Shown: piece after piece, positions 1 to 64,000 of the stretch
How positions within the stretch are numbered: position 1 is the stretch's first letter
Layout of the letters: each line of letters opens with the position of its first letter
DNA from: Pocillopora verrucosa
Lineage: Eukaryota > Cnidaria > Anthozoa > Scleractinia > Pocilloporidae
Length of the DNA stretch: 64,000 nucleotides
Assembly: GCF_036669915.1 (NCBI RefSeq)
Contig: NC_089313.1
Location: 11,848,011-11,912,010 of the forward strand
Direction: 5' to 3'
The notes under the pieces: model-generated
The model's database searches: none
Seen by the model: only the letters and a program-made list of their open reading frames with translations
Told to the model about the DNA's origin: nothing
Program-made: the position numbers and the translations under genes

Positions 1-480
1 ACTATTACAATATATAATGCATGGTGCATCACAGACCACACTCATCGAAATGCAAACATATCGCAGCATACTTTTTCAAACTGATATTGTCCTCGAAATA
101 CCTCATTTGTGTGTTATTTAATGTTTATTTGAATAAAAAAGAGATGAACAATTTTTACAAATTTGGTCAAAATTCACTAAGTAATTATCAAATATGACAA
201 TGCTACATACATATTTACAAAAGCTTTTAAAAATGATGTTCCAAAAATTAAAATATTTGTTCCTTAAGACATGATTGTTGATTTATTTCAGTGCTCACGA
301 AAGTTTTCAAAAGACGATGAAATAAACAAACTCAAAGTTACAAACAACGCCCGGCTTTGAAGTTATTAAGCAATTAGAAAAATAGAAGACTTGGTCGCCC
401 GCATTGACGATGATCTCTAGAATGTAAAAGAGAATCCGAGTCAGTGTCACGATTTTAAGTCAAACGAACATTTAACACAA
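1..480. repeat. Left copy of a ~450-bp dispersed duplication
   Basis: This stretch is closely similar, in direct orientation, to 5890-6330. Shared landmarks in the same order are GCATGGTGCATCA, a segment beginning TCAAACTGATATTGTC, TGAATAAAAAAGAGATGAAC and the CAACGCCCGGCTTTGA block. The copies differ by scattered substitutions and small indels. No open frame is shared, so this is probably a duplicated noncoding block or part of an unclassified repeat. Confidence 0.75.
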
Positions 481-857
481 TGCTAAATTATTGACAGGTT
501 AATTTTTGGCAATTAATTTACGGAACAGCACTACACTTACTTCCGTATATTGTCTTACTGGCACACACCTTAAGAGGTCTTACGACAATGTTTGAACTCA
601 GGGAGCTTATAACATGCATTTTACAGTTTACTTATATTTTTCCACGGGAAACAGTGCTCGCCATAATAAGACGTAATGGGCGATGGTAAGGATATGGACT
701 CTTTAGACAGTTGAAAAAAAGATTGGGCGGGTACTTTGCAAAGGTACTAAAGCTGAAGGGTAGACTGGCAATTCTAATTGTCTAACTGGTTTGTCTCTAC
801 GGAAGCCTTCACCACTGTTCGCACAGAAGTGGACTGTTGAATATGTGCAATCGTATT

Positions 858-1036
858 TTACAAGTTCTCTTCTTCATACCCTTTAGCTGGCTCAGTGGAG
901 GCTTTTGAATTTGATTCAACATTCTTCATGACTTCAAGATCTTTTGCTTTGACCGGAAAGTTTTCCACTTCAAGACATCCACCGTTTTCCAATAGAGTGT
1001 CAAACCATGATGGTTGAAGGTCAAAATAATCTTTGC
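858..1036 (-). CDS. Distal intact copy of the terminal exon
   Basis: The acceptor is TTATCTAG. The exon is open for 59 codons to TAA at 858, in the same phase 1 frame as the 1930-2159 copy. It keeps the QPSWFD, NGGC and ENFPVKAKD motifs, followed by an acidic tail. Its integrity, with only conservative differences in the core, suggests it is or was recently used as an alternative last exon. Without transcript data the choice between it and the 1930-2159 copy is open. Confidence 0.5.
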
Positions 1037-3770
1037 CTAGATAAAAGATAAATGAAGTTTTATTTTATGATGGCAAGGAAGAGAATTTCGTTTCCACATA
1101 AAGATACCTGAGATTTTTAGCTTACTGAACCAAAAGTGGATTAATTTCAGCGAGACATTTATTCTAAACCGCCGCAAAAACCGTAACCTTGAGCACTCGA
1201 TAAGGGAGTAGGCTAACTCTTTTCAATTCAAGCTACCTCCTCCGAAAAAGGGTTTATCTGACTGGATAAATCACGAGTCTTGATGCAGCAGAAATCATAA
1301 CAGTCTGAGCTTAAACAAAGTTGGAAGTAGGGATATGTATTGGTTTTGTTACGCCTTTGGCTTTCTTGGAAAAGAAGTTCACCTTAATACCAGAGGAATC
1401 TGTGTTGTATTTGTATGATGTAACACCTCATTAAGTTGCTCATTTTATGAGAATCAGGCGAGTACATTGCAAAAGTACTAAAGCTCAAGGTTAAATCGAC
1501 AGTTCTGATTGGCTTAACTGGTTCTGTGTTTGTATGATGTAACACCTCTGTAATTTGCTCATTTTATTAGAATCAGGCGAGTACATTGCAAAAGTACTAA
1601 AGTTGAAGGGTACATCGACAATTATAATTTATTGGCTTAACTGGTTCGTCACTCTCAGAAGACAGTACTTCGCACAGATTTGGACCATCACTTATGTAGA
1701 ATCGTAATTTAAAAGTTTCCTATTACAAACCTTTCTTCATGGCTTCAAGATCTTTTGCTTTAACTGGAACGTTTTCAACTTGAAGACATCCAGCGTTTTT
1801 TGATAGAGTGTCAAACCATGATGGTTGATGGTTAAATTAATCTTTGTCTAGATGAAAGATAATTAAAAAATCAAAGCCGATGTATAGAAGAACATGTTAT
1901 CAATCCTAAGTATCTAACTGTTTTGTGACTCATAAGACTACACTGCTTTCGCGCAGATGTGGACTGTGGAAGAATCGTATTTTACAAGTTTCCTTCTTCA
2001 TACTTTTAGCTTGCTCAGTGACGGCCCTCGAATTTGATTTAGCATTCCTTAAGGCTTCAAGATCTTTTGCTGTGACTGGAAAGTTTTCAACTTTGAAACA
2101 TCCACCGTTATTGGATGGAATGTCAAACCATGATGGTTGAAAGTCAAAGTAAACTTTGCCTGGTTGAGAAAAAAACGAAAAAAAAAGAAGAAGAAATGAA
2201 AATCAAACTGCATGGAAGAACTCTTAATATAATCAAAAGATTATTGAAAAGTTGCCAGAGTAAAATTGTTCTTCTTGTCTTGAGGATGGAAAATGGTATT
2301 TACAAGTTGTGCCTTTAGAGAAATGGGAAACACTTTTAAGTCAGGCCCGTAAATGCTGACTTCGTTGAGTTTGAGTCATGTTTCATTTTCCATAGTTTGT
2401 CAAAGAACCGATTTATTTTTAGTGATAGGTGATGCAGACCCCTCTTTCCTCTCCAATTACGTCCCCTAACGCTTTCCTGGAATAAAAAATGAGTTCATAA
2501 AGACGAGGCCTTCGTATCAACCGCGTTGTCACCACTCAGTTGATACGACGCCATCCCACTTTACATACTCACCATTAACCGTTTGTGGTTTGCTCCGGGA
2601 CTCTTCTGCTTCTGTTTTATTCTTCTGGACAGTAAAATTAAGGCCCCCCTTTAGCTCGGCAATGTTGTTTCTTGCCTCCTGTAGCTTTTCGTCTATTGAT
2701 GCCATGTACTTGAAAAAATCAGATTGAGTTCTTTGCACAGTATGTTTTAGCTGGGACAGTTTTTCTTTGAGATCAGCAATGTCTTTGTCATTTCCAAAGA
2801 GAGTTTGCTTAAGGGAGCCAATCTCCTTCTCTTTAGCTGTTAAAACATAATTTAATATTGCAGTTACTTATTATAAACGTTTGAACAAATTCAAGGTCTG
2901 AGCGATAAAGTTAACCGGGAAAACACAAAAGACGGAACTATCTAAAACGAGAAGCAGGAGGGAGGGGGGATCGGTAACTCCTAGTAAAATGGCTTCCTAG
3001 TCCGTGCGTGATCACATAAAACTAACCGTTAATATCTGTTTCAAGGTAGATGATCTTCTGTGTTAGTTGTTCCTTTTCTCTTGCAGACTGGAAAAAAATT
3101 GCCAAAAATGGTATCTTTTTAATTAACGAAATAATAAGAGAGCAAAAAAGCTGGGATACAAAACATTATCAACTTCCAATCCCGCGTGAAGATAGTGGAA
3201 TGTCTAAGAGTGGCGTCATAATCTAAGAATTTCATTTGCGCGCGCTTTTTCATCTCTCCACGAGGGAAAAGCTTTTAAACTCAGTTACCTGAACGCCTTT
3301 AAAGCGTTGCGTTAAATGTTTCGTCAATGTTGGACAGACTTTGAAATGAGCTACTTTTGGAGGGAACCGTTTTACAATTGAAATTAACCAATTACGACCT
3401 ATTTTCACAGCTTCTGTATTGAATCAGGTCTAGTTGCGCGTTTGCTATGAATATCACTTGAGCTTCTTTTTTTCATGCCCCTTCGGATAACAAATTGTAA
3501 CTTCTAAAACAACTAAACGTACTTTTTTAACGAAAAAATGGAGGTTTAATGATAGGAAACGCCCACCTCAACAACCATGATTCGTGTCCCGTGTGAGGCC
3601 TCCCAAGGCTCATGATAATTCTCAGCAGAACAATTTGTGACATTGACTTCTTCATCGAAAATTCTCGCAGAACAGGATTTCCTCACAGACTCTTTGTCAC
3701 CTGACTTGTTTTTGTTCATTTTGTAACTGATATCTTCATTCAAACCATTCGATAAACAAGAAAAATGCAT
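858..3770 (-). CDS. Multi-exon coiled-coil protein with alternative terminal exons
   Basis: I do not recognise the family. On the minus strand four exons join in one frame. Exon 1 is 3567-3770: ATG start, 68 codons, donor GAG|GTGGGC. Exon 2 is 3027-3087: acceptor TTCCAG, donor AACG|GTTAGT. Exon 3 is 2573-2836: acceptor TAACAG, donor AATG|GTGAGT. The terminal exon is 1930-2159 or 858-1036. Phases agree at every junction (0, 1, 1). Exons 2 and 3 encode a Lys/Glu/Leu/Gln-rich stretch of about 108 residues with heptad spacing, typical of a coiled coil. The terminal exon encodes a compact segment containing QPSWFD, GGC and ENFPV motifs. There is no signal peptide or membrane segment. The predicted length is about 230-250 residues. 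A structural or scaffolding role is plausible but not shown. The Met at 3770 is only the first one in the frame; an additional 5' exon is possible. Confidence 0.65.
1411..1648. repeat. Tandem pair of ~119-bp intronic repeats
   Basis: TTGTATGATGTAACACCT starts at 1411 and again near 1530. Each is followed by a TTGCTCATTTTAT block, then GAATCAGGCGAGTACATTGCAA, AAAGTACTAAAG and a TTGGCTTAACTGGTT-like block. A third, partial copy lies at about 725-795. The repeats sit between the duplicated terminal exons and probably spread with the same tandem duplication. Confidence 0.7.
1731..1847 (-). pseudogene. Decayed middle copy of the terminal exon
   Basis: It aligns with the other two copies over the QPSWFD-to-AKDLEAMKK region and keeps an acceptor (CATCTAG). 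The fourth codon is a TAA stop where the distal copy has TAT, and the following Asp codon is changed to Asn. A donor-like AAAG|GTTTGT sits at its end. The ancestral exon may therefore have been internal before the other copies became terminal. It cannot be translated in the gene frame. Confidence 0.6.
1930..2159 (-). CDS. Terminal exon copy nearest the gene body
   Basis: The acceptor is CAACCAG. The exon is open for 76 codons (stop at 1930) in phase 1, matching the donor of the preceding exon at 2573. It encodes the QPSWFD...NGGC...ENFPV core shared with the copy at 858-1036, then a divergent Lys-rich and Arg-rich tail longer than that of the distal copy. It is the most likely terminal exon for the main transcript because it is the first intact one downstream. 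Residues differ from the distal copy at several positions, so the copies are not recent. Confidence 0.6.
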
Positions 3771-4501
3771 TCTATTTCACGGTGCTTTAGCATGAACCGC
3801 GCTCTTGATGCGAAACAAAGTTTTGATTTGTTTATGACTAGTTGCATGGTAACGTGTTTATGCCGTCACTTTATGACATCACACCGGATTTAAAGTATTA
3901 GGTCTGGGCAGTAGAATTTTCTTGAAGCGTTAACACCAGAGGTGGACTTTAAAATGCTTTTATAACGTTAATGAATAACACGTAAAAATATCAGCAGACA
4001 ACGACATACATATAACTTTCCTCAGTAGAAGTGATATAATATTATTGCGCGGGTTTCCTAAGTCCAGAGCAAAATGTGCGAGCATTTGGTACATTGTTTA
4101 AAGAATGGCTACTCCGTGTTCAGAGTGCAAGCGATTACGAATGCAAAGACTCCGAAAACAAAGTAACTCCTTAGAACTTGAAGGGTGATGGCTTATGCGG
4201 CTAGCAATTAAAATTTTCCCATTTTACCGCTAACGGTTAGTTTCTTTGCATTGTTTTAAAGTTAAATTTTTACGGTTAACTCTTTTTAACGACTAACGGC
4301 TAAAATTCGTCGATTTCATACGCGTGACAGCTTTTTTTTTTTTGCCGTTTTACTTCGATTAAGTGCCTTCCTTCCAATAATCTTCCCTTGTTTTTTAAGG
4401 CAATTTAATCAAATAGTTGTTTTTTGATTGGGTTAGATGTCATTTCAGAACATAATACTCCTTTTATTTGTCTGCTTTGGTGCTCTCTGTTTTTCGAGAA
4501 A
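3771..4501. other. Upstream region of the coiled-coil gene; no gene seen
   Basis: The region lies between the coiled-coil gene start and the tRNA. It is AT-rich, with a CTAACGGTTAG-like motif and its variants around 4230-4310. It presumably includes the promoter of the minus-strand gene, but no TATA or other core element stands out. Confidence 0.4.
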
Positions 4502-4574
4502 GGCCCCGTGGCCCAATGGATGTGGCATCTGACTACGAATCAGGGGATTCCAGGTTCGAATCCTGGTGGGGTCG
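4502..4574 (+). tRNA. tRNA-Arg (anticodon ACG)
   Basis: The cloverleaf is complete over 73 nt. The acceptor GGCCCCG pairs with TGGGGTC with G-U pairs, and the discriminator is G. The anticodon arm is TCTGA / CTACGAA / TCAGG with ACG at loop positions 34-36. The T arm is CCAGG / TTCGAAT / CCTGG. The A box (TGGCCCAATGG) and B box (GGTTCGAATCC) are intact, so RNA polymerase III transcription is expected. There is no intron and no encoded CCA, as usual for a nuclear gene. It decodes CGN arginine codons after A34 deamination to inosine. Confidence 0.93.
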
Positions 4575-5209
4575 CTGTTATTTTAAGTAAATAAACTTTT
4601 TAGCCACTGGATTTCTTTTATCATTTTAATCATCTTTCACAAGGTTAGAAAACCAGATACTACGTGTGGGGCGTAGTTATGTTTTCTAGAGTAGCATTGC
4701 TGCGTTTGCTATCAAAAAGCATGGAATGGTTATTCAATATTCTCCGGCTTCTATAAAATGTCATCCTTTAGTAAAATGCAGCCACCCCCGGTCCAGTTAT
4801 GATGCTTGTCACGTTTGCTTGTTTTCCCAACTTATTATTGAAAGTCAGCTTAATGTCAACTCAACAACTGAAGGCTAAGGCTTTCGTTCTTATTTTCTTC
4901 TATAGATGCAGCATGCCATGATATCAACTCGGAATGTGTGCTCTGTTGCAGATCTCTGTTGCAGATGTGCATTGCCGAATTTCAAGAAGCTAGCGTATCA
5001 GTTTCGTCGTGAAGGCGAGACAAGTATTTCAAGAGTCTGATTTTTTCATAACTGTAATGATTACATGCAGGCAGGATTGGGAGACTCAGAGTTCGGTTAC
5101 GAACTTAACAAAACTAGGACAAAACTAAAGTCAAGATACCCATCGGCTAAACGTATTCATAAGTGAAAACATGATGAAAATTAACGGAGCAGTCTGTCAC
5201 ATAGCATGC
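4575..5209. other. Intergenic stretch; nothing recognised
   Basis: No open frame, structured RNA or clear repeat is seen. A pol III T-rich terminator (TTATTTTAAG, weak) follows the tRNA. Confidence 0.4.
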
Positions 5210-5460
5210 GATCTAAAGCGCTTTTCGATTGAGTGTCGTGAAACCAAGACCAAAGTAACCCAGAAGGCCAATCGGAAGAAAGGAGAAAACCTTTATAGCC
5301 AATGAGAACATAAAGTAATAGTAATCAAACGGCCTGAAGCGTGGGAAAGCGCGGACGACCATTTCGTGATTGATTTTAGTTTTGCATCTGATTGGTTGAA
5401 AGAATGGTGCGAGTTTTCAGGACCAATCACAAAGCGATGTCGGTTACTTTCGACACTCAA
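5210..5460. repeat. Dispersed repeat, copy 1
   Basis: A block including CCTGAAGCGTGGGAAAGCGC, GTGATTG, CTGATTGGTTGAAAGA and GCGAGTTTTC is repeated in the same orientation at 42400-42575. It contains CCAAT-box-like ATTGG motifs in both orientations. It is probably a short noncoding transposable element widespread in the genome; I see no coding capacity. Confidence 0.6.
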
Positions 5461-5889
5461 CTTTAAAGGTAAATTGTTTTCATACACCGTCGAAATACAA
5501 ACATGATACGTCAGCTTTCCAGTTGGTGCTGAAAACTAATTACGCTCTAGAAGTTGATATCGGTTTGATGACAGATGAGAACATTTTGTCAAACCCAAAG
5601 ATAACTCTTTGTGCGCATGTCCTTTCTTATCAGAGAGACATTGCAGAGACAGGCTGATTGTTGTTGGGGTAAAAATTGCCGAACTGAGAGGACCAAGCCA
5701 CTTCATGCGAGGTAAGGCTCTTGTTGGCAATAGTCATGCTAAGTTATGCTCCCATTTCAATGTTTGTTTCAGTGTTTGAGGAAAAAGTGTCGACATTCAG
5801 CGTACTCTGTGTTCTTTTGTGAACAGACAAAATTTACATAGCTGAGATTATCTTCATCAGCACGAAGTTTGCCTAACAGTTTGCCAGTA

Positions 5890-6330
5890 CCCTTTACAGT
5901 GAATAATGCATGGTGCATCATGGACCACGCTAATCGGAATGCATATCCCAGCATATTTTTTCAAACTGATATTGTCTTCGAAAGTATGTACTTCATTTGC
6001 CTCTCATGTTTATTTGAATAAAAAAGAGATGAACAACTTTGACAAATTTGGTCAAAAGTCACCAAATAATTATTAAATATGACAATGCTACATACATATT
6101 TACAAAAGCTTTATATAATGATGTTTTGAAAATTGAAATCTTTGTTCCTTTAGACATGGATGTTTAATTTATTTGCTCACAAAAGTTTTCAAAAGATGAT
6201 GAAATATAACGAACTCAAAGTAACGAACAACGCCCGGCTTTGAAGTTATTGAGCAATGAGAAAGATAAAAGACTGGGTCGCCCGCATTGAAGATGATCTG
6301 TTGGATGAAAAAGAGAATCTGAGTTAATGT
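5890..6330. repeat. Right copy of the 1-480 duplication
   Basis: This is the partner of 1-480, in direct orientation. Divergence is roughly one difference in ten bases by eye. The similarity ends near 6330-6350, just left of the palindromic MITE at 6461. Confidence 0.75.
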
Positions 6331-6460
6331 CACGATTTTAAGTCAAAGGAAAGTACAAGTAGTACTACAGTTTACACAACGCTACATATCAAACTCTTTC
6401 CCCAGTGCGACGAACATTTGTTTTTCTCGGTTCTAGGTGTACGCAACCACTAACCCCACG

Positions 6461-7070
6461 GGTATCCGGTTAGATCGCTCCATGGTTAGATCGCTCCAAG
6501 TCAGATCGCTCCATACCGAAGTCAGATCGCTCCACTCGAAAGTTAGTTCGCTCCATCAAATAAGTTATTTCGCTCCATACATAAGTTACTTCGCTCCATG
6601 TAGAAACCTAATACACTAACTTACTTCTGATCTACTTCTAATGATGTGTATTGCGTCTTGCGATCGGTCGAACTACCGATGTTGGAACAAGTGTTTCAGT
6701 GTGTAATGAACGTAGAAAACTAATAACCTAACTTACTTCTGATCTTTGTAGTTTATAGTTGATGATGTTGCTTGCGATCAAGTTGCTGAAATATAAAGTG
6801 ATCGACGATTCGTTCACTTGAACCCACCAAAGCGAATTACCAATGATGAAATAAGTGTTTCAGTGTGTAATAAATGATGAAATTTCCCTTATCCTTCTGT
6901 CTTTTATCAACCTTCCACGTTAGTTTTCTTCATGGAGCGAAGTAACTTATGTATGGAGCGAAGTAACTTATTTGATGGAGCGAACTAACTTTCGAGTGGA
7001 GCGATCTGACTTCGGTATGGAGCGATCTGACTTGGAGCGATCTAACCATGGAGCGATCTAACCGTAAACC
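6461..7070. mobile_element. 610-bp MITE with long repeat-filled terminal inverted repeats
   Basis: An 8-bp direct repeat, ACCCCACG, flanks the element at 6453-6460 and 7071-7078. Arms 6467-6600 and 6931-7064 are inverted copies of about 134 bp differing at one position; the outermost few bases (GGTATC versus GGTTTA) match less well. Each arm holds seven copies of a CGCTCCA core in units such as TTAGATCGCTCCAT and AAGTTACTTCGCTCCAT. The central 330 bp are noncoding but contain two copies of AAGTGTTTCAGTGTGTAAT and two of CTAACTTACTTCTGATCT. The 8-bp duplication suits hAT, P or Merlin families; the GGT ends fit Merlin better than hAT. Near-identity of the arms suggests recent activity. Confidence 0.88.
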
Positions 7071-7332
7071 ACCCCACGTAATGCGCATGCTCTCCGTTAC
7101 GAGTTTTGAAAATGGCGGACAGGCCAAAGAGGGAAATTTAAAAAACAAAGCGATTTTGCAATGAATACTCAACATACACCCTCGTTAGAAAGGCGAATCT
7201 ACGGAAGAAAGATACAAAACTGTATGATATTTAAAACAAGTTGTCTGCATTCTATTATTGGTGGTATATATCTGGACCCTCATGGCCAGGGAAAGGCCTA
7301 TGATTTTCCTTTAAAGATGAAAGCTTACCTTG

Positions 7333-7917
7333 GAAACTCACCAAAGCATTTCGTTGTGCAAGCAAGGAAACTTCCCCTGTTGTTAGTGAAGGAGAGAAAT
7401 AAGTTGGGTTTTGTTCATTTTGCAGAGTCCTTTCTTCCTTTGTATTTCTTTGCAAATCCCTCATTTCATGTATCAGCTTTTGCGTTTCTTCCTCTAGATC
7501 ATTAGAATTTTTCTTTCAGTCTGAAAACTCATCTCTTGTGAGATAAAGGTCCCTTTCCGCTCCCTCAATAGACACTAGTTCACTGTATAGAATGCTTAAA
7601 GTGAGATATTTTGACTAAACCTGTTCCCTTTTCCTTCCTTTGGTTTGCCCATATTTGTTTGCCACAACTCTTGCTTCTCTTTCTAGCTTGCCTTGGATAG
7701 GGTAACCTGTCTCTCAACTAACTCTAAACCATGATCTGGAAACCGTGGCATTAAGAAATTCAATATAATCACGTCCATCCTGAACATTTTCATGCCATAT
7801 CCTTAGTAATAGGTATGATATATTTGCTGCCTGTTTTACATATGATAAGGTTGGCTCTGGGACAAAGAATTTCCATTCATAGCTTCTCTGTATGTGCCTT
7901 GAAATTACATCTGACAT
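7333..7917 (-). pseudogene. Decayed coiled-coil protein gene
   Basis: On the minus strand an open segment from 7917 begins MSDVISRH and runs about 60 residues. Coding-like text then continues in other frames through a basic segment (REARVVANKYGQTKGRKREQ) to a donor-like CAG|GTTTAG near 7620. A second segment, about 7575 to 7333, reads as an acidic coiled coil (LEEETQKLIHEMRDLQ) and ends at ALG|GTGAGT-like sequence. One TGA stop and at least two frameshifts interrupt it. I do not recognise the family. It may be a broken host gene or a badly assembled allele. Confidence 0.45.
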
Positions 7918-9429
7918 TTTTGTGATGTATTTTGGGTTCCTTATATTTTATGTGAAGGAAATCTGCATTTCTGAAATCAAATTTACAAGTGTGTAAATCT
8001 AGGCTTTCTATAACAAGTCCCAGTTCCTCGATGTATTAGAACGCACGTGTCTGATGAACGGTTCATTCAAACACGACCGAATTGGCCGCCTATCTAGACA
8101 GCCGAATAAGCCAGGTTACAAAGTTTGTTTTGGGAGAAAGAAAATGGAAGCCCGTCGTAAAGAAATTTTGCGCAAGACCACGGTGGTTTCTCGAACTCCA
8201 CACACACTCGCATCAGTCCATTTGCAGACGTATTTACAGGATAAAATTTGCTTTTTTTAAGTTCCCTTGGAACTTATTTCCTACATGGGCGGAAGCCGCG
8301 AAATACACTAAAAGAATCTGCAACAACAGGAGAATGTTATGCGAGGTCGGGGAACCACTTTTTGTCATAAGACGCCTAACCTTACGACCTTTAATTGAGG
8401 ATATCTCAGACAAATCTCAGACACTTGAAGGAGTTACACTTGAAAAAACACCCTATTTGATATGCATTTGGACCTTACAAGGAAGTCTCTTTGATTTATC
8501 TATTTATATTTTCGAATTTGTCAGATGTTCTGAAAAAAAGTGAGAGGTCGGGGAAACATGTGCAGCATCTCGAGGTATTTTTATTTTTCAATTTAGTTCA
8601 TTGTGCCATACATGTTATTGTAACGCTCCAGCCATTTTTAAATACTCCGTTCCCAAGCAGCAAACCACCACCGCCCCATTTTGTCCGTTATTTCTGGCAA
8701 TGAATCCAAGTAATGAGGAGGAGTCAAAAATACCTTCTGACAATACAAATGCGCAATCAATAGCAAGTTTTTAGCAAGGAAAAGAAAAAGATTTAAAAAA
8801 CAAAAACAAAGGAACAATGAAGATGGGACACAGTCCGTTGCAAAGGTCTCCGATAATTCCATTACTGTTGCCGCCAAAAATTCGATTGATTACAAATTCG
8901 TACTCTTCTTTTGTCACAGTTCATTCGTGCCTTTTGTTCTGTGCGCATAACTTTCATCAATATTGTTACTCTTTCCTGCATAATTGCCTTTTGTTTATGT
9001 CCCTTGTATTAGTCTTTACCGCGGATTTTATTCATTCGGATCAACCGTTTAACTATTCGAACCGTCTAACTGCTTATGCCGTCTCTGTCGATCGCTTTAC
9101 GCCGCTTTACGTTGCTTTCCGTTGCTTTACATCGTCTTTAATTTGGCAGTTGACCCACATCTCGTGCGACGTTTGTAAGTGTCTTTTGTTTTCCTTTATT
9201 TTTGCTTTCTTGTTTGTTTATTTCTTTACCTTGAATTGTGACAACTATAACTTGTAATCCATTTCTTGCAACCGGTTACGTATTTATTTCTGAACTTCGT
9301 TTCGTTTAGCCATTTTGGAAGTGAAGTTGGACATGTAACGAGCATTTGTGGCTACAACACTGATGTACAACCCTATCAATTGGAGCTTCCTTAACAAAGA
9401 CAAATATATGTTATAAAAAGCTAGAAAAA
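7918..9429. other. Unclassified region with short open frames
   Basis: The longest open frame is 8082-8543 (+, 153 codons). It shows no motif I recognise and its second half overlaps AT-rich sequence. 8880-9260 is unusually pyrimidine-rich on the plus strand. This could be the degraded 5' part of the LINE whose esterase module follows at 9430, but that is inference only. Confidence 0.3.
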
Positions 9430-9916
9430 GCCGTTGGCCATCAAGCAGTGGTCAAGTTATTCTGTAGGGCCACCTCAAAAGCTATGAAGGCCAACCTCAA
9501 AGCTAGCCTGAAGAATTCGCCGGACCAATTCGTTCTCTATGTCGGCTCCAATAACCTTAAATATAAAAAGAGTTGCAAGATGCTGAATCGATCATAGACA
9601 AATCGAAAATTCATCCGACTCCACCTCCGCCATATCGAGGCTTACTTCCACAAGGAATGAATTCAATAGAGCAGTGAAAGATACGAATAAACATTTAAAG
9701 AGCTACTGCCGTCAGAATGGATGGAACCTAATCCAGCATCTAAAGATCACAGAAATTGGCCTAATCAAGGGAGGACTGCATCTTAGTTATAAAGGTAATC
9801 AAAACATTTTTAACAACTTTAACACGCTCTCCGCAGATTTCCTGCGTGCTCAGTGTATTAAATCCAACAATGAATTCCGTATACTGAATGAAAGTGATAG
9901 AGAGGGTCCAACATAG
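9430..9916 (+). pseudogene. Relic SGNH/GDSL-type esterase module, probably LINE ORF1
   Basis: The first part reads FVLYVGSNNL, resembling the block III V-G-x-N-N-L pattern of SGNH hydrolases. After frame breaks, the open frame 9674-9916 contains SYCRQNGW and GGLHLSYKGN, like the GLHLN block carrying the catalytic histidine. This order and spacing match esterase modules known in ORF1 proteins of CR1-type LINEs. Several stops between 9570 and 9670 make it nonfunctional. No reverse transcriptase is adjacent, so it is an orphan fragment. Alternatively it could derive from a domesticated SGNH gene. Confidence 0.6.
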
Positions 9917-10070
9917 GTTTGGCAGGATGCAGGATGAGGCTTAAAATCGAGGCGGGATGTGGAATACGAGATACTTTGAAGGCGAGATGCGGGATGAAGA
10001 TAGGAAGGCGAGACCGGGACATACTCCGATTCGAATGCGGGATAGGGGTTGGGACAGGTATAGGCGAGTT
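9917..10070. repeat. G-rich degenerate repeat of GGCGGGATGCGGGAT type
   Basis: Plus-strand G runs recur in GGCAGGATGCAGGATGAGG-like units (GCGGGATG, GCGAGATGCGGGATG, GGCGAGACCGGGAC). It is a short-period, imperfect minisatellite that follows the esterase relic directly. Confidence 0.6.
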
Positions 10071-10549
10071 CATAAAAAGTATTTCTTTGCTTTAGAAACG
10101 GGCTTAATTAATGCTCCCGTGTAAATTGAGGTTGACATGCCTAAATGATTCAGTAGTACGTCCAGTTTTCTCTGTATTAGCTACAAATGTTTACACGAAA
10201 CACCATGGTATATTCAGTTTTCTCGCTCTCGTAATTTTCTCTCACGAGAATGTCTGAGTGATCATTTCTTTCTGTACGATATTATCGGTTTTTTGAGGAT
10301 TTCTCTTGGCAATGGTTGTTGCTGTACTAAATGCCACTTGCTTATAAGGATTTTTTGTAAGGTTTGGAGATTTGGAACTGTTGGATAGTATTGTCGGTCA
10401 GCGCAGGAAAGGGCTTGAACTTTATTACAAATGATGATTGACCCATCCAAATATATTGCCTACTACCACGCAGCGCCTACGACTAAACGTACTTATTCTA
10501 CATAGGAAGTAGAACGTCTGGTAACAGGCCCTGTAATCAGCATTATATT

Positions 10550-10640
10550 TATAACTGAAATAATACTAATAATACTAATAATATTACAAAATTTATGTAG
10601 CGCCATTTCCATTTAGCCCAATGGCGCTTTACAATAAGTA
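10550..10640. repeat. Short interspersed repeat fragment
   Basis: An (AATACT)n-like tract precedes TTATGTAGCGCCATTTCC and AGCCCAATGGCGCTTTACAA. The AGCGCC...GGCGCTTTACAA motif recurs in degenerate form at 12145-12190 (AGAGCACC...AAAGCACCTTACAA). This suggests a family of small nonautonomous retroelements with a microsatellite end. Confidence 0.45.
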
Positions 10641-12114
10641 AAGAAATAGAAAACTAAATCTAACCTACTTACGATGAACAAATATGTGACTACATGATTT
10701 AAGAATATCTCATAAAGCGCCATTTAAAACATATGAACCTCTTGCGAGGGCCATATCTATTGCTCAGAAAAATAAAATAACATAAAATGCACAAAAAAAG
10801 GTCTATTCAGGAAAACTCGCTAGGCACTAAGGTGGATAATTTCTAATTTTAAATACAGCTATTATCTATACCTTTTAGCAAGTTAAAAGTGGGGGCATAT
10901 AAATCTCCTACGAAACAGAGTTACGCTTAGTCTTTCGAGTCCCAATGAAGCCCAAAATCCTTGAAATTTTAAGGTTTCACTGATGCGAGAGGTCTGAGAA
11001 TGAATTTTACATACTGGCTTGGCCTCATGATCGAAATCTACATTAAGATGTCCGGTTGAACAGCTGTTTTGTGGTAATGAGGTTAGCATCGTAGCAATCG
11101 TAATGTAGGCAGAATCTTTTAGTTAAGTCTCTTGGTTTTTTTACAAAAGAAAAGTTGAAGCTCTTAACTCGGAGAATGGGCTATTTTTGGTGGAAAATCA
11201 GCATCTTTCCAAAGTGCCGGAGGGTTGTTCATGTCTCTGATCTTGGAAATCTTGTACTGCGCCGGTTGACTATTGACTTGGGAAGCATTTTCAAGTAAAG
11301 ATTTCACGCCGTTAGGGTTTTAGCTGGTGATGGGAAGGGTCGTAATGAAGCGGGGACGGCCTCACGAGGATGAAGACCTCGAAGAAAAATGAATATCGAG
11401 TGAGTTCCTTCTAGTTTACAGTGTTTGTGGCCGAAGGCGAAGTCTGGGGAACATACGGACACTTGGTGAGCCAAACGAGGCGAGTCATCTAATATTTGAT
11501 TTATCTTGAATTTATTCGTACAAACATTCTAGTTCTTATGATAAAGCACAAGAGCTTATGTTTTGTTTCAACCTGCCCCCCTCCTGCCCGGTACGACTCA
11601 TGTGCATTTGACTGTCGTCCGTGCCAAGGGAGTAAGGAATTAAAAAACCTTACCCTCCCAGGGTGGTTAATTTAAAGCGGAGGTGTCAAGTGTTTCTATA
11701 GGGAATACAAGTGTCTTATTTTTAAGGTCAAGGAGTTGAAAGGTATTAAGTTCGCTCTTGTGAAAGAATTAAACATTCTTAAAGATGAGCAAGGAACGTG
11801 TTGCCATGATCTTAATAGTTATCACTGGCTTTACAGAAGTTTAAAGACGACATTTAATAGCGGTGATACAAGTAGATTTGCTCTCACACTGCAGTGATGC
11901 ACTCTGTATGAGAGTCATCTGCATTGCTATGAAAGGTGACCATTTTGATGTAAGGCCATACACGGTACCTTATTTTTTCGTCACCAATTCAACAAGTTTT
12001 AAAGTTTTTTAAAATAGTCAAATCAATTGCTTCTTAATGAGTAGAAAGTCGTGTTCCCTGATCTTGCCTTCTACAAAACAAATAGGTCCACACCGCTTTC
12101 GTGTGTCTTGGACA
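10641..12114. other. Intergenic stretch; nothing recognised
   Basis: No coding exon, RNA gene or repeat with a clear partner in the window is seen. Confidence 0.4.
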
Positions 12115-12300
12115 ATAATAATAATAATAATGATAATTAACATTTCTAGAGCACCAAAATTATAAAAATATTCTAAAGCACCTTACAAAATATTCTATAA
12201 AAATATTAAAGGAATTAAACAATAAAATATGAAAAATATGAAAGATATTAAAATGTTAAAACTATTAAAAATGTTAGAACAACTTAAAAATGGCTACACT
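12115..12300. repeat. (AAT)n-headed short repeat, AT-rich
   Basis: It starts with an AATAATAATAATAATGATAAT tract, followed by the degenerate AGAGCACC / AAAGCACCTTACAA motif of the 10550 repeat and a run of AAAATATTAAA-like text. It is probably a 3' end fragment of a LINE- or SINE-type element lying in reverse orientation. Confidence 0.45.
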
Positions 12301-12371
12301 GACTGTTTTGAATTTCAAGCAGCAGTTTGTTCAACAGAAGTGGCCTGGAACGGGCAAAGGTGTGATCACCA

Positions 12372-12511
12372 AAGGTCTTGAAATTAGTTCTTGGGATCTT
12401 AAGAAGGCCAGGAACATAGGTGATGACCAGAAATGGAGTGTAAGGTCTTGAAATTAGTTCTTCGGATCTTAAGAAGGCCAGGAACGTAGGTGATGACCAG
12501 AAATTGAGTGT
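12372..12511. repeat. 70-bp tandem duplication
   Basis: AAGGTCTTGAAATTAGTTCT begins at 12372 and again at 12442. The two 70-bp units are nearly identical through CTTAAGAAGGCCAGGAAC and GGTGATGACCAGAAAT. There is no open frame across it. Confidence 0.85.
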
Positions 12512-15500
12512 GGCTGCATATATTCTGCAAACAAGAATAAAAAATGACTGCTCAAGTATGTGCTTCAGTTGACATCTTATAGATGAAACTGCCTCTTTAT
12601 TGCTGAAACTTTCATTGTGAACATAGTCATAGTATCCCTAGATAGCCTACCTCAAATTTTACTTAAATCAATGTCTGGAATTTTTATCTTCAAGATAAAT
12701 TTATGGCATTTTCCCTCTCTTTCTTTGCCCTTTTGGAAGACTTTAAACAAGCTTTTTTGCCCAGCCTTTCACCTTTTTCTGTTGTGGCCAGAAACACAGC
12801 TACTTAATACCACCTTGAATTTGGCACTTTGATCTTGAAAATTCCGGTGGAATTATTCAATTATTGATTTCAAGGCTGAGGCATGTAGGTTGCTGATGGC
12901 ATCTCTGTGATTGGTTAAGGTATAAAGCCACTTCTGGTCTGAGGGGGGCAAAAGTGTGGACTTATCTTTGTTGTTGGATTAACTTTGGTTGAATTCTTAG
13001 CTGGATAAGTATTTGATAAATTTAGTGGATTTATCAGGCATAAAATATGCACAAAATATCACATCGCAGTTAGTAAGCTGAATTGCAGAAAATTTAAAGT
13101 AATTTTGGAAAAAATTTAACATTATGCATGGTCCTTAAAAACTACTATACATGGTAAAATTTGCGTTATAAAATCTATGTTTATTAGTATCAAATTTACT
13201 AATTAAGACTTAAGAGTTTATGTAAAACTGATATTTACTCATTGAAAATCGTTTATGACTAGTTAAAACTAGGAATTGTCTTTGCCATACACAGATGGTA
13301 TAAAAGAACATTAATTTTGTATATGTCAATTCTTGTGAGCAGTCTTTGGAAGGTTTGAGTTTTCCATGTTCTGTACTTTGGTTGGGGCTTGAGTGGTAGC
13401 TTTAACCTTGGCATTTAAAGCAGACACATGAAGGCTCTCCCAAAGGGGAATATAAAGAATAAAAAGGATCACTAGGCAAAGATCTGTAAGAACTTGTAAG
13501 TGTGGCAGAAGGGATTGCCACTTTCAGATGAGTTTATGGTATTAACTAAATGTCTTCATGATCTACCATTTGCTCCTTAATAACCTCAAATCTCCAAGTA
13601 GGGAGATTAGGTGGGGGCATTAATTTTTCATCTGCATATTTGGCCTGAATTAGAATTGCTTTGCTTGTTGGTTAACTTGAACCTTCTTTGCCTTTGTGTC
13701 TTTCTAGTCTCCCAGAGTAACCATGCAGTAGTTTATTTCCTCTCCTAGAAGTCTATTCTGAGTCAACTTGCAATTAATGATTATAAAAGCTAATTATAAT
13801 AGTTATTAGGAAAGTACAGACTAAATTACAGATAAAATTATTTAGAAATTATTACAACATGCTTTAAAATCCACAAGTGTACAAACTAGTGAAAATTGAA
13901 ATGTTTGAGTGAAAATATGGTGGTCTTTGATGATATCTTTGGCAGCTAACAGTTCCATGATAAAATTGTAATACTGCAGAAACCACAGCACAGGGAATCA
14001 CGTTCACATCATGACATTTATGCTTTGGGCACTGAACCCAAACCAGAGAATTGATGCATTCATTTCAGTTCTGTGTAACTTAACATTACAAGGGTGGGGT
14101 GTAACAATTCCACAAAAACCTGAGGCAAGCAGTCATCCCTTTATGGGTCATAGTTCTTGTTGCCTGTCAAACCAGGAGTTCTTGTCAGGGGGACAAAATC
14201 TGTGTTTCTTTGCTGAATCTCCAGCTTGGATAGAGTGGTGTAAGATGGCTATCAAGTTCTTTTTCATGGTGTAAACAGCTACATTTATCTCGCTATCGGA
14301 TGGATTTGAGGTTGACAGAACGTTCTGTGTAATGGTTAGACCATGGTATCTCTGAATCTTCTTTACTTGTTTATCTGAGGTGGCCACGCCCTCCAACTGG
14401 CTTTTTCATGTGAAAAACACTTGCCTCAAGGAAATTGTAGGGCATTAAATATAAAGAACAAGCAGAAAGCAAAAAAATATTGATTGAATTACTAAAGTAA
14501 TTTATAGTAGAGCAAACATTGCCAAACAATAAATCAACAACTATGTACCTACTGTCTGATACACACAGTCAAACAGAAACTGTACAACAAAATTGAAACA
14601 TTTTTCAGAGAACTGTTCAGAACAATTGAAGTTGACCACATGTTAAATAATAGAGATAGTTGAGGAAAATGGGCTTAGATATACTAGCTTATGTCCTTTT
14701 CTTTTAAAATCCCTTTCTTCATCTGAGCTTTATGATCAATATTCTGATAAAGCCAGGTTGAATCTAGACTCACTGATTGGTCGATCAATGTCAGCTTCAA
14801 AGAAAGATGACCTTCTTGATGTATCAGGTGTTGTATAATCATAGTAATAATGATAATGATAGTAATGATAATTGTTATTTGTACTAATTGACCAAAAGAA
14901 CCTATTGAAGTTGCTAATACGTATATAAATTACATTATAAGTTTAATATTTGTTAATACAGGAACAAATCTGAGGTGTTTGAAAGCTAAAAGGAATGACT
15001 AAATGAAAATGTCTTAACTTTACTCTTAAGGAAACTTAAGCATGCTAAAGTTCTTATTTGGTCTGGTAAATTGTTCCAGAGTGAGGGAGCAATGACTGAA
15101 AAAGTGCAATTTTCATGGGAGTCAAGATTATCCTCAGAGACCTAACAATTCCTTGTTGGTAGGGTGGAGTGGAGTGTCCAAGGTATATTATTAATTAAGG
15201 AGTCTGCATCAACAACTTTATTCACAGGGGGTGTTTCTCTAGTTTGCCTTTCTTTTCTTTCTATAATGGTTTAGGACTTTTTACTGGTCATCTCAGAGAA
15301 CAATCACTACCTCAAGAGAAAAGTCTTGGCAAGCTAGTTGTCAGGTTGATTGTAGCTTGCTAGAAATCTATCTCATGAGCTCCCTTTCAAGACATGTAAA
15401 ACTATACTTAGATATACATATAGGAAGTCTGTGATATGATTTTTCTGTTGTACAGTGCTTGATATGTAGAAGTAGAGCGCAATATGTATGAGATAGGGGA

Positions 15501-15532
15501 AAAAACAGAGACTATACTTTCATCCCTACAAG
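12512..15532. other. About 3 kb of AT-rich DNA; no gene recognised
   Basis: The frames present are short and lack splice-site support. 14837-14880 is a TAATGATAA-type simple repeat. 14980-15130 reads like the degraded tail of a LINE (GGTCTGGTAAATTGTTCCAG), but I cannot place it firmly. Confidence 0.35.
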
Positions 15533-15562
15533 CCTGATTTGTGATTACTCACTCATCAGGGG
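15533..15562 (-). ncRNA. Degenerate hammerhead ribozyme motif
   Basis: On the minus strand the core CTGATGA is followed by GTGA-GTAA-TCAC, a perfect 4-bp stem II with tetraloop. The expected GAAAC of the core is missing; AAATCAGG is present instead, whose last CAGG could pair with the CCTG at the start as stem I. Small hammerheads with tiny stem III are known in Penelope-like elements, and this one sits just past the GIY-YIG region. It is probably inactive because the invariant G12/A13/A14 segment is damaged. Confidence 0.55.
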
Positions 15563-16445
15563 ATTTTATTGTGAAGAATATTCATAACCATCATTTATAT
15601 AATTTACAAACTTGCTTAAAGGCATGGCGGGAAATTTCAATGCTTTGTTCAATTGTTACACAGTAATTGTTTCTGTGGTGGCATGAGGACACATGTTGAT
15701 TACGTTTATTGAGTGATGATAATTCAGGTTGGTGGATGATAAGTAATTTTTCTTTGAGGCAGAGGTTGCATCTTTTGCTTGCGTTGTTGTAGGGTGATCT
15801 TGATGAAAGGATGTGCCATAAAATAAAGTGGTCGATGTTATTTTCTTTAAGGGTCCAGATGTGTGCTGAGTTCAGTAGAGTTTCTGTGTTTTGTGTGTTG
15901 GAAGGATGTGGTGTGGTTTCTGTATCTAGTCTTGAAGTCGTTTTCTGTAAGTCCGATGTACGTTTCAGTGGTTCTGTTGTCCTTACGTGTGATGGTGGCT
16001 CGGTAGATTAGTGATAACTGGAGGCAGTTTCCGTTAAGTGGGCATGTGTTTTTCTGTTGGCAGCTGCAAGTTTTGGTGTCTTTTGTGTTGGTGTTATTTG
16101 TGGTGTCATTGAAGGGTTTGGATGAATTTAAAATGCATTTGTTGTGGTTGTCGATGGTCTGCTTAGTGTCATTCATACAGCTGTAGCAGATTTTGATTGT
16201 GTTACGATTAAAGATTCTTTTAAGTTTGTGGTCTTTTGTGAAGTGCTTGTCTTCTATGGCTAGGAATCTGTGTCTGATATTGGTGCTGACATTTTCGCTG
16301 AATTGGGGGTTGTACCAGAGTATATTGTTCTGTTGACTTTCTTTTTGTTTGTTAGTTATGGGTGGTTCATAATGTAGAGTGGACTGGTATCCGCATTCGT
16401 CTAGTGCTTTTTGATATGGAGCCGCTCCTCCATATCAAAAAGCAC
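15533..16445 (-). mobile_element. Penelope-like element fragment with GIY-YIG domain (minus arm)
   Basis: The minus strand reads from about 16445 down. First comes a connector segment, then a Cys-rich patch (CSCQQKNTCPLNGNC). A GIY-YIG-type nuclease module follows (YRATITRK, ETYIGLTENDFKTRYRNHTTSF), and beyond the listed frame a CNLCLKEKLLI-type zinc-binding motif. This order is the C-terminal endonuclease module of Penelope-like retroelements. The longest intact frame is 15847-16176. A hammerhead-like motif lies at the 3' side (15533-15562). The reverse transcriptase itself is absent. The fragment is the inverted partner of 16446-17265. Confidence 0.75.
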
Positions 16446-17265
16446 TTGATGAATGCTTTTTGATATGGAGGAGCGGCTCTATATCAATAAGCACTCGAAG
16501 AATGCAGATACCGGTACACTCTACACTATGAACCACCCACAACTAACAAAAAAAAAGCTGACAATGGAACAATGTACTCTGGTACAACCCCCCATTAAGC
16601 AAAATTGTCAGCACCAATATTGGACACCAATTCTTTGCCCTAGTAGACAAGCATTTCCCGAAAGACCACAAACTCAGAAGAATCTTTAATCGTAACACAT
16701 CAAAATCAGTTACAGCTGCATGAATAACACTTAACAGATCATCGACAACCACAACAAATGCATTGTAAATTCATTCAAACACATTAATGACACCATAGAT
16801 AACACTAACACAAAAGACAGCAAAACTTGCAGCTGCCAACAGAAGATCACATGTCCACTTAACGGAAACTACCTCCAGTCATCACCAATCTACCAAGCCA
16901 CTGTCGCACATGAGGACAACACCACCACTTAGACATACATCAGACTTACAGAAAACGACTTCAAGACTAGATACAGAAACCACACCGCATCGTTCTTACA
17001 CACCAAACACAGAAACTCTACTGAACTCAGCAAAAATATCTGGACTCTTCAAGAAAATAACATTGACCACTTTATTTCATGGCGCATCCTTTCATGAAGA
17101 TTACCCTACAACAGTGCAAGCAAAAGATGCAACCTCTGCTTCAAAGAAATATTACTTATCTTCCACCAACCTGAATTATCATCACTCAAGAAACGTAATG
17201 AAGTTGTCTACTGTGTAACAATTGAACAGAGAATTGAAATTTACCATGATGCCTATTTGCAGATT
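16446..17265 (+). mobile_element. Penelope-like element fragment (plus arm)
   Basis: This is the inverted partner of the minus arm: the reverse complement of 15605-16445 aligns with it throughout. It runs from the TTTTGATATGGAGGAGCGGC segment at the junction to TACTGTGTAACAATTGAACA near 17210. It contains the same nuclease-module coding region, interrupted by stops and frameshifts (for example, the Tyr-Ile-Gly segment is split). Divergence between the arms looks like roughly 15 percent, so the pair is not recent. The near-zero spacer makes a long palindrome centred near 16446. Confidence 0.75.
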
Positions 17266-18040
17266 TGAACAACAGGCATGATATGCATGTTATAAATATA
17301 TTCCTTGTGGTTTACTTTGGCATTTATGGGAACAACAGAAATTCAGGGGATGAAAAGATGACAAAAAAAGGAGATTATACACTAACATCTGGGCTTCAAA
17401 ACACATTTTAGAGGTGACCTAAATAGTTAAGGCAAAGTATGCCTCCTTAAAGAAAATGTTTGAATTTGGAAGCAAAATGTTTATTATATGAGGGCTCAAG
17501 GCTATTCATAGCATTATGCAACTATGTGGCATTGCATACTAGCAGCTGTTTCTTAAAATAGGAGAAACCTTGTCCCTGCAGGGCTGGGGAGATGTGTTGA
17601 ACTTCTTAGTGTTTGTCAGCATGAGAGTGGCGAGTTTTTGTGCATAGTGCTACTCATGTATGTCATCCATGTACAATTATATCATTACCCATTACAAATA
17701 AGAAATTAAAAAATTGATAAAAGCTAAAATTATGGTAGAAAGAATCAAAATACAGTCTGGAATATCTATACAAAGACAAGTCTAACGCCTTGGTATGACT
17801 TTATCTTGATTGCAAACATGTAAATATCAAGATATCAAGACCAATGAAAAGAATTCTTTGGTCGTATAAAAATAGTTCAAAGTATTGATTTAAAATCTAT
17901 TTACATAGCCCAGACAGTGTTTTTCTCTAGGCATAGGTGTCTAATTTTCATTAAATTTGTTTATCATTACTACAACTGTGTCATTCTATTAAATCTCCAA
18001 GGGGCATATGCATTACTGACAATGTATGCGCACAGCATCT
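17266..18040. other. Intergenic stretch; nothing recognised
   Basis: AT-rich sequence without coding exons or repeats that I can pair inside the window. Confidence 0.4.
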
Positions 18041-19240
18041 AGTTCTCTTTGCTCACTTTTACAAAGTTTTTCTCACTTGTTTACTTTGATTTATTGAACT
18101 TCATAGATTGCTGTCTAAATTGCATATGAAGCAAATTTTGGTTTCCTTTTTCTGGCTGGTTGTTGTATTTAAGGTTAGAAATTATTGGTCTCAGTTCCTG
18201 GAGACTCAATGACCATTTTTTATGCATAAAATGTAATACTTTATACACTGTTGTACATTATAAATTTAAAATACATTATACTTAGGACACTGAGGAATAG
18301 TTCAAATGAAGAGCCAGGAGGCTAAATAGCCGCTAAATTTGGATTGGGATTTTGTGACTGGGCAATATGTATTGGTCAGCATACGGAGTACCATGCTCAG
18401 AAAAGCAGGCTTTGTTTTTGATTAAAACTTTTTCCATTTCTGCTTGGGTGGGTGCTGGCACTTCTGGTTCAGAGTGGGACTTTCAGTGATGACTTTGATG
18501 TTCCCTTATATCAAGATTCTCTATTGTTTTGTCAAGGTCAGTTTTTATTTTCTTTGCAATTGTTTGTTCTCCAGAGTTATTGCACACTCAAGGTTTACAA
18601 ATTTTTTGGGAGCATATCTGGTGTTGTATCCAAAAATACTGCTTGCATATTGAAAATGATTTTGGAGTAGATCCACTTAAGCAGGCCTTTCTGCTATAGA
18701 TGCAAAAACTTTAAAGCATTGTGTTGATACAAATTATTTACTGTTAGAGTATCTAGAATGTTGAGCAGATGGAGGGTGCTATCTGTTTGTTTATGCAATG
18801 TACCAATCACAGTGTGATCGATCAATAATTGCCAAGAAGATGCACATGTAAAATGCATCTTCTGCTCTTCTTTGTCAACCAGTGTTTAGTTGGCAGTGTG
18901 GCTGTCACTTGGGATTGAGATTGACAGAGTATTCCATGATTAATCACAACTATTCCCTTGAGGGAAATGGTAAGTGAGTTGGCACAACTCTTGCATCTCC
19001 AGTGTCTGAACAAGTCATGTAAAATACCATCTTTCTTTCGTTGTATTGTGAACCACTAATTACCTGGGGAGTAACTGAGTTGATAAAGATTATGTTAAGT
19101 AAGAAGACAGTATTGAAAGGAAGAATGGCAATTTGAAAATCCTGAAAGGTTTCTCTTAAAAACTAACAGAACTCCCTATAAAGGTCTTTTATAAGTGAAT
19201 AGTAATTGAAATAAAATATTCTGGTGTGATGTGGTCTTTT
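18041..19240 (+). repeat. Arm 1 of a ~1.2-kb inverted repeat (multi-copy element family)
   Basis: Its reverse complement matches 21720-22930 almost end to end. Shared blocks include GAACAAAGAG next to a TAGATGCTG motif, the GGGAACTGAGACC-type block, AGTGGATC...GGCC, ATGTGCATCTTCTT and GACCTTTATAA near the outer ends. Shorter copies occur at 24650-24785, 28505-29070 and 31140-31420. Around 18330-18480 the minus strand also keeps a coding relic (EVPAPTQAE, YADQYILPS) homologous to that at 31425-31600. This is a diverged transposable element copy. Confidence 0.7.
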
Positions 19241-20559
19241 GGCTGGGTTGACTGAATTTGTGAGGAAGTTGAATCCGTGATTTACCACATTGGTTTACAT
19301 CAGAAGCATTCTTATGCACCTTCAATAAAATTTCCCCTAAAAGAAGCTTGGAAAATTTGACTTCAAATGATTTGAGGTCATTGAAGCTATGTTTCTATGC
19401 ATCATGACTGCCTAACTGCTGGAAAAGTTGCCACCTCCCATGAGGGGTATATTCAGTGCCTAAGAAGCATCCTTTGGCACATGTAGATTTATTAAATTTT
19501 GGACCAAAACCATAATTGAAATTTGAAGTTTTTCCTATAGGAGCTGTCAAAGTAGTATACACATTGCTTGCACAAAATGCTTTCAAGTTGGAGTCAAATG
19601 TTTTATAAACAGTTACAAATGTAAAAACGATGATAAAAATGCCTTTGTTCATTTATTAATCTTCTCTAAATTTGGACCATAACACTTGATGATAATTCTT
19701 TTGTTAAATTTTCCCTACATTGTGATTTTGAAGATATCTCTTCCTTGCCCATTTTTTGATGTATGGAGACCATGACTATGCATGATTGTATTAGTATATT
19801 AATAGAATCACCCTCATAAAATTGTGAAGATCCTCATCACTATTCAAAGCTGATGTAATGCTTGCCAATCAAGCGAAGTATTTTCAACTATAAGGGGTTA
19901 TTTGAAATGTGCAGTAGTACATCATCATAGAATAATGTACTTTTGTTCTATGCCACTATCCAGTTTTTGTTCGACTGTGGACAGTTTGTTCTGACTGGTT
20001 TCCAAAATTGGACTTTACTTAAGTTTGCTCTTGGCTTTGTAATTGACAGGAGAATCTTGATTAAAGTAGTAAAATATACAGGGCATCACAATGCTTGTGT
20101 GATCAGACTGTTGTTAGCATACTATGATATTTCCACAATAACCAACAATCAATTTCTCAAGTGTCTGTGAGTGCATGGAAAAACATTTTCTGCTTTCCCC
20201 AAAGTTAATTAACATAGTGAGAAACTTAAAAGTTTTACCTTTGCTTTTGCTTATTCAGTTTGCACAAGTGTTTCACCTGAGGAGATCTGTGGACTCTATA
20301 CTTGTTGTGTAGCACTTGTTACACTTGTTGTGTAGCACTGACAAAACAAAGGTTAATTGTAAAAGTGAAATAAGGTTGCGTTTGATCAAAAGGATATTCT
20401 TTATCGATCATCAAATCATTTTAGATTGTGTTAAAAAATAAATCAGTCAGGGAAAAAGTTATTCTAAAGATATAATAAAGTAAGAATAATAATTAAAGAA
20501 AAATTATCAGTAACTACTACATTACACAAGTATTAAAAAAAATAGCATACTGAGCCAGC
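19241..20559. other. Spacer between inverted arms; no gene recognised
   Basis: AT-rich, with only short frames such as 19395-19652 (-) and 19943-20170 (+), which show no motif. GTTACACTTGTTGTGTAGCAC-type short direct repeats occur at about 20305-20340. Confidence 0.35.
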
Positions 20560-21720
20560 TTAACATGCATCGCCTCTCTACCCTGCATTGAATTGAGGTC
20601 TAATCCATAGCAAAGCCTCAGATGTTAAACTTCCTGTCCGGATGTTAACCTTTGTGTCCAATTGTCCTCACAGTAGAAGTGACACCATTAAGCAACAAAC
20701 AGTTGGCATTGAAAAAGTGTTGGCATGAGGTCTTTAGCTTTTCCACTTGCTCAATGTGCACCTCAACTGTTGAGTAAATGCCAGTGTGAAGTTTCACAAC
20801 TGACCCCTTTGAAAGAGAGTTGATCTTCAGAACTTCCTATATCAAAGAGGCAAAATGCCAACAAGTACTTTGATTCAAGCCTTGTGAATCCATATGAGAA
20901 TGTAATACCTTTCTATTGCTTCTCAGTGAACCACCAAAGAAAGGCCTTGTGTAATCTCCCATACTTGACCTTGTCTTCCAGGCACTTCAAAACTGCTAGC
21001 AGAGGGGAACTGTCTAGAAGATCAGAGACTGTTGTTTCTGCCTTGAGGTGACTCTGGTTTGTGTACTGCATTACAAGAGAGTGCAGCTGAAAACCAGTTC
21101 TACCAAGCATTGTTTGTGCTATGTAGAGGCTCCACCTTGAGTAAATCAACATACTTCCCTGACAGAGGAACAAATTCTTGTCTCAACTTGTTTTGAGCAA
21201 TAAATTTGTAATATGACTTCTTTGTTTGCCCATGGGATCTTTAAGTCTTTCCTTTGACTTTTCCACTTTCTCTGCAATGGCCAGTCTCCCGGTGTACTGC
21301 CATGGTTACCATGTTGCTTTAGGGCCACCAATAAAACCATGGCTCCCTTGTGTGTTTGATTAACATTGGCAAAAGGTGGAAAGTAGGTTGCACAATTGTT
21401 TAGTTCTCGTAAGTGGGATGAAATCCATTTCATGTCAGATGGTATCAGTTCAAATTTGAACAAAACCTGCTCTCCTATCTTAGTGGTCAATGTCTTCTCT
21501 TCAATCTGTTCCATTTCTTCCCTCAAGTGATTTGAGTAAGATTTCATGAGTGGATGATCTTCTTCACAGTTGGCACCAGGGAGTAAATTATTATCATCAC
21601 AACTTTGTACTCTGTTCAGCAGGTTGAGAAAGCTAACTAAGTATGCAGTGACTGTGTCATCCTTGCCAAATGGCACACCATCTGCCCCCACTGCTACATA
21701 CAGTACTCCTCACTCAAAGA
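20560..21720 (-). pseudogene. Transposon-associated protein relic (GADGxPFGKDD family)
   Basis: On the minus strand, coding-like sequence runs with interruptions from about 21715 to 20560. It starts with a VAVGADGVPFGKDD motif followed by AYLVSFLN, CDDNNLLPGANC and ELNNCATYF. After frame changes comes ALVM-free text ending FLWWFTEKQ near 20915, then another open stretch (KLHTGIYSTVEVHIEQ) and finally LNSMQGREAMHVKLAQYA near 20560. I associate this combination with a multi-copy, poorly characterised cnidarian protein family carried by mobile DNA. Several in-frame stops, one immediately upstream of the GADG motif, make it a pseudogene. The biochemical function is unknown to me. Confidence 0.55.
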
Positions 21721-22930
21721 TCACATCCATCAGAATATTTTATTTCAATCACTATCTACTTACAAAAGACCTTTATAAGGAGTTCTGTTAGTTTTTGAGG
21801 GAAAAAATTGCCATTTTTTCCTTTAATACCATCTTCTCACTTAACATAATCCTTTATCAACCCATTAAACTAGCCAGGTACCGAGAGGTTCACAATACAA
21901 AGAAAAAAAGATGGTATTTTACCTGACTTATCCAGGTGCTGGGGATGCAAGAGTTGTGCCCACTTACCTACCATTTCCCTCCAGAGAATAATGGTGATTA
22001 ACCTTAGAATACTCTGTTAATCTCAATCCTAAGTGACAGCCACATTTCCAACTAAACACTGGTTGATAAAGAAGAGCAGAAGATGTATTTTACATGTGCA
22101 TCTTCTTAGCAATTATTGATTGCTCACTTTAAAACAAACGTGAGGGAGTTTTACCTCACTGTTATTGATACATTTCATAACCAAACAGATACGCCCTTCA
22201 TCTGCTTAACACTCTAGAAATTTGAACAGTAAATGTGTATCAACACAATGCTTTAAAGGCTTTTCATCTACAGCACAAAGGCCCGCTTAAGTGGATCCCT
22301 TCCAAAACCATTTTCAATATGTAGGTTAAATGCAACACCAGATATGCTTCCCAACAAAACTTGTGTGAACCTTAAGTGTGCAATAACTCTGGAAAACAAA
22401 CAGTTGTCTTTTCAGGAACTAATCTTTGACTAAATCCCTCTAGACTTATTATAACTTAAAATCTTCAATTTCTCTGAGCAACACTCTGAACATTTGCCTT
22501 ATAATATCTGCCTTATCATTATCATTATCATGATTACTATTTTCTTTTAGTGTAGTTCTTTTCTCTCTTGTTCATTTAATTCAAGCAACTTCTGGCCCTT
22601 CATTTGTACTATTTCTCAGTATTCTAAGCAATTTGTATTTTAAATTTGTAATGTATGACAGTGTATTAAGTATTACACATCATGAATTAAAAGATGGTCA
22701 CTGAGCCACTAGGAACTGAGACCAACAATTTCAAACCATAAATACAACTACCAGTCAGAAAAAGGAAACAAAAATTTTCTTCATAAGTAATTTAGACAGC
22801 TATCTACAAAAGTTAGTTCATTAAAAAATCGAAATGATTAAGTGAAAAATAACTTTGTAAAAGTGAACAAAGAGAAGTAGATGCTGTTTGTTATACACTG
22901 TCAGTCATGTATATGCCCTTTGCAGATTTA
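21720..22930 (-). repeat. Arm 2 of the ~1.2-kb inverted repeat
   Basis: This is the inverted partner of 18041-19240. It lies between the two coding remnants at 20560-21720 and 23163-23731, so it may be an intron or internal noncoding part of the same element. Small tandem (CATTAT)n-like stretches occur at 22510-22540, matching 29005-29035 in the R4 copy. Confidence 0.7.
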
Positions 22931-23162
22931 AGAGATGGATATAGACTTGTAGCACAATCATCATGCCCAAATGTGTAACATAGGGTATTTTCATGAAAAT
23001 TTAAAAAGTATGCCAAAAATACTTTTATTTGCTAGATATACTTGCTAATTTACGTTCTAAAAAGAATTAGTGAAGATTTCAATGTTTGTTCGGTTTTTAA
23101 AGCTTAATTACTGATTACCCACAATCCTTTGCGGGCGTGGCATTTGACTGTATCATTAGATT

Positions 23163-23731
23163 TCACTGGCACGCAGCTCGTGTGTTCTTTGAGCGGCTCC
23201 TTTTAACATGTTCGGCTCCTTCCGAAATGTCCGCTGCAAGGGCTCGTAGTGCCACAGTTTCTTTTATTTCTTCGGGGGATTTTATTACGCCTTTCTTTTG
23301 AAGAACTTTTCTTGTCCTTGGACTAGATGAAATCGCTTCAAAAAATTCCGCCTTTTTTCCCGGAGTTTTTGGCATAGCCTCAACCGTTTTCTTCAGTGCC
23401 CTTTTCTTTGCCATCCTGTTCGGGAAAGTGGGTGTTGAAGGACTGGCAGTATCCTCATCTGAACTTTGGCGTATTTCTTGCCTTCGTTTCTCCCGTAATC
23501 GTCTTACTCTTTCTCTGGTTTGCTGCCGAATTTTTTCTCTTCTTTCCTCGTTTGCATCTTTCTCCTCTTGTTTTTTCTTTTTAACTGCAAATTGCTTTTG
23601 TTTCTCTTGCTGAGACCGCCGTGTCACGCCAACATTTGTCTGCTTCGTTTTGCGTTTGTACTCTTTCACGTCGGCAATTTTGCGCTCACGATTTCGCTTG
23701 TAGTACTTTCTGTCTGCTTCTCCTTTCTTCT
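23163..23731 (-). CDS. N-terminal exon of a multi-copy transposon-family protein (basic, coiled)
   Basis: On the minus strand the frame is open from a TAG at about 23733 down to TGA at 23163. It begins just after a possible acceptor (AAAGTTAG|AAG) with EADRKYYKRNRER. It continues as a strongly basic, Glu/Gln-rich helix (KKKKQEEKDANEERREK), then a Ser/Thr-rich linker (SSDEDTASPSTPTF). The last part is a short conserved-looking domain, KKTVEAMPKTPGKKAEF...SSPRTRKVLQKKGVI. That last pattern occurs at the N-terminus of the same high-copy cnidarian family as the GADG relic. No in-frame ATG precedes it, so the start must be in another exon. It may be intact as an exon, but its downstream partner is broken. 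Confidence 0.5.
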
Positions 23732-24649
23732 AACTTTTGTTCTCTCCACGAGAAAATCAGGCGAAGTTTAGCGTTTTTCGAGCGCTATTTGTGCGGATTT
23801 CAATGTAGAGCGGGCTTGAAATTTGATCGTTACACAATGATAAACACAAAGCGAAAGTTACTTTAGGTTTCCGATTTAGTTTGCTTTGAATATCTTCGTT
23901 TGTATTGTATGTATGGCTGTAAAACTTTGGGGATTTGTAGTCGAACACATGAACTTTGCTTGGGAGTTGTCTCAGCAGCCGAGGTGAAGTAAAAGCTGAA
24001 ATACGGGCATTTTTGCAGGTAAGTGGTGTTTGATTTTCCGTGTTTAAAAATAAACAATAACATCGTTTCCGAAACCAAAAATCACTTATTTCTTCTTTGC
24101 AGTTAGCTCTTTTTAAAAGTTAGTTTAGATGAGGGTAAGTAAGTGTTTGAACCTTACTCAGACGAATCAACTTTCTTTGTAGGCGTATATTCAAGATGCT
24201 AGACCCGCACATGTACCATGCAAAGCTCTGTTGGATCTGCTGCGTTACACAAGCAAACAACAGCGACTGTCTTCAAGTTTTTTATTCCTGTTCTTTTAAA
24301 AACGAACATTTAACGCTGTCTCTTGGCATAAGGTGTATTTAAGCCCTACTCAATAAATGAGCATAATGGAAGTTTCTAATTGATGTTGTTTTGAGTACGA
24401 AATTAACCTTTATTTTCGGGTTTATGCAAATGAGATGTTACGCGTTACATTTATAATTTGGGTATATTTTCCAGTATCTTTAATATTTTTCAATTCTTAC
24501 ATTATTCCAAAAGGCAACACAGTTATTTTTTATTAAACTGCAATCATCAGAGAAGCAAAATGACAAGTTTGAAAACAATCTGTCCATTGCTGATCAAGAT
24601 ATTTTCAAATATTTCTGAACAACCCTGAATGGGCGTGATGATCATGCTA

Positions 24650-24785
24650 CAAGTCTATAGTTGTGCTATTGATAAACAAATTTGATGAAAAGTTTTTACA
24701 TCCATGACACAAAGGCCTGCCTAAGTGGATCCCTTCTGAAACCATTTTCAATATGGAAGTAGTATTCACGGATACAACAGATCCC
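24650..24785. repeat. Short copy of the 18-31 kb element family
   Basis: AACAAATTTGATGAAA, CATCCATGACACAAAGGCCT and AAGTGGATCCCTTC recur at 28725-28800 in the same order. The second half also matches 22265-22325. The copy ends where the GGAATTCC cluster begins. Confidence 0.7.
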
Positions 24786-24797
24786 TTGCGAAATGGA

Positions 24798-25090
24798 TTT
24801 TGGAATTCCTAGGAATTCCTAGGAATAAAGGTGTGAATTTTCATGGTAAATTCAGACTGGGAATTTCCAACCGTAACAACTCTGGTTCTAAAAACCTAGA
24901 AATTCCTAGAAATTCCCAGAAATTCCCAGAAATTCCAAGTTTATAGCCAACAAGACTTGGAATTCCTAGGAATTCCAACTCAGAGAACCAATGACTTTCC
25001 CTGAAAAGCTGTAAATCTAAAAAATTCCTAGGAATTTCTGGGAATTTTAGGAATTTCTAGGAATGTTTAAGAATTACTGGGAATTTTAAG
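24798..25090. repeat. Cluster of GGAATTCCTAGGAATTCC palindromes, copy 1
   Basis: About 15 imperfect units of GGAATTCC / AGAAATTCCCAG type occur in under 300 bp. Examples are GGAATTCCTAGGAATTCC at about 24800 and 24958, and CCTAGAAATTCCTAGAAATT near 24895. Units occur in both orientations because they are self-complementary. A second cluster is at 28206-28500. Both clusters adjoin a fragment of the same element family. Confidence 0.85.
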
Positions 25091-25523
25091 CAAAAATTTG
25101 AGGCTAATGATATAAAATAAATACTTTAAATTAAAAAAACCCAGCTAAAATTCAAGTATTCAATGGAATTTATTAACAAGCTTAATGAAGGCTTACATTT
25201 AAAATATTTTTGATTAATTACTAACATCAACATGTGGTAATATTAGGATAAAATTTGAGTAATTTTTCTTTTCTTGAAAACTTCATATGGATTAATCCTC
25301 AATTGCAGTTATTCATATAAAATAGTCCTAATCAATCATTAAATTTGGTTGACACAATTTGTGAATAAAATCTGTTGATTCTTTTCCATAAAATACAATA
25401 TCTTAAATTATATTTGAAAACCAAGCACTCTAAGGAGTGAAGGGGTTAATTACAGTTAAATAGAATTGATTTTTTAATTAAAATCTTGTTGTAACTGTAA
25501 CAATAAATTGGAATGAAGTTATC

Positions 25524-25693
25524 CTAAACTGCAAACTTAGCTGCTGTTTGTATTTTTTCCCCTGGGCTCACAATAAGTTGGCCTTGAATGAGGTTGTCTA
25601 CAAGAAGCTTGACCATTTTGTATCTGGATTCCATGACATCTGAATTTGAAAAAAAATATTATATATATATATATATATAATATATATATATAT

Positions 25694-25738
<45 letters not shown>

Positions 25739-26373
25739 CATATACATACATATATTTATATATATAAAGCTCAGACCAGGCCTTTAAGATAGCTATAAGG
25801 AAAAGGGCATTCATTGGATTCTCAAACTGAGAAATCTCTGTTATATTGAGTGACTTTTATATTGGAGTTAGTACATCTCTCCCATAGATTTTACTAAAAA
25901 AAAGGGCAGAATACATTATTTTGTTTTTACCAAGGAGGGCTTCTTTATGTAATAAGGTTTGTTTAATAACAGTTCCTATTATGAATCTTGAATGTTCCCA
26001 AACCTGACTAAAGGAATCTTGTAACCTTACTGATAGATTTATTTCATTGTAAAGCATAAGCTTAAGAAACTGCGGCTTGCAAGTGACCGATTCGATTCTC
26101 AGAATTATTCTAGTTTCAGTTGCACCGAGCGTTATGTAAGCTTAATTCAACCCGTTACATCTATTCTTTTATAAGATTTTGATCACGTAACGAATGTCGC
26201 AATTTTTACTCACCACAAACTTTCAAAATCGCAGCTTTACAGATGGTCACTCGACCCTTGTTCGTACTAGTCAATATGTCAATGTCAATTGTTGTCCCTT
26301 CTTTTAACTCCACGGCGCCAACGACTTTCTTTTCTTTTACAACACTCACGCTGTTCTCTTTTTCCCCATTGAA
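25524..26373 (-). CDS. Two 3' exons of an unrecognised host gene
   Basis: The upstream exon, 26214-26373, has acceptor TTATTGTAG and donor TGTG|GTGAGT. It is open for 53 codons and includes VVGAVELKEGTTIDIDIL and GRVTICKAA. The last exon, 25524-25639, has acceptor AAATTCAG and a TAG stop at 25524, and includes ESRYKMVKLLVDNLIQG. The phase 1 junction forms an Asp codon and keeps the frame. Both splice sites and the continuous frame support a real gene of which at least a first exon is missing; I found no convincing upstream exon before 26560. No domain is recognised; the second exon looks helical. The microsatellite at 25655-25760 lies in the intron. Confidence 0.55.
25655..25760. repeat. (TA)n microsatellite
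   Basis: An almost pure TA dinucleotide tract of about 80 bp with a few interruptions (AATATA, TTATTA), ending in TACATA units. Confidence 0.97.
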
Positions 26374-26566
26374 CTACAATAAAAGCTATCTTTAGAAATG
26401 TTATATTAAGCAAAACAGTTGAGGAAAGCGATCAACCGATGAAAAGTACATTCAAAGATAAGCGCCAAATGGAGTCTTATTTGTTTCCGATCACGGGCAT
26501 GATCACGTGGATCTTTAGGACTTGTAATTGGCTAGCAAAGTGAATCCGCTGGCTTGCCGATTGCAG

Positions 26567-26779
26567 TGTTAATAGAAGCGCACAACTTTATTCTGATTTC
26601 TCCGACCAGTTCTCTGCTTCTGGACGATGGATACCTTGGTAATATAAACAATGATGTGAGCTCACTCTATGTAGAAATAATCGACAAGAATCGATCGTAC
26701 TACAAATGCACGATTTGTGGCCGAAAGTCGTCGAGGAAACAAAGACTCGAAACTCACTTGAGTTGTGTTCATGGCAAAG
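26567..26779 (+). CDS. C2H2 zinc-finger exon
   Basis: The reading frame contains YYKCTICGRKSSRKQRLETH followed by LSCVH. This is a C-x2-C-x12-H-x4-H finger, close to the C2H2 consensus though without the usual Phe. The acceptor is GATTGCAG and the donor is AAAG|GTGAGA, giving a symmetric phase 1-1 exon of 213 nt. No flanking exon was found, so the gene's extent is unknown. It lies head-to-head with the minus-strand exons at 25524-26373, about 190 bp apart. That could indicate a shared promoter if the exon is actually a first exon. It could also be a transposon-derived BED/C2H2 finger. Confidence 0.45.
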
Positions 26780-28205
26780 GTGAGAAATAACACAAGCCAA
26801 TTACAGTTTTGAATGTGACTACAAATCGTCTTTTACGCTCATATTTATAAAAGAAGGATACCACATTAGGAAGTATAAGAGATACGAGGATGATTCCAGT
26901 GTAACAGTACCTAAATCTACAAAGCTTGACCGTAGCAAGCGTTCAGCAATACGTTCCAACACCGCCATCTCGATTCCTCAGTCAGTCGTTTCCACTGAAC
27001 TTAAAGCATAGGTGACAACAGAGTAGAGTGCGTCTTACAAAGGAGAAACATTTGTACAAGAGACAGAAGTAACTATATGCGATAACAGAGGTGCGTTGGA
27101 ATTCTGGTCCACAAATAGTTATGCACTTTCCGAAGTATAAAACAATTTTGTTGATAGCTGACAGACAGAGAAGAACAACAAGTAAACTTTAGAGCTGTTG
27201 TTATTGAAGTGTGACTTGCACTTTTCTTTTGGATATAGAAAAGGACTTGTGTTTTGCACCAAAAATAAAAAGATGTAATATTTTTTGGGAGATCCAGTGA
27301 TTGGGACATTTAAGAAATTAAGTTATGAAAGGAAACTTGGTTTGTACTTCTCACTACTAACAAGTCTTGTTTTAAAAATATTTTCAGATCAGAGTTTCAA
27401 ATAAAGTAAATTGAAGACGTCATTTAAAAGGTGCTTTTTCTCAAAGGGAACATTGACTACCTCTGTCTTGTCTGCATGCCAAATGTTTGCAAAGTGTGTG
27501 GATGATCCACAAGTATTGAAACTCTTACAAAAATGTTTTGTAAGAATAAAAACAGCAAAACAAATTACAGCAATTAGTCACGAAAACAGAGCAAAAAACT
27601 GAAAAAAAAACAGCAACAATGAAAAAAGAAAGATTAATTAGGTGTTGAATTTGTTTGTCTAAGGCATGAAATTTCTACTAAAGCTTCTAAAAGCTCTACT
27701 GAGCTTGACTGTTCCAAGGTTTTCTAACAAAGGCAATCAGTAATGTAGGTTAGGGAAGTAACTTATGTTCATAACTAACAAAGGTCTTTAAGTGTAGATA
27801 ACAATGTAATTATTGTTAATTATTGTGGAAGTTGTGTACCAAGGAACAGCTAATGAATGTTTGATGATTTCGGCACATCAGTGAACATGAGACAGTAATT
27901 TGCATCACAATAAAAATATTTTATGATCATGGAATCCAAGAGTCCTTTGAGGTTAGAAAGCAAATCTGTGATAAGAGTACATTGGATTAATTGGCAATTT
28001 CCATTTATCATAATTGACTGCTGGTTCATGAGAAAATCTATGTTAATGTAGAGATTTACTAAAACTTAGTTTAAATAATAAATTTCTTGATCTTTAAGTT
28101 ATAAACATATACATGTATGTATATCTCTTGGTAAGTTTTGTATAGCATACCTTTTATTGAGCCAAAGTTTTAAGCCTCTGAAATTACTCCTTTTCATTAA
28201 ACCTT
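26780..28205. other. Intergenic or intronic stretch; no gene recognised
   Basis: Frames at 27073-27309 (-) and 27411-27602 (+) lack motifs and splice support. Confidence 0.35.
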
Positions 28206-28500
28206 CACATTCAAGGTATTAAGAATTTCTTAGAATTTATGTGGACTTCAGGGTATTTAAATTGCCTCAAATTCAATTCCCAAAAATTCCCAAGAATTCC
28301 ACCCTTCTTCAATTATAGGTAGTTTGTATAGCTGACAATTCTTAGGAATTCCCAGGAATTCCAAGTCCTCACAAAACTGCAGTCTTCCTTTCCCAGAAAT
28401 TCCCAGTAATTCCAACCTTTTTAAATCAGAGCTAATTTGCATAGTTGGGAATTTTTGAGAATTCCTAGGAGTTCCTAGGAATTCCCAGAAAACTGGGTAA
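28206..28500. repeat. Cluster of GGAATTCC palindromes, copy 2
   Basis: It has the same unit as 24798-25090: AAAAATTCCCAAGAATTCC at about 28283, GGAATTCCCAGGAATTCC near 28345, and TTCCTAGGAGTTCCTAGGAA near 28463. It is directly followed by element-family sequence at 28505. Confidence 0.85.
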
Positions 28501-28504
28501 ACTG

Positions 28505-29070
28505 CGTAAATTTATCAAATGAGGGAGAAAAGAACTTCACTTAAAGAAAATAGTAATCATGCAATTTAGGCAGCTATCTATAAAATTTAGTAAGTTAAAA
28601 CAACGAAGTGAAAAAAACTTTGTAAAAGTGAACAAAGAGAACTAGATGCTGTGTGCCATACATTGTCAATCATGTATGTGCCCTTTGCAGATTTAAGAGA
28701 TGGATATATTTGTATTATTGATAAACAAATTTGATGAAACGTTTTACATCCATGACACAAAGGCCTGCCTGAGTGGATCCCTTCAAAAACCATTTTAAAT
28801 ATGCAGGTAGTTTTCATGGATACAACACCAGATATGCTTCCTGACAAAATTTATGAAAACTTTAAGTGTGCAATAACTCTGAAAAACAAGCAGTTGTCTA
28901 TTTAGAAATTAATCTCTATGACAAAATCCTTCTAAACTCATTATAACTTAAAATCTTCAATTTCTCTAGGCAATACTCGGAACATTTGCCTTAATATCTA
29001 CCTTATTATTATCATCATTATCATTATCATGATTACTATTTTCTTTAAGTAAAGTTCTTTTATCCCTCAT
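28505..29070. repeat. Copy of the 18-31 kb element family
   Basis: It is collinear with parts of 22265-22930 but in a permuted order: the GAACAAAGAGA block precedes the AAGGCCTGCC block here and follows it at 21720-22930. This suggests tandem copies or circular permutation of the unit. Confidence 0.7.
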
Positions 29071-29344
29071 TTGTTTAATTTAAGTTACTTAAGATGAGTA
29101 GCACAGTAACATAGCCATTTGCTGTAATGTAGCAAACGTTATTTTTTCACTTTTTATCACTTTTTGACTTTAATTTTGATCAAAATGTACATTGTAATCA
29201 ATATCTGTAAATATTTTTATTATTTTGCATTAATAACACTAATTTTGGTATTATCCACAATCCCTTGTGGGCGTGGCACATTTTTGGTTTTTCATAAAAT
29301 CTTAAGAAAATCAATGGAAAAATGGAAAAAAAGAGGTTTTGTAA

Positions 29345-30460
29345 TTATTAGTTCACATTTTCTTTTAAAGGGAGTTTGTAAATAGACTTTCGTCCTCTAT
29401 CTCTGACTGGTAGGTCACTGCAAATGTGACGGACAGTAGCAGCATGTACAAACGCTTTCCATTTTTCGTCAATTGTGAAGGTCATGTCATGAATGTTCTC
29501 CCTTATGTAAAAGTGCCCCTTAAGAACTCTGTAATAATGACACTGATAGTCATCTGTGACATTACTGTCAAGTTCTTCAACTCCATCAGAAGTGACCTGA
29601 AGGAGATAGAAGTCGTAGACAGGATCATCTTCAGCAGCTATCGCAACTGTACTTCCTTTGCTGGCCAGGTCAGCTATGTAGGAAGCAGTATCATGGTCTA
29701 AAATTGGTGCTTCAGTTGCCTGTCGAGTGGTTGCCACATCACCCTCTCTGGTTAGCTCCACCGGCTTCCATTCATCAAGCCATGCCTTGTTAGTGCAGTT
29801 CTCCTCATCATTCACAATGCAACTGATGCAGTAACATGAGCGGTGTCGCACAAACACCTTTCCCTGCTGAGGGGTAGTTTTCACGCAATGCAGTTTTCTG
29901 ATTCCTTTTAATTCTGTGAATTTGCGTCCAGCTCTATTCCTGACAACAGATCCCTCCCCAGAAGATGGTACAAAATGGAAGATCCTGCGCTTTAGCTGAA
30001 CTGACTTTGTTCTTGCTGAGAAGCTTGATGGTGCTGGCTGGGAACACTGGTGATGGTAGCTGTTCTTCTGAGGACAGCTTGGCTGACTTTTTGCTTAACG
30101 TGAGAACCTGCAGCATCCTGTTCTCCCTTGGCATGTGAGGTCTCGAAGTAGATTCTCTGGATGGGAAAGCCAAAGTCAGCGAGTGAACATGAAAGATCAC
30201 CAATGCTGGTGTTGGAAAGATCTGCCCCTGCAAACTCTGTATGGACTCCCCTGTTATTGTCTGTGTAAACGAACCATGTGCTTTCAAAGAGAAGCTGCGA
30301 AGGAGCGGATTTCGTGGAAGTTTCATGAACACGGCAGCAATGGCGGAAAGTGTTTCCGCGTCGACCAAACGTAAATTTCTAGCGTTAGATCTAACGAAAT
30401 GGGTTGAAACGTTCTGTAAATTTAGCTTAATACAAGCCCATTCCAGGAGAGGTGAGCTTG
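29345..30460 (-). pseudogene. Transposon-associated protein relic (TTPQQGKVFVRHRSC family)
   Basis: The minus strand is coding from about 30375 to 29348 in one continuous frame. Motifs in order are TWFVYTDNN, EFAGADLSN, DFGFPIQRIYFETSHAKGEQ, AAGSHVKQKVSQAVLRRT, QLKRRIFHFVPSSGEG, RNRAGRKF, then GKVFVRHRSCYCISC with a CNCC-like Cys cluster, and further on DDPVYDFYLLQV and DRGRKSIYKLP. Length is about 340 residues without a stop. Such proteins are very numerous in coral gene sets and I take it as the central part of the same mobile family as 23163-23731. No start codon context or splice sites were confirmed. The SHAKGEQDAAG stretch is the most distinctive motif. Function is unknown. Confidence 0.6.
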
Positions 30461-31139
30461 TTTACTCAACTTAACAAGAATCGCGTCTGACAACGGATCT
30501 ACTGGTGGATATGTGATGGAATTAAGCTCAATATGGCCGTTGCGAAATGTGTTTCCGCGCGTTTTATTTTTATCTGGAAAACATTCTACTTGACGATTCA
30601 ACTTCAGCGTTGGTTTGTAAATATTATGATGTATGTCCATTACATTTTTGTTATTAGTTTGTTGCTTACACAGTCGAAATTATCATTATTGCTAGTTTTG
30701 CACACTATGGTTGTTTTAATAGTTGCAAGCGTTACATTGTTCAGTGATAAAAACAGACGTTTATAACTTGCGTTGGAATAAACCATTCTTGTTGCAAATC
30801 ATACTGCCTGTTACTTTTGTCATAAACTACTAACGGCCAAAAAATAGTGGCCCCATGTGCGTTCTATATTAAGATATTTCATTTTTTTTCTTCCGTCTGA
30901 TACATTTCATGTTACGCGTTACACCTAGAAATTCAGGAAATATTTATTTTTTACAATTTTCACTTTGTCGCAAACCTTGTTTTCTTTACACCAAAATGAA
31001 GTAGGATAACTAAGCTTATATTGTGGAAAGTGTGAGATTTAGAGGTTAAACCTTCCCGAAGATATTCGTTAGCAAAGGCACTTGAGTCCAAAATGGCGGC
31101 GTGACTGTTCTACTCATCTTAAGTGAACTAGAAGCTGAC

Positions 31140-31600
31140 TTGAAAACTTAGCAGCTAAATAGCCTACTGGCTCCTCATTTGTACTATTTTTCAGTGTTCT
31201 AAGTAATTTAGTATTTTCAATTTGTAATGTATGACAATGCATAAAGTATTACACATCATGAATTTAAAAAAATGGTTACTGAGTCACTGGGAACTGAGAC
31301 CAACAATTTCAAACCTTAAATTCAACTACCAGTCAGAAAAAGAAAGCAAAAATTTGCTTCATACGCAATTTAGGGAGCTACCTATAAAAGCTAGTAATAA
31401 CTAAATGATAGAGAATCCTAATGAGGGACTTCAGGTTCCAGAGAACTACTTGGAAGTCTTTACTGAAAGTCTCACCACAAAACCAGAAGTGCCAGCACCC
31501 ACACAAGCAGAAATAGAAAAGTCTTATTTTACCAAAGCAAATGCAAAGCAAAGCCTGTTTTGCTGAGCATGGTACCTCCGTTTGCTGACCATTACTTGTT
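31140..31600 (+). pseudogene. Element-family copy with a relic resembling YqaJ-exonuclease protein N-terminus
   Basis: 31140-31420 is a noncoding copy of the repeat family (GGGAACTGAGACC block, AACTACCAGTCAGAAAAAG block). It runs into a plus-strand coding relic: VPENYLEVFTES, KPEVPAPTQAEIEKSYF, TKANAK, and, after a frame shift, MVPPFADHYL. This pattern resembles the region in front of the YqaJ-type exonuclease domain in multi-copy cnidarian proteins; the exonuclease itself is not visible here. At least two frame breaks are present. A related relic lies on the opposite strand at 18330-18480. Confidence 0.45.
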
Positions 31601-32459
31601 ACCCAGTTGCAAAATACCAATTCGCATCTTATCAACACTTTGGAGCTAGACCACCCCTTCTGTGTTGCATTATAAGAGTGGGTAGTTTTTTCGAAATGGC
31701 GCGGAAAAAGTCTGCAAAGGCTTCTGGGTTCTTCCTTATTGGGATTCAGTCTATATCTTAGTTTTTTGTTGATAAATGATAAAGGCAATTGAAACTTACA
31801 TAGCTGGAAAAAAAATGGTATGATAGGATGCAAAAATGCAGAGCCAAGTAATGGTGGTGAGGGCCTTAAGTAATTATCTTCTATGAACTTTTTTTGGAGT
31901 GTAACGAGTAAGAACAATCTTATTTAGAATGTAGAATAAAATGTTTCCTTCTTTATACACAGGAATCATACAGTATTTCTTTCAGCACACCGTTACCATT
32001 TGATCCCCAAGTGGTGAAACTATAGACTGTAGGTCTGACAATTCAGCGAGTGTAGGATACGCCTTCCATCGTCCAATGTCTAATTGCACATTTTCAGATT
32101 ATAGGTCCTTAAATTTAAGGGGTTCATTGAGGTTGTTTAATGAAAGAAGTATGAATACATCTGACTTTCTCGTCCTAAAATTACCTTATCATACTGTATG
32201 CTTTGGTCATAGCCAAACAATTTGTATTAAGTCATTGTCATTAGTTGTTTATTGTTAGATGCATGTCCAGGTATTAAGGACAATAATACATTTTTTTTGG
32301 TTATCGCAAGGTATTTACTCATTTTTGTTGTCTGGTACATCTGATCAGACAAATGAGGCAATCATAAAAATACCTAACTGTCACTAGCCATGCAATCTTG
32401 GATATTCTCAAATAGTTTAATTATACCCACTTCTAAATTGCCTCAAACTCTGGCAGACA
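31601..32459. other. No gene recognised
   Basis: The minus-strand frame 31378-31917 overlaps the element relic antisense and shows no domain. The rest is AT-rich noncoding sequence. Confidence 0.35.
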
Positions 32460-32785
32460 TAAATGATACATGTGCTCAAGAGATAAACTGGAGCAAATGA
32501 CCCAATCAACATAATGGAGCCATTTGGCACAAATGATCAAACAGGTAAAAGCGAGTCAAGTGATGTAAATTAGCATCCAGTAGTCCAAATGACCTATTTG
32601 AAGTAACAAATGACCTATTTGGCTCAAATATTCCAACCAGCATAAATAGCACAAATAGCCCAGCCGATACAAAGTACCTAAATGGTCTAAATAAACCAAT
32701 GACCTAACCAACCAAGATAATCCAAATGGCTGAAATGAATGAAGTGGACAGAATGAACCAAGTGACCAAACAGCCATAATTTGCA
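32460..32785. repeat. Degenerate minisatellite with ~12-bp period
   Basis: CAAATGACC-like cores recur about every 12 bp over 300 bp (CAAATGACC, CAAATAGCC, TAAATGGTC, CAAATGGCT, CAAGTGACC). The antisense frame 32556-32786 therefore shows a four-residue periodicity (Leu-Gly/His-Tyr-Leu type) that should not be read as protein evidence. Confidence 0.7.
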
Positions 32786-32879
32786 TTAGTTACTGGAATG
32801 TGTAACCAACACATACACAAGAAAAAACAGTCAATGGTGGAGATTACGGCCAGTTTGAAATATATACTGCCCAAAGTAA

Positions 32880-33115
32880 TGTCTATGGGTTTTAAGATCT
32901 TATGTCATACCAAATGTATCCTGTTGAGAGCTTTCTAAATTCGTGAAATTACTTGTACAACAAACCTTTCACGTTGTGTATGGTCAAGTATAATTTTCAT
33001 TACACGCAAGGATAAGGACAAGTATGTCAAGTATATAAAAGCGTTATACATCACGTGTAAAGCATTATACATCAATATATCGTTCCATATACTTAGTGTA
33101 TACTGCCTCATTATA
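32880..33115. repeat. Direct repeat, left copy
   Basis: ATACCAAAT, AAATTACTTGTACAA, AAGTATAATTTTCA and TTATACATCA-like motifs appear here and at 34564-34785 in the same order, with many substitutions. The pair flanks about 1.4 kb that ends in the long foldback. Confidence 0.6.
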
Positions 33116-34410
33116 CCACCTTATATTCGACATGTCATACAATGCAATTTGCCAAATACATTGTCATAAGTAACTTCTTTGGGTATGAAATATTATATCT
33201 TATTGGTTTTTTAGAGGGCACGGTAACGAATCCTGTAATCTGATTGGTTCTTTACCCGGTCAGAATTTTCCTATCTGCCCACGGGTCACGGTAACGCTTT
33301 CGTGAATCGCCGAGTACATCCCAACTTTCGTTGTCATTTTTCATAAATATACCTCGTTTTCCGGCTGGGCAGTATTTTAAAGCAAACAAGTCGGTCACTA
33401 CCTCAAGCCGATAAATAACTTATGAATCCTCTCTTTTCTCTCTCTCAAATCACTTTGGTTGACAGAAAAATATTGGTTTCAGAATTAATTTGTATAAACA
33501 ATAGTGTCATTACGTTGGTTGACAAGCGGCCTAAAAACTGTCTGCAATCAATTTTAATCGTTCACAAAAAGTACCCAGAAAGTTAAAACGTGAGGTATTT
33601 GGTTACAGTTAAACTGAACGATGGAACTTTCATTAATTTAATATCTGAATTTTCTCGAGAAAATTGTTAGTAGAGAAAGAGCGAGCTAAGTTTTAATTTA
33701 AGTTCTACAACAAATATAGGCTCCCGGTGAGTCTTTCCAATTCCGTTCAATTTGGACATTTGTACCGTAAATTACACAACAGAAACTGAAGGAATTTTTT
33801 GAGAAAAGGCCGCATTAAATTCCCTTGTGTCTCGTTGGAGTGTGCCGTTCGAATTTAGTTTTTGTGAAAGAAAGACCAGATTTACACACGCCATCGCAGC
33901 AAACAAACGAGCAAACTCTCACAACTTAAAAATAAAAAAAATTGAATTTACTCACAATTACTTTCCTCGCCGTTTACTTAATGAACAGAGGTAAATCTTC
34001 GTACATGAATGAATCGTCGATGAGAGTGAATAATACTTTCCGTTAGATCATTGACTGATTTTGAAGAAAACATTGTCGTGACAGTCCTTGCCAAACTAGT
34101 TCCGTTGTTTTTCAAATGCTCTTATGCTTTTTTTTTCTTACGCGCTCTCTAATTGACAGGTGTCAGATTGTGACAGATACTTGTAAAAATAATGTTTCAA
34201 AGTTTGTTTGGAAGCCTTTTAAATCACCTTTATCGTTACGGAAATGAAAATGTTTCGCTGAGGCATCTCTCTTTAATTTGCTTCACCTCTATTTTAACTA
34301 CCATTTACTCGCTCAAAAATTGTTCAGTTTATGGAAGATCTTGCCGTATTTACAGCCCTAAATCATTCGGGTTCTTTCGGAAAGAATTTCGTCAAGTTTA
34401 AAAACAAAAA
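33116..34410. other. Noncoding stretch between direct repeats
   Basis: It contains CTGATTGGTTCTTTACCCGG and CACGGTAACG repeats near 33220-33295. No coding frame beyond 70 codons and no motif are seen. It may be the body of an unclassified element ending in the foldback. Confidence 0.35.
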
Positions 34411-34569
34411 ATATGTTATTTGCCGGCTAAGGGTCGGTCCGTATGGTGAAAAACTGTGACCGAGGTCTTGAAAATGCTGCCCTCGGCCTACGGCCTCGGG
34501 CAGTATTTTCAAGACCTCGGTCACAGTTTTTCACCATACGGACCGACCCTTAGCCGGCAAATAACATAT
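34411..34569. repeat. Long foldback (about 75-bp arms)
   Basis: ATATGTTATTTGCCGGCTAA at the left returns as its reverse complement at the right end. The arms pair almost perfectly through GGGTCGGTCCGTATGGTGAA and GACCGAGGTCTTGAAAAT around a GC-rich centre, CTCGGCCTACGGCCTCGG. It is predicted to form a stable cruciform or RNA hairpin. It is probably a foldback transposon end or short palindromic element. Confidence 0.85.
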
Positions 34570-34785
34570 ATATACCAAATATGTCCAGTTCAGAGCTTCT
34601 TTCTAGGTATGTTAAATTACTTGTACAATTAACCTTACACTTTGCGTTAGGAAAGTATAATTTTCAGTACACACTTGGATAAGAAGGAGAGGTATACTGA
34701 AACGTATCTAATCCTTATACAACAAAATCATTATACACCAGTATATTGTGTCGTCACATATGTATCTAACTTAAGGTGCCGGATG
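34564..34785. repeat. Direct repeat, right copy
   Basis: Partner of 32880-33115. It ends right before the first coding relic of the viral-type element (ATG at about 34794). Confidence 0.55.
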
Positions 34786-35136
34786 CTATGGCGAATCAAC
34801 AGACCAGAGAATTGTTACAAGAACGTAGATAATTGACGAAACAAGGAAGATATATTCCAAGTGTACCCACGGCCGGTTTGGCAGATATAGAGTCTGAAGA
34901 AAGTGCCATGACAGAAGAAAATTGTGAAAAATTTACTCAAACGCAAGGCAAAGAAACAGAAGAAGAAACTGCAAGATGACATTGCGCCCCTCAAGACACC
35001 CAAGAAGGAAATTCCCTCTCCTGGGACCCCTAAAATACCAGCGTGCATGAAGAAACGAGTCTCACCCACACCTGGCACCTCATCTACGAAGAAAAGACCC
35101 ACTCCTTCAAACTTTCGATCTCTAATTAATGGATGA
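34786..35136 (+). pseudogene. Basic protein relic upstream of PLA2 gene (viral/Polinton-type)
   Basis: Coding-like text starts MANQQTREL near 34794, with a stop after about 13 codons. It continues in a Glu-rich segment, then changes frame into a Lys-rich and Pro-rich open stretch (34924-35136; KTPKKEIPSPGTP, SPTPGTSSTKKRP) ending at TGA. Short, basic, Pro/Thr-rich proteins are common among minor capsid or core proteins of adenovirus-like and Polinton-like elements. No specific homology is claimed. It is collinear with the PLA2 relic that follows and belongs to the same element. Confidence 0.4.
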
Positions 35137-35144
35137 TTATCGAT

Positions 35145-35660
35145 AGCAATTAGAAACTTCCTTTAAGAGTATAAAAAAGGGTAAACTACCCACCAAAGTC
35201 AAACGCAAGACAGAATTGGATTGGTTAAAAGAAGGCGAAGAGGCCACTTTACGAAAACCCTTGAGAAGACAACTGGACAAAGACTGAGGAGTTCTAAGAA
35301 AACAAGAACCAAAAGAAAGGCTCCACCAAAAAAAAGGCAGAGAGGAGGCAAATTTGACATTCAAAAAACTGGATTGGAAAATCAGGAGTGGAATTTCATC
35401 CTTATTCTTCATCTAAGAAGAAACGTTATCAATTCTTTGGACCAGGCACATTTTTGAAAAAACGCTTGGATCGAGGGGATCAGGGCATCAATCGTTTGGA
35501 TCGCATTGCCAGACAGCACGACACTGACTACTCTGAAGCCAAGAGTCTAGAGTATAATTGGAAAGCCGACGATAAAATGATAGCCTCTATTAAAAATCTT
35601 CCTGGTAAGAAATCAATGATGGACCACCTGGCGCGTTACATTATACACACTAAGAAATAA
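35145..35660 (+). pseudogene. Phospholipase A2-motif capsid-type protein relic (viral/Polinton-type)
   Basis: A basic N-terminal segment (35221-35390, KRRRRGHFTK, KKRQRGG) shifts frame near 35390 into a 90-residue open stretch ending at TAA 35660. That stretch contains a GPGTFL motif and then ARQHDTDYSEAK, i.e. the G-P-G calcium-loop-like pattern and the HDxxY catalytic signature of the viral PLA2 family. That family is found in parvovirus VP1 and in adintovirus/Polinton-like particles. In viruses such a domain helps breach endosomal membranes. Here the frame break and the lack of a full structural gene indicate an old, nonfunctional genomic copy. It faces the polymerase relic at 40050-41000, with the Harbinger element inserted between them. 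Confidence 0.6.
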
Positions 35661-35831
35661 TTGAAATTGTAATAACAAAACTTGTTTGTTAATTAATAAA
35701 AACTGTTATTGATTACAAATAGCGTGTCCATGTGTTTTTTATCTTTCAATAATGTATGACATTGTCTTTTACACCTTTAAACACTTGTTTGGCTGAAGGT
35801 CTACCTAAGGCACCGAACGATGGAGATGGAC

Positions 35832-35865
<34 letters not shown>

Positions 35866-36021
35866 CCGTCCAGACGGATAATGCGTCTCTTGTGGTATGC
35901 GTCTAGTGTAAAGACGGGACGAATAACAAGACGAACTACGAAAGACGAACGAGATATTCCGCGCGGCGAAAAAAAAAAAGAATGGGCACTAGTGTGCCTT
36001 GTTTGGCGGTAGAATTTAAAG

Positions 36022-37281
36022 ATGGCGGCCGCGCCTGAACTTCTCAAATTTTTTTCCCGTAAGAGTAAGGCAGAACAAGAGTTTTTAGGTCACCAATATA
36101 GGTTAAAGGAAGAAATGGCAAAGAAAGGTTTTCGTAGGGAGATGGAGTTCGAAACTGAAGCTTCACAGCCCGCTGTTATGTCAGCAATCGTGATTACAAA
36201 AAGCGACAGAAACGAGCGTGGTCCTGATGAGTTGAGGAACGGAAATTGGTGGACAGACGGATATCAAAACTGGGATGAAGAATCTTTCAAGAAAAGGTTA
36301 AGGGTGTCTCGAGACACTTTTGAATTTATTCTAAGCGAAATTAAAGACCTTATCGTGAGGGAGCCCACTCGCATGAAGCCTCACCCTACTCCGCCTGCTA
36401 CCCAGTTGGCTTTATGTCTATACAGACTAGCACACGGGTGCACGTTTTTGACCGTTGGAGATCTCTTTGGGGTTGCAGAATCAACTGCTCACATCATTTT
36501 CCAAGACGTTTGTAAGGCCATTGTGGGATGTTTGTATGACAGATTCGTTTACCTGCCAAGAAATCTACAAAAGTGGAGTCAAGAACTGGAAAATTTTCTG
36601 GGAAATTGGGAGTTTCCTTGTGTTGGGGCGTGGGATGGGTTTCATGTTTACGTAAGCACTAAACTTAAGAACTTTTACAGTTACAAGAAGAGGTATTCAG
36701 TTACAAACATGGGATTCATTGGTTATAACAAGCGTTTTATGTGGGCTGCAGTGGGCGCCCCAGGATCCACACATGACTCTAGGCTTTTAAGAAGTTGTGG
36801 TATTTATTCTGACATCGAATCTGGTCACGTGCTTCCTAACAGGTCTTTGAATCTTGACCCTCATGGGGAGATTCCGTTTACCACTGTGGGTGATTCAGCC
36901 TTTCCCAACCATTCCTGGCTTCTAAAACCATACAAAGATGGGACAAGGGTACCTAAGCAAAGGTATTTTAACAGGAGACTTTGCTCTGCAAGGGTAGTTT
37001 CTGAACATGCTTATGGAATGTTAAAGGGGCGGTGGAGAATTCTCTACAAAAAGACAGAATGTCATTTAGACAACATTTCCCTTATCATCATGACCTGCAT
37101 TGCTCTCCATAATCTTTGCATCCACCGAAGTGATCCCTGTAACCCCAGGTGGAGACTTCAGGTCAATGAACTCAATCTGATTCGAAATGGAGATGCCCAA
37201 GCTGATGATGGAAATACAACAAGAGAAGCTGTTGCCAATTGGTTGTGGGATATCAGAGAGGAAAGAAATGCAGCCCCTTGA
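36022..37281 (+). CDS. Harbinger transposase (HARBI1-like, DDE nuclease)
   Basis: Single open frame of 419 residues, typical length for the family. The N-terminal part (about 1-115) is helical; a helix-turn-helix-like region follows (LYRLAHGCTFLTVGDLFGVAESTA, residues 134-156). The DDE_Tnp_4 nuclease domain covers about 198-360. Acidic residues stand at D205 (GAWDGFHV), D252 (GSTHDSRL), D291 (GDSAFP) and E328 (SEHAYGMLKGRW), the expected blocks. The ATG is in good context (AAGATGGCGGCC, with -3 A). It cuts and pastes the element, in known systems together with the Myb-like partner that imports it into the nucleus. No frame damage is visible, so activity is plausible. Confidence 0.95.
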   Translation: MAAAPELLKFFSRKSKAEQEFLGHQYRLKEEMAKKGFRREMEFETEASQPAVMSAIVITKSDRNERGPDELRNGNWWTDGYQNWDEESFKKRLRVSRDTFEFILSEIKDLIVREPTRMKPHPTPPATQLALCLYRLAHGCTFLTVGDLFGVAESTAHIIFQDVCKAIVGCLYDRFVYLPRNLQKWSQELENFLGNWEFPCVGAWDGFHVYVSTKLKNFYSYKKRYSVTNMGFIGYNKRFMWAAVGAPGSTHDSRLLRSCGIYSDIESGHVLPNRSLNLDPHGEIPFTTVGDSAFPNHSWLLKPYKDGTRVPKQRYFNRRLCSARVVSEHAYGMLKGRWRILYKKTECHLDNISLIIMTCIALHNLCIHRSDPCNPRWRLQVNELNLIRNGDAQADDGNTTREAVANWLWDIREERNAAP

Positions 37282-38587
37282 TTCTGTATTCAAATTAATA
37301 ACAAAGGCAAAAACTGAGAAACTGAACTTTACTTGATCCTTAGCAGATTTGATAGAAAACAGGTTTTGTTACATGTAAATAGATTCAAATTTGATATTCA
37401 AAATATTTTTCAAACATTTTCCCTTCACAATAGATATAGGAAATAATATTTGTTGATACATTAAGTATGAACCAGAAGTTTTGCTTTCCTTTCATCCATT
37501 AGTGTAAAAATTACTGCTATTTCAAGTTATTTTAAGTAATCTGGAAGTAAAATACTCTTTGCTAAAGCAACCAAACAACTAAATAAACTGGTAAAAAGGG
37601 GGGAGTAGGACAAAATCATAGGGAGGGGGGTCAGGTTTATTTTTTTATATGAAAGGGGATGGATTATTCTTGAATGCAGTATAAAATGACATGTATTAAG
37701 GCAAAAATAGGAGGACAAACAACAACAACAAAAATGAACATGAAGTTCTTATATCAACTAAACAAAAACAGCACAAAAGAAATACTTAATTGTCATTCTC
37801 AAAAACCGAGGTTGGTTAAAAGCTTGAGACTGCTTAACAGTCCGATATGAATTATTGGCTTGAAATATTATGATGAAAGACTTGAACTGGTATTTTTACC
37901 TACTTGACATAAGTTTTTACATCATTTCAAGTCTTTCAATGGTATTTCCAACCAATTCATGACAGTCCAAAGCAAAACAGCCTTGGTTTCAAAGAATAAC
38001 AAGTATTTTTGCTGCTGTTTTCTTGTTTATTTGTTGTTGGAACTTCTTGTTAACCTCATCCTCATAGAGGGCATACTGGGGCAGGGGGTGGGGGGGGGGA
38101 GTCATAGCCTAAAAAATAACATTTATTTGAGGGGTGAGTCAAAAAGTAAATGAAAAATTTTCAGGGGTGGATCAAGAATAAAACTTATTGCTTAAAAAAA
38201 ATTCCCTCCCCCACCCTTTACATAAATAATGACCAGTCCCTAACCAATACATCCAATTCTATAGAAGTGTTATAAAGTTGTAGTTCCGTTAAACTTTGTA
38301 ACAATGGTTTGTTTCAATTACAGATCAGTAATGATGTTAGTGTCTGGATCACTGGTTACATTTTGGTACCTTTATCACAACTGACAATAAATGGATTACA
38401 AGTAAACACAACTGCCTGTAATAACATGTCTGAGGTTTCAAAACGCAAGAGGGAAGCTCATGCCCCCTTAAATTCACAGTATTGCTCAATAAAGATAAGT
38501 GTGATAGAGGACCCTGTCTATAGAAAAGAAAAGTCCACCACCAACTCCTCCATAAACATGAGTCCCCCACCCTTAATGGAACTCTTG
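37282..38587. other. Noncoding centre of the Harbinger element
   Basis: It lies between the two convergent genes. It contains A-rich tracts, a poly-G run near 38080-38100, and 3' UTR/polyadenylation regions for both genes by position. No third gene is seen. Confidence 0.6.
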
Positions 38588-39607
38588 CTAATACCAACGC
38601 ATGGATCTTTGATCATTCTGGCTATCCATGTCTAAAATGTGGCTATCTTGGCTACCACTTGCCACTTGATTGGTTGGAGGGGTATGGCTATATGGCATTG
38701 GATTGTAATAAGGTACAAGAGGCTGCACAGGCATTGTTTGTTGTTGGAGATGCTGCTGTGCTCCTTGGGGTGGAGGATTTGAATATTTCATGATGATTTG
38801 AAGCATCTTTAGCTCATGCTGCCTATTCAATTCGGCTTGCTCTTTCTGAAAAGCAAGAAATTCAGCATGCCTTTCTTTGTCTGCTTCCATCATCTTTTCA
38901 CAACGCTTTTGCTGTGATTCTCCAAGTGCGTGAAAACTCTTTGCGATCTCATTTATGGCCTGGGACTGACTTCTTACTCGTTTGTTACGACCTAATGGTT
39001 TTACGTCCAATGAATTTTTTAAAACTTTCCTTTTAACACCTTCGGTTCCACTCTCACTTGTGGAGGTTAACTCTTCCTCACCATCATCTTCCTGATAACC
39101 GCTATGACTTGTTTCTGTCTGCTCTTCGTCACTGTCTGTGTCTGAATTCTCATGAGACAAAACATCTCTTGCTTTGGAAGCAATTTCCAGGTTACCGTGG
39201 GTGTCCGAAAAAATTGGATTTATGATTTTGTACCACTCAGGCTCTTCAATTGGTGACTTACCACTACCTTTCTTGATGCGATCCGTGTATTTACGCCATT
39301 GATCTTTTAACCACTTAAATTTCACTCGAAGCTTTTCAACATCAATTCTCAGATGAGTTAAAGCCTTTTTCGATTTAGACTGACGATGTTCTCTGTCATT
39401 TTCTTCTTTAAATTCTTCGGAGGATATGCGCTCCTCAAAGGCTTTCTTTATATCCTCGAAGACAGGTTTGTTTGCAGTCTTCTTCAACGCAAGCGTGTCC
39501 AGTTTGTAAGCAAACTCGTTTGTTTCGTCTGCCAGAACAAGGGCGAAGTACTTGAGCTCTGTTTCTGTCCATGGTCGACTTCGCTCTTTTGCACTTGACT
39601 CCGCCAT
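38588..39607 (-). CDS. Harbinger Myb/SANT-like DNA-binding protein
   Basis: The frame is open for 369 codons from a Met at 39697. I prefer the internal Met at 39607 (AACATGGCGGAG), which fits the start context of the transposase and gives about 339 residues. A trihelix Myb/SANT-like domain lies at the N-terminus (RPWTETELKYFALVLADE ... KWLKDQWRKY). An acidic Ser/Glu/Asp linker follows, then a basic patch (GRNKRVR), a coiled-coil helix (FLAFQKEQAELNRQHELKML) and a Gln/Pro-rich tail. In zebrafish and related Harbinger systems this second protein binds the termini and carries the transposase into the nucleus. It converges with the transposase gene with about 1.3 kb between their ends. Confidence 0.9.
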   Translation of the reverse strand: MAESSAKERSRPWTETELKYFALVLADETNEFAYKLDTLALKKTANKPVFEDIKKAFEERISSEEFKEENDREHRQSKSKKALTHLRIDVEKLRVKFKWLKDQWRKYTDRIKKGSGKSPIEEPEWYKIINPIFSDTHGNLEIASKARDVLSHENSDTDSDEEQTETSHSGYQEDDGEEELTSTSESGTEGVKRKVLKNSLDVKPLGRNKRVRSQSQAINEIAKSFHALGESQQKRCEKMMEADKERHAEFLAFQKEQAELNRQHELKMLQIIMKYSNPPPQGAQQHLQQQTMPVQPLVPYYNPMPYSHTPPTNQVASGSQDSHILDMDSQNDQRSMRWY

Positions 39608-39839
39608 GTTGTTTTCTTGGGCGGATAACCGCTGGATTTTTTCCGACACGGTCTCATTTCTTAACGTTATTCGTCCGTTGCCCGTCTTTACACACAAAGA
39701 CGCATTATGCGTCCAGACGAACTACCTTTCGAAGTGCGTCGTTCAAGACGCATTTCAAATGAAAGTTCGTCTAGACGTATATTGCGTCTTGTGCCCGTCT
39801 TTACACGAGAGACGCATAACCGGACGAACTACAAATGTT

Positions 39840-39870
<31 letters not shown>

Positions 39871-39888
39871 TCTAGTATAAAAACGGCC

Positions 39889-40049
39889 AATAAGAACATG
39901 CTTAAACCTTTGGCAATTTTGTCTGTTGTGGTGAGACCCCACTGTAATATTCTTTTGACAATACTCGCCGCCGCACCTCCTCTTTGCAGTTTCCTTGTCT
40001 TTCTCTTTCTCTGGGTTCTTATGGTTTACTAATGAACGTCACTAAACTT
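39889..40049. other. Remnant between Harbinger end and polymerase relic
   Basis: Includes the right target duplication AAT. No coding motif. Confidence 0.4.
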
Positions 40050-40374
40050 ACAACCTTTTATATCCGTACGGATACGACATAAAAGTGTCTTTGTCAATCA
40101 CGCATTTGTCAAACACTAAACCGTACTGTTTGACACGCTCGACAGTCTTAATTTTCTTTGTTTTGGTTTCCTGAACAAAGAAATAAGGGTTGGTCACGGG
40201 TATGGTTCTTCACTCTTCATCCAAAGGATCTGTAATTTCCTCCAAGACGTTTTGTTTCATAACTTCGTAATTCAGGTACCAACTTCCACGATAGCTCAGA
40301 GTAGATCGATGTACTGATGACTTGCCTTGTTTGGTGAGATATCCGTAATTTTTGGCACTGCCTGATACAAACTC

Positions 40375-40480
40375 TATCGCTCTGACGAAGGGCTAACGCT
40401 CGAAACGTCAGCTTTTTTACCCTTTACGGTGGCTAATTTACGTTTTCAACCCAGTTGTTAACACTAAATTACCTGCTATA

Positions 40481-40525
<45 letters not shown>

Positions 40526-40529
40526 TTGA
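40375..40529 (+). mobile_element. 155-bp insertion carrying a hammerhead core, 12-bp target duplication
   Basis: TGATACAAACTC is present at 40363-40374 and again at 40530-40541, flanking the insertion exactly. The insertion interrupts the polymerase relic, whose reading frame resumes on the other side. It starts TATCGCTCTGACGAAGGGC, includes GTGGCTAATTTACG and GTTGTTAACACTAAATTACC, and ends with TTAGAAACTTACCCCT. A truncated second copy lies at 56608-56706. It has no coding capacity. The target duplication length and the ribozyme suggest a small nonautonomous retroelement, perhaps mobilised by a Penelope-like element. Confidence 0.8.
40379..40412 (+). ncRNA. Putative hammerhead ribozyme (minimal, short stem III)
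   Basis: GCT-CTGACGA-A-GGGC-TAAC-GCTC-GAAAC-GTC-AGC. The CUGANGA box, stem II (GGGC/GCUC with one G-U pair), GAAA box and GUC cleavage triplet are all present in order, and GCU/AGC can form stem I. Deviations are an unpaired A at the base of stem II and an almost absent stem III (AC/GU). Minimal hammerheads of this kind are thought to cleave as dimers. The expected cut is after C40409. Confidence 0.6.
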
Positions 40530-41000
40530 TACAAACTCAGTTATGTAATCATCCTCGTTCAATTCACTTGTCATATCACCGAGATAATCGCCTAATGTGA
40601 TCGTGGTTTGGCCGGGTTTACATGAGAAGATGACAGAATCTGTGTCTTAGTAGAGGACTTGATCTCGTAAGGGATCTAGATAACGGTATAATTTCAAGCG
40701 GGCTTGAGTGGTCGTAAAGGCGGCGATGAAAATATTGGTTTACTTACCTTTCGAAGCGTCTTCGTCCACGTAGCTAAACACCACTTCTAAGACATCTTCT
40801 GAAAAGATGCGAATCGCATTGATGACCACCAATGAATTATTTAAATATTCAAACAATTCGTGAGGCGCTGTGACTGATTCCACCGCATGTTTATTGAGCC
40901 ATTCTCCAAATTTACCCCAGAATGAGTTCAACATGAGTTTGGCTAATGAACGTTTGGCTGCATTCTTCCTAATTTTTTCAAGAATTTTTCAATTTCCTCA

Positions 41001-42399
41001 AGAATTTTCCAAAAATCTTCGGTAGAATTCGCGTCATCTTCGATTTTTAAATGTACACGGCACCAAAGATCCGCGTCTCAGATCAGCCTTTAAGGTAAGC
41101 ACTCAACCCGTGGATTCAGTTCTGTTGTTCTGTTGTGTGTCGTCGGCAGTTACTATTTCAAATAGTTCCAATAAAGTTTAAACGTCATCGTGTGATATGT
41201 TGAGACCATAGCGCGATATCAATTTCACAATAAGCCATACGCAAGGTAGGAAGTAAATCGATAGATTTTATGACATATTTCGTGGCTAATCACACCAAAA
41301 CGAACGCTTCCTTTCAATCAACATCACCTTAATCCATCTGTTATAAACTGTCGGCGAAAAAACGATGATCTCTCCCCAAAATCGTGTATTTTCGCGTCAA
41401 AACAAGCTGGCACAAGCACAAAGATCCGATTACTGGCAACTCATATATTGCTTAACGATACGGAAAACGTCAAACACTTTAAGCATTTCAAGAATTAATG
41501 AAATTTTCCTTTTGCGTTGACCATGAAAAAAGAACGTCGGCCAAATCCTACTGTAGGCCTGCCACAGAGAAGAACTACCACAACCCAATTACCTTGGGTA
41601 GTTGGACCCTTCTTGAACTCTTGCCTACACGATTTTACCCTGAGCAACTCGATACCTAGGCAATTCGAAATTGGATCACCCTGATTTAACTCAAAGTTGA
41701 AAATGGAAAGGAAATCAGAATCATTCATTTGATCCAACTCTCCGTTTTCTTAATTCGTAGGGTCACTACCACTTGTCAAAAGGTAAACTAGCTTCATTGG
41801 TTTTGCTTTTAAAGTCTGAACCTATCGCTACAATTTTAACGCTACTCTTTCAACACTTAGCTCAATCTCTAAACGAGTCTCTAGTTTCAGTAGAATGTAA
41901 GGTTTGTGTCTAACGAGCAGTTTTTGTTCCCATCATGCAATGATGCAATCATTCACAATGCGCTGACTCGTGCGACCTCGGGTGAAAAGGAAATAGGATG
42001 TTTTTGAGGCAAAAATCAAACCTCTAGATATCTGGTAAAAATGTCGGCAAGATTGCTTTCTAGAATTAGATTCAGGATAACCTTTTTAGGTTAATGTTAA
42101 TGAAACAAGCATAACAGTTAAGAAAATGTATTCTTTAACTTTAAAAAATTGAAAACTTCTAATATAATATAACTTTTAATATAGACAAAGGTAAACGACG
42201 GCAGGAAATATTCTCAGTCAGCGTTTTGCATTAGGCGTCTTGCAAACTGAAAATCATGGCAACAATCAACAATCCTCCCGCGCGAACATTTTGATACATT
42301 TTATCTCAATAAGTTGAGAAAGATCGGTAAATCTCGATGAATTACAAAATATAACGCTTTTCAACAAAATATCGTAAAACGAAACTACAACGGCAAATA
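41001..42399. other. No gene recognised
   Basis: It may include further decayed parts of the viral-type element next to 41000, but no motif survives. The frame 41495-41737 (-) shows nothing recognisable. Confidence 0.35.
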
Positions 42400-42575
42400 A
42401 GATGGACGGCAAATGCCTTGAAGATAAGAACTCAAAGTAAAACCAACCAAACTACCTGAAGCGCGGGAAAACGTGAAGGACCAAGTGGTGATTGGTTTAA
42501 TTTTTGTTCCTGATTGGTAGAAAGAGTGGCGCGAGTTTTCTGGTCCCTGTGATTGGCGTATGAGGTCATTCATAA
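42400..42575. repeat. Dispersed repeat, copy 2
   Basis: Partner of 5210-5460: CTGAAGCGCGGGAAAACG, CCAAGTGGTGATTGGTTT, CTGATTGGTAGAAAGA and GGCGCGAGTTTTCTGG in the same order. Confidence 0.6.
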
Positions 42576-43396
42576 CTTATGTCCTAAATATATTTCCATG
42601 TTTTTTGATATCGACAATTTGTTGTGATATCAAAGCTTCAATCCAGTTTAGTCACTTTTTGTCTTTTCATTGCCTGTCCGTCAAATTGTGTAATGAACTT
42701 GTAGCCAAAAATTACTTAATTACTCATTAGCTTACTTTTGCCGAGGAATGTTCGTACGCTACGTACGAAGCAGAACTTAGCACTCCTATGATTTTCTCAT
42801 TTTCATATGTTCGCAAGCAAACTAAGCATCAACGACAAAACAGCTTGATTTCGAGCAGTTGAAGACTTGGTTTTCTTGGGGGAGGACGCGCACTTTTTTA
42901 TCATTTCCTGGAAAGCTCCCGATCTTTGTCATTTTCCCATCTAGAACCTTTCATTTGCGAAGAAGTCTGTGCTAAATTCTCAGTCAGTGGTCAGCGCATC
43001 GTGGTGGCCAAAGTAACCGACAGCCCTCGATATATTTCCTGACAAGCTCCCGATCTTTCTTAGTCTCGTTTCTTGGACCTGTCCACCTGCTTTTGCAATC
43101 GCTTCGACTAAATGAGAGCCTGAAGCAGTCTATGGGCGAACGTTTATTAAAATCTGTCGATATCCTCCTATCTAGCAGTCTGCACACTCGGGCAGTTTCT
43201 CGCGCTTTCCTAAACCAGTGCAAAGGCGCCTGAAAACGAGGCAGAAGTTACGTATACTTGCTAATCTGTTGATTAGTTAATCATCTCGTCTGTTACGTCA
43301 TCACGAAGCGCGAAAATTGCAACCCATCATTATAACTTTCCGTTGGTTGGAGCTCGGCTCTTTCAACAATCATTCGGAAGAAAATTCAAGAAAGTG
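42576..43396. other. Upstream region of the 43397 gene
   Basis: Presumed promoter region. 43300-43395 contains CCGTTGGTTGGAGCTCGG and lacks an obvious TATA box. No other feature is supported. Confidence 0.35.
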
Positions 43397-46300
43397 ATGG
43401 AAGCAATCAAAGAGATTAACCCTGTCCACGTGAGTACTATTCATTGTTTATTTTTGGGTACTTGAGGTGGTTAAAATAAGCTCCTAGCTATATTTCGTCG
43501 GACAAATTCGGAATTTGTCGTGAGCCAAGCCTTTGGGCTCCTGCGTACATTAAGTTAAGTTGTCTTTAAATGAGAAGAAAAAGAAGAATTCATATGTGCT
43601 GGAAGAGGAAGCGAAGAGACAAAGCTAAAAATTAAGGGGCGCAGGTCTTAGATAATCAAAATGCGTCTTTTGTACGAATAAAGCAACAGCACAACCATGG
43701 CAACAACAACAACAGCAACAACAACAATAGTCCTAGAGATCGACGGAATAGCACCGCTTCGGGAGGACTTGTCGGTCGTCCAAAATGGCGCATGGTAAGA
43801 ACAAATCTGACTAGGTTTCGATCTTTCAGCGTTTTGTGTGGTAAAGAACAATGAGAATTCGGAAAGATTTTGTCGTGGTAAGTGGATCTTTTCACGCGTG
43901 AAATGAGAGTAAAATGCGCGCGCTTCATTCATGAGCAAAGTTGTCAAAAATTTGACTGTAGAATTGTAAAGGATATCAGGTAAGTGCAGACAAGAGATGG
44001 GCACAAAACGAAATATTTTTAAGACAACAGAGTACTATGGAAAACATTGCATGATGGAATTTCTGAACAAGGTTTTTTCCTATTCGTGTAATAGTACGGT
44101 ATTTTTGCGCGCTCACTGGTTGGAGAAAGACTTATTTACTAGTGAGGTTTCGTTCATACTGAATTGCTAATTTTTGAGGAAGAAATTGAGATGAAAATGA
44201 GTGCTTAGAAGCCCTCAAGTATCTATTGATTTCGTCACAAACACGAAAACGAGGTGTAGTCCAAATAACAGACCGCTGGTCACAAAAACTCTCTTATAAA
44301 AGCTGTAAGTCACGTGCGAATCTATTGAACTTTTGTTTGACAAATACAACTCTTAAAATCCCGGAATTCATAAACTGCAAAATACGTGAAAGATGATATA
44401 CAAATTTATCGATCGAGACTCCAGTCTATTCCCCAGTTTTGTGCGTTTCCAGTCATCGTTACAAGGTCATGCAATCCGAGTTGTCACGTAATCTTTTATA
44501 CGGGTAATTACATTACAAGCTAAAAGAACATCTTTATATAAGGCTATGCATAGGAAATAAATTTCATGAACGAATTTATCTCTTTATGGGATTAAACACG
44601 CAGTCTCTTACATGAAGATCGGTCAAGTGAATAAGTCTTAAGGCGGGGGTAAACCTGAAAAAATGCCCATTTTTCACTCATTTTTCACAGCTAGGACTTA
44701 ATTCAAAACTTAGGCAAACTATATATCCCTGGAAAGCTTATGACTTGAAGATCATGAAAAAAAATATTTCAGACTCAACATGTCAATTGTAATAGGATAC
44801 CACTCATTTAATTGAGCCACCTGCTGGGTTCTACCAGGGGTTACTTCAGAAAAGATAACTCCTTCTGGAATTAATGAAAAATAACGTTTTTAGTATCAAT
44901 TCAAAGAAGACATGTTGCTTATTGTTATAAGCAGAGGGATTTCTAATATGTTGAAAACATTTTAAATGATGATCAATTAAATTTGACATGGAAAATCAGA
45001 GGGGTGTTTCACTTCATAACTTTAAGTACATACATCATATGGAAAATTGCTCTGCTTATAACACAAAACTTATCAAAAGGAACAAATGCTGAAAATTTCA
45101 GATCAATTGGATAAATTGTTGTCAAGATATCCTTTCTGGAAGACAAAATTATTGCGTAATGAGAAAATGGCCTTTAAACTTACAGATAGCAATCAAACTT
45201 AATTTTTTACAATATGTAACCACTATAGTGGCCCAAGTGTCCATATTTTGTCCACAGGAGTATCTAAAAGTAATTTAAAAACATCCTGGTTCATAAGTAA
45301 CTCCTTCAGCTTCTTGAAGGGCTTCCTCTCGACGAGTCCTCAGAAGTCGCTCCCCTTGACGCCATCTCTTTTCCTTCTGCATAACCTGCAAATCGGACTT
45401 AGCCTATCTTTTACTGTCTTTTGCATGTGTTGCCACTCTTGTACAAACACCACCAGGGATACAAAGCCTCTCCATGATTTTTAGCCTACTAAAAGACTCG
45501 GCGGTTAATGTCATATGATTTCCCTAACTGGGTCACACCACTGGATGGTGGAAGTGGACTGGATTCCTCACAGGAACTACACTGAAGGGAAAACTGTAAC
45601 CCCCACTCTTGCACTTTTATCTTCCTCAAGAGTTAAGGTGCCTAAAGACAAATCAAGTGAAAATTGTTAGATAAATCGGGCAATTTTGTTATAAGCAAAG
45701 TAAAGACCTCAAGTCAGAAATACACATTCTGTGATTTTTCCCCATAATTTTTTGTTTACAGTGTATATGCACAATACCTAAAAATCTTTCTCTTACCCAA
45801 TCCAAGATTTAATAGATAAATCAGTGTATTTAGCAGGGAAAAACTGGAACTATGGGTCGATATGATATGGGAAATAAGTCATAATCGAGAACAGAGAAAG
45901 ACAGAGATTTAAAAAAATTTCTCACCTTTCTCACACACGTGTGCCTTTGAGACGGCCGTGGATAAATTTTTCTCATTTATTAATCTAAATCCCTCGCTTT
46001 CCTCGGTATTGAAGGTATACTCTTCATCAGAGCTGTCTAAAAGAAGCGGCATATTTCATTTTCTTTCTGGAGGAACCAACGGTTTCTTTAGAGTCCGAGT
46101 CAGAGAGCTGATTTTCATCCAGCGAAGTGCTCGGAGTTGAGGCGGCGATTTCGTCAACATCGGGAGCTGTTTCTTCAGACTCTTGTTTTGTTTTCGCCTT
46201 CCAGAAAAACTTCTCTTTCTTTTCTTCCTGTAGACAGATCTACTTTTCTTTCCGACCATTTTCGATATAACTTTTCCTTTGATTATAACTTTTCCTTTGA

Positions 46301-49300
46301 TTGCTCCGAGTACACTGAGTGTCACATTCGACAAAAACTGCCTCTAAATCTATCCCATAATGGGTTTGACCCTAGAAAACCCTTCAGATAAGACTACATA
46401 AAGTATCTCTCGTTAAATCCTGCCCGTTTGGGAGCTTGGTTGCCAGAATAACACATCATAAACAACTGAAAAATCAAAAAATGCTCTTCTCGTTGCCATG
46501 GTAACCACACCATTAACCAGAGCGGGAATTTTGAAATCGCTCAAAAAGGAAAAAATAGTGAAAATAAGTAGAAAATTATTTTTCCACAGCGAAGTTGAAT
46601 ACCCAAAGCTGCAAATTCCGAGGAAAACAAAAAACTCAGTTTTTGAGCAAATTTCAGGTTTACCCCCGCCTTAACTCAGAGACATACGGTCTGTTTATTT
46701 GGCCTGCTTGTTTTCGTGTTTCACTTTCTCAGCTGCACTTTGTGAGATTCAGGAGAAACGACAGCTTCTAAACCTACTAACTAATGGGGTCACCTGTCAG
46801 TTTCGAACACTTTCTTTGCATCAATATATACCAGTCACGATCACCACCCTTTGCTTGAAAGAAAGCTTCTCTGCGAAAGTGTCAGGGCACGGCGTGAACC
46901 CTGGTTACGAGTCAAAACACTGTCTTTACAGGGGAGGGGCAGGGAATAAATTTTAAGTTTAACACATAGCGAAGTTTTTTAACGAATCACAATCGATCGT
47001 CTGGTAGACGTTACAAAAGGAGGGTGTTAGAGAGTATTGGACAGAGTATTTCAGTCCAAAAACGTGGAGGAGAACTCTAAGTGATCGATAGAGAGGAAAG
47101 CAATCTTCAGCTGCATGTTCATTTCCTTCATACGTCCACTTAAGTATGGCGGCCGTTTCTTTGTCGAATTGCCTGACACTCAATTTGTACGGTGAGGGTC
47201 TCATTGTCATAGAAATGCAGTAACCTACCTTTTTTTAAGAAAGAGCGCAGTTGGATTATTTTACATTTTGCAAAGGCGCACTTTTAAGCATATTTTAAAC
47301 ATTCCCCAATTGGGCGAAATTGTTCACGTAATCTGGATGTTAGAGCGGTGGAGGAAAAATGATGATGATGATGATGATAATGACTTGGATCACATGTCAA
47401 ATGATGTCTAGCAGAGGAGGAATACCACCCCCCCCTTTCCCCACTAATAAAGGGGCACCTAAAATATCCCAAGCCATGCTATATATTGAAAGTGTTACTT
47501 GAAATCAATTCAAATCAAAAAACCCAAACTAATGATACATACAACTAACCTTGTCTAAAGTGCACTAGATTCTCCTTAGTTTGAAACCCTGCTTATCAAA
47601 TCTCTTTGAGTCTACTATGCATGAACCTATGAGGATTTACCAGCTTTTGGTTTGCCAGTCTATATATTGTAACAGAACTCTGAAGAATTAAGATTTAGTG
47701 TGTAATCATACATGAACTACTTGAACCTCTAAAGGAATCAAGACTAGGGTAATAGTTTCTACTTTACTTTTCTTAGGTGACTTTATTATTATTTATTACT
47801 TTCAGAATGCTGCTCCCAGTTCTAGGGAGTCAAAGAAAATTGATGGACAGCAGGTTGACTGTTACATTGGGAGCATAATAGAAGCAGCCACACCAAGCTT
47901 GCGGGACATTGTTGTAAGGGTATCAAGCAGCACTGAACAGTCAGAGAAAGATTTTTGGTAATAGTAGTGCATCATCACTAAATGTCTGTGGAATTTTGAC
48001 ATCATCCTATAATGAAGTGACTCCAAGTGAGAGTCTTACTGCAGTCTGTGAGCCTGAGGGAGGAACTCCAGTTCCAGCTCAGAAATATGAGGCACTTGAT
48101 GCCCCCAGTCAAGAAGGTAATTACTGCTGTTTCATGAGTATGTTCTATTGCAAGTAGTTCAGCCAAGGACTGCCGTTAGCCTTTTGTATCTCAGGTGGAA
48201 TATTCTCTCAATCTGTACTTACTTAGGATAGTTAACTTGTTGTCTTACCACAGTCTTTGAGCCTGGAGGAAGAACTCCAGTTCCAGCTCAGAGTTATGAG
48301 GCATCACCAGCACTTGATGCTCCTAGTCAAGAAGGTAATTACTGCAGCTGTTTAATGAGTATGCTCTATTGCAAGTAGTTCAGCCAGGGCTGCCATTAGC
48401 CTTTTGTATCCCAGGTGGAATATTCTCCCAGTCTTTGAGCCTGAAGGAGGAACTCCAGTTCCAGCTCAGAAATATGAGGCATCACCAGCACTTGATGCCC
48501 CCAGTCAAGAAGGTAATTACTGCTGTTTAATCAGTATGCTCTATTGCAATAAGTTCAGCCAAGGGCTGTGGTTAGCCTGTTGTATATTCCAATTGAAATG
48601 TTCTCTCAATTTGTACTTATTTAGGATAGTTAACTTTTGTAAAATTTGCCAGTGTTTTAACCCTTTAACTTAAACATCTGAATGTTAATTCTCCCCACTA
48701 GCTGCGACTCATTTCCTTGTAAATTAGTTATGAGTATTTGGTGTTAGATCAAGGTAAAAAGTTCTACCAGATAAGTTTGAGTATTCTCACTACCTGTCTG
48801 CTGGATAATGTGTGAATATTACAGGGAGAAGTAACATGTTAAATAGGGTTAAGCTGAAGAAAGGGTAATTTGCTATTATTATGCATCTGTAGACTCAGTG
48901 TAAACCTCACCATGAGTGAAAATTAGTTGATGTTCTATCATGGGGAATAATCAAAAAATTTTCTGTGAATATTTTCATATCTACTGAACATAAAAATAAA
49001 CATTCAAATTATCAACCATTTGACCTCTTTATAGTGCCTGTTCAGGAGAGCTCTGACCCCTTTATTGATCAACCTCCCCAGTTCCCATCATCACCTGAGC
49101 CCAGTGGAAAGAAGATCGTAAGTAGACAGTTCAATGGAACTTGCATTTGGTATAAAAGAACCTTTGATTCATCTAATGTTTATATATTCACTCAATTATT
49201 ACATGGCTTTAATTTTCACCTTCATTTGCCAAAGGATGATGTAAGAGTGTCCTTCTGCTAGTGGTGGCTGTTGATTTGCCTTAGGATAACCTAAATTATC

Positions 49301-51653
49301 GGTGGGCGCATCGACAGTCACCCGAGGCTTATGAGAAGGGAAATGTAAAATATAGAATGAATAATGTGGACAGTTAACCTTTATAGCAATCAAGACAGTG
49401 GTTAAGAAGTTCAATCAACATGGGCCGATCATTGATTAATGATGGAATGATTTTATTCTTGAATAGAAATCCTGCTGGTTCAAATGGCGATGAAAGTCTT
49501 CAGTAGTTACACCAACAACAGAGGACACTGAGAAAGGTAAATTGTAATGTAACAATCTTTGTGGTGAAAAATTTAAGGCAATAACATTCTATCATGCTCA
49601 GGGTTTTTAGTGACAGTAAGCTCTTGTATCTGATGAGTATTTTGCTATGAATGATAGATAATATACCTAAAGGTAAAAGGTTTTTTTTTATATTAACCAT
49701 TTTGTATTGCATGAGATTTCAACTGCAAGGTCTGTGAAAAGTTGTGTGATTGTCTGGGTTGAGATTATTAATGTATAGTTAGTCTAAAGATTTCTTCTAA
49801 TTAATGAACTACAGTTGAATTAAAAAGGAAATCTGTCTGTTAAACAAAAATTTTTCAAACCATGTAGACTCGCAGGTTGGAGTACCTTGCATTGCTTTTG
49901 AACAATCCCATCTTACCTTGGACAAAAATGAGGTCAGTTCTTTCTTCGCAAAAAATGGTAAGTGATTGAAATCACAAGGGCTTGAGTTTTTAATTCATGT
50001 AGTTTAAGAAAATAATTCAATAATAGTATGATCAGGGTTTTTCTGACAGTAAGCTCTTGTATCTGATGAGTATTTTCCTATGAATGATAAATAAATACCT
50101 AAAGGTGAAAGGTTTTTTTTTATATTAACCATTTTGTATTGCATGAGATTTCAACTGCAAAGTCCATGAAAAGTAGTGTGATTGTCTGGGTTGAGATAAT
50201 TAATGTATAATTTGTTTAGGGATTTCTTCTAATTAATGAACTACAGTTGAATTGTAAAAAGGAAATCTGACTGTTAAACAAAAATTTTTCAAACCATGCA
50301 GATATACTGGTTCAAGTACTTCAGATTGCTTTTGAACAATCTCATCTTATGAAAAAAGAACCCACATCATATTCATATATGATGTCAGCTCTTTCTTCAA
50401 AAAAAGTGGGAAGTGATTGAAATCACAAGGGCTTGAGTTTTTAATTCACGTAGTTTAAGAAAATAAGTCAATTGTGGTATGATAATCTTTTCTGAAAGGA
50501 AACATCATTACCTGATTCATCCCAGATCACTGGGATGAATCAGGTAATGATGTTTTCCTTTTGAACACTGGGAAGGTACCTTTGGTATCAAAACTGTTCT
50601 GAAGGTCAAAATCAAAGACACTTACTGAGAATCTCTGCTCATAAGTGAGAGTATTTCTGTAATTCTGTGTTAATTAATAAACTATGTTAATGACTATATT
50701 ATCTAAAAGAAAACTTTTTAAGGTGGTAATATAATTAGATGCATACTCTGCTCAAGATATTTGGAATCCAGTTGAAAGTGCAGTGCAGGTACTTGCATGA
50801 TTGTTATATACCATTTGATTATTCCCTGTCTTGCAAAATGCAGTGAAATTGAGGTAACTTTTTTGTTTTTTGTAATCCAAGATTTTACATCATGTATTTT
50901 CAATCACTATAACTATAATGTGGGTTAATCATCTTTGTTTGATCTCTGAATTCAGAAATATAGAAAAGTACATCTAGAAAAATCTTGTCATTGACAGATT
51001 CACTGTTGTTATCCATGGAGAGGATGATGGTGCGAAGCTCTGTTTGATTCATTAGGCGAAAATATTCTATAAACTATTGAAAAATAGGTAAGAGAAGTTT
51101 AAACTGATGAAAACATATACTTACTTCAAATATTAGCAACCAAATCAAGAAAGTCAGAAGTCAGATGATAAATTTGGTGAATTATACTTATAATTATCAT
51201 CTTTTCATTTCATGCATGCTGCCCATGGAAGATTAGTTGTCAAGCTGTTACACAGTGATTGATTTAAGAATCTGTAGTTGACAAATTGTTTGGCCAACAG
51301 TAACAAGATCATGTCAGTTTTACCCAATTTATTCCAGCTTTGTCTCTGTTGTGATCATTAGGAAGCACTGAAAGCAAGAGCACTGAAGATACATTGTAGG
51401 GGATTTTTTAGGATTTTCAAATTGTAGGGGCTTTTATTAGGATTTTCAAATTTACTAGTATCTTCAAGAAAATAAGTTAGGACTAAGTTTTAGTCTTTTT
51501 ATCATGGAGGAATGCATAATGTAACTGCCATCAAGATCAATAATTATTGTGTCTCCTAGTGGTTTCATCACAAACTGGCTGCAAAGTACATTGCATGCTT
51601 ATTTTTTGCAGAGACCCTTGAGGATCTTGTTAAGAAGAGTAGCTTAACAACAG
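43397..51653 (+). CDS. Multi-exon gene with repeated Pro/Glu-rich exons
   Basis: I do not recognise the protein. Exons supported by splice sites and phase are 43397-43429 (MEAIKEINPVH, donor CAC|GTGAGT), about 47806-48116, 48254-48334, 48432-48512, 49035-49117, about 49497-49536, 49868-49957 and 51612-51653. Exon 2 begins NAAPSSRESKKIDGQQ after TTTCAG. It is in frame with exon 1 but needs a one-base shift between 47918 and 47956 to reach the CEPEGGTPVPAQ part; this may be a sequence error or a mutation. Most later exons are symmetric phase 1-1. The protein is Pro-, Glu- and Ser-rich and probably disordered. The gene continues past 51653 or ends in an exon I cannot see. Intron 1 (4.4 kb) hosts a TTAA-flanked transposon. 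Confidence 0.6.
43430..44641. other. Intron 1, left part
   Basis: No exon or element recognised apart from the CAA microsatellite. Confidence 0.4.
43683..43730. repeat. (CAA)n microsatellite
   Basis: A CAACAACAACAACAGCAACAAC-type tract in intron 1. It creates an artefactual Val/Leu-rich frame on the minus strand. Confidence 0.85.
44642..46670. mobile_element. TTAA-flanked DNA transposon, about 2.0 kb, degraded
   Basis: TTAA is present at 44638-44641 and 46671-46674. The termini are inverted: GGCGGGGGTAAACCTGAAA on the left and its reverse complement on the right (19 bp). TTAA targets fit the piggyBac and Kolobok superfamilies. On the minus strand a relic protein begins MVGKKSRSVYRKKRKR near 46260. 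It continues through an acidic Ser-rich linker in a shifted frame, and further relic text near 45600-45300 includes SFSRLKIMERL and CIPGGVC. No intact transposase or catalytic motif is visible, so the superfamily is not settled. Confidence 0.75.
46675..47805. other. Intron 1, right part
   Basis: Contains an (ATG)n tract at 47357-47380 and no supported exon. Confidence 0.4.
48045..48512 (+). repeat. Triplicated exon-intron unit (27-residue repeat)
   Basis: Three exons encode the same repeat, VFEPEGGTPVPAQ...LDAPSQE: 48045-48116 (72 nt, lacking three codons), 48254-48334 (81 nt) and 48432-48512 (81 nt). Each ends CAAGAAG|GTAATTACTG. The following introns are copies as well (TTCAGCCAAGG..., TTAGCCTTTTGTAT...). 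The second intron is shorter because a new acceptor, TTCTCCCAG, arose at a site where the other copies have TTCTCTCAA. All have phase 1-1, so copies can be gained, lost or skipped without a frameshift. Confidence 0.85.
49590..50475 (+). repeat. 434-bp tandem duplication including exon 49868-49957
   Basis: CAGGGTTTTT at 49599 recurs at 50033, and the following sequence stays collinear for a full unit: AGTAAGCTCTTGTATCTGAT, TATTAACCATTTTGTATTGC, TTTTTCAAACCATG and CACAAGGGCTTGAGTTTTTA. Unit 1 contains an exon encoding QVGVPCIAFEQSHL with donor AATG|GTAAGT. In unit 2 the same exon has diverged, carries a short insertion, and its donor has become GTGGGAAG. That copy is probably a dead exon. Confidence 0.85.
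50495..50561. repeat. Perfect hairpin, 30-bp arms
   Basis: AACATCATTACCTGATTCAT is followed by a 6-nt loop region (GATCAC) and the reverse complement. The arms pair with a single bulged base. It lies in an intron of the 43397 gene. Confidence 0.9.
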
Positions 51654-51814
51654 GTCTCTCTTTCTGTAGTATTCATCATTTTATTTAGTACAGAATGTGA
51701 CAGCAACCAATCACTGTGCATCATGCAAAAAATATTTGCCTAACTTCTTATAATGATATATAGCTAATCATTATAACAAGTTGGGCATATATTTTTTTCA
51801 TTCTTGTAAACTGA

Positions 51815-51894
51815 ATGTTTAACAGTCTGCTTTGGTGATAATCACTTCTTTCTATAGAAAGAAGTGATTATCATCAAAGCAGACTGTTAAACAT
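51815..51894. repeat. Perfect hairpin, 38-bp arms
   Basis: ATGTTTAACAGTCTGCTTTG is the start of the left arm. The loop is only TATA, and the right arm is its reverse complement with one mismatch (GGTGAT versus GATGAT). Confidence 0.9.
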
Positions 51895-52503
51895 GCATAC
51901 TGCTAGAGTTATGGATAAGAACTTTCAGAAGAAGTTGGGTATATATTATCTCTCAATTTTTGTAAACGTAACATAATCATGAAGGGTCCAATTAAAATGC
52001 AAGATAATTACTTCAAATGTTCCCAGAATTCTTTCAAAGATGTATATTCCCTGACCTTGAGGAAATTTTTATATCCCTGAGTTTTCCCTAAACTTGTAGC
52101 AACCATGAATAATGCTGTGAAAAAGAGATAAAGCTAAAAGCGTGCACGAAGCATGTTACTTGATGCAAATTATGACTTTGACAGCGACGATTTGAGGAAC
52201 TTTTAGAGTCAATGTTGTTCATAATTGTGTGGTTTTTCCACAAATTATACATCAAATTGTTCCATATCATTTCATACTTTAAAAACCCTTGCCTCCAGCT
52301 ACCGTAAAATGTACCGTGAACTGATGAAATAATGCACATGATTAGTGTCCATCATACCTCTTAACCTTCTACACCTTAATATCAGTAAAGGTATTCTCCA
52401 TACTGTTCCCCATACATCCCGTAAGGTACTGACAAGAAGAATTTGTGTAACAATCAACAGCTTCTTTTGATGCTGATAATTTTCCTTACTCTCATGGCCT
52501 TAC

Positions 52504-54844
52504 CATGATTCGCACATTCAATGACGATAATTTGAATAAATTCAACGAGAACCTTTCAAACGCAAAATGGTCCTTATTTCGCCACATGGAAGATCCCAAT
52601 GAAGCCTATAATGATTTTATTGAAGAATACTCCAGAATCTATAACACCTGTTTCCCTTTAAAGGTTCTCAAAGGTAAGCAGATAAACAAGTTCTTTTCTC
52701 CATGGCTTAGCCGTGGACTTCTGAAATCCGTTAACAAGAAGAACAGACTCTACAAAAAGTTCGTCACATCATCTTCCACATCTTCTGCGATGAAGTATAA
52801 AGCCTACAAAAACAAACTCACCCATCTTATTCGCATTGCCAAACGTAAATACTACGACTCCAAATTTGAGAATGCCAGAAATGACCTCAAAACAACTTGG
52901 AAATTGTTAAATGAAGTTATCAACAAGCGTAAAAGTAAGTCATCTCTTCCCACATCATTCAAATCTGAAGGCAGAACATTAACGGATCCAATCGAGATCG
53001 CTGACAGATTCTGTAAATACTTTACAAACATTGGTCCCAACCTAGCTAAATCTATACCCAAGGTGAATCCTTCTTTTCGTTCTTATCTTGGTGATAATAT
53101 CCGTTCCTCCATAAACTTAAAGCCCACCACAACAAGTGAACTGGAAAGCATTTGTGACATGTTCGCTTCAAAGGCTCCTGGCTATGACAGTATCCCAATG
53201 CATGTCATTAAATATTGATTTCACCTTATTTCTGCTCCATTGGCATATATTATCAATCTATCTCTGCTAAAAGGCATTTTCCCGGACAAACATAAAATCG
53301 CTAAAATTATTCCCATCTTCGAAGCAGAGGATCCTATAACTTTTTTGTAAACTACAGACCTATTCCTTTGTTGTCTAATTTTTCCAAATTTTTCGAAAAA
53401 GTCATGTACAATCGCTTGGTAGAATTTGCCGAAAAACACGATATACTTTACCGCTGTCAGTTTGGATTTCGGAAAAATCACTCGACATCGCACGCACTAA
53501 TTCATTTGGTAAATAAAATAGCTTCTGCAATCGACCAACACGAAACAACGGTGGATGTTTTCCTAGATCTTTCCAAAGCATTTGACACTCTCGACCATCA
53601 TATCTTGTTTGCGAAATTGGAGCACTATGGTATCCGTGACGTGACTCTGCAGTGGTTCAAAAGCTATTTTTCTTGCCGCCAGCAATTTGCCCAATTCAAT
53701 CAAGCTTGCTCTCCTATGCAAACCATCAAGTGTGGTGTCCCTCAAGGTTCGATTTTAGGCCCTCTAATGTTCATTCTATACATAAATGACCTCCCTAATG
53801 CCTCTGAATTAGCAGACCCTCTGCTTTTCGCTGATGACACCAGCATCTTTTATTCTCACTCAAACCCAAATTGCTTAGAATCCGTACTTAATGATGAACT
53901 CCAAAATATTGATGTCTGACTAAAATGCAATAAGCTCTCAGTTAATATAAGGAAAACTAACTACGTAATTTTTAAACCCAGACAGAAGAAATTTAACTCC
54001 AGCATTTCTCTCTCCTTTGGAGGTAAACCCCTACAACAATCTAACGTAACTAAATTCCTTGGGGTCTATATTGATGATCATCTCACTTGGAAACACCATA
54101 TCAGCTATGTATGTAAACAAATCGCTAAATCAATAGGTATCCCAATGCATGTCTCGCTTTTTCTTATCCTCTACAATCAAGCTCACTTTGTACTACACCT
54201 TAATTTATCCTTATATCGTCTATTGTAACTGTGCCTGGTCGTCCACATACGTATCTAACTTAAATAGAATTTACTACTTGCAAAAGCGAGCTGTGCAGGC
54301 TATCACCAACTCAGACTATCGAGCCCATTCCGCTCCTTTATTCTCCAAACTAGGAATTTTAGATATTTTCCAAGTCAATACGTTTGAAATCGCTAAATTC
54401 ATGTTTTATTATAGAAATAACTTATTGCCTCCATTGCTTCTCAATCTTTTTGTAACGAATAGCCAAATTCACAACTATGGTACCAGAACAGCCAGTAATT
54501 ATCGAACGCATTTGTGCCGTACAAACCTCAAGCAATTTACAATTCTTTACCAAGGTCCTAAAATTTGGAACTCTCTTCCTGTTTCAGTCACTCGTTCGTC
54601 AAACCTTCTTAGTTTTAAGACGAAAATGCAAGAGTTTTTACTTAAATAATCCTTGAGTTGGGCTAGCCGCACATTCGCAGCACTTTTTCTTTACTTTATT
54701 TATTAATGTAAGTGAGGTGGCTCTCCCATAAGCCCGGTGGCTTCCTGGGTCTCCTCGCCTTCTAGCTATAACCGCTGTAAATAATTTTTTTTTTGTATTA
54801 TGTAAATAAGGCAAATAAAAATATGATGATGATGATGATAATGA
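52504..54844 (+). mobile_element. 5'-truncated LINE (CR1/L2/jockey-type reverse transcriptase), degraded
   Basis: The insertion limits come from comparison with the empty site in copy B at 60966. Three coding stretches follow one another with stops and frameshifts between. 52505-53218 is the region upstream of RT (KSVNKKNRLYKKF, SKAPGYDSIP). 53368-53919 is the RT core (KAFDTLDHHIL, GVPQGSILGPL, FADDTS, i.e. the YADD-like box). 54149-54649 is thumb and C-terminus (LQKRAVQAITNS, YGTRTASNYR, KIWNSLP). The endonuclease part is missing. The 3' end has AATAAA followed by (ATG)n. Flanking TAC at both sides may be a minimal target duplication. Not functional. Confidence 0.9.
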
Positions 54845-55200
54845 TACTGCATGATTCAGGGGTGATATTGTAAAGAGAAATTAGATGCTAGTCACTCTTA
54901 GGAGTTAAAGAGTTAATTAAACAAGCACACTGAACTATCTTTTTAATTGTATTTTTCAAAAAAGACAATGCGAGAGAACATTTAAGGAAAGTTTAAAAAA
55001 ATCGTTTGATAACTTTTTTTTTCTGAGGAATCACTTTAAGACAAAGTCTTATGTTAACATTATCCTTTTTTTCTAAACTAGTTACTATCAATGGTGACTG
55101 GAGTTTGTCCTCCCTGCTGGCATTGCATCTGAACAAACAAAAAGCTGTGGTACGTAAGCTGGACATAAAATTTTTTGAACTAAGTTGTTCGGAACATAAT

Positions 55201-55743
55201 CAGAAGGTTTTTTCATTGCTACATTGCAATCCGCAAGTGTCGATTAGGGAAACTGATTTTAACTTTAATTTTATCAAAAACAAGCTGTCCATTCATATAG
55301 CACAAGACGTTCCAATGATCTTTGTTTACCCCTTCCTCGAACTAACTGGGGTAAACAAACATTTACCAATCAAGCTGCGAAAGACTGGAACAGTCTTCCA
55401 ACTGATCTGAAAGAAATACATCTCTTATCTATTTTTAAATCCAAGCTGAAAACTTTTTTAAAAGATTTTGATTAATTTTAAACTTTGATATTTCAATTAG
55501 TTATCAATTATAAGATTTTGACTCTTTAAATTTATTTATAAACATTTCATTTTATTTTATTTATTTATTTATTATTATTATCTTTATTATTATCATTATT
55601 ATTTTATCAACTAAGGTAATTAATTGAATCAATTAGTTAATGAGGGCCCCACTTAAAACTGCTGTGGTGAGTTGGGCTCCCTTGTTAAATATTATTATTA
55701 TTATTATTATTATTATTGTTATTATTATCATCATCATTATTAT
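55201..55743 (+). mobile_element. 3' end fragment of a second LINE
   Basis: Inserted in copy A and absent at 61805 in copy B. A reading frame different from the longest one gives AAKDWNSLPTDLKEIHLL and FKSKLKTFLKDFD, the usual C-terminal end of L2/CR1-type polyproteins. The tail is (ATT)n/(TTA)n rich, ending in TTATTATTGTTATTATTATC. Confidence 0.8.
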
Positions 55744-56607
55744 AGTACCATGCTAGATACATGGAATCAGAGACCTGGTGTAGACATTGTGCAACAAAAA
55801 GTTCTTCAGCATAACCCTTACAACTACATATCCCCTTAGCACATACAGAGTATGTCCATGTTAAAAGAATTCTGTTACAGTGAAGAGTTGTTGCTACCTC
55901 TAGCTAAAATTCCATCATACAAAGGCTGCTTATCCAATCTAAGTAAGACTTCCTCAAAGAGGGAAATAATAGATTCAAGCACATTTTTAACAGTCCCATC
56001 TATTTTAATTACAGGTCTTGAGTTCTTTCAACTATAAATACAGCTTTCACACTTTCCAAGAAAGCTTAAGTTCCCTGTCAAAGACTTCTAAAGTAGCTAT
56101 GTATTCTGATAATTGCATGAAAACACCCACAGTACCATCCCGGGAAAATTTGTCTCGCTGGTCAGTGTAATTTTTTTAGTAATAGATTTTATCAAATGAT
56201 TTTTATGCACCTCATGTGCCACCTTCTTTTGTCCTTGACACATTTTAACACCATCTGTGATCTATTACTGAACAGATAAACAGAAGAAGAACTCTGACTT
56301 ACTACCCCTAGCGCAAAGTCCATGACACAAAGGCTGAATTTGACTTATGAACTTATACCAAGGCCTGTATTGCAAAACCCAAATGAATGTTTGCTTCCAC
56401 TAGGAAAACAACCCAAACATTGTCAAGGGGCTAGCTTTTGACTTAAGCTCTGAACTTATCATCAATAGAAAATTATTTGAAAAATCATTGTGATAATCAT
56501 AATTTGGTAGAACACAAACAAACAGAATTTGACTTTTAAGGTCCTGAATACACAAAATTTCTATCACAAAATGTCGGTTCTCAACATTCACAAAGTATTT
56601 TTCATTG

Positions 56608-56706
56608 CGATTGACGAAGGGCTAACGCTCGAAACGTCAGCTTTTTTACCCTTTACAGTGGCTAATTTACGTTTTCAACTCAGTTGTTAACACTAAATTA
56701 CCTGCA
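56608..56706 (+). mobile_element. Truncated second copy of the hammerhead-bearing repeat
   Basis: Nearly identical to the first 100 bp of 40375-40529 (GACGAAGGGCTAACGCTCGA, CGTCAGCTTTTTTACCCTTT). The first base of the CUGANGA box is changed (T for C), so this ribozyme copy is likely impaired. The copy ends at ATTACCTGC, where the other continues. Confidence 0.75.
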
Positions 56707-57087
56707 TTTAGGACAGTTTTCCCGGCGGGAAAAAAAAACTCAAAGAAGCTTCTTGTATCTGTTTCTATGTGTTACCTGAGGCATTTAGACGGTATTCCGA
56801 AAAAGTGACCTTTTAGCCATCAGTTCGTCAGTTACCCTTTAATGGCCACACTTTGTATCATGTAACCAATCACATATAAAGTGCACAAATTGATATTGAA
56901 TCTCTTCTCTCGAATCAGTGCTTAATTTGGTGGGCAGATAAGTTATTACAATGAAAAATGGAAAATAAATTCATTTTGTATTCAGTCAGGTAACAACAGA
57001 AAACATTATGGTATATGTTCTAAATTAATTCGTCCATTTTTAGAATCACAGTAAAAATCACGAGGCTACTTAAAAGATATATTGTCA
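56707..57087. other. Downstream region of the BTB-jacalin gene
   Basis: Presumed 3' UTR side of the minus-strand gene: an AATAAA-type signal on the minus strand is not obvious; AT-rich. Nothing else seen. Confidence 0.35.
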
Positions 57088-58500
57088 TCAAAATGCCCTC
57101 CATGCAAAATGAAGTCTGGTGATACCTTCTTCACCCTGTGAGTAAACAACAGCAGCACTAATTCCGGCCAGGAAACCGTACGACCCTGGTGGAGTCTCAG
57201 TGTAGAATCCTCCACCATCCCCTCCATAAGGACCATAACATTTAGGATCACCATTTTCATCTTTCTTGTTAGTGTAAAAGGAGAGGCGGTCAATCATCCA
57301 TCCAGAATTAACATCAACTTTGACGATCCTTTCATTTTTTTCCAAGTGAAATTCATGGTGTTCGGACAGATCAGAGTCACTTCCCATCATAATCTCTCGG
57401 TCACCATCATGATTAAAAAAAATCTTCAGCCCTCCCAGGACAGGCGTCCCATACCAGCGTCGAATCCAAAGTTTCATTACCTTTATGAAGACGTCACTGC
57501 CAAGATCTTCAACAGCCTCTTTGTTGTTGTGATGTGATGTTTCAGGATGTACGTAGCCACCAGTGGCAAAGGAACACCCCCAACTGACGGTAGGTTTGGC
57601 AAACGCCCGAGTGGTCGCCCATATTTCATCGGCTGAATCTTTCTCGGGGGAATCAGTTTTTAGCTTCCGAGCCTTTGAAATGCTTCCTCTGCTGGAGTCT
57701 GCAATAAGTTTATGTTCTGAGATTTCTTCCAGATAAGACTCTGATAAAGTTGGGAGTCGTACCAAGGATAACAATTCTGGAAAATGTCTTTTTCGGTTGT
57801 CGATATCATGCTCAACATACTTGAAAACAGCTTCCAACACGACCTTTTCCCTTTCCTCTTTGGACGGAATCAGGCTCTCGATAACCACGCAAATACCTTC
57901 ATCAGCAAGAATCTCTTTCAGGAAACCAATTGGAAGCGACAAAAACTCTTCCATCCGAGTGACTTTGGTAAAATGCAACAAAAAGTGCTTTTTAGCCTCC
58001 TTCATTAGCTGTTCCAGCGCAAACAAATCAGCAAGCTGCCAGATGCTAGGACAAGTTTTATCATTAATTGCACCTTTCAGAAAATCTCCGCACGATTCCT
58101 TGACAAACTCCACCTGCAAATAATTGGATACCTCGAGCAAAGTTTGCACATTGTCTTTGCTGATGTCAATTTTGCCCGAATATGCGAATTCGATCAAATC
58201 GCTGACAGCATTCTCGTCAAAGCCAAGAACTTCTATCTCTTTTTTCTCTCCATCGGCCCAGTTTTTCCCGAACAAGGCTTCAAAGTAAGGACTAAAAGAG
58301 GCCAGAACGACACGATGAACTGAAAGCCGTCGGTCTTCACTAATCTTTAAAGTGACATCAGAATATCTGCCATCTTTGTACATGGTCAAAAGCCCCTTCA
58401 GCAGACTACAGCCGTGGCTTGGATCGTTTGCATGTAAGGTTTCCAACTCCGTCGAAAAATACCTTTCCAGAGAAGGTAAACCTCTTTTCATTGCGGCCAT
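57088..58500 (-). CDS. BTB-BACK-jacalin lectin fusion protein (Kelch-like relative)
   Basis: Uninterrupted single-exon frame of 470 residues. The BTB/POZ domain spans about residues 28-145 (YSDVTLKI, HRVVLASFSPYFEALF, FAYSGKI). A BACK domain of about 150-265 follows (IWQLADLFALEQLMKEAKKHF, LRRLPTLSES-like SLVRLPTLSES). A Ser/Lys linker then leads to a C-terminal domain of about 315-470 with the jacalin-like pattern: GG...SHHNNK, IRRWYGTPVLGGLKIFF, HLEKNERIVKVDV, WMIDRLSFYTN, YGPYGGDGGG, LAGISAAVV. In Kelch-like proteins BTB-BACK binds Cullin-3 and a Kelch propeller recruits substrate. Here the propeller is replaced by a lectin-type fold, suggesting a ubiquitin ligase adaptor that might recognise glycans. 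That role is inference. ATG context AAAATGGCCGC is good. It has no signal peptide, so it is cytosolic. Confidence 0.88.
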   Translation of the reverse strand: MAAMKRGLPSLERYFSTELETLHANDPSHGCSLLKGLLTMYKDGRYSDVTLKISEDRRLSVHRVVLASFSPYFEALFGKNWADGEKKEIEVLGFDENAVSDLIEFAYSGKIDISKDNVQTLLEVSNYLQVEFVKESCGDFLKGAINDKTCPSIWQLADLFALEQLMKEAKKHFLLHFTKVTRMEEFLSLPIGFLKEILADEGICVVIESLIPSKEEREKVVLEAVFKYVEHDIDNRKRHFPELLSLVRLPTLSESYLEEISEHKLIADSSRGSISKARKLKTDSPEKDSADEIWATTRAFAKPTVSWGCSFATGGYVHPETSHHNNKEAVEDLGSDVFIKVMKLWIRRWYGTPVLGGLKIFFNHDGDREIMMGSDSDLSEHHEFHLEKNERIVKVDVNSGWMIDRLSFYTNKKDENGDPKCYGPYGGDGGGFYTETPPGSYGFLAGISAAVVYSQGEEGITRLHFAWRAF

Positions 58501-58630
58501 TTTGAAGATTTTCCGAGAAGAGAAAAGTTTAAATGTTCGGTTTCGCTAACGTGGTCTGCAAAGTCTTTAGATTTTAGTTGACAGAGGAAGTCGGGGTGAC
58601 TAGTTACCAGATGTCACACTCGGGTGGAAT

Positions 58631-58765
58631 ACATGGTCAAAAGTCCCTTCAGCAGTTTGGAACCATGGCTGTAATCTTTTGCGTTAAAATTTCCAGATTA
58701 ATATTCGTCGAAAGAGAGCTGACAAAAGAAGAAGTTCACAATCTCTTGGCAGTGGCCATGTAGAC
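58631..58765 (-). pseudogene. Partial duplicate of the BTB-jacalin gene 5' end
   Basis: ATGGTCAAAAGTCCCTTCAG at 58633 matches ATGGTCAAAAGCCCCTTCAG at 58382. The similarity continues through the region corresponding to the first ~40 codons of the gene, up to a GGCCAT start-codon equivalent near 58757. Frame breaks and stops are present. It lies about 130 bp upstream of the intact gene, in the same orientation: a truncated tandem copy. Confidence 0.65.
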
Positions 58766-60819
58766 GATTTTTATACCAAGGGAAATCCTGATCTTTCGGT
58801 TTAATCACGTTGCTTGCAATCAATCAAAAGCAGTATATTTTACCTTCATTTTCGAAGCTGAGTATAGCTTTGTTTCTTTATTAATACATCTGGAGAGGAC
58901 CAAAATACCTCAGTTCGCTTGGTGGTCATGGTAATTGGCACTATCAGTCCAGGGCCGGAATGAATCTGCTACAATCAAAACTAGATAATTTTATATAGCT
59001 GCCAGAGCTGATGTAGCTGTGAGAACTGAATGTCATTATTTTTGTCCAGTTGCTTTGTAAAAATCATTACGCTATTCAGAACCGTCAAGTTTTTGTTTCG
59101 ACGCGTGATTCCCGATTCAAACTTCAACGTAGCCAAGCACTGAGAAGACAAGCTCGAAAACCCGTCTTACTTACAGTTACTTACTTGCATACCGGGTGAA
59201 AATGTTTACACGTGCACAAACTGATCTTATAATGAGAGAAATTTCTCTATTTGTGTGGAATATCAAATAAAGCTTAGTTTGACAATATGTGCCGAAACTG
59301 AAAAATTCTGAAAATGAATTTGTTTTCCGTGTTTCAGACTCTAAAACAAGACTAATTCCATATCAAGTTTCGATAACACTTTTTTTTAGATTGCTGAATT
59401 ATAACGTCTAAAACTGACAGTCGTGTGATGTCTCGAGCCATTTGCCACTGCATGTTTTAATTTATTTCTCCACATCATTAAGTCAACGCGCATTCATAGT
59501 AATACTGAGAAAAGGGAAAAAGAAAACAGCAAAGCCAAATGAGTAACTAGTTGAGTCGAGCCATGATGAAAAGACAACAATTCATCACATGTATCTCTTG
59601 GTAATCCAGCGTTCATGAGAATATTCTTAATGCCAGAAGAGAACAAGTTATTTGTGTTCCCAGAAAGACTACTTGGGTTGTCGTGTTGTTCGTGAACTTT
59701 CTTTCCTCCAACCTTGAACATTGACAATGATTCCCTGTGTAGCTCCATCCTAACTATCATGACCTCAAGCTTATAACTTGTGTTGAATTTTATCAATTTT
59801 TTTGAGTACACCTTCGCCACTGACTTCCGCTCCTGATTTTATTGCAAAGAGAAGCGTTTGTCTGAGAAAAACAAGCACCTCTCTCTACTTTTTGGGTCAC
59901 AATCCGACAGCTAAATGATTAAAAGAATCGTAAAGGAAAAATGAAAAATACCAAATAAGACAAAATTCATAAAGAAGACCTTTCTTTAAAAATATAATCC
60001 CCTCCTAGCAAGTTAGCTTTGAATGGCCGAGGACGATTTGGACGCTTACTAAAGCCATCCATGTCAGTTAACGCAAGTTCAATCTCTTGGAAACTGCGCA
60101 TGACCAGTGAGATAACCGGCTTAACTAACTACCGGCGTAATGAACACGAAATGGAAGCAGAATATGCAAACACACCTATGTAAACATTGGACCACCCGGC
60201 CGGCAAGTGATGAACAACGACGTCATCACTGATCTACAGGGACACTACCCACCCAGGAATTCGAATGAAATAAGTCAAACTTACACTTTTATACATTTTC
60301 ATCACCTTTCTGATTGATATTGTATTGATATTGCTTGGAGAAATTCGGTCTTGATCACTCGTGGGAGTTAAAGGGTTAATGAATGATTCAGCAGTTTTAC
60401 TGTTAGTAGGGGCAAATTAGATACAAGTCACTCTTAGGAAAGAGTCAAAGTACTTCTCAGAAAATCTAACCGTGCTGATTATAGCCATTCCTAGATGTCA
60501 CCAATTCATACGTCAATACTTTCACCGACTAGCGCAACCGTCTGGCTTCGTTAACCGGCGAAAACATGCATCAGCATCTAATTTCTCATCACAATTATTA
60601 CCCCTGAATCACACATTTAAGTCACGAGAACAAAGGAAATGATCACCGACTAAAGAAACTCTTGATCGGTAAACAAATTCTCCATGCCTGTACTGTACTG
60701 TGCATAAACCTCACATAAACCAATAAATAAGCAAATAAGCGCGTGCATTCTTAAAACACGTTGTTTTTCAACAAATGAAAAAGAGGTACCATGGTCTTTA
60801 GCTCTTGAAAGAGCACGGT
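58766..60819. other. Mostly unannotated region upstream of the BTB gene
   Basis: No repeat with a partner is seen except an inverted GAGGTACC...GGTACCTC pair at 60783-60826. One minus-strand frame is listed separately (59494-59820). Confidence 0.4.
59494..59820 (-). CDS. Uncertain ORF with hydrophobic C-terminus
   Basis: Open for 108 codons. It ends in LVTHLALLFSFSLFSVLL, a hydrophobic tail right before the stop that resembles a GPI-anchor signal or tail anchor. The frame continues upstream of the Met without a stop, so it could be a last exon. There is no recognised domain, no clear acceptor and no conservation evidence. It may be chance. Confidence 0.25.
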   Translation of the reverse strand: MAKVYSKKLIKFNTSYKLEVMIVRMELHRESLSMFKVGGKKVHEQHDNPSSLSGNTNNLFSSGIKNILMNAGLPRDTCDELLSFHHGSTQLVTHLALLFSFSLFSVLL

Positions 60820-61222
60820 ACCTCTTAACCTTTTATACCCTAATATCAGTTAAGGTATTTCCCATACTGTTCCCTAAACATTTCCTAAGGTACTGACAAG
60901 GAGATTTTGTGTAACAATCAACAGCCTCTTTTGATGCTGATAATTTTCGTTAGTCTCATGACCTTACTGCATGATTCAGGGGTGATATTGTAAGGAGAAA
61001 TTAGATGCTAGTCACTCTTAGGAGTTAAAGAGTTAATTAAACAATCACACTGAACTATCTCTTTTATTGTATTTATTTATTGTATAAAACAAACAATGAG
61101 AGGGAACATTTAAGGAAAGTTTAAAAAAATTGTTTGATAACTTTTTTTTTCTGAGGAATCACTTGTCTTATGTTAACCATTATCCGTTTTTTCTAAACTA
61201 GATAATCTATGGTAATAATAAC

Positions 61223-61256
<34 letters not shown>

Positions 61257-62662
61257 GGCTTTATTTAGAGAGGGTAACAAACACTTAACAGTAGCCCAAA
61301 GACACTGATGACTCTGTGGCCCTCAAACAATTACAAAATATAGATGCTACAACTAATAACAATAGTATATACCATATTTAAAAGATAAAATGTAAGAAAT
61401 AATTCATATATACAAAATTACGGTCTAAGGCACATTGCAGCCTTTTGTTCAGCTAGAAAGGATTTAAAAACATGGTGCTTAAAACTTGCTAGCGAGCCAT
61501 TATTTCTTATATTAGCATTCATACAATTCCTGTCCTTTATAGTCCTAATAGTGAAAGTATGACCTCCTTCTGATTTTCGTTTATCCTTAGGGCACATCAG
61601 ACTTATATTTGAATGTCTAGTGGCTTGATTATGAATTTCTGAATTTCTAACTACCGGTTATAAATTATTTAAATAACTAGGCATAATATAGTTGTGTTAT
61701 GGTGACAGGAGAGTTTGTTCTCCCTGTTGGCATTGCATCGGAACTCAAACAAAAAGCTGTGCTATGTAAGCTGGACATAAAATTTTCTGGATTCAGTTGT
61801 TCCAAACATGATTAGTACCATGCTGGATACATGGAATCAGAGACCTGGTGTAGACATTGTGCAACAAAAAGTTCTTCAGCATAACCATTACAACCACATC
61901 TCCCATTATCACTCACATAGTATGTCCATTTTATAAGAATTCTGTTACAGTGAAGAGTTGTTGCTACCTCTAGCTAAAGTTCCATCATACAAAGGCTGCT
62001 TATCCAATTTAAGTAAGACTTCCCCAAAGTGGGAAATAATAGATTCAAGCACATTTTTAACTGTCCCATCTACTTTAACCTACAGGTCTTGAGTTCTTTC
62101 AACTATAAATACAGCTTTCACACTTTCCCAAGAAAGCTTAAGTTCCCTGTCAGAGATTTCTGAAGTAGCTATATATTCTGATAATTGCATGAAAACACCT
62201 ACAGTCCCTGCCTGGGAAAATTTGTCTGGCCTCTCGGTTAATAATTTTAATGACAGATTTTATCAATTATTTTTATGCACCTCATGTGCCACTTTTCTTG
62301 TCCTTGACAAATTTTGACACCATCTGTGATCTATTACTGAACAGTTAAACAAAAGAAAAACTTTGACTTGCAACCCCTAGCACAAGGTCTATCACACAAA
62401 GGCTGAACTTGACTTATGAACTTATAACAAGGCCTGCATCCCAAAGCCCAAATGAATGTTTGCTTCCACCAGAAAAACAATCCAAACATCATGAAGGGGC
62501 CAACTTTTGACTCAAGCTCTGAACCTATCATTGACAGAAAATTATTTGAAAAATCACTGTGATCATGATAATTTTATAGAACACAAATTTGACTTTTAAG
62601 GTCCTGAATATACAAAATTTGTAACACAAAATGTTGGTTCCCAACATTTACAAAGTATTTTT
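60820..62662. repeat. Segmental duplication copy B, with one LINE insertion
   Basis: Partner of 52356-56602 in direct orientation; without the insertions both are about 1.35 kb long. Copy B keeps the empty sites of the two copy A LINEs and has its own insertion at 61213-61697. Divergence appears under about 10 percent. Confidence 0.9.
61213..61697 (-). mobile_element. 3' end fragment of a third LINE
   Basis: Absent from copy A. TATGG lies on both sides (61208-61212, 61698-61702), a likely short target duplication. On the plus strand it opens with an (AAT)n tract and GGCTTTATTTAGAGAGGGTA, i.e. an AATAAAG signal and tail on the minus strand. The minus strand encodes NSEIHNQATRHSNISL, FTIRTIKDRNCMNANIRN and ASFKHHVFKSFLAEQK, the C-terminal end of an L2-type polyprotein. 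Confidence 0.8.
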
Positions 62663-63279
62663 AAGAAAAAGTTCTGTGATGACTGCCCTCCAATACATAA
62701 CTGGCAAAAATAGTTTTGTATTTCTGGCCATAATTATATTTAAACTAGTTTCAGTGGATCCATTGGTTACATTGTCCTTAAAAAGTCCTTCGCAAGTACC
62801 ACATACTCAAACAACACATTAAGTCTTTCTACCTAGAAAAAAGAAATAACAAAAACACATAATTAATACTTAATGCATTTCTAAAAGTTCTGGTGCAGCA
62901 GCTGAGAGGTAAAGCATATGAAGTGAGCTTAGGTGTTTGACAATTTTTAATCATGAAGGGTCTGGCAACCACTCCCCCCTTCACTCCTCAGATCTAAATT
63001 TCAATTCTCCACACTCTCTGCCCTACATTTCAAAACATTTTCACTCAGAGAATTTAGTGTCAAATCAGAGGGTGTCTGCTACTCAACATGTTTCTTTCTT
63101 CTCAACAACCTTTTGCCTGAAACTTCATTGGAACTGTTAGGAGAAATTCAAATTTGGTCATCACTGGGAGTGAAAGGGTTAAGTACAAAAGAACAATCAG
63201 TGATATGACTAAATACAAGCTATACAGGCATGATAAGTCATTTCAGGTGATTCCTTAGAATTGCATTACCCATCAAGCC
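62663..63279. other. No gene recognised
   Basis: Short frames only. GGGAGTGAAAGGGTTAA near 63168 resembles the GGAGTTAAAGGGTTAA seen near 60364 and 54900; probably repeat debris. Confidence 0.35.
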
Positions 63280-63760
63280 AGTTATTTGATGCAAATTATG
63301 ACCTTGACATAGATGATTTGAGAAATCTTTCAAGTCAATGTTGTTTAAAATCGTGATTTTTCCACAAATTATATATCGAATTGTTCTCTATCATTCCATA
63401 CTTTAAAAACCCTTGCTTCCAACTTCTGCAAAATGAACTATGCCCTCTTAATAAAACAAGCACGGCAAACTATCTTTTTTATTGTAAATTTTCAAGCCAA
63501 TGGTAAAGAACATTTAAGGAGAGTATAAATAAATTGTTTGATAACTTATTTTTTGTGAGATCACTTTAACCCTGGTGGAAGCAAACATTTCATACTTTAA
63601 AAACCCTTGCTTCCACCTTCTGCCGAATGAACTATGCCCTCTTAATAAAACAAGCACGGCAAACTATCTTTTTTATTGTAAATTTTCAAGTCAGTGGTAA
63701 AGAACATTTAAGGAGAGTATAAAACAATTGTTCGCTAACTTTTTAACTTGTGAATTGCAC
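63280..63760. repeat. Repeat block with 194-bp tandem duplication
   Basis: CATACTTTAAAAACCCTTGC begins at 63397 and again at 63591. The units stay collinear through AATAAAACAAGCACGGCAAA and CATTTAAGGAGAGTATAAA. The left flank (TTGATGCAAATTATGACCTT) matches 52159-52300 with similar order. The segment is therefore related to the left edge of duplication copy A as well. Confidence 0.85.
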
Positions 63761-63902
63761 GCATGCGCAAGAGTGAGTTGTAGATATGATGTGGAGAATA
63801 CCACTCGCTCGCTTGCTTGATTGGTCGATTCCTGTAAACTTTTTTTTGATTTTAGGCTTTTGAGTTCATTTGATAGTTTTTGGTGAGTAATAAACAAACA
63901 AA

Positions 63903-64000
63903 ATGGCAACCTTTGTTGCTAAGAATAGTGGTGCGGTGAAAAAGAAGTCAGTGATAATCTTAAAAGAGTTAATTTTTTTCGTTTTAGTTTCAACAAGCAG
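63903..64000 (+). CDS. Possible 5' exon at the window edge
   Basis: ACAAAATGGCAACC provides a good start context. The frame (MATFVAKNSGAVKKKSVII) stays open to the window end. Upstream, 63760-63880 has lower AT content and CGCATGCGC-like motifs compatible with a promoter. Too short to identify; may be chance. Confidence 0.3.
   Translation, partial: MATFVAKNSGAVKKKSVIILKELIFFVLVSTS

Follow-up and report, generated by a model that had tools for sequence, protein, structure and literature searches.

A coral BTB-BACK protein with a jacalin-type beta-prism in place of the Kelch propeller, a candidate Cullin-3 adaptor

In the Cullin-3 (Cul3) adaptors KLHL3, KLHL11, KEAP1 and KBTBD2 the BTB and BACK domains are joined to a Kelch propeller, and in BTBD9 they come with a discoidin domain, another C-terminal module that is not Kelch. 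The beta-prism of the jacalin-related lectins (PF01419) has three equivalent corners. Griffithsin binds sugar at all three of them, its second site consisting of Asp67, Tyr68, Asp70 and Gly90 (PMC6723950), whereas in ZG16 the sugar is bound at the C-terminal corner, through Asp151 (PMC4059138). The glycan-reading ubiquitin ligases described in PMC6389600 and PMC12355970 use F-box proteins, and one such sugar-reading ligase, Fbs3, acts on ruptured lysosomes (PMC6389600).

We analysed a stretch of 64,000 nucleotides (the window) of the coral Pocillopora verrucosa, located at 11.85-11.91 Mb of contig C2 in an assembly of 353 Mb and 52 contigs, and found that one of its genes combines BTB and BACK domains with a jacalin-type beta-prism and has no Kelch domain. 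The protein shares with the BTB-BACK-Kelch adaptors the order of BTB and BACK and the position of a W-x-D/E motif, but it is set apart from them by the absence of Kelch and from the SCF ligases by the absence of an F-box. It differs from ZG16, griffithsin and banana lectin in being fused to BTB-BACK, and from BTBD9 in having a beta-prism instead of a discoidin beta-sandwich. If the role predicted below holds, it would couple cytosolic glycan reading to ubiquitination as do Fbs1-3 (FBXO2, 6, 27) and plant F-box-Nictaba (PMC6389600, PMC12355970), although these use an F-box with Cul1/Skp1 and the coral protein BTB-BACK with another lectin fold. This likeness to the sugar-recognising SCF ligases is one of working, not of descent, and the protein, if functional, would work as a hybrid between a KLHL adaptor and a sugar-reading ligase.

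Domain architecture and relatives

The gene and its parts are located as follows.

57088..58500, minus strand: single uninterrupted open frame (58500 to 57088) for a BTB-BACK-jacalin-like protein of 470 residues
58075..58383, minus strand: BTB domain, residues 40-142 (Pfam BTB, E 2.4e-25, 89.3 bits, cut-off 20.5)
58252..58260, minus strand: W81-A82-D83 at the position of the Cul3-contact motif phi-x-E, placed by sequence alignment
57721..58053, minus strand: BACK domain, residues 150-260 (Pfam BACK, E 1.5e-19, 70.4 bits, cut-off 20.9)
57091..57612, minus strand: beta-prism I (jacalin-like) domain, residues 297-470, a predicted fold
57289..57303, minus strand: G400-W-M-I-D404, a GXXXD motif that falls on site II of griffithsin in the hmmsearch alignment
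57211..57234, minus strand: GPYGGDGG, residues 423-430, the GG loop paired with site II, aligned to griffithsin GPYGGSGG

The longest stop-free stretch in 30 shuffled versions of the window was 162 codons, against 470 codons in the gene frame. A preliminary description had claimed an intact single frame in which a jacalin-like domain follows BTB-BACK instead of Kelch, and both parts of this claim were confirmed, the first by six loci of the genome that carry both halves in one frame and the second by the Pfam matches together with the predicted fold. The jacalin profile gave a divided answer: the Pfam Jacalin match of the window protein (residues 342-428, 21.6 bits) lay just under the curated cut-off of 22, whereas sister loci L025 and L026 exceeded it and all 46 aligned members of the family, described below, matched at E <= 0.01. 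Because the full-length structure model matched almost only BTB proteins among the best 50 matches listed, the prism domain was modelled alone, and the beta-prism fold that the preliminary description had anticipated came out. The prism stands where the Kelch propeller usually sits in BTB-BACK-Kelch proteins, and the predicted beta-prism I fold is that of the jacalin-related lectins. Neither a Kelch nor an F-box family matched the window protein (Pfam, E 10), and no signal peptide was visible by eye. The architecture had been called unusual; in keeping with this, our literature searches, which covered subscription journals thinly, brought up no description of a BTB-jacalin protein from an animal.

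A search with residues 300-470 returned 52 proteins at E <= 0.001 among 204 candidates, and the diverged member P0050, used as query, returned 11 proteins, nine of them new. Eight of the 52 were named by source, from Acropora (4), Oculina, Stylophora, Pocillopora and the sea anemone Actinostola, and four of these eight were called 'kelch-like'. The window protein was aligned with 45 of the 52 (P0001, P0004, P0009, P0026, P0032, P0039 and P0040 were left out), and in these 46 sequences Pfam at E 0.01 found Jacalin in 46, BACK in 45, BTB in 44 and Kelch in none. Coral proteins filed as 'kelch-like' need not carry a Kelch domain. In the EukProt protein P0073 the BTB domain is followed directly by Jacalin. 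Two further proteins (jgi), P0109 and P0110, match Jacalin and have a long acidic tail end; the portion of them that is available matches neither BTB nor BACK.

In a 58-sequence tree the window copy clustered with four other copies of its own genome and with P0002 and P0006 (support 0.997), its closest relative being the copy on contig C7 (support 0.998). Several public contigs, recognised by their size, seem to recur among the members (one of 3214129 bases for five proteins), which suggests tandem arrays in other corals too. Viral carriage of the family was rejected, as none of 41 pattern stretches in viral contigs encoded a relative.

Gene copies, selection and the C-terminal tail

Searching the genome with the window protein gave at least seven loci that match beyond residue 400, among the 90 of 191 candidates that were scored (the other scored ones matching mainly over BTB-BACK). 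Five lie on C2 within 105 kb, all on the minus strand, at 11.812, 11.817, 11.822, 11.905 (the window gene) and 11.914 Mb; the other two are on C7 (99 percent) and C13 (43 percent). The 11.812 Mb copy is interrupted and the other six loci are open, so that six intact frames of this genome have the same BTB-BACK-jacalin architecture. The Pfam Jacalin profile, searched against the genome, exceeded its cut-off at four places, three in the window gene family and one elsewhere on C2. At this last place, locus L023 (C2, 6.357 Mb), the match lies in a 135-codon frame, and the 3.3-kb locus, which has no long BTB frame, gives no sign that it belongs to the BTB-BACK family.

From the single exon it had been proposed that the gene arose by retroposition or by recent family spread, and only the latter held. 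The right-hand neighbour shares about 2.5 kb at 92 percent, upstream DNA included, plus the 3' flank, and the 2.1 kb of 3' flank that were scanned contain a single run of at least 8 A, some 2 kb from the gene. The C7 copy lies in an apparent segmental duplication, rearranged and in part inverted, in which pieces of C7 12.669-12.739 Mb match pieces across window positions 221 to 62662 (matches over 400 bases); identity is 93-98 percent, apart from a few secondary matches at 82-89 percent. Retroposition was therefore rejected, and the copy number grew by tandem and, as it appears, segmental duplication. A relic of one more copy was found upstream of the gene.

58629..58759, minus strand: decayed relic of a sister copy, spanning roughly its first 41 codons, about 130 bases upstream of the gene

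The remnant gave a tblastn match at 58691-58629, with 67 bases at 78 percent (E 8e-8) and broken frames; the stretch above 58695 was judged by eye.

Five copies of this genome, compared in ten pairs by the Nei-Gojobori method, showed a dN/dS of 0.20-0.42 over the frame; between the window and C7 copies it was 0.20, from 8 synonymous and 6 other changes. BTB-BACK gave 0.11-0.27 and the prism 0.44-0.84, the prism being higher in 10 of 10 pairs. The whole frame is thus under purifying selection, which is weaker on the prism than on BTB-BACK. We regard the faster change of the prism as a trend, since Fisher's test, applied to seven of the ten pairs, gave a one-sided p < 0.05 in three, uncorrected, and the pairs share branches. 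That the gene is an artefact, in which two separate genes were taken for one or the copy is dead, is extremely improbable; decayed copies do lie alongside it (the upstream relic and the interrupted L006), but both halves stand in one frame at six loci, the family has 46 members and the frame is under purifying selection, so that the fusion of two genes was rejected and a dead copy found no support.

The copies differ in their ends. Forty or more residues follow the prism in 31 of 45 relatives, and in 25 of these 31 the tail is at least a quarter Asp plus Glu. The window and C7 copies stop at WRAF.

57088..57093, minus strand: deletion junction, where the gene lacks 81 bases found in the neighbouring copy, from the alignment with L012, with homology on both sides

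This deletion relative to the 11.914 Mb neighbour removes the start of the tail and creates the WRAF end. A hidden tail exon was rejected because the neighbour alignment shows the deletion, and also because a search of the 10 kb beyond the stop with three tails turned up nothing except short or low-complexity matches. We think it unlikely that the window copy is a tail-less variant that is no adaptor alone and dimerises with tailed sisters so as to tune or block them. Such a part would agree with the loss of the tail by a deletion common to the C7 copy, with the dimerisation of BTB domains (PMC4668279), and with a private change at position 341, where the window copy alone has V, all 45 relatives and the C7 copy having G. 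Against it stand the purifying selection on the whole frame, with the low dN/dS relative to the C7 copy, and the public proteins P0001 and P0063, which end like the window copy.

Among the 29 tails of 45 residues or more, 12 contain QPYMFEPL and 16 an LC3-interacting-like motif, against 5.1 expected from shuffled tails, although these tails share ancestry and are acidic; the pattern counted is the one that we take to describe such motifs. It is conceivable, if rather doubtful, that the full-length family acts as a glycan-guided receptor for degradation or autophagy, in which a Cul3-recruiting BTB-BACK would be combined with a single-site prism for damaged phagosomes or symbiosomes and with the acidic LC3-interacting-like tail. 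The conserved QPYMFEPLA tail end and the LC3-like motif would then hand the target to autophagy, the tandem arrays with their faster prism would form a repertoire for intracellular recognition in corals, and the window copy would be a tail-less variant.

The Cul3 contact, the candidate sugar site and the proposed function

In BTB adaptors the phi-x-E motif is part of the alpha3-beta4 loop and reaches into Cul3 (PMC10564622). The window copy has W-A-D there, ending in D and not in the E of the classical motif. Of the 44 members with letters at this position, 41 have W/F-x-D/E (23 W/F-x-E and 18 W/F-x-D) and three something else. Over residues 13-268 the nearest solved sequences were KLHL3 (E 1.4e-32) and KLHL11 (E 5.9e-26), with gigaxonin and KBTBD2 also among the nearest, and a BACK domain with the 3-box region is present. 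Cul3 recruitment by the window protein is plausible from this homology. A scaffolding or transcriptional role of BTB-BACK, with no binding to Cul3, might be read from the D in the contact motif, and BTB proteins without Cul3 partners exist. We nevertheless consider this role quite unlikely, as BACK comes with the 3-box, the best sequence and structure matches of BTB-BACK are KLHL and KBTBD adaptors, and W/F-x-D/E prevails in the family.

Griffithsin was the best match of the family profile among solved chains (E 2.4e-6), in an alignment that spans its second site. G400-W401-M402-I403-D404 aligned on griffithsin G-D-Y-I-D, so that Asp67, Tyr68, Asp70 and Gly90 correspond to W401, M402, D404 and G430, the last being placed by counting from Asp70. 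The two segments of site II form the beta7-beta8 and beta9-beta10 loops in the structure model. As in the jacalin-related lectins, GXXXD and the GG loop meet at one corner. The corners were placed by alignment with three bacterial or rotifer lectins having Asp at all three, which gave G356 for site I, D404 for site II and T461 for site III; an earlier placement of site I at L355 was replaced, Asp standing at neither position. In contrast to ZG16, griffithsin and banana lectin, Asp is lost at site I and at the usual C-terminal site III, where the window copy has T461 against Asp151 in ZG16. None of the 46 members has Asp at position 356 (45 have G and one R); at position 461 there is T in 44 of them, the other two having I and, in P0006, D. 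Near the C-terminus of the 11.914 Mb neighbour (L005) we found GEGID where others have GEEGIT or the like; through this D, shared by P0006, the third corner regains the GXXXD pattern, and L005 may again possess a site III.

Site II retains an unbroken GXXXD in 38 of the 46 members, and all 38 keep G426 and G430. Mean conservation of the site II residues was 0.96 as against 0.72 for the domain, a value that none of 20000 random draws reached, in draws that ignore structural clustering. Site II is missing entirely from the C13 paralogue and from P0071, a point against sugar binding. In two plant proteins, compared by eye, none of the 4 repeats has Asp at site II and 2 of the 4 have it at site III; the fold thus does not demand Asp at site II. 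Glycan reading is plausible by this motif, kept at one of three possible sites, and since site II is kept we make the reasoned prediction that the prism binds sugar at this one site, a role that would hinge on D404.

A possible alternative, though a tentative one, is a Cul3 adaptor whose prism reads protein and not sugar, the fold serving as a scaffold and the leftover site II residues as structural ones. The loss of Asp at two of three sites is in line with it, as are the replacement of the stacking Tyr68 of griffithsin by Met402 (and of Asp67 by Trp401), the broken GXXXD in 8 of 46 members, and the faster change of the prism relative to BTB-BACK, which a protein-reading surface might show. 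It is opposed by site II being among the most conserved parts of the domain, with an Asp that the fold does not require.

We give an even chance to a cytosolic Cul3 substrate adaptor in which the jacalin-type beta-prism replaces Kelch as a reader of glycans; of the explanations considered, a Cul3-type adaptor whose reader has a lectin fold is the most economical. The BTB domains would dimerise and bind Cul3 via W81-x-D83 and the 3-box, the paired prisms would bind a mannose-, glucose- or GlcNAc-type glycan misplaced in the cytosol by a broken phagosome, symbiosome or lysosome or by ER leak, and the glycan-bound target would be ubiquitinated. Lacking a tail, the window copy would serve simply as an adaptor or would dimerise with tailed sisters. 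Features that count against this reading are the D that ends the Cul3 motif of the window copy and its private change at G341, Met402 and Trp401 in place of Tyr68 and Asp67 of griffithsin, the eight members with a broken GXXXD, and the missing site II of the C13 paralogue and P0071. Many of these animals house algae inside host vacuoles, and if the proposal is true, telling an intact from a broken symbiosome would matter in such hosts. As to where in the cell this would happen, analogy with Fbs3 (PMC6389600) suggests a phagosome, symbiosome or lysosome that has broken, or else a misfolded glycoprotein as the target. A Cul3 adaptor with a jacalin prism would, if true, be an independent invention of the glycan-reading ligase.

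Other elements in the window

A broken non-LTR-like reverse transcriptase lies at 52451-54649 on the plus strand (RVT_1 in 53305-53916, E 4.2e-25), and the frames beside RVT_1 gave no convincing Pfam match. At 38588-39721 on the minus strand a 377-codon frame with no Pfam match runs divergent to the nearby DDE_Tnp_4 transposase frame at 36013-37281 on the plus strand (E 1.3e-26), which we take to be of the Harbinger kind.
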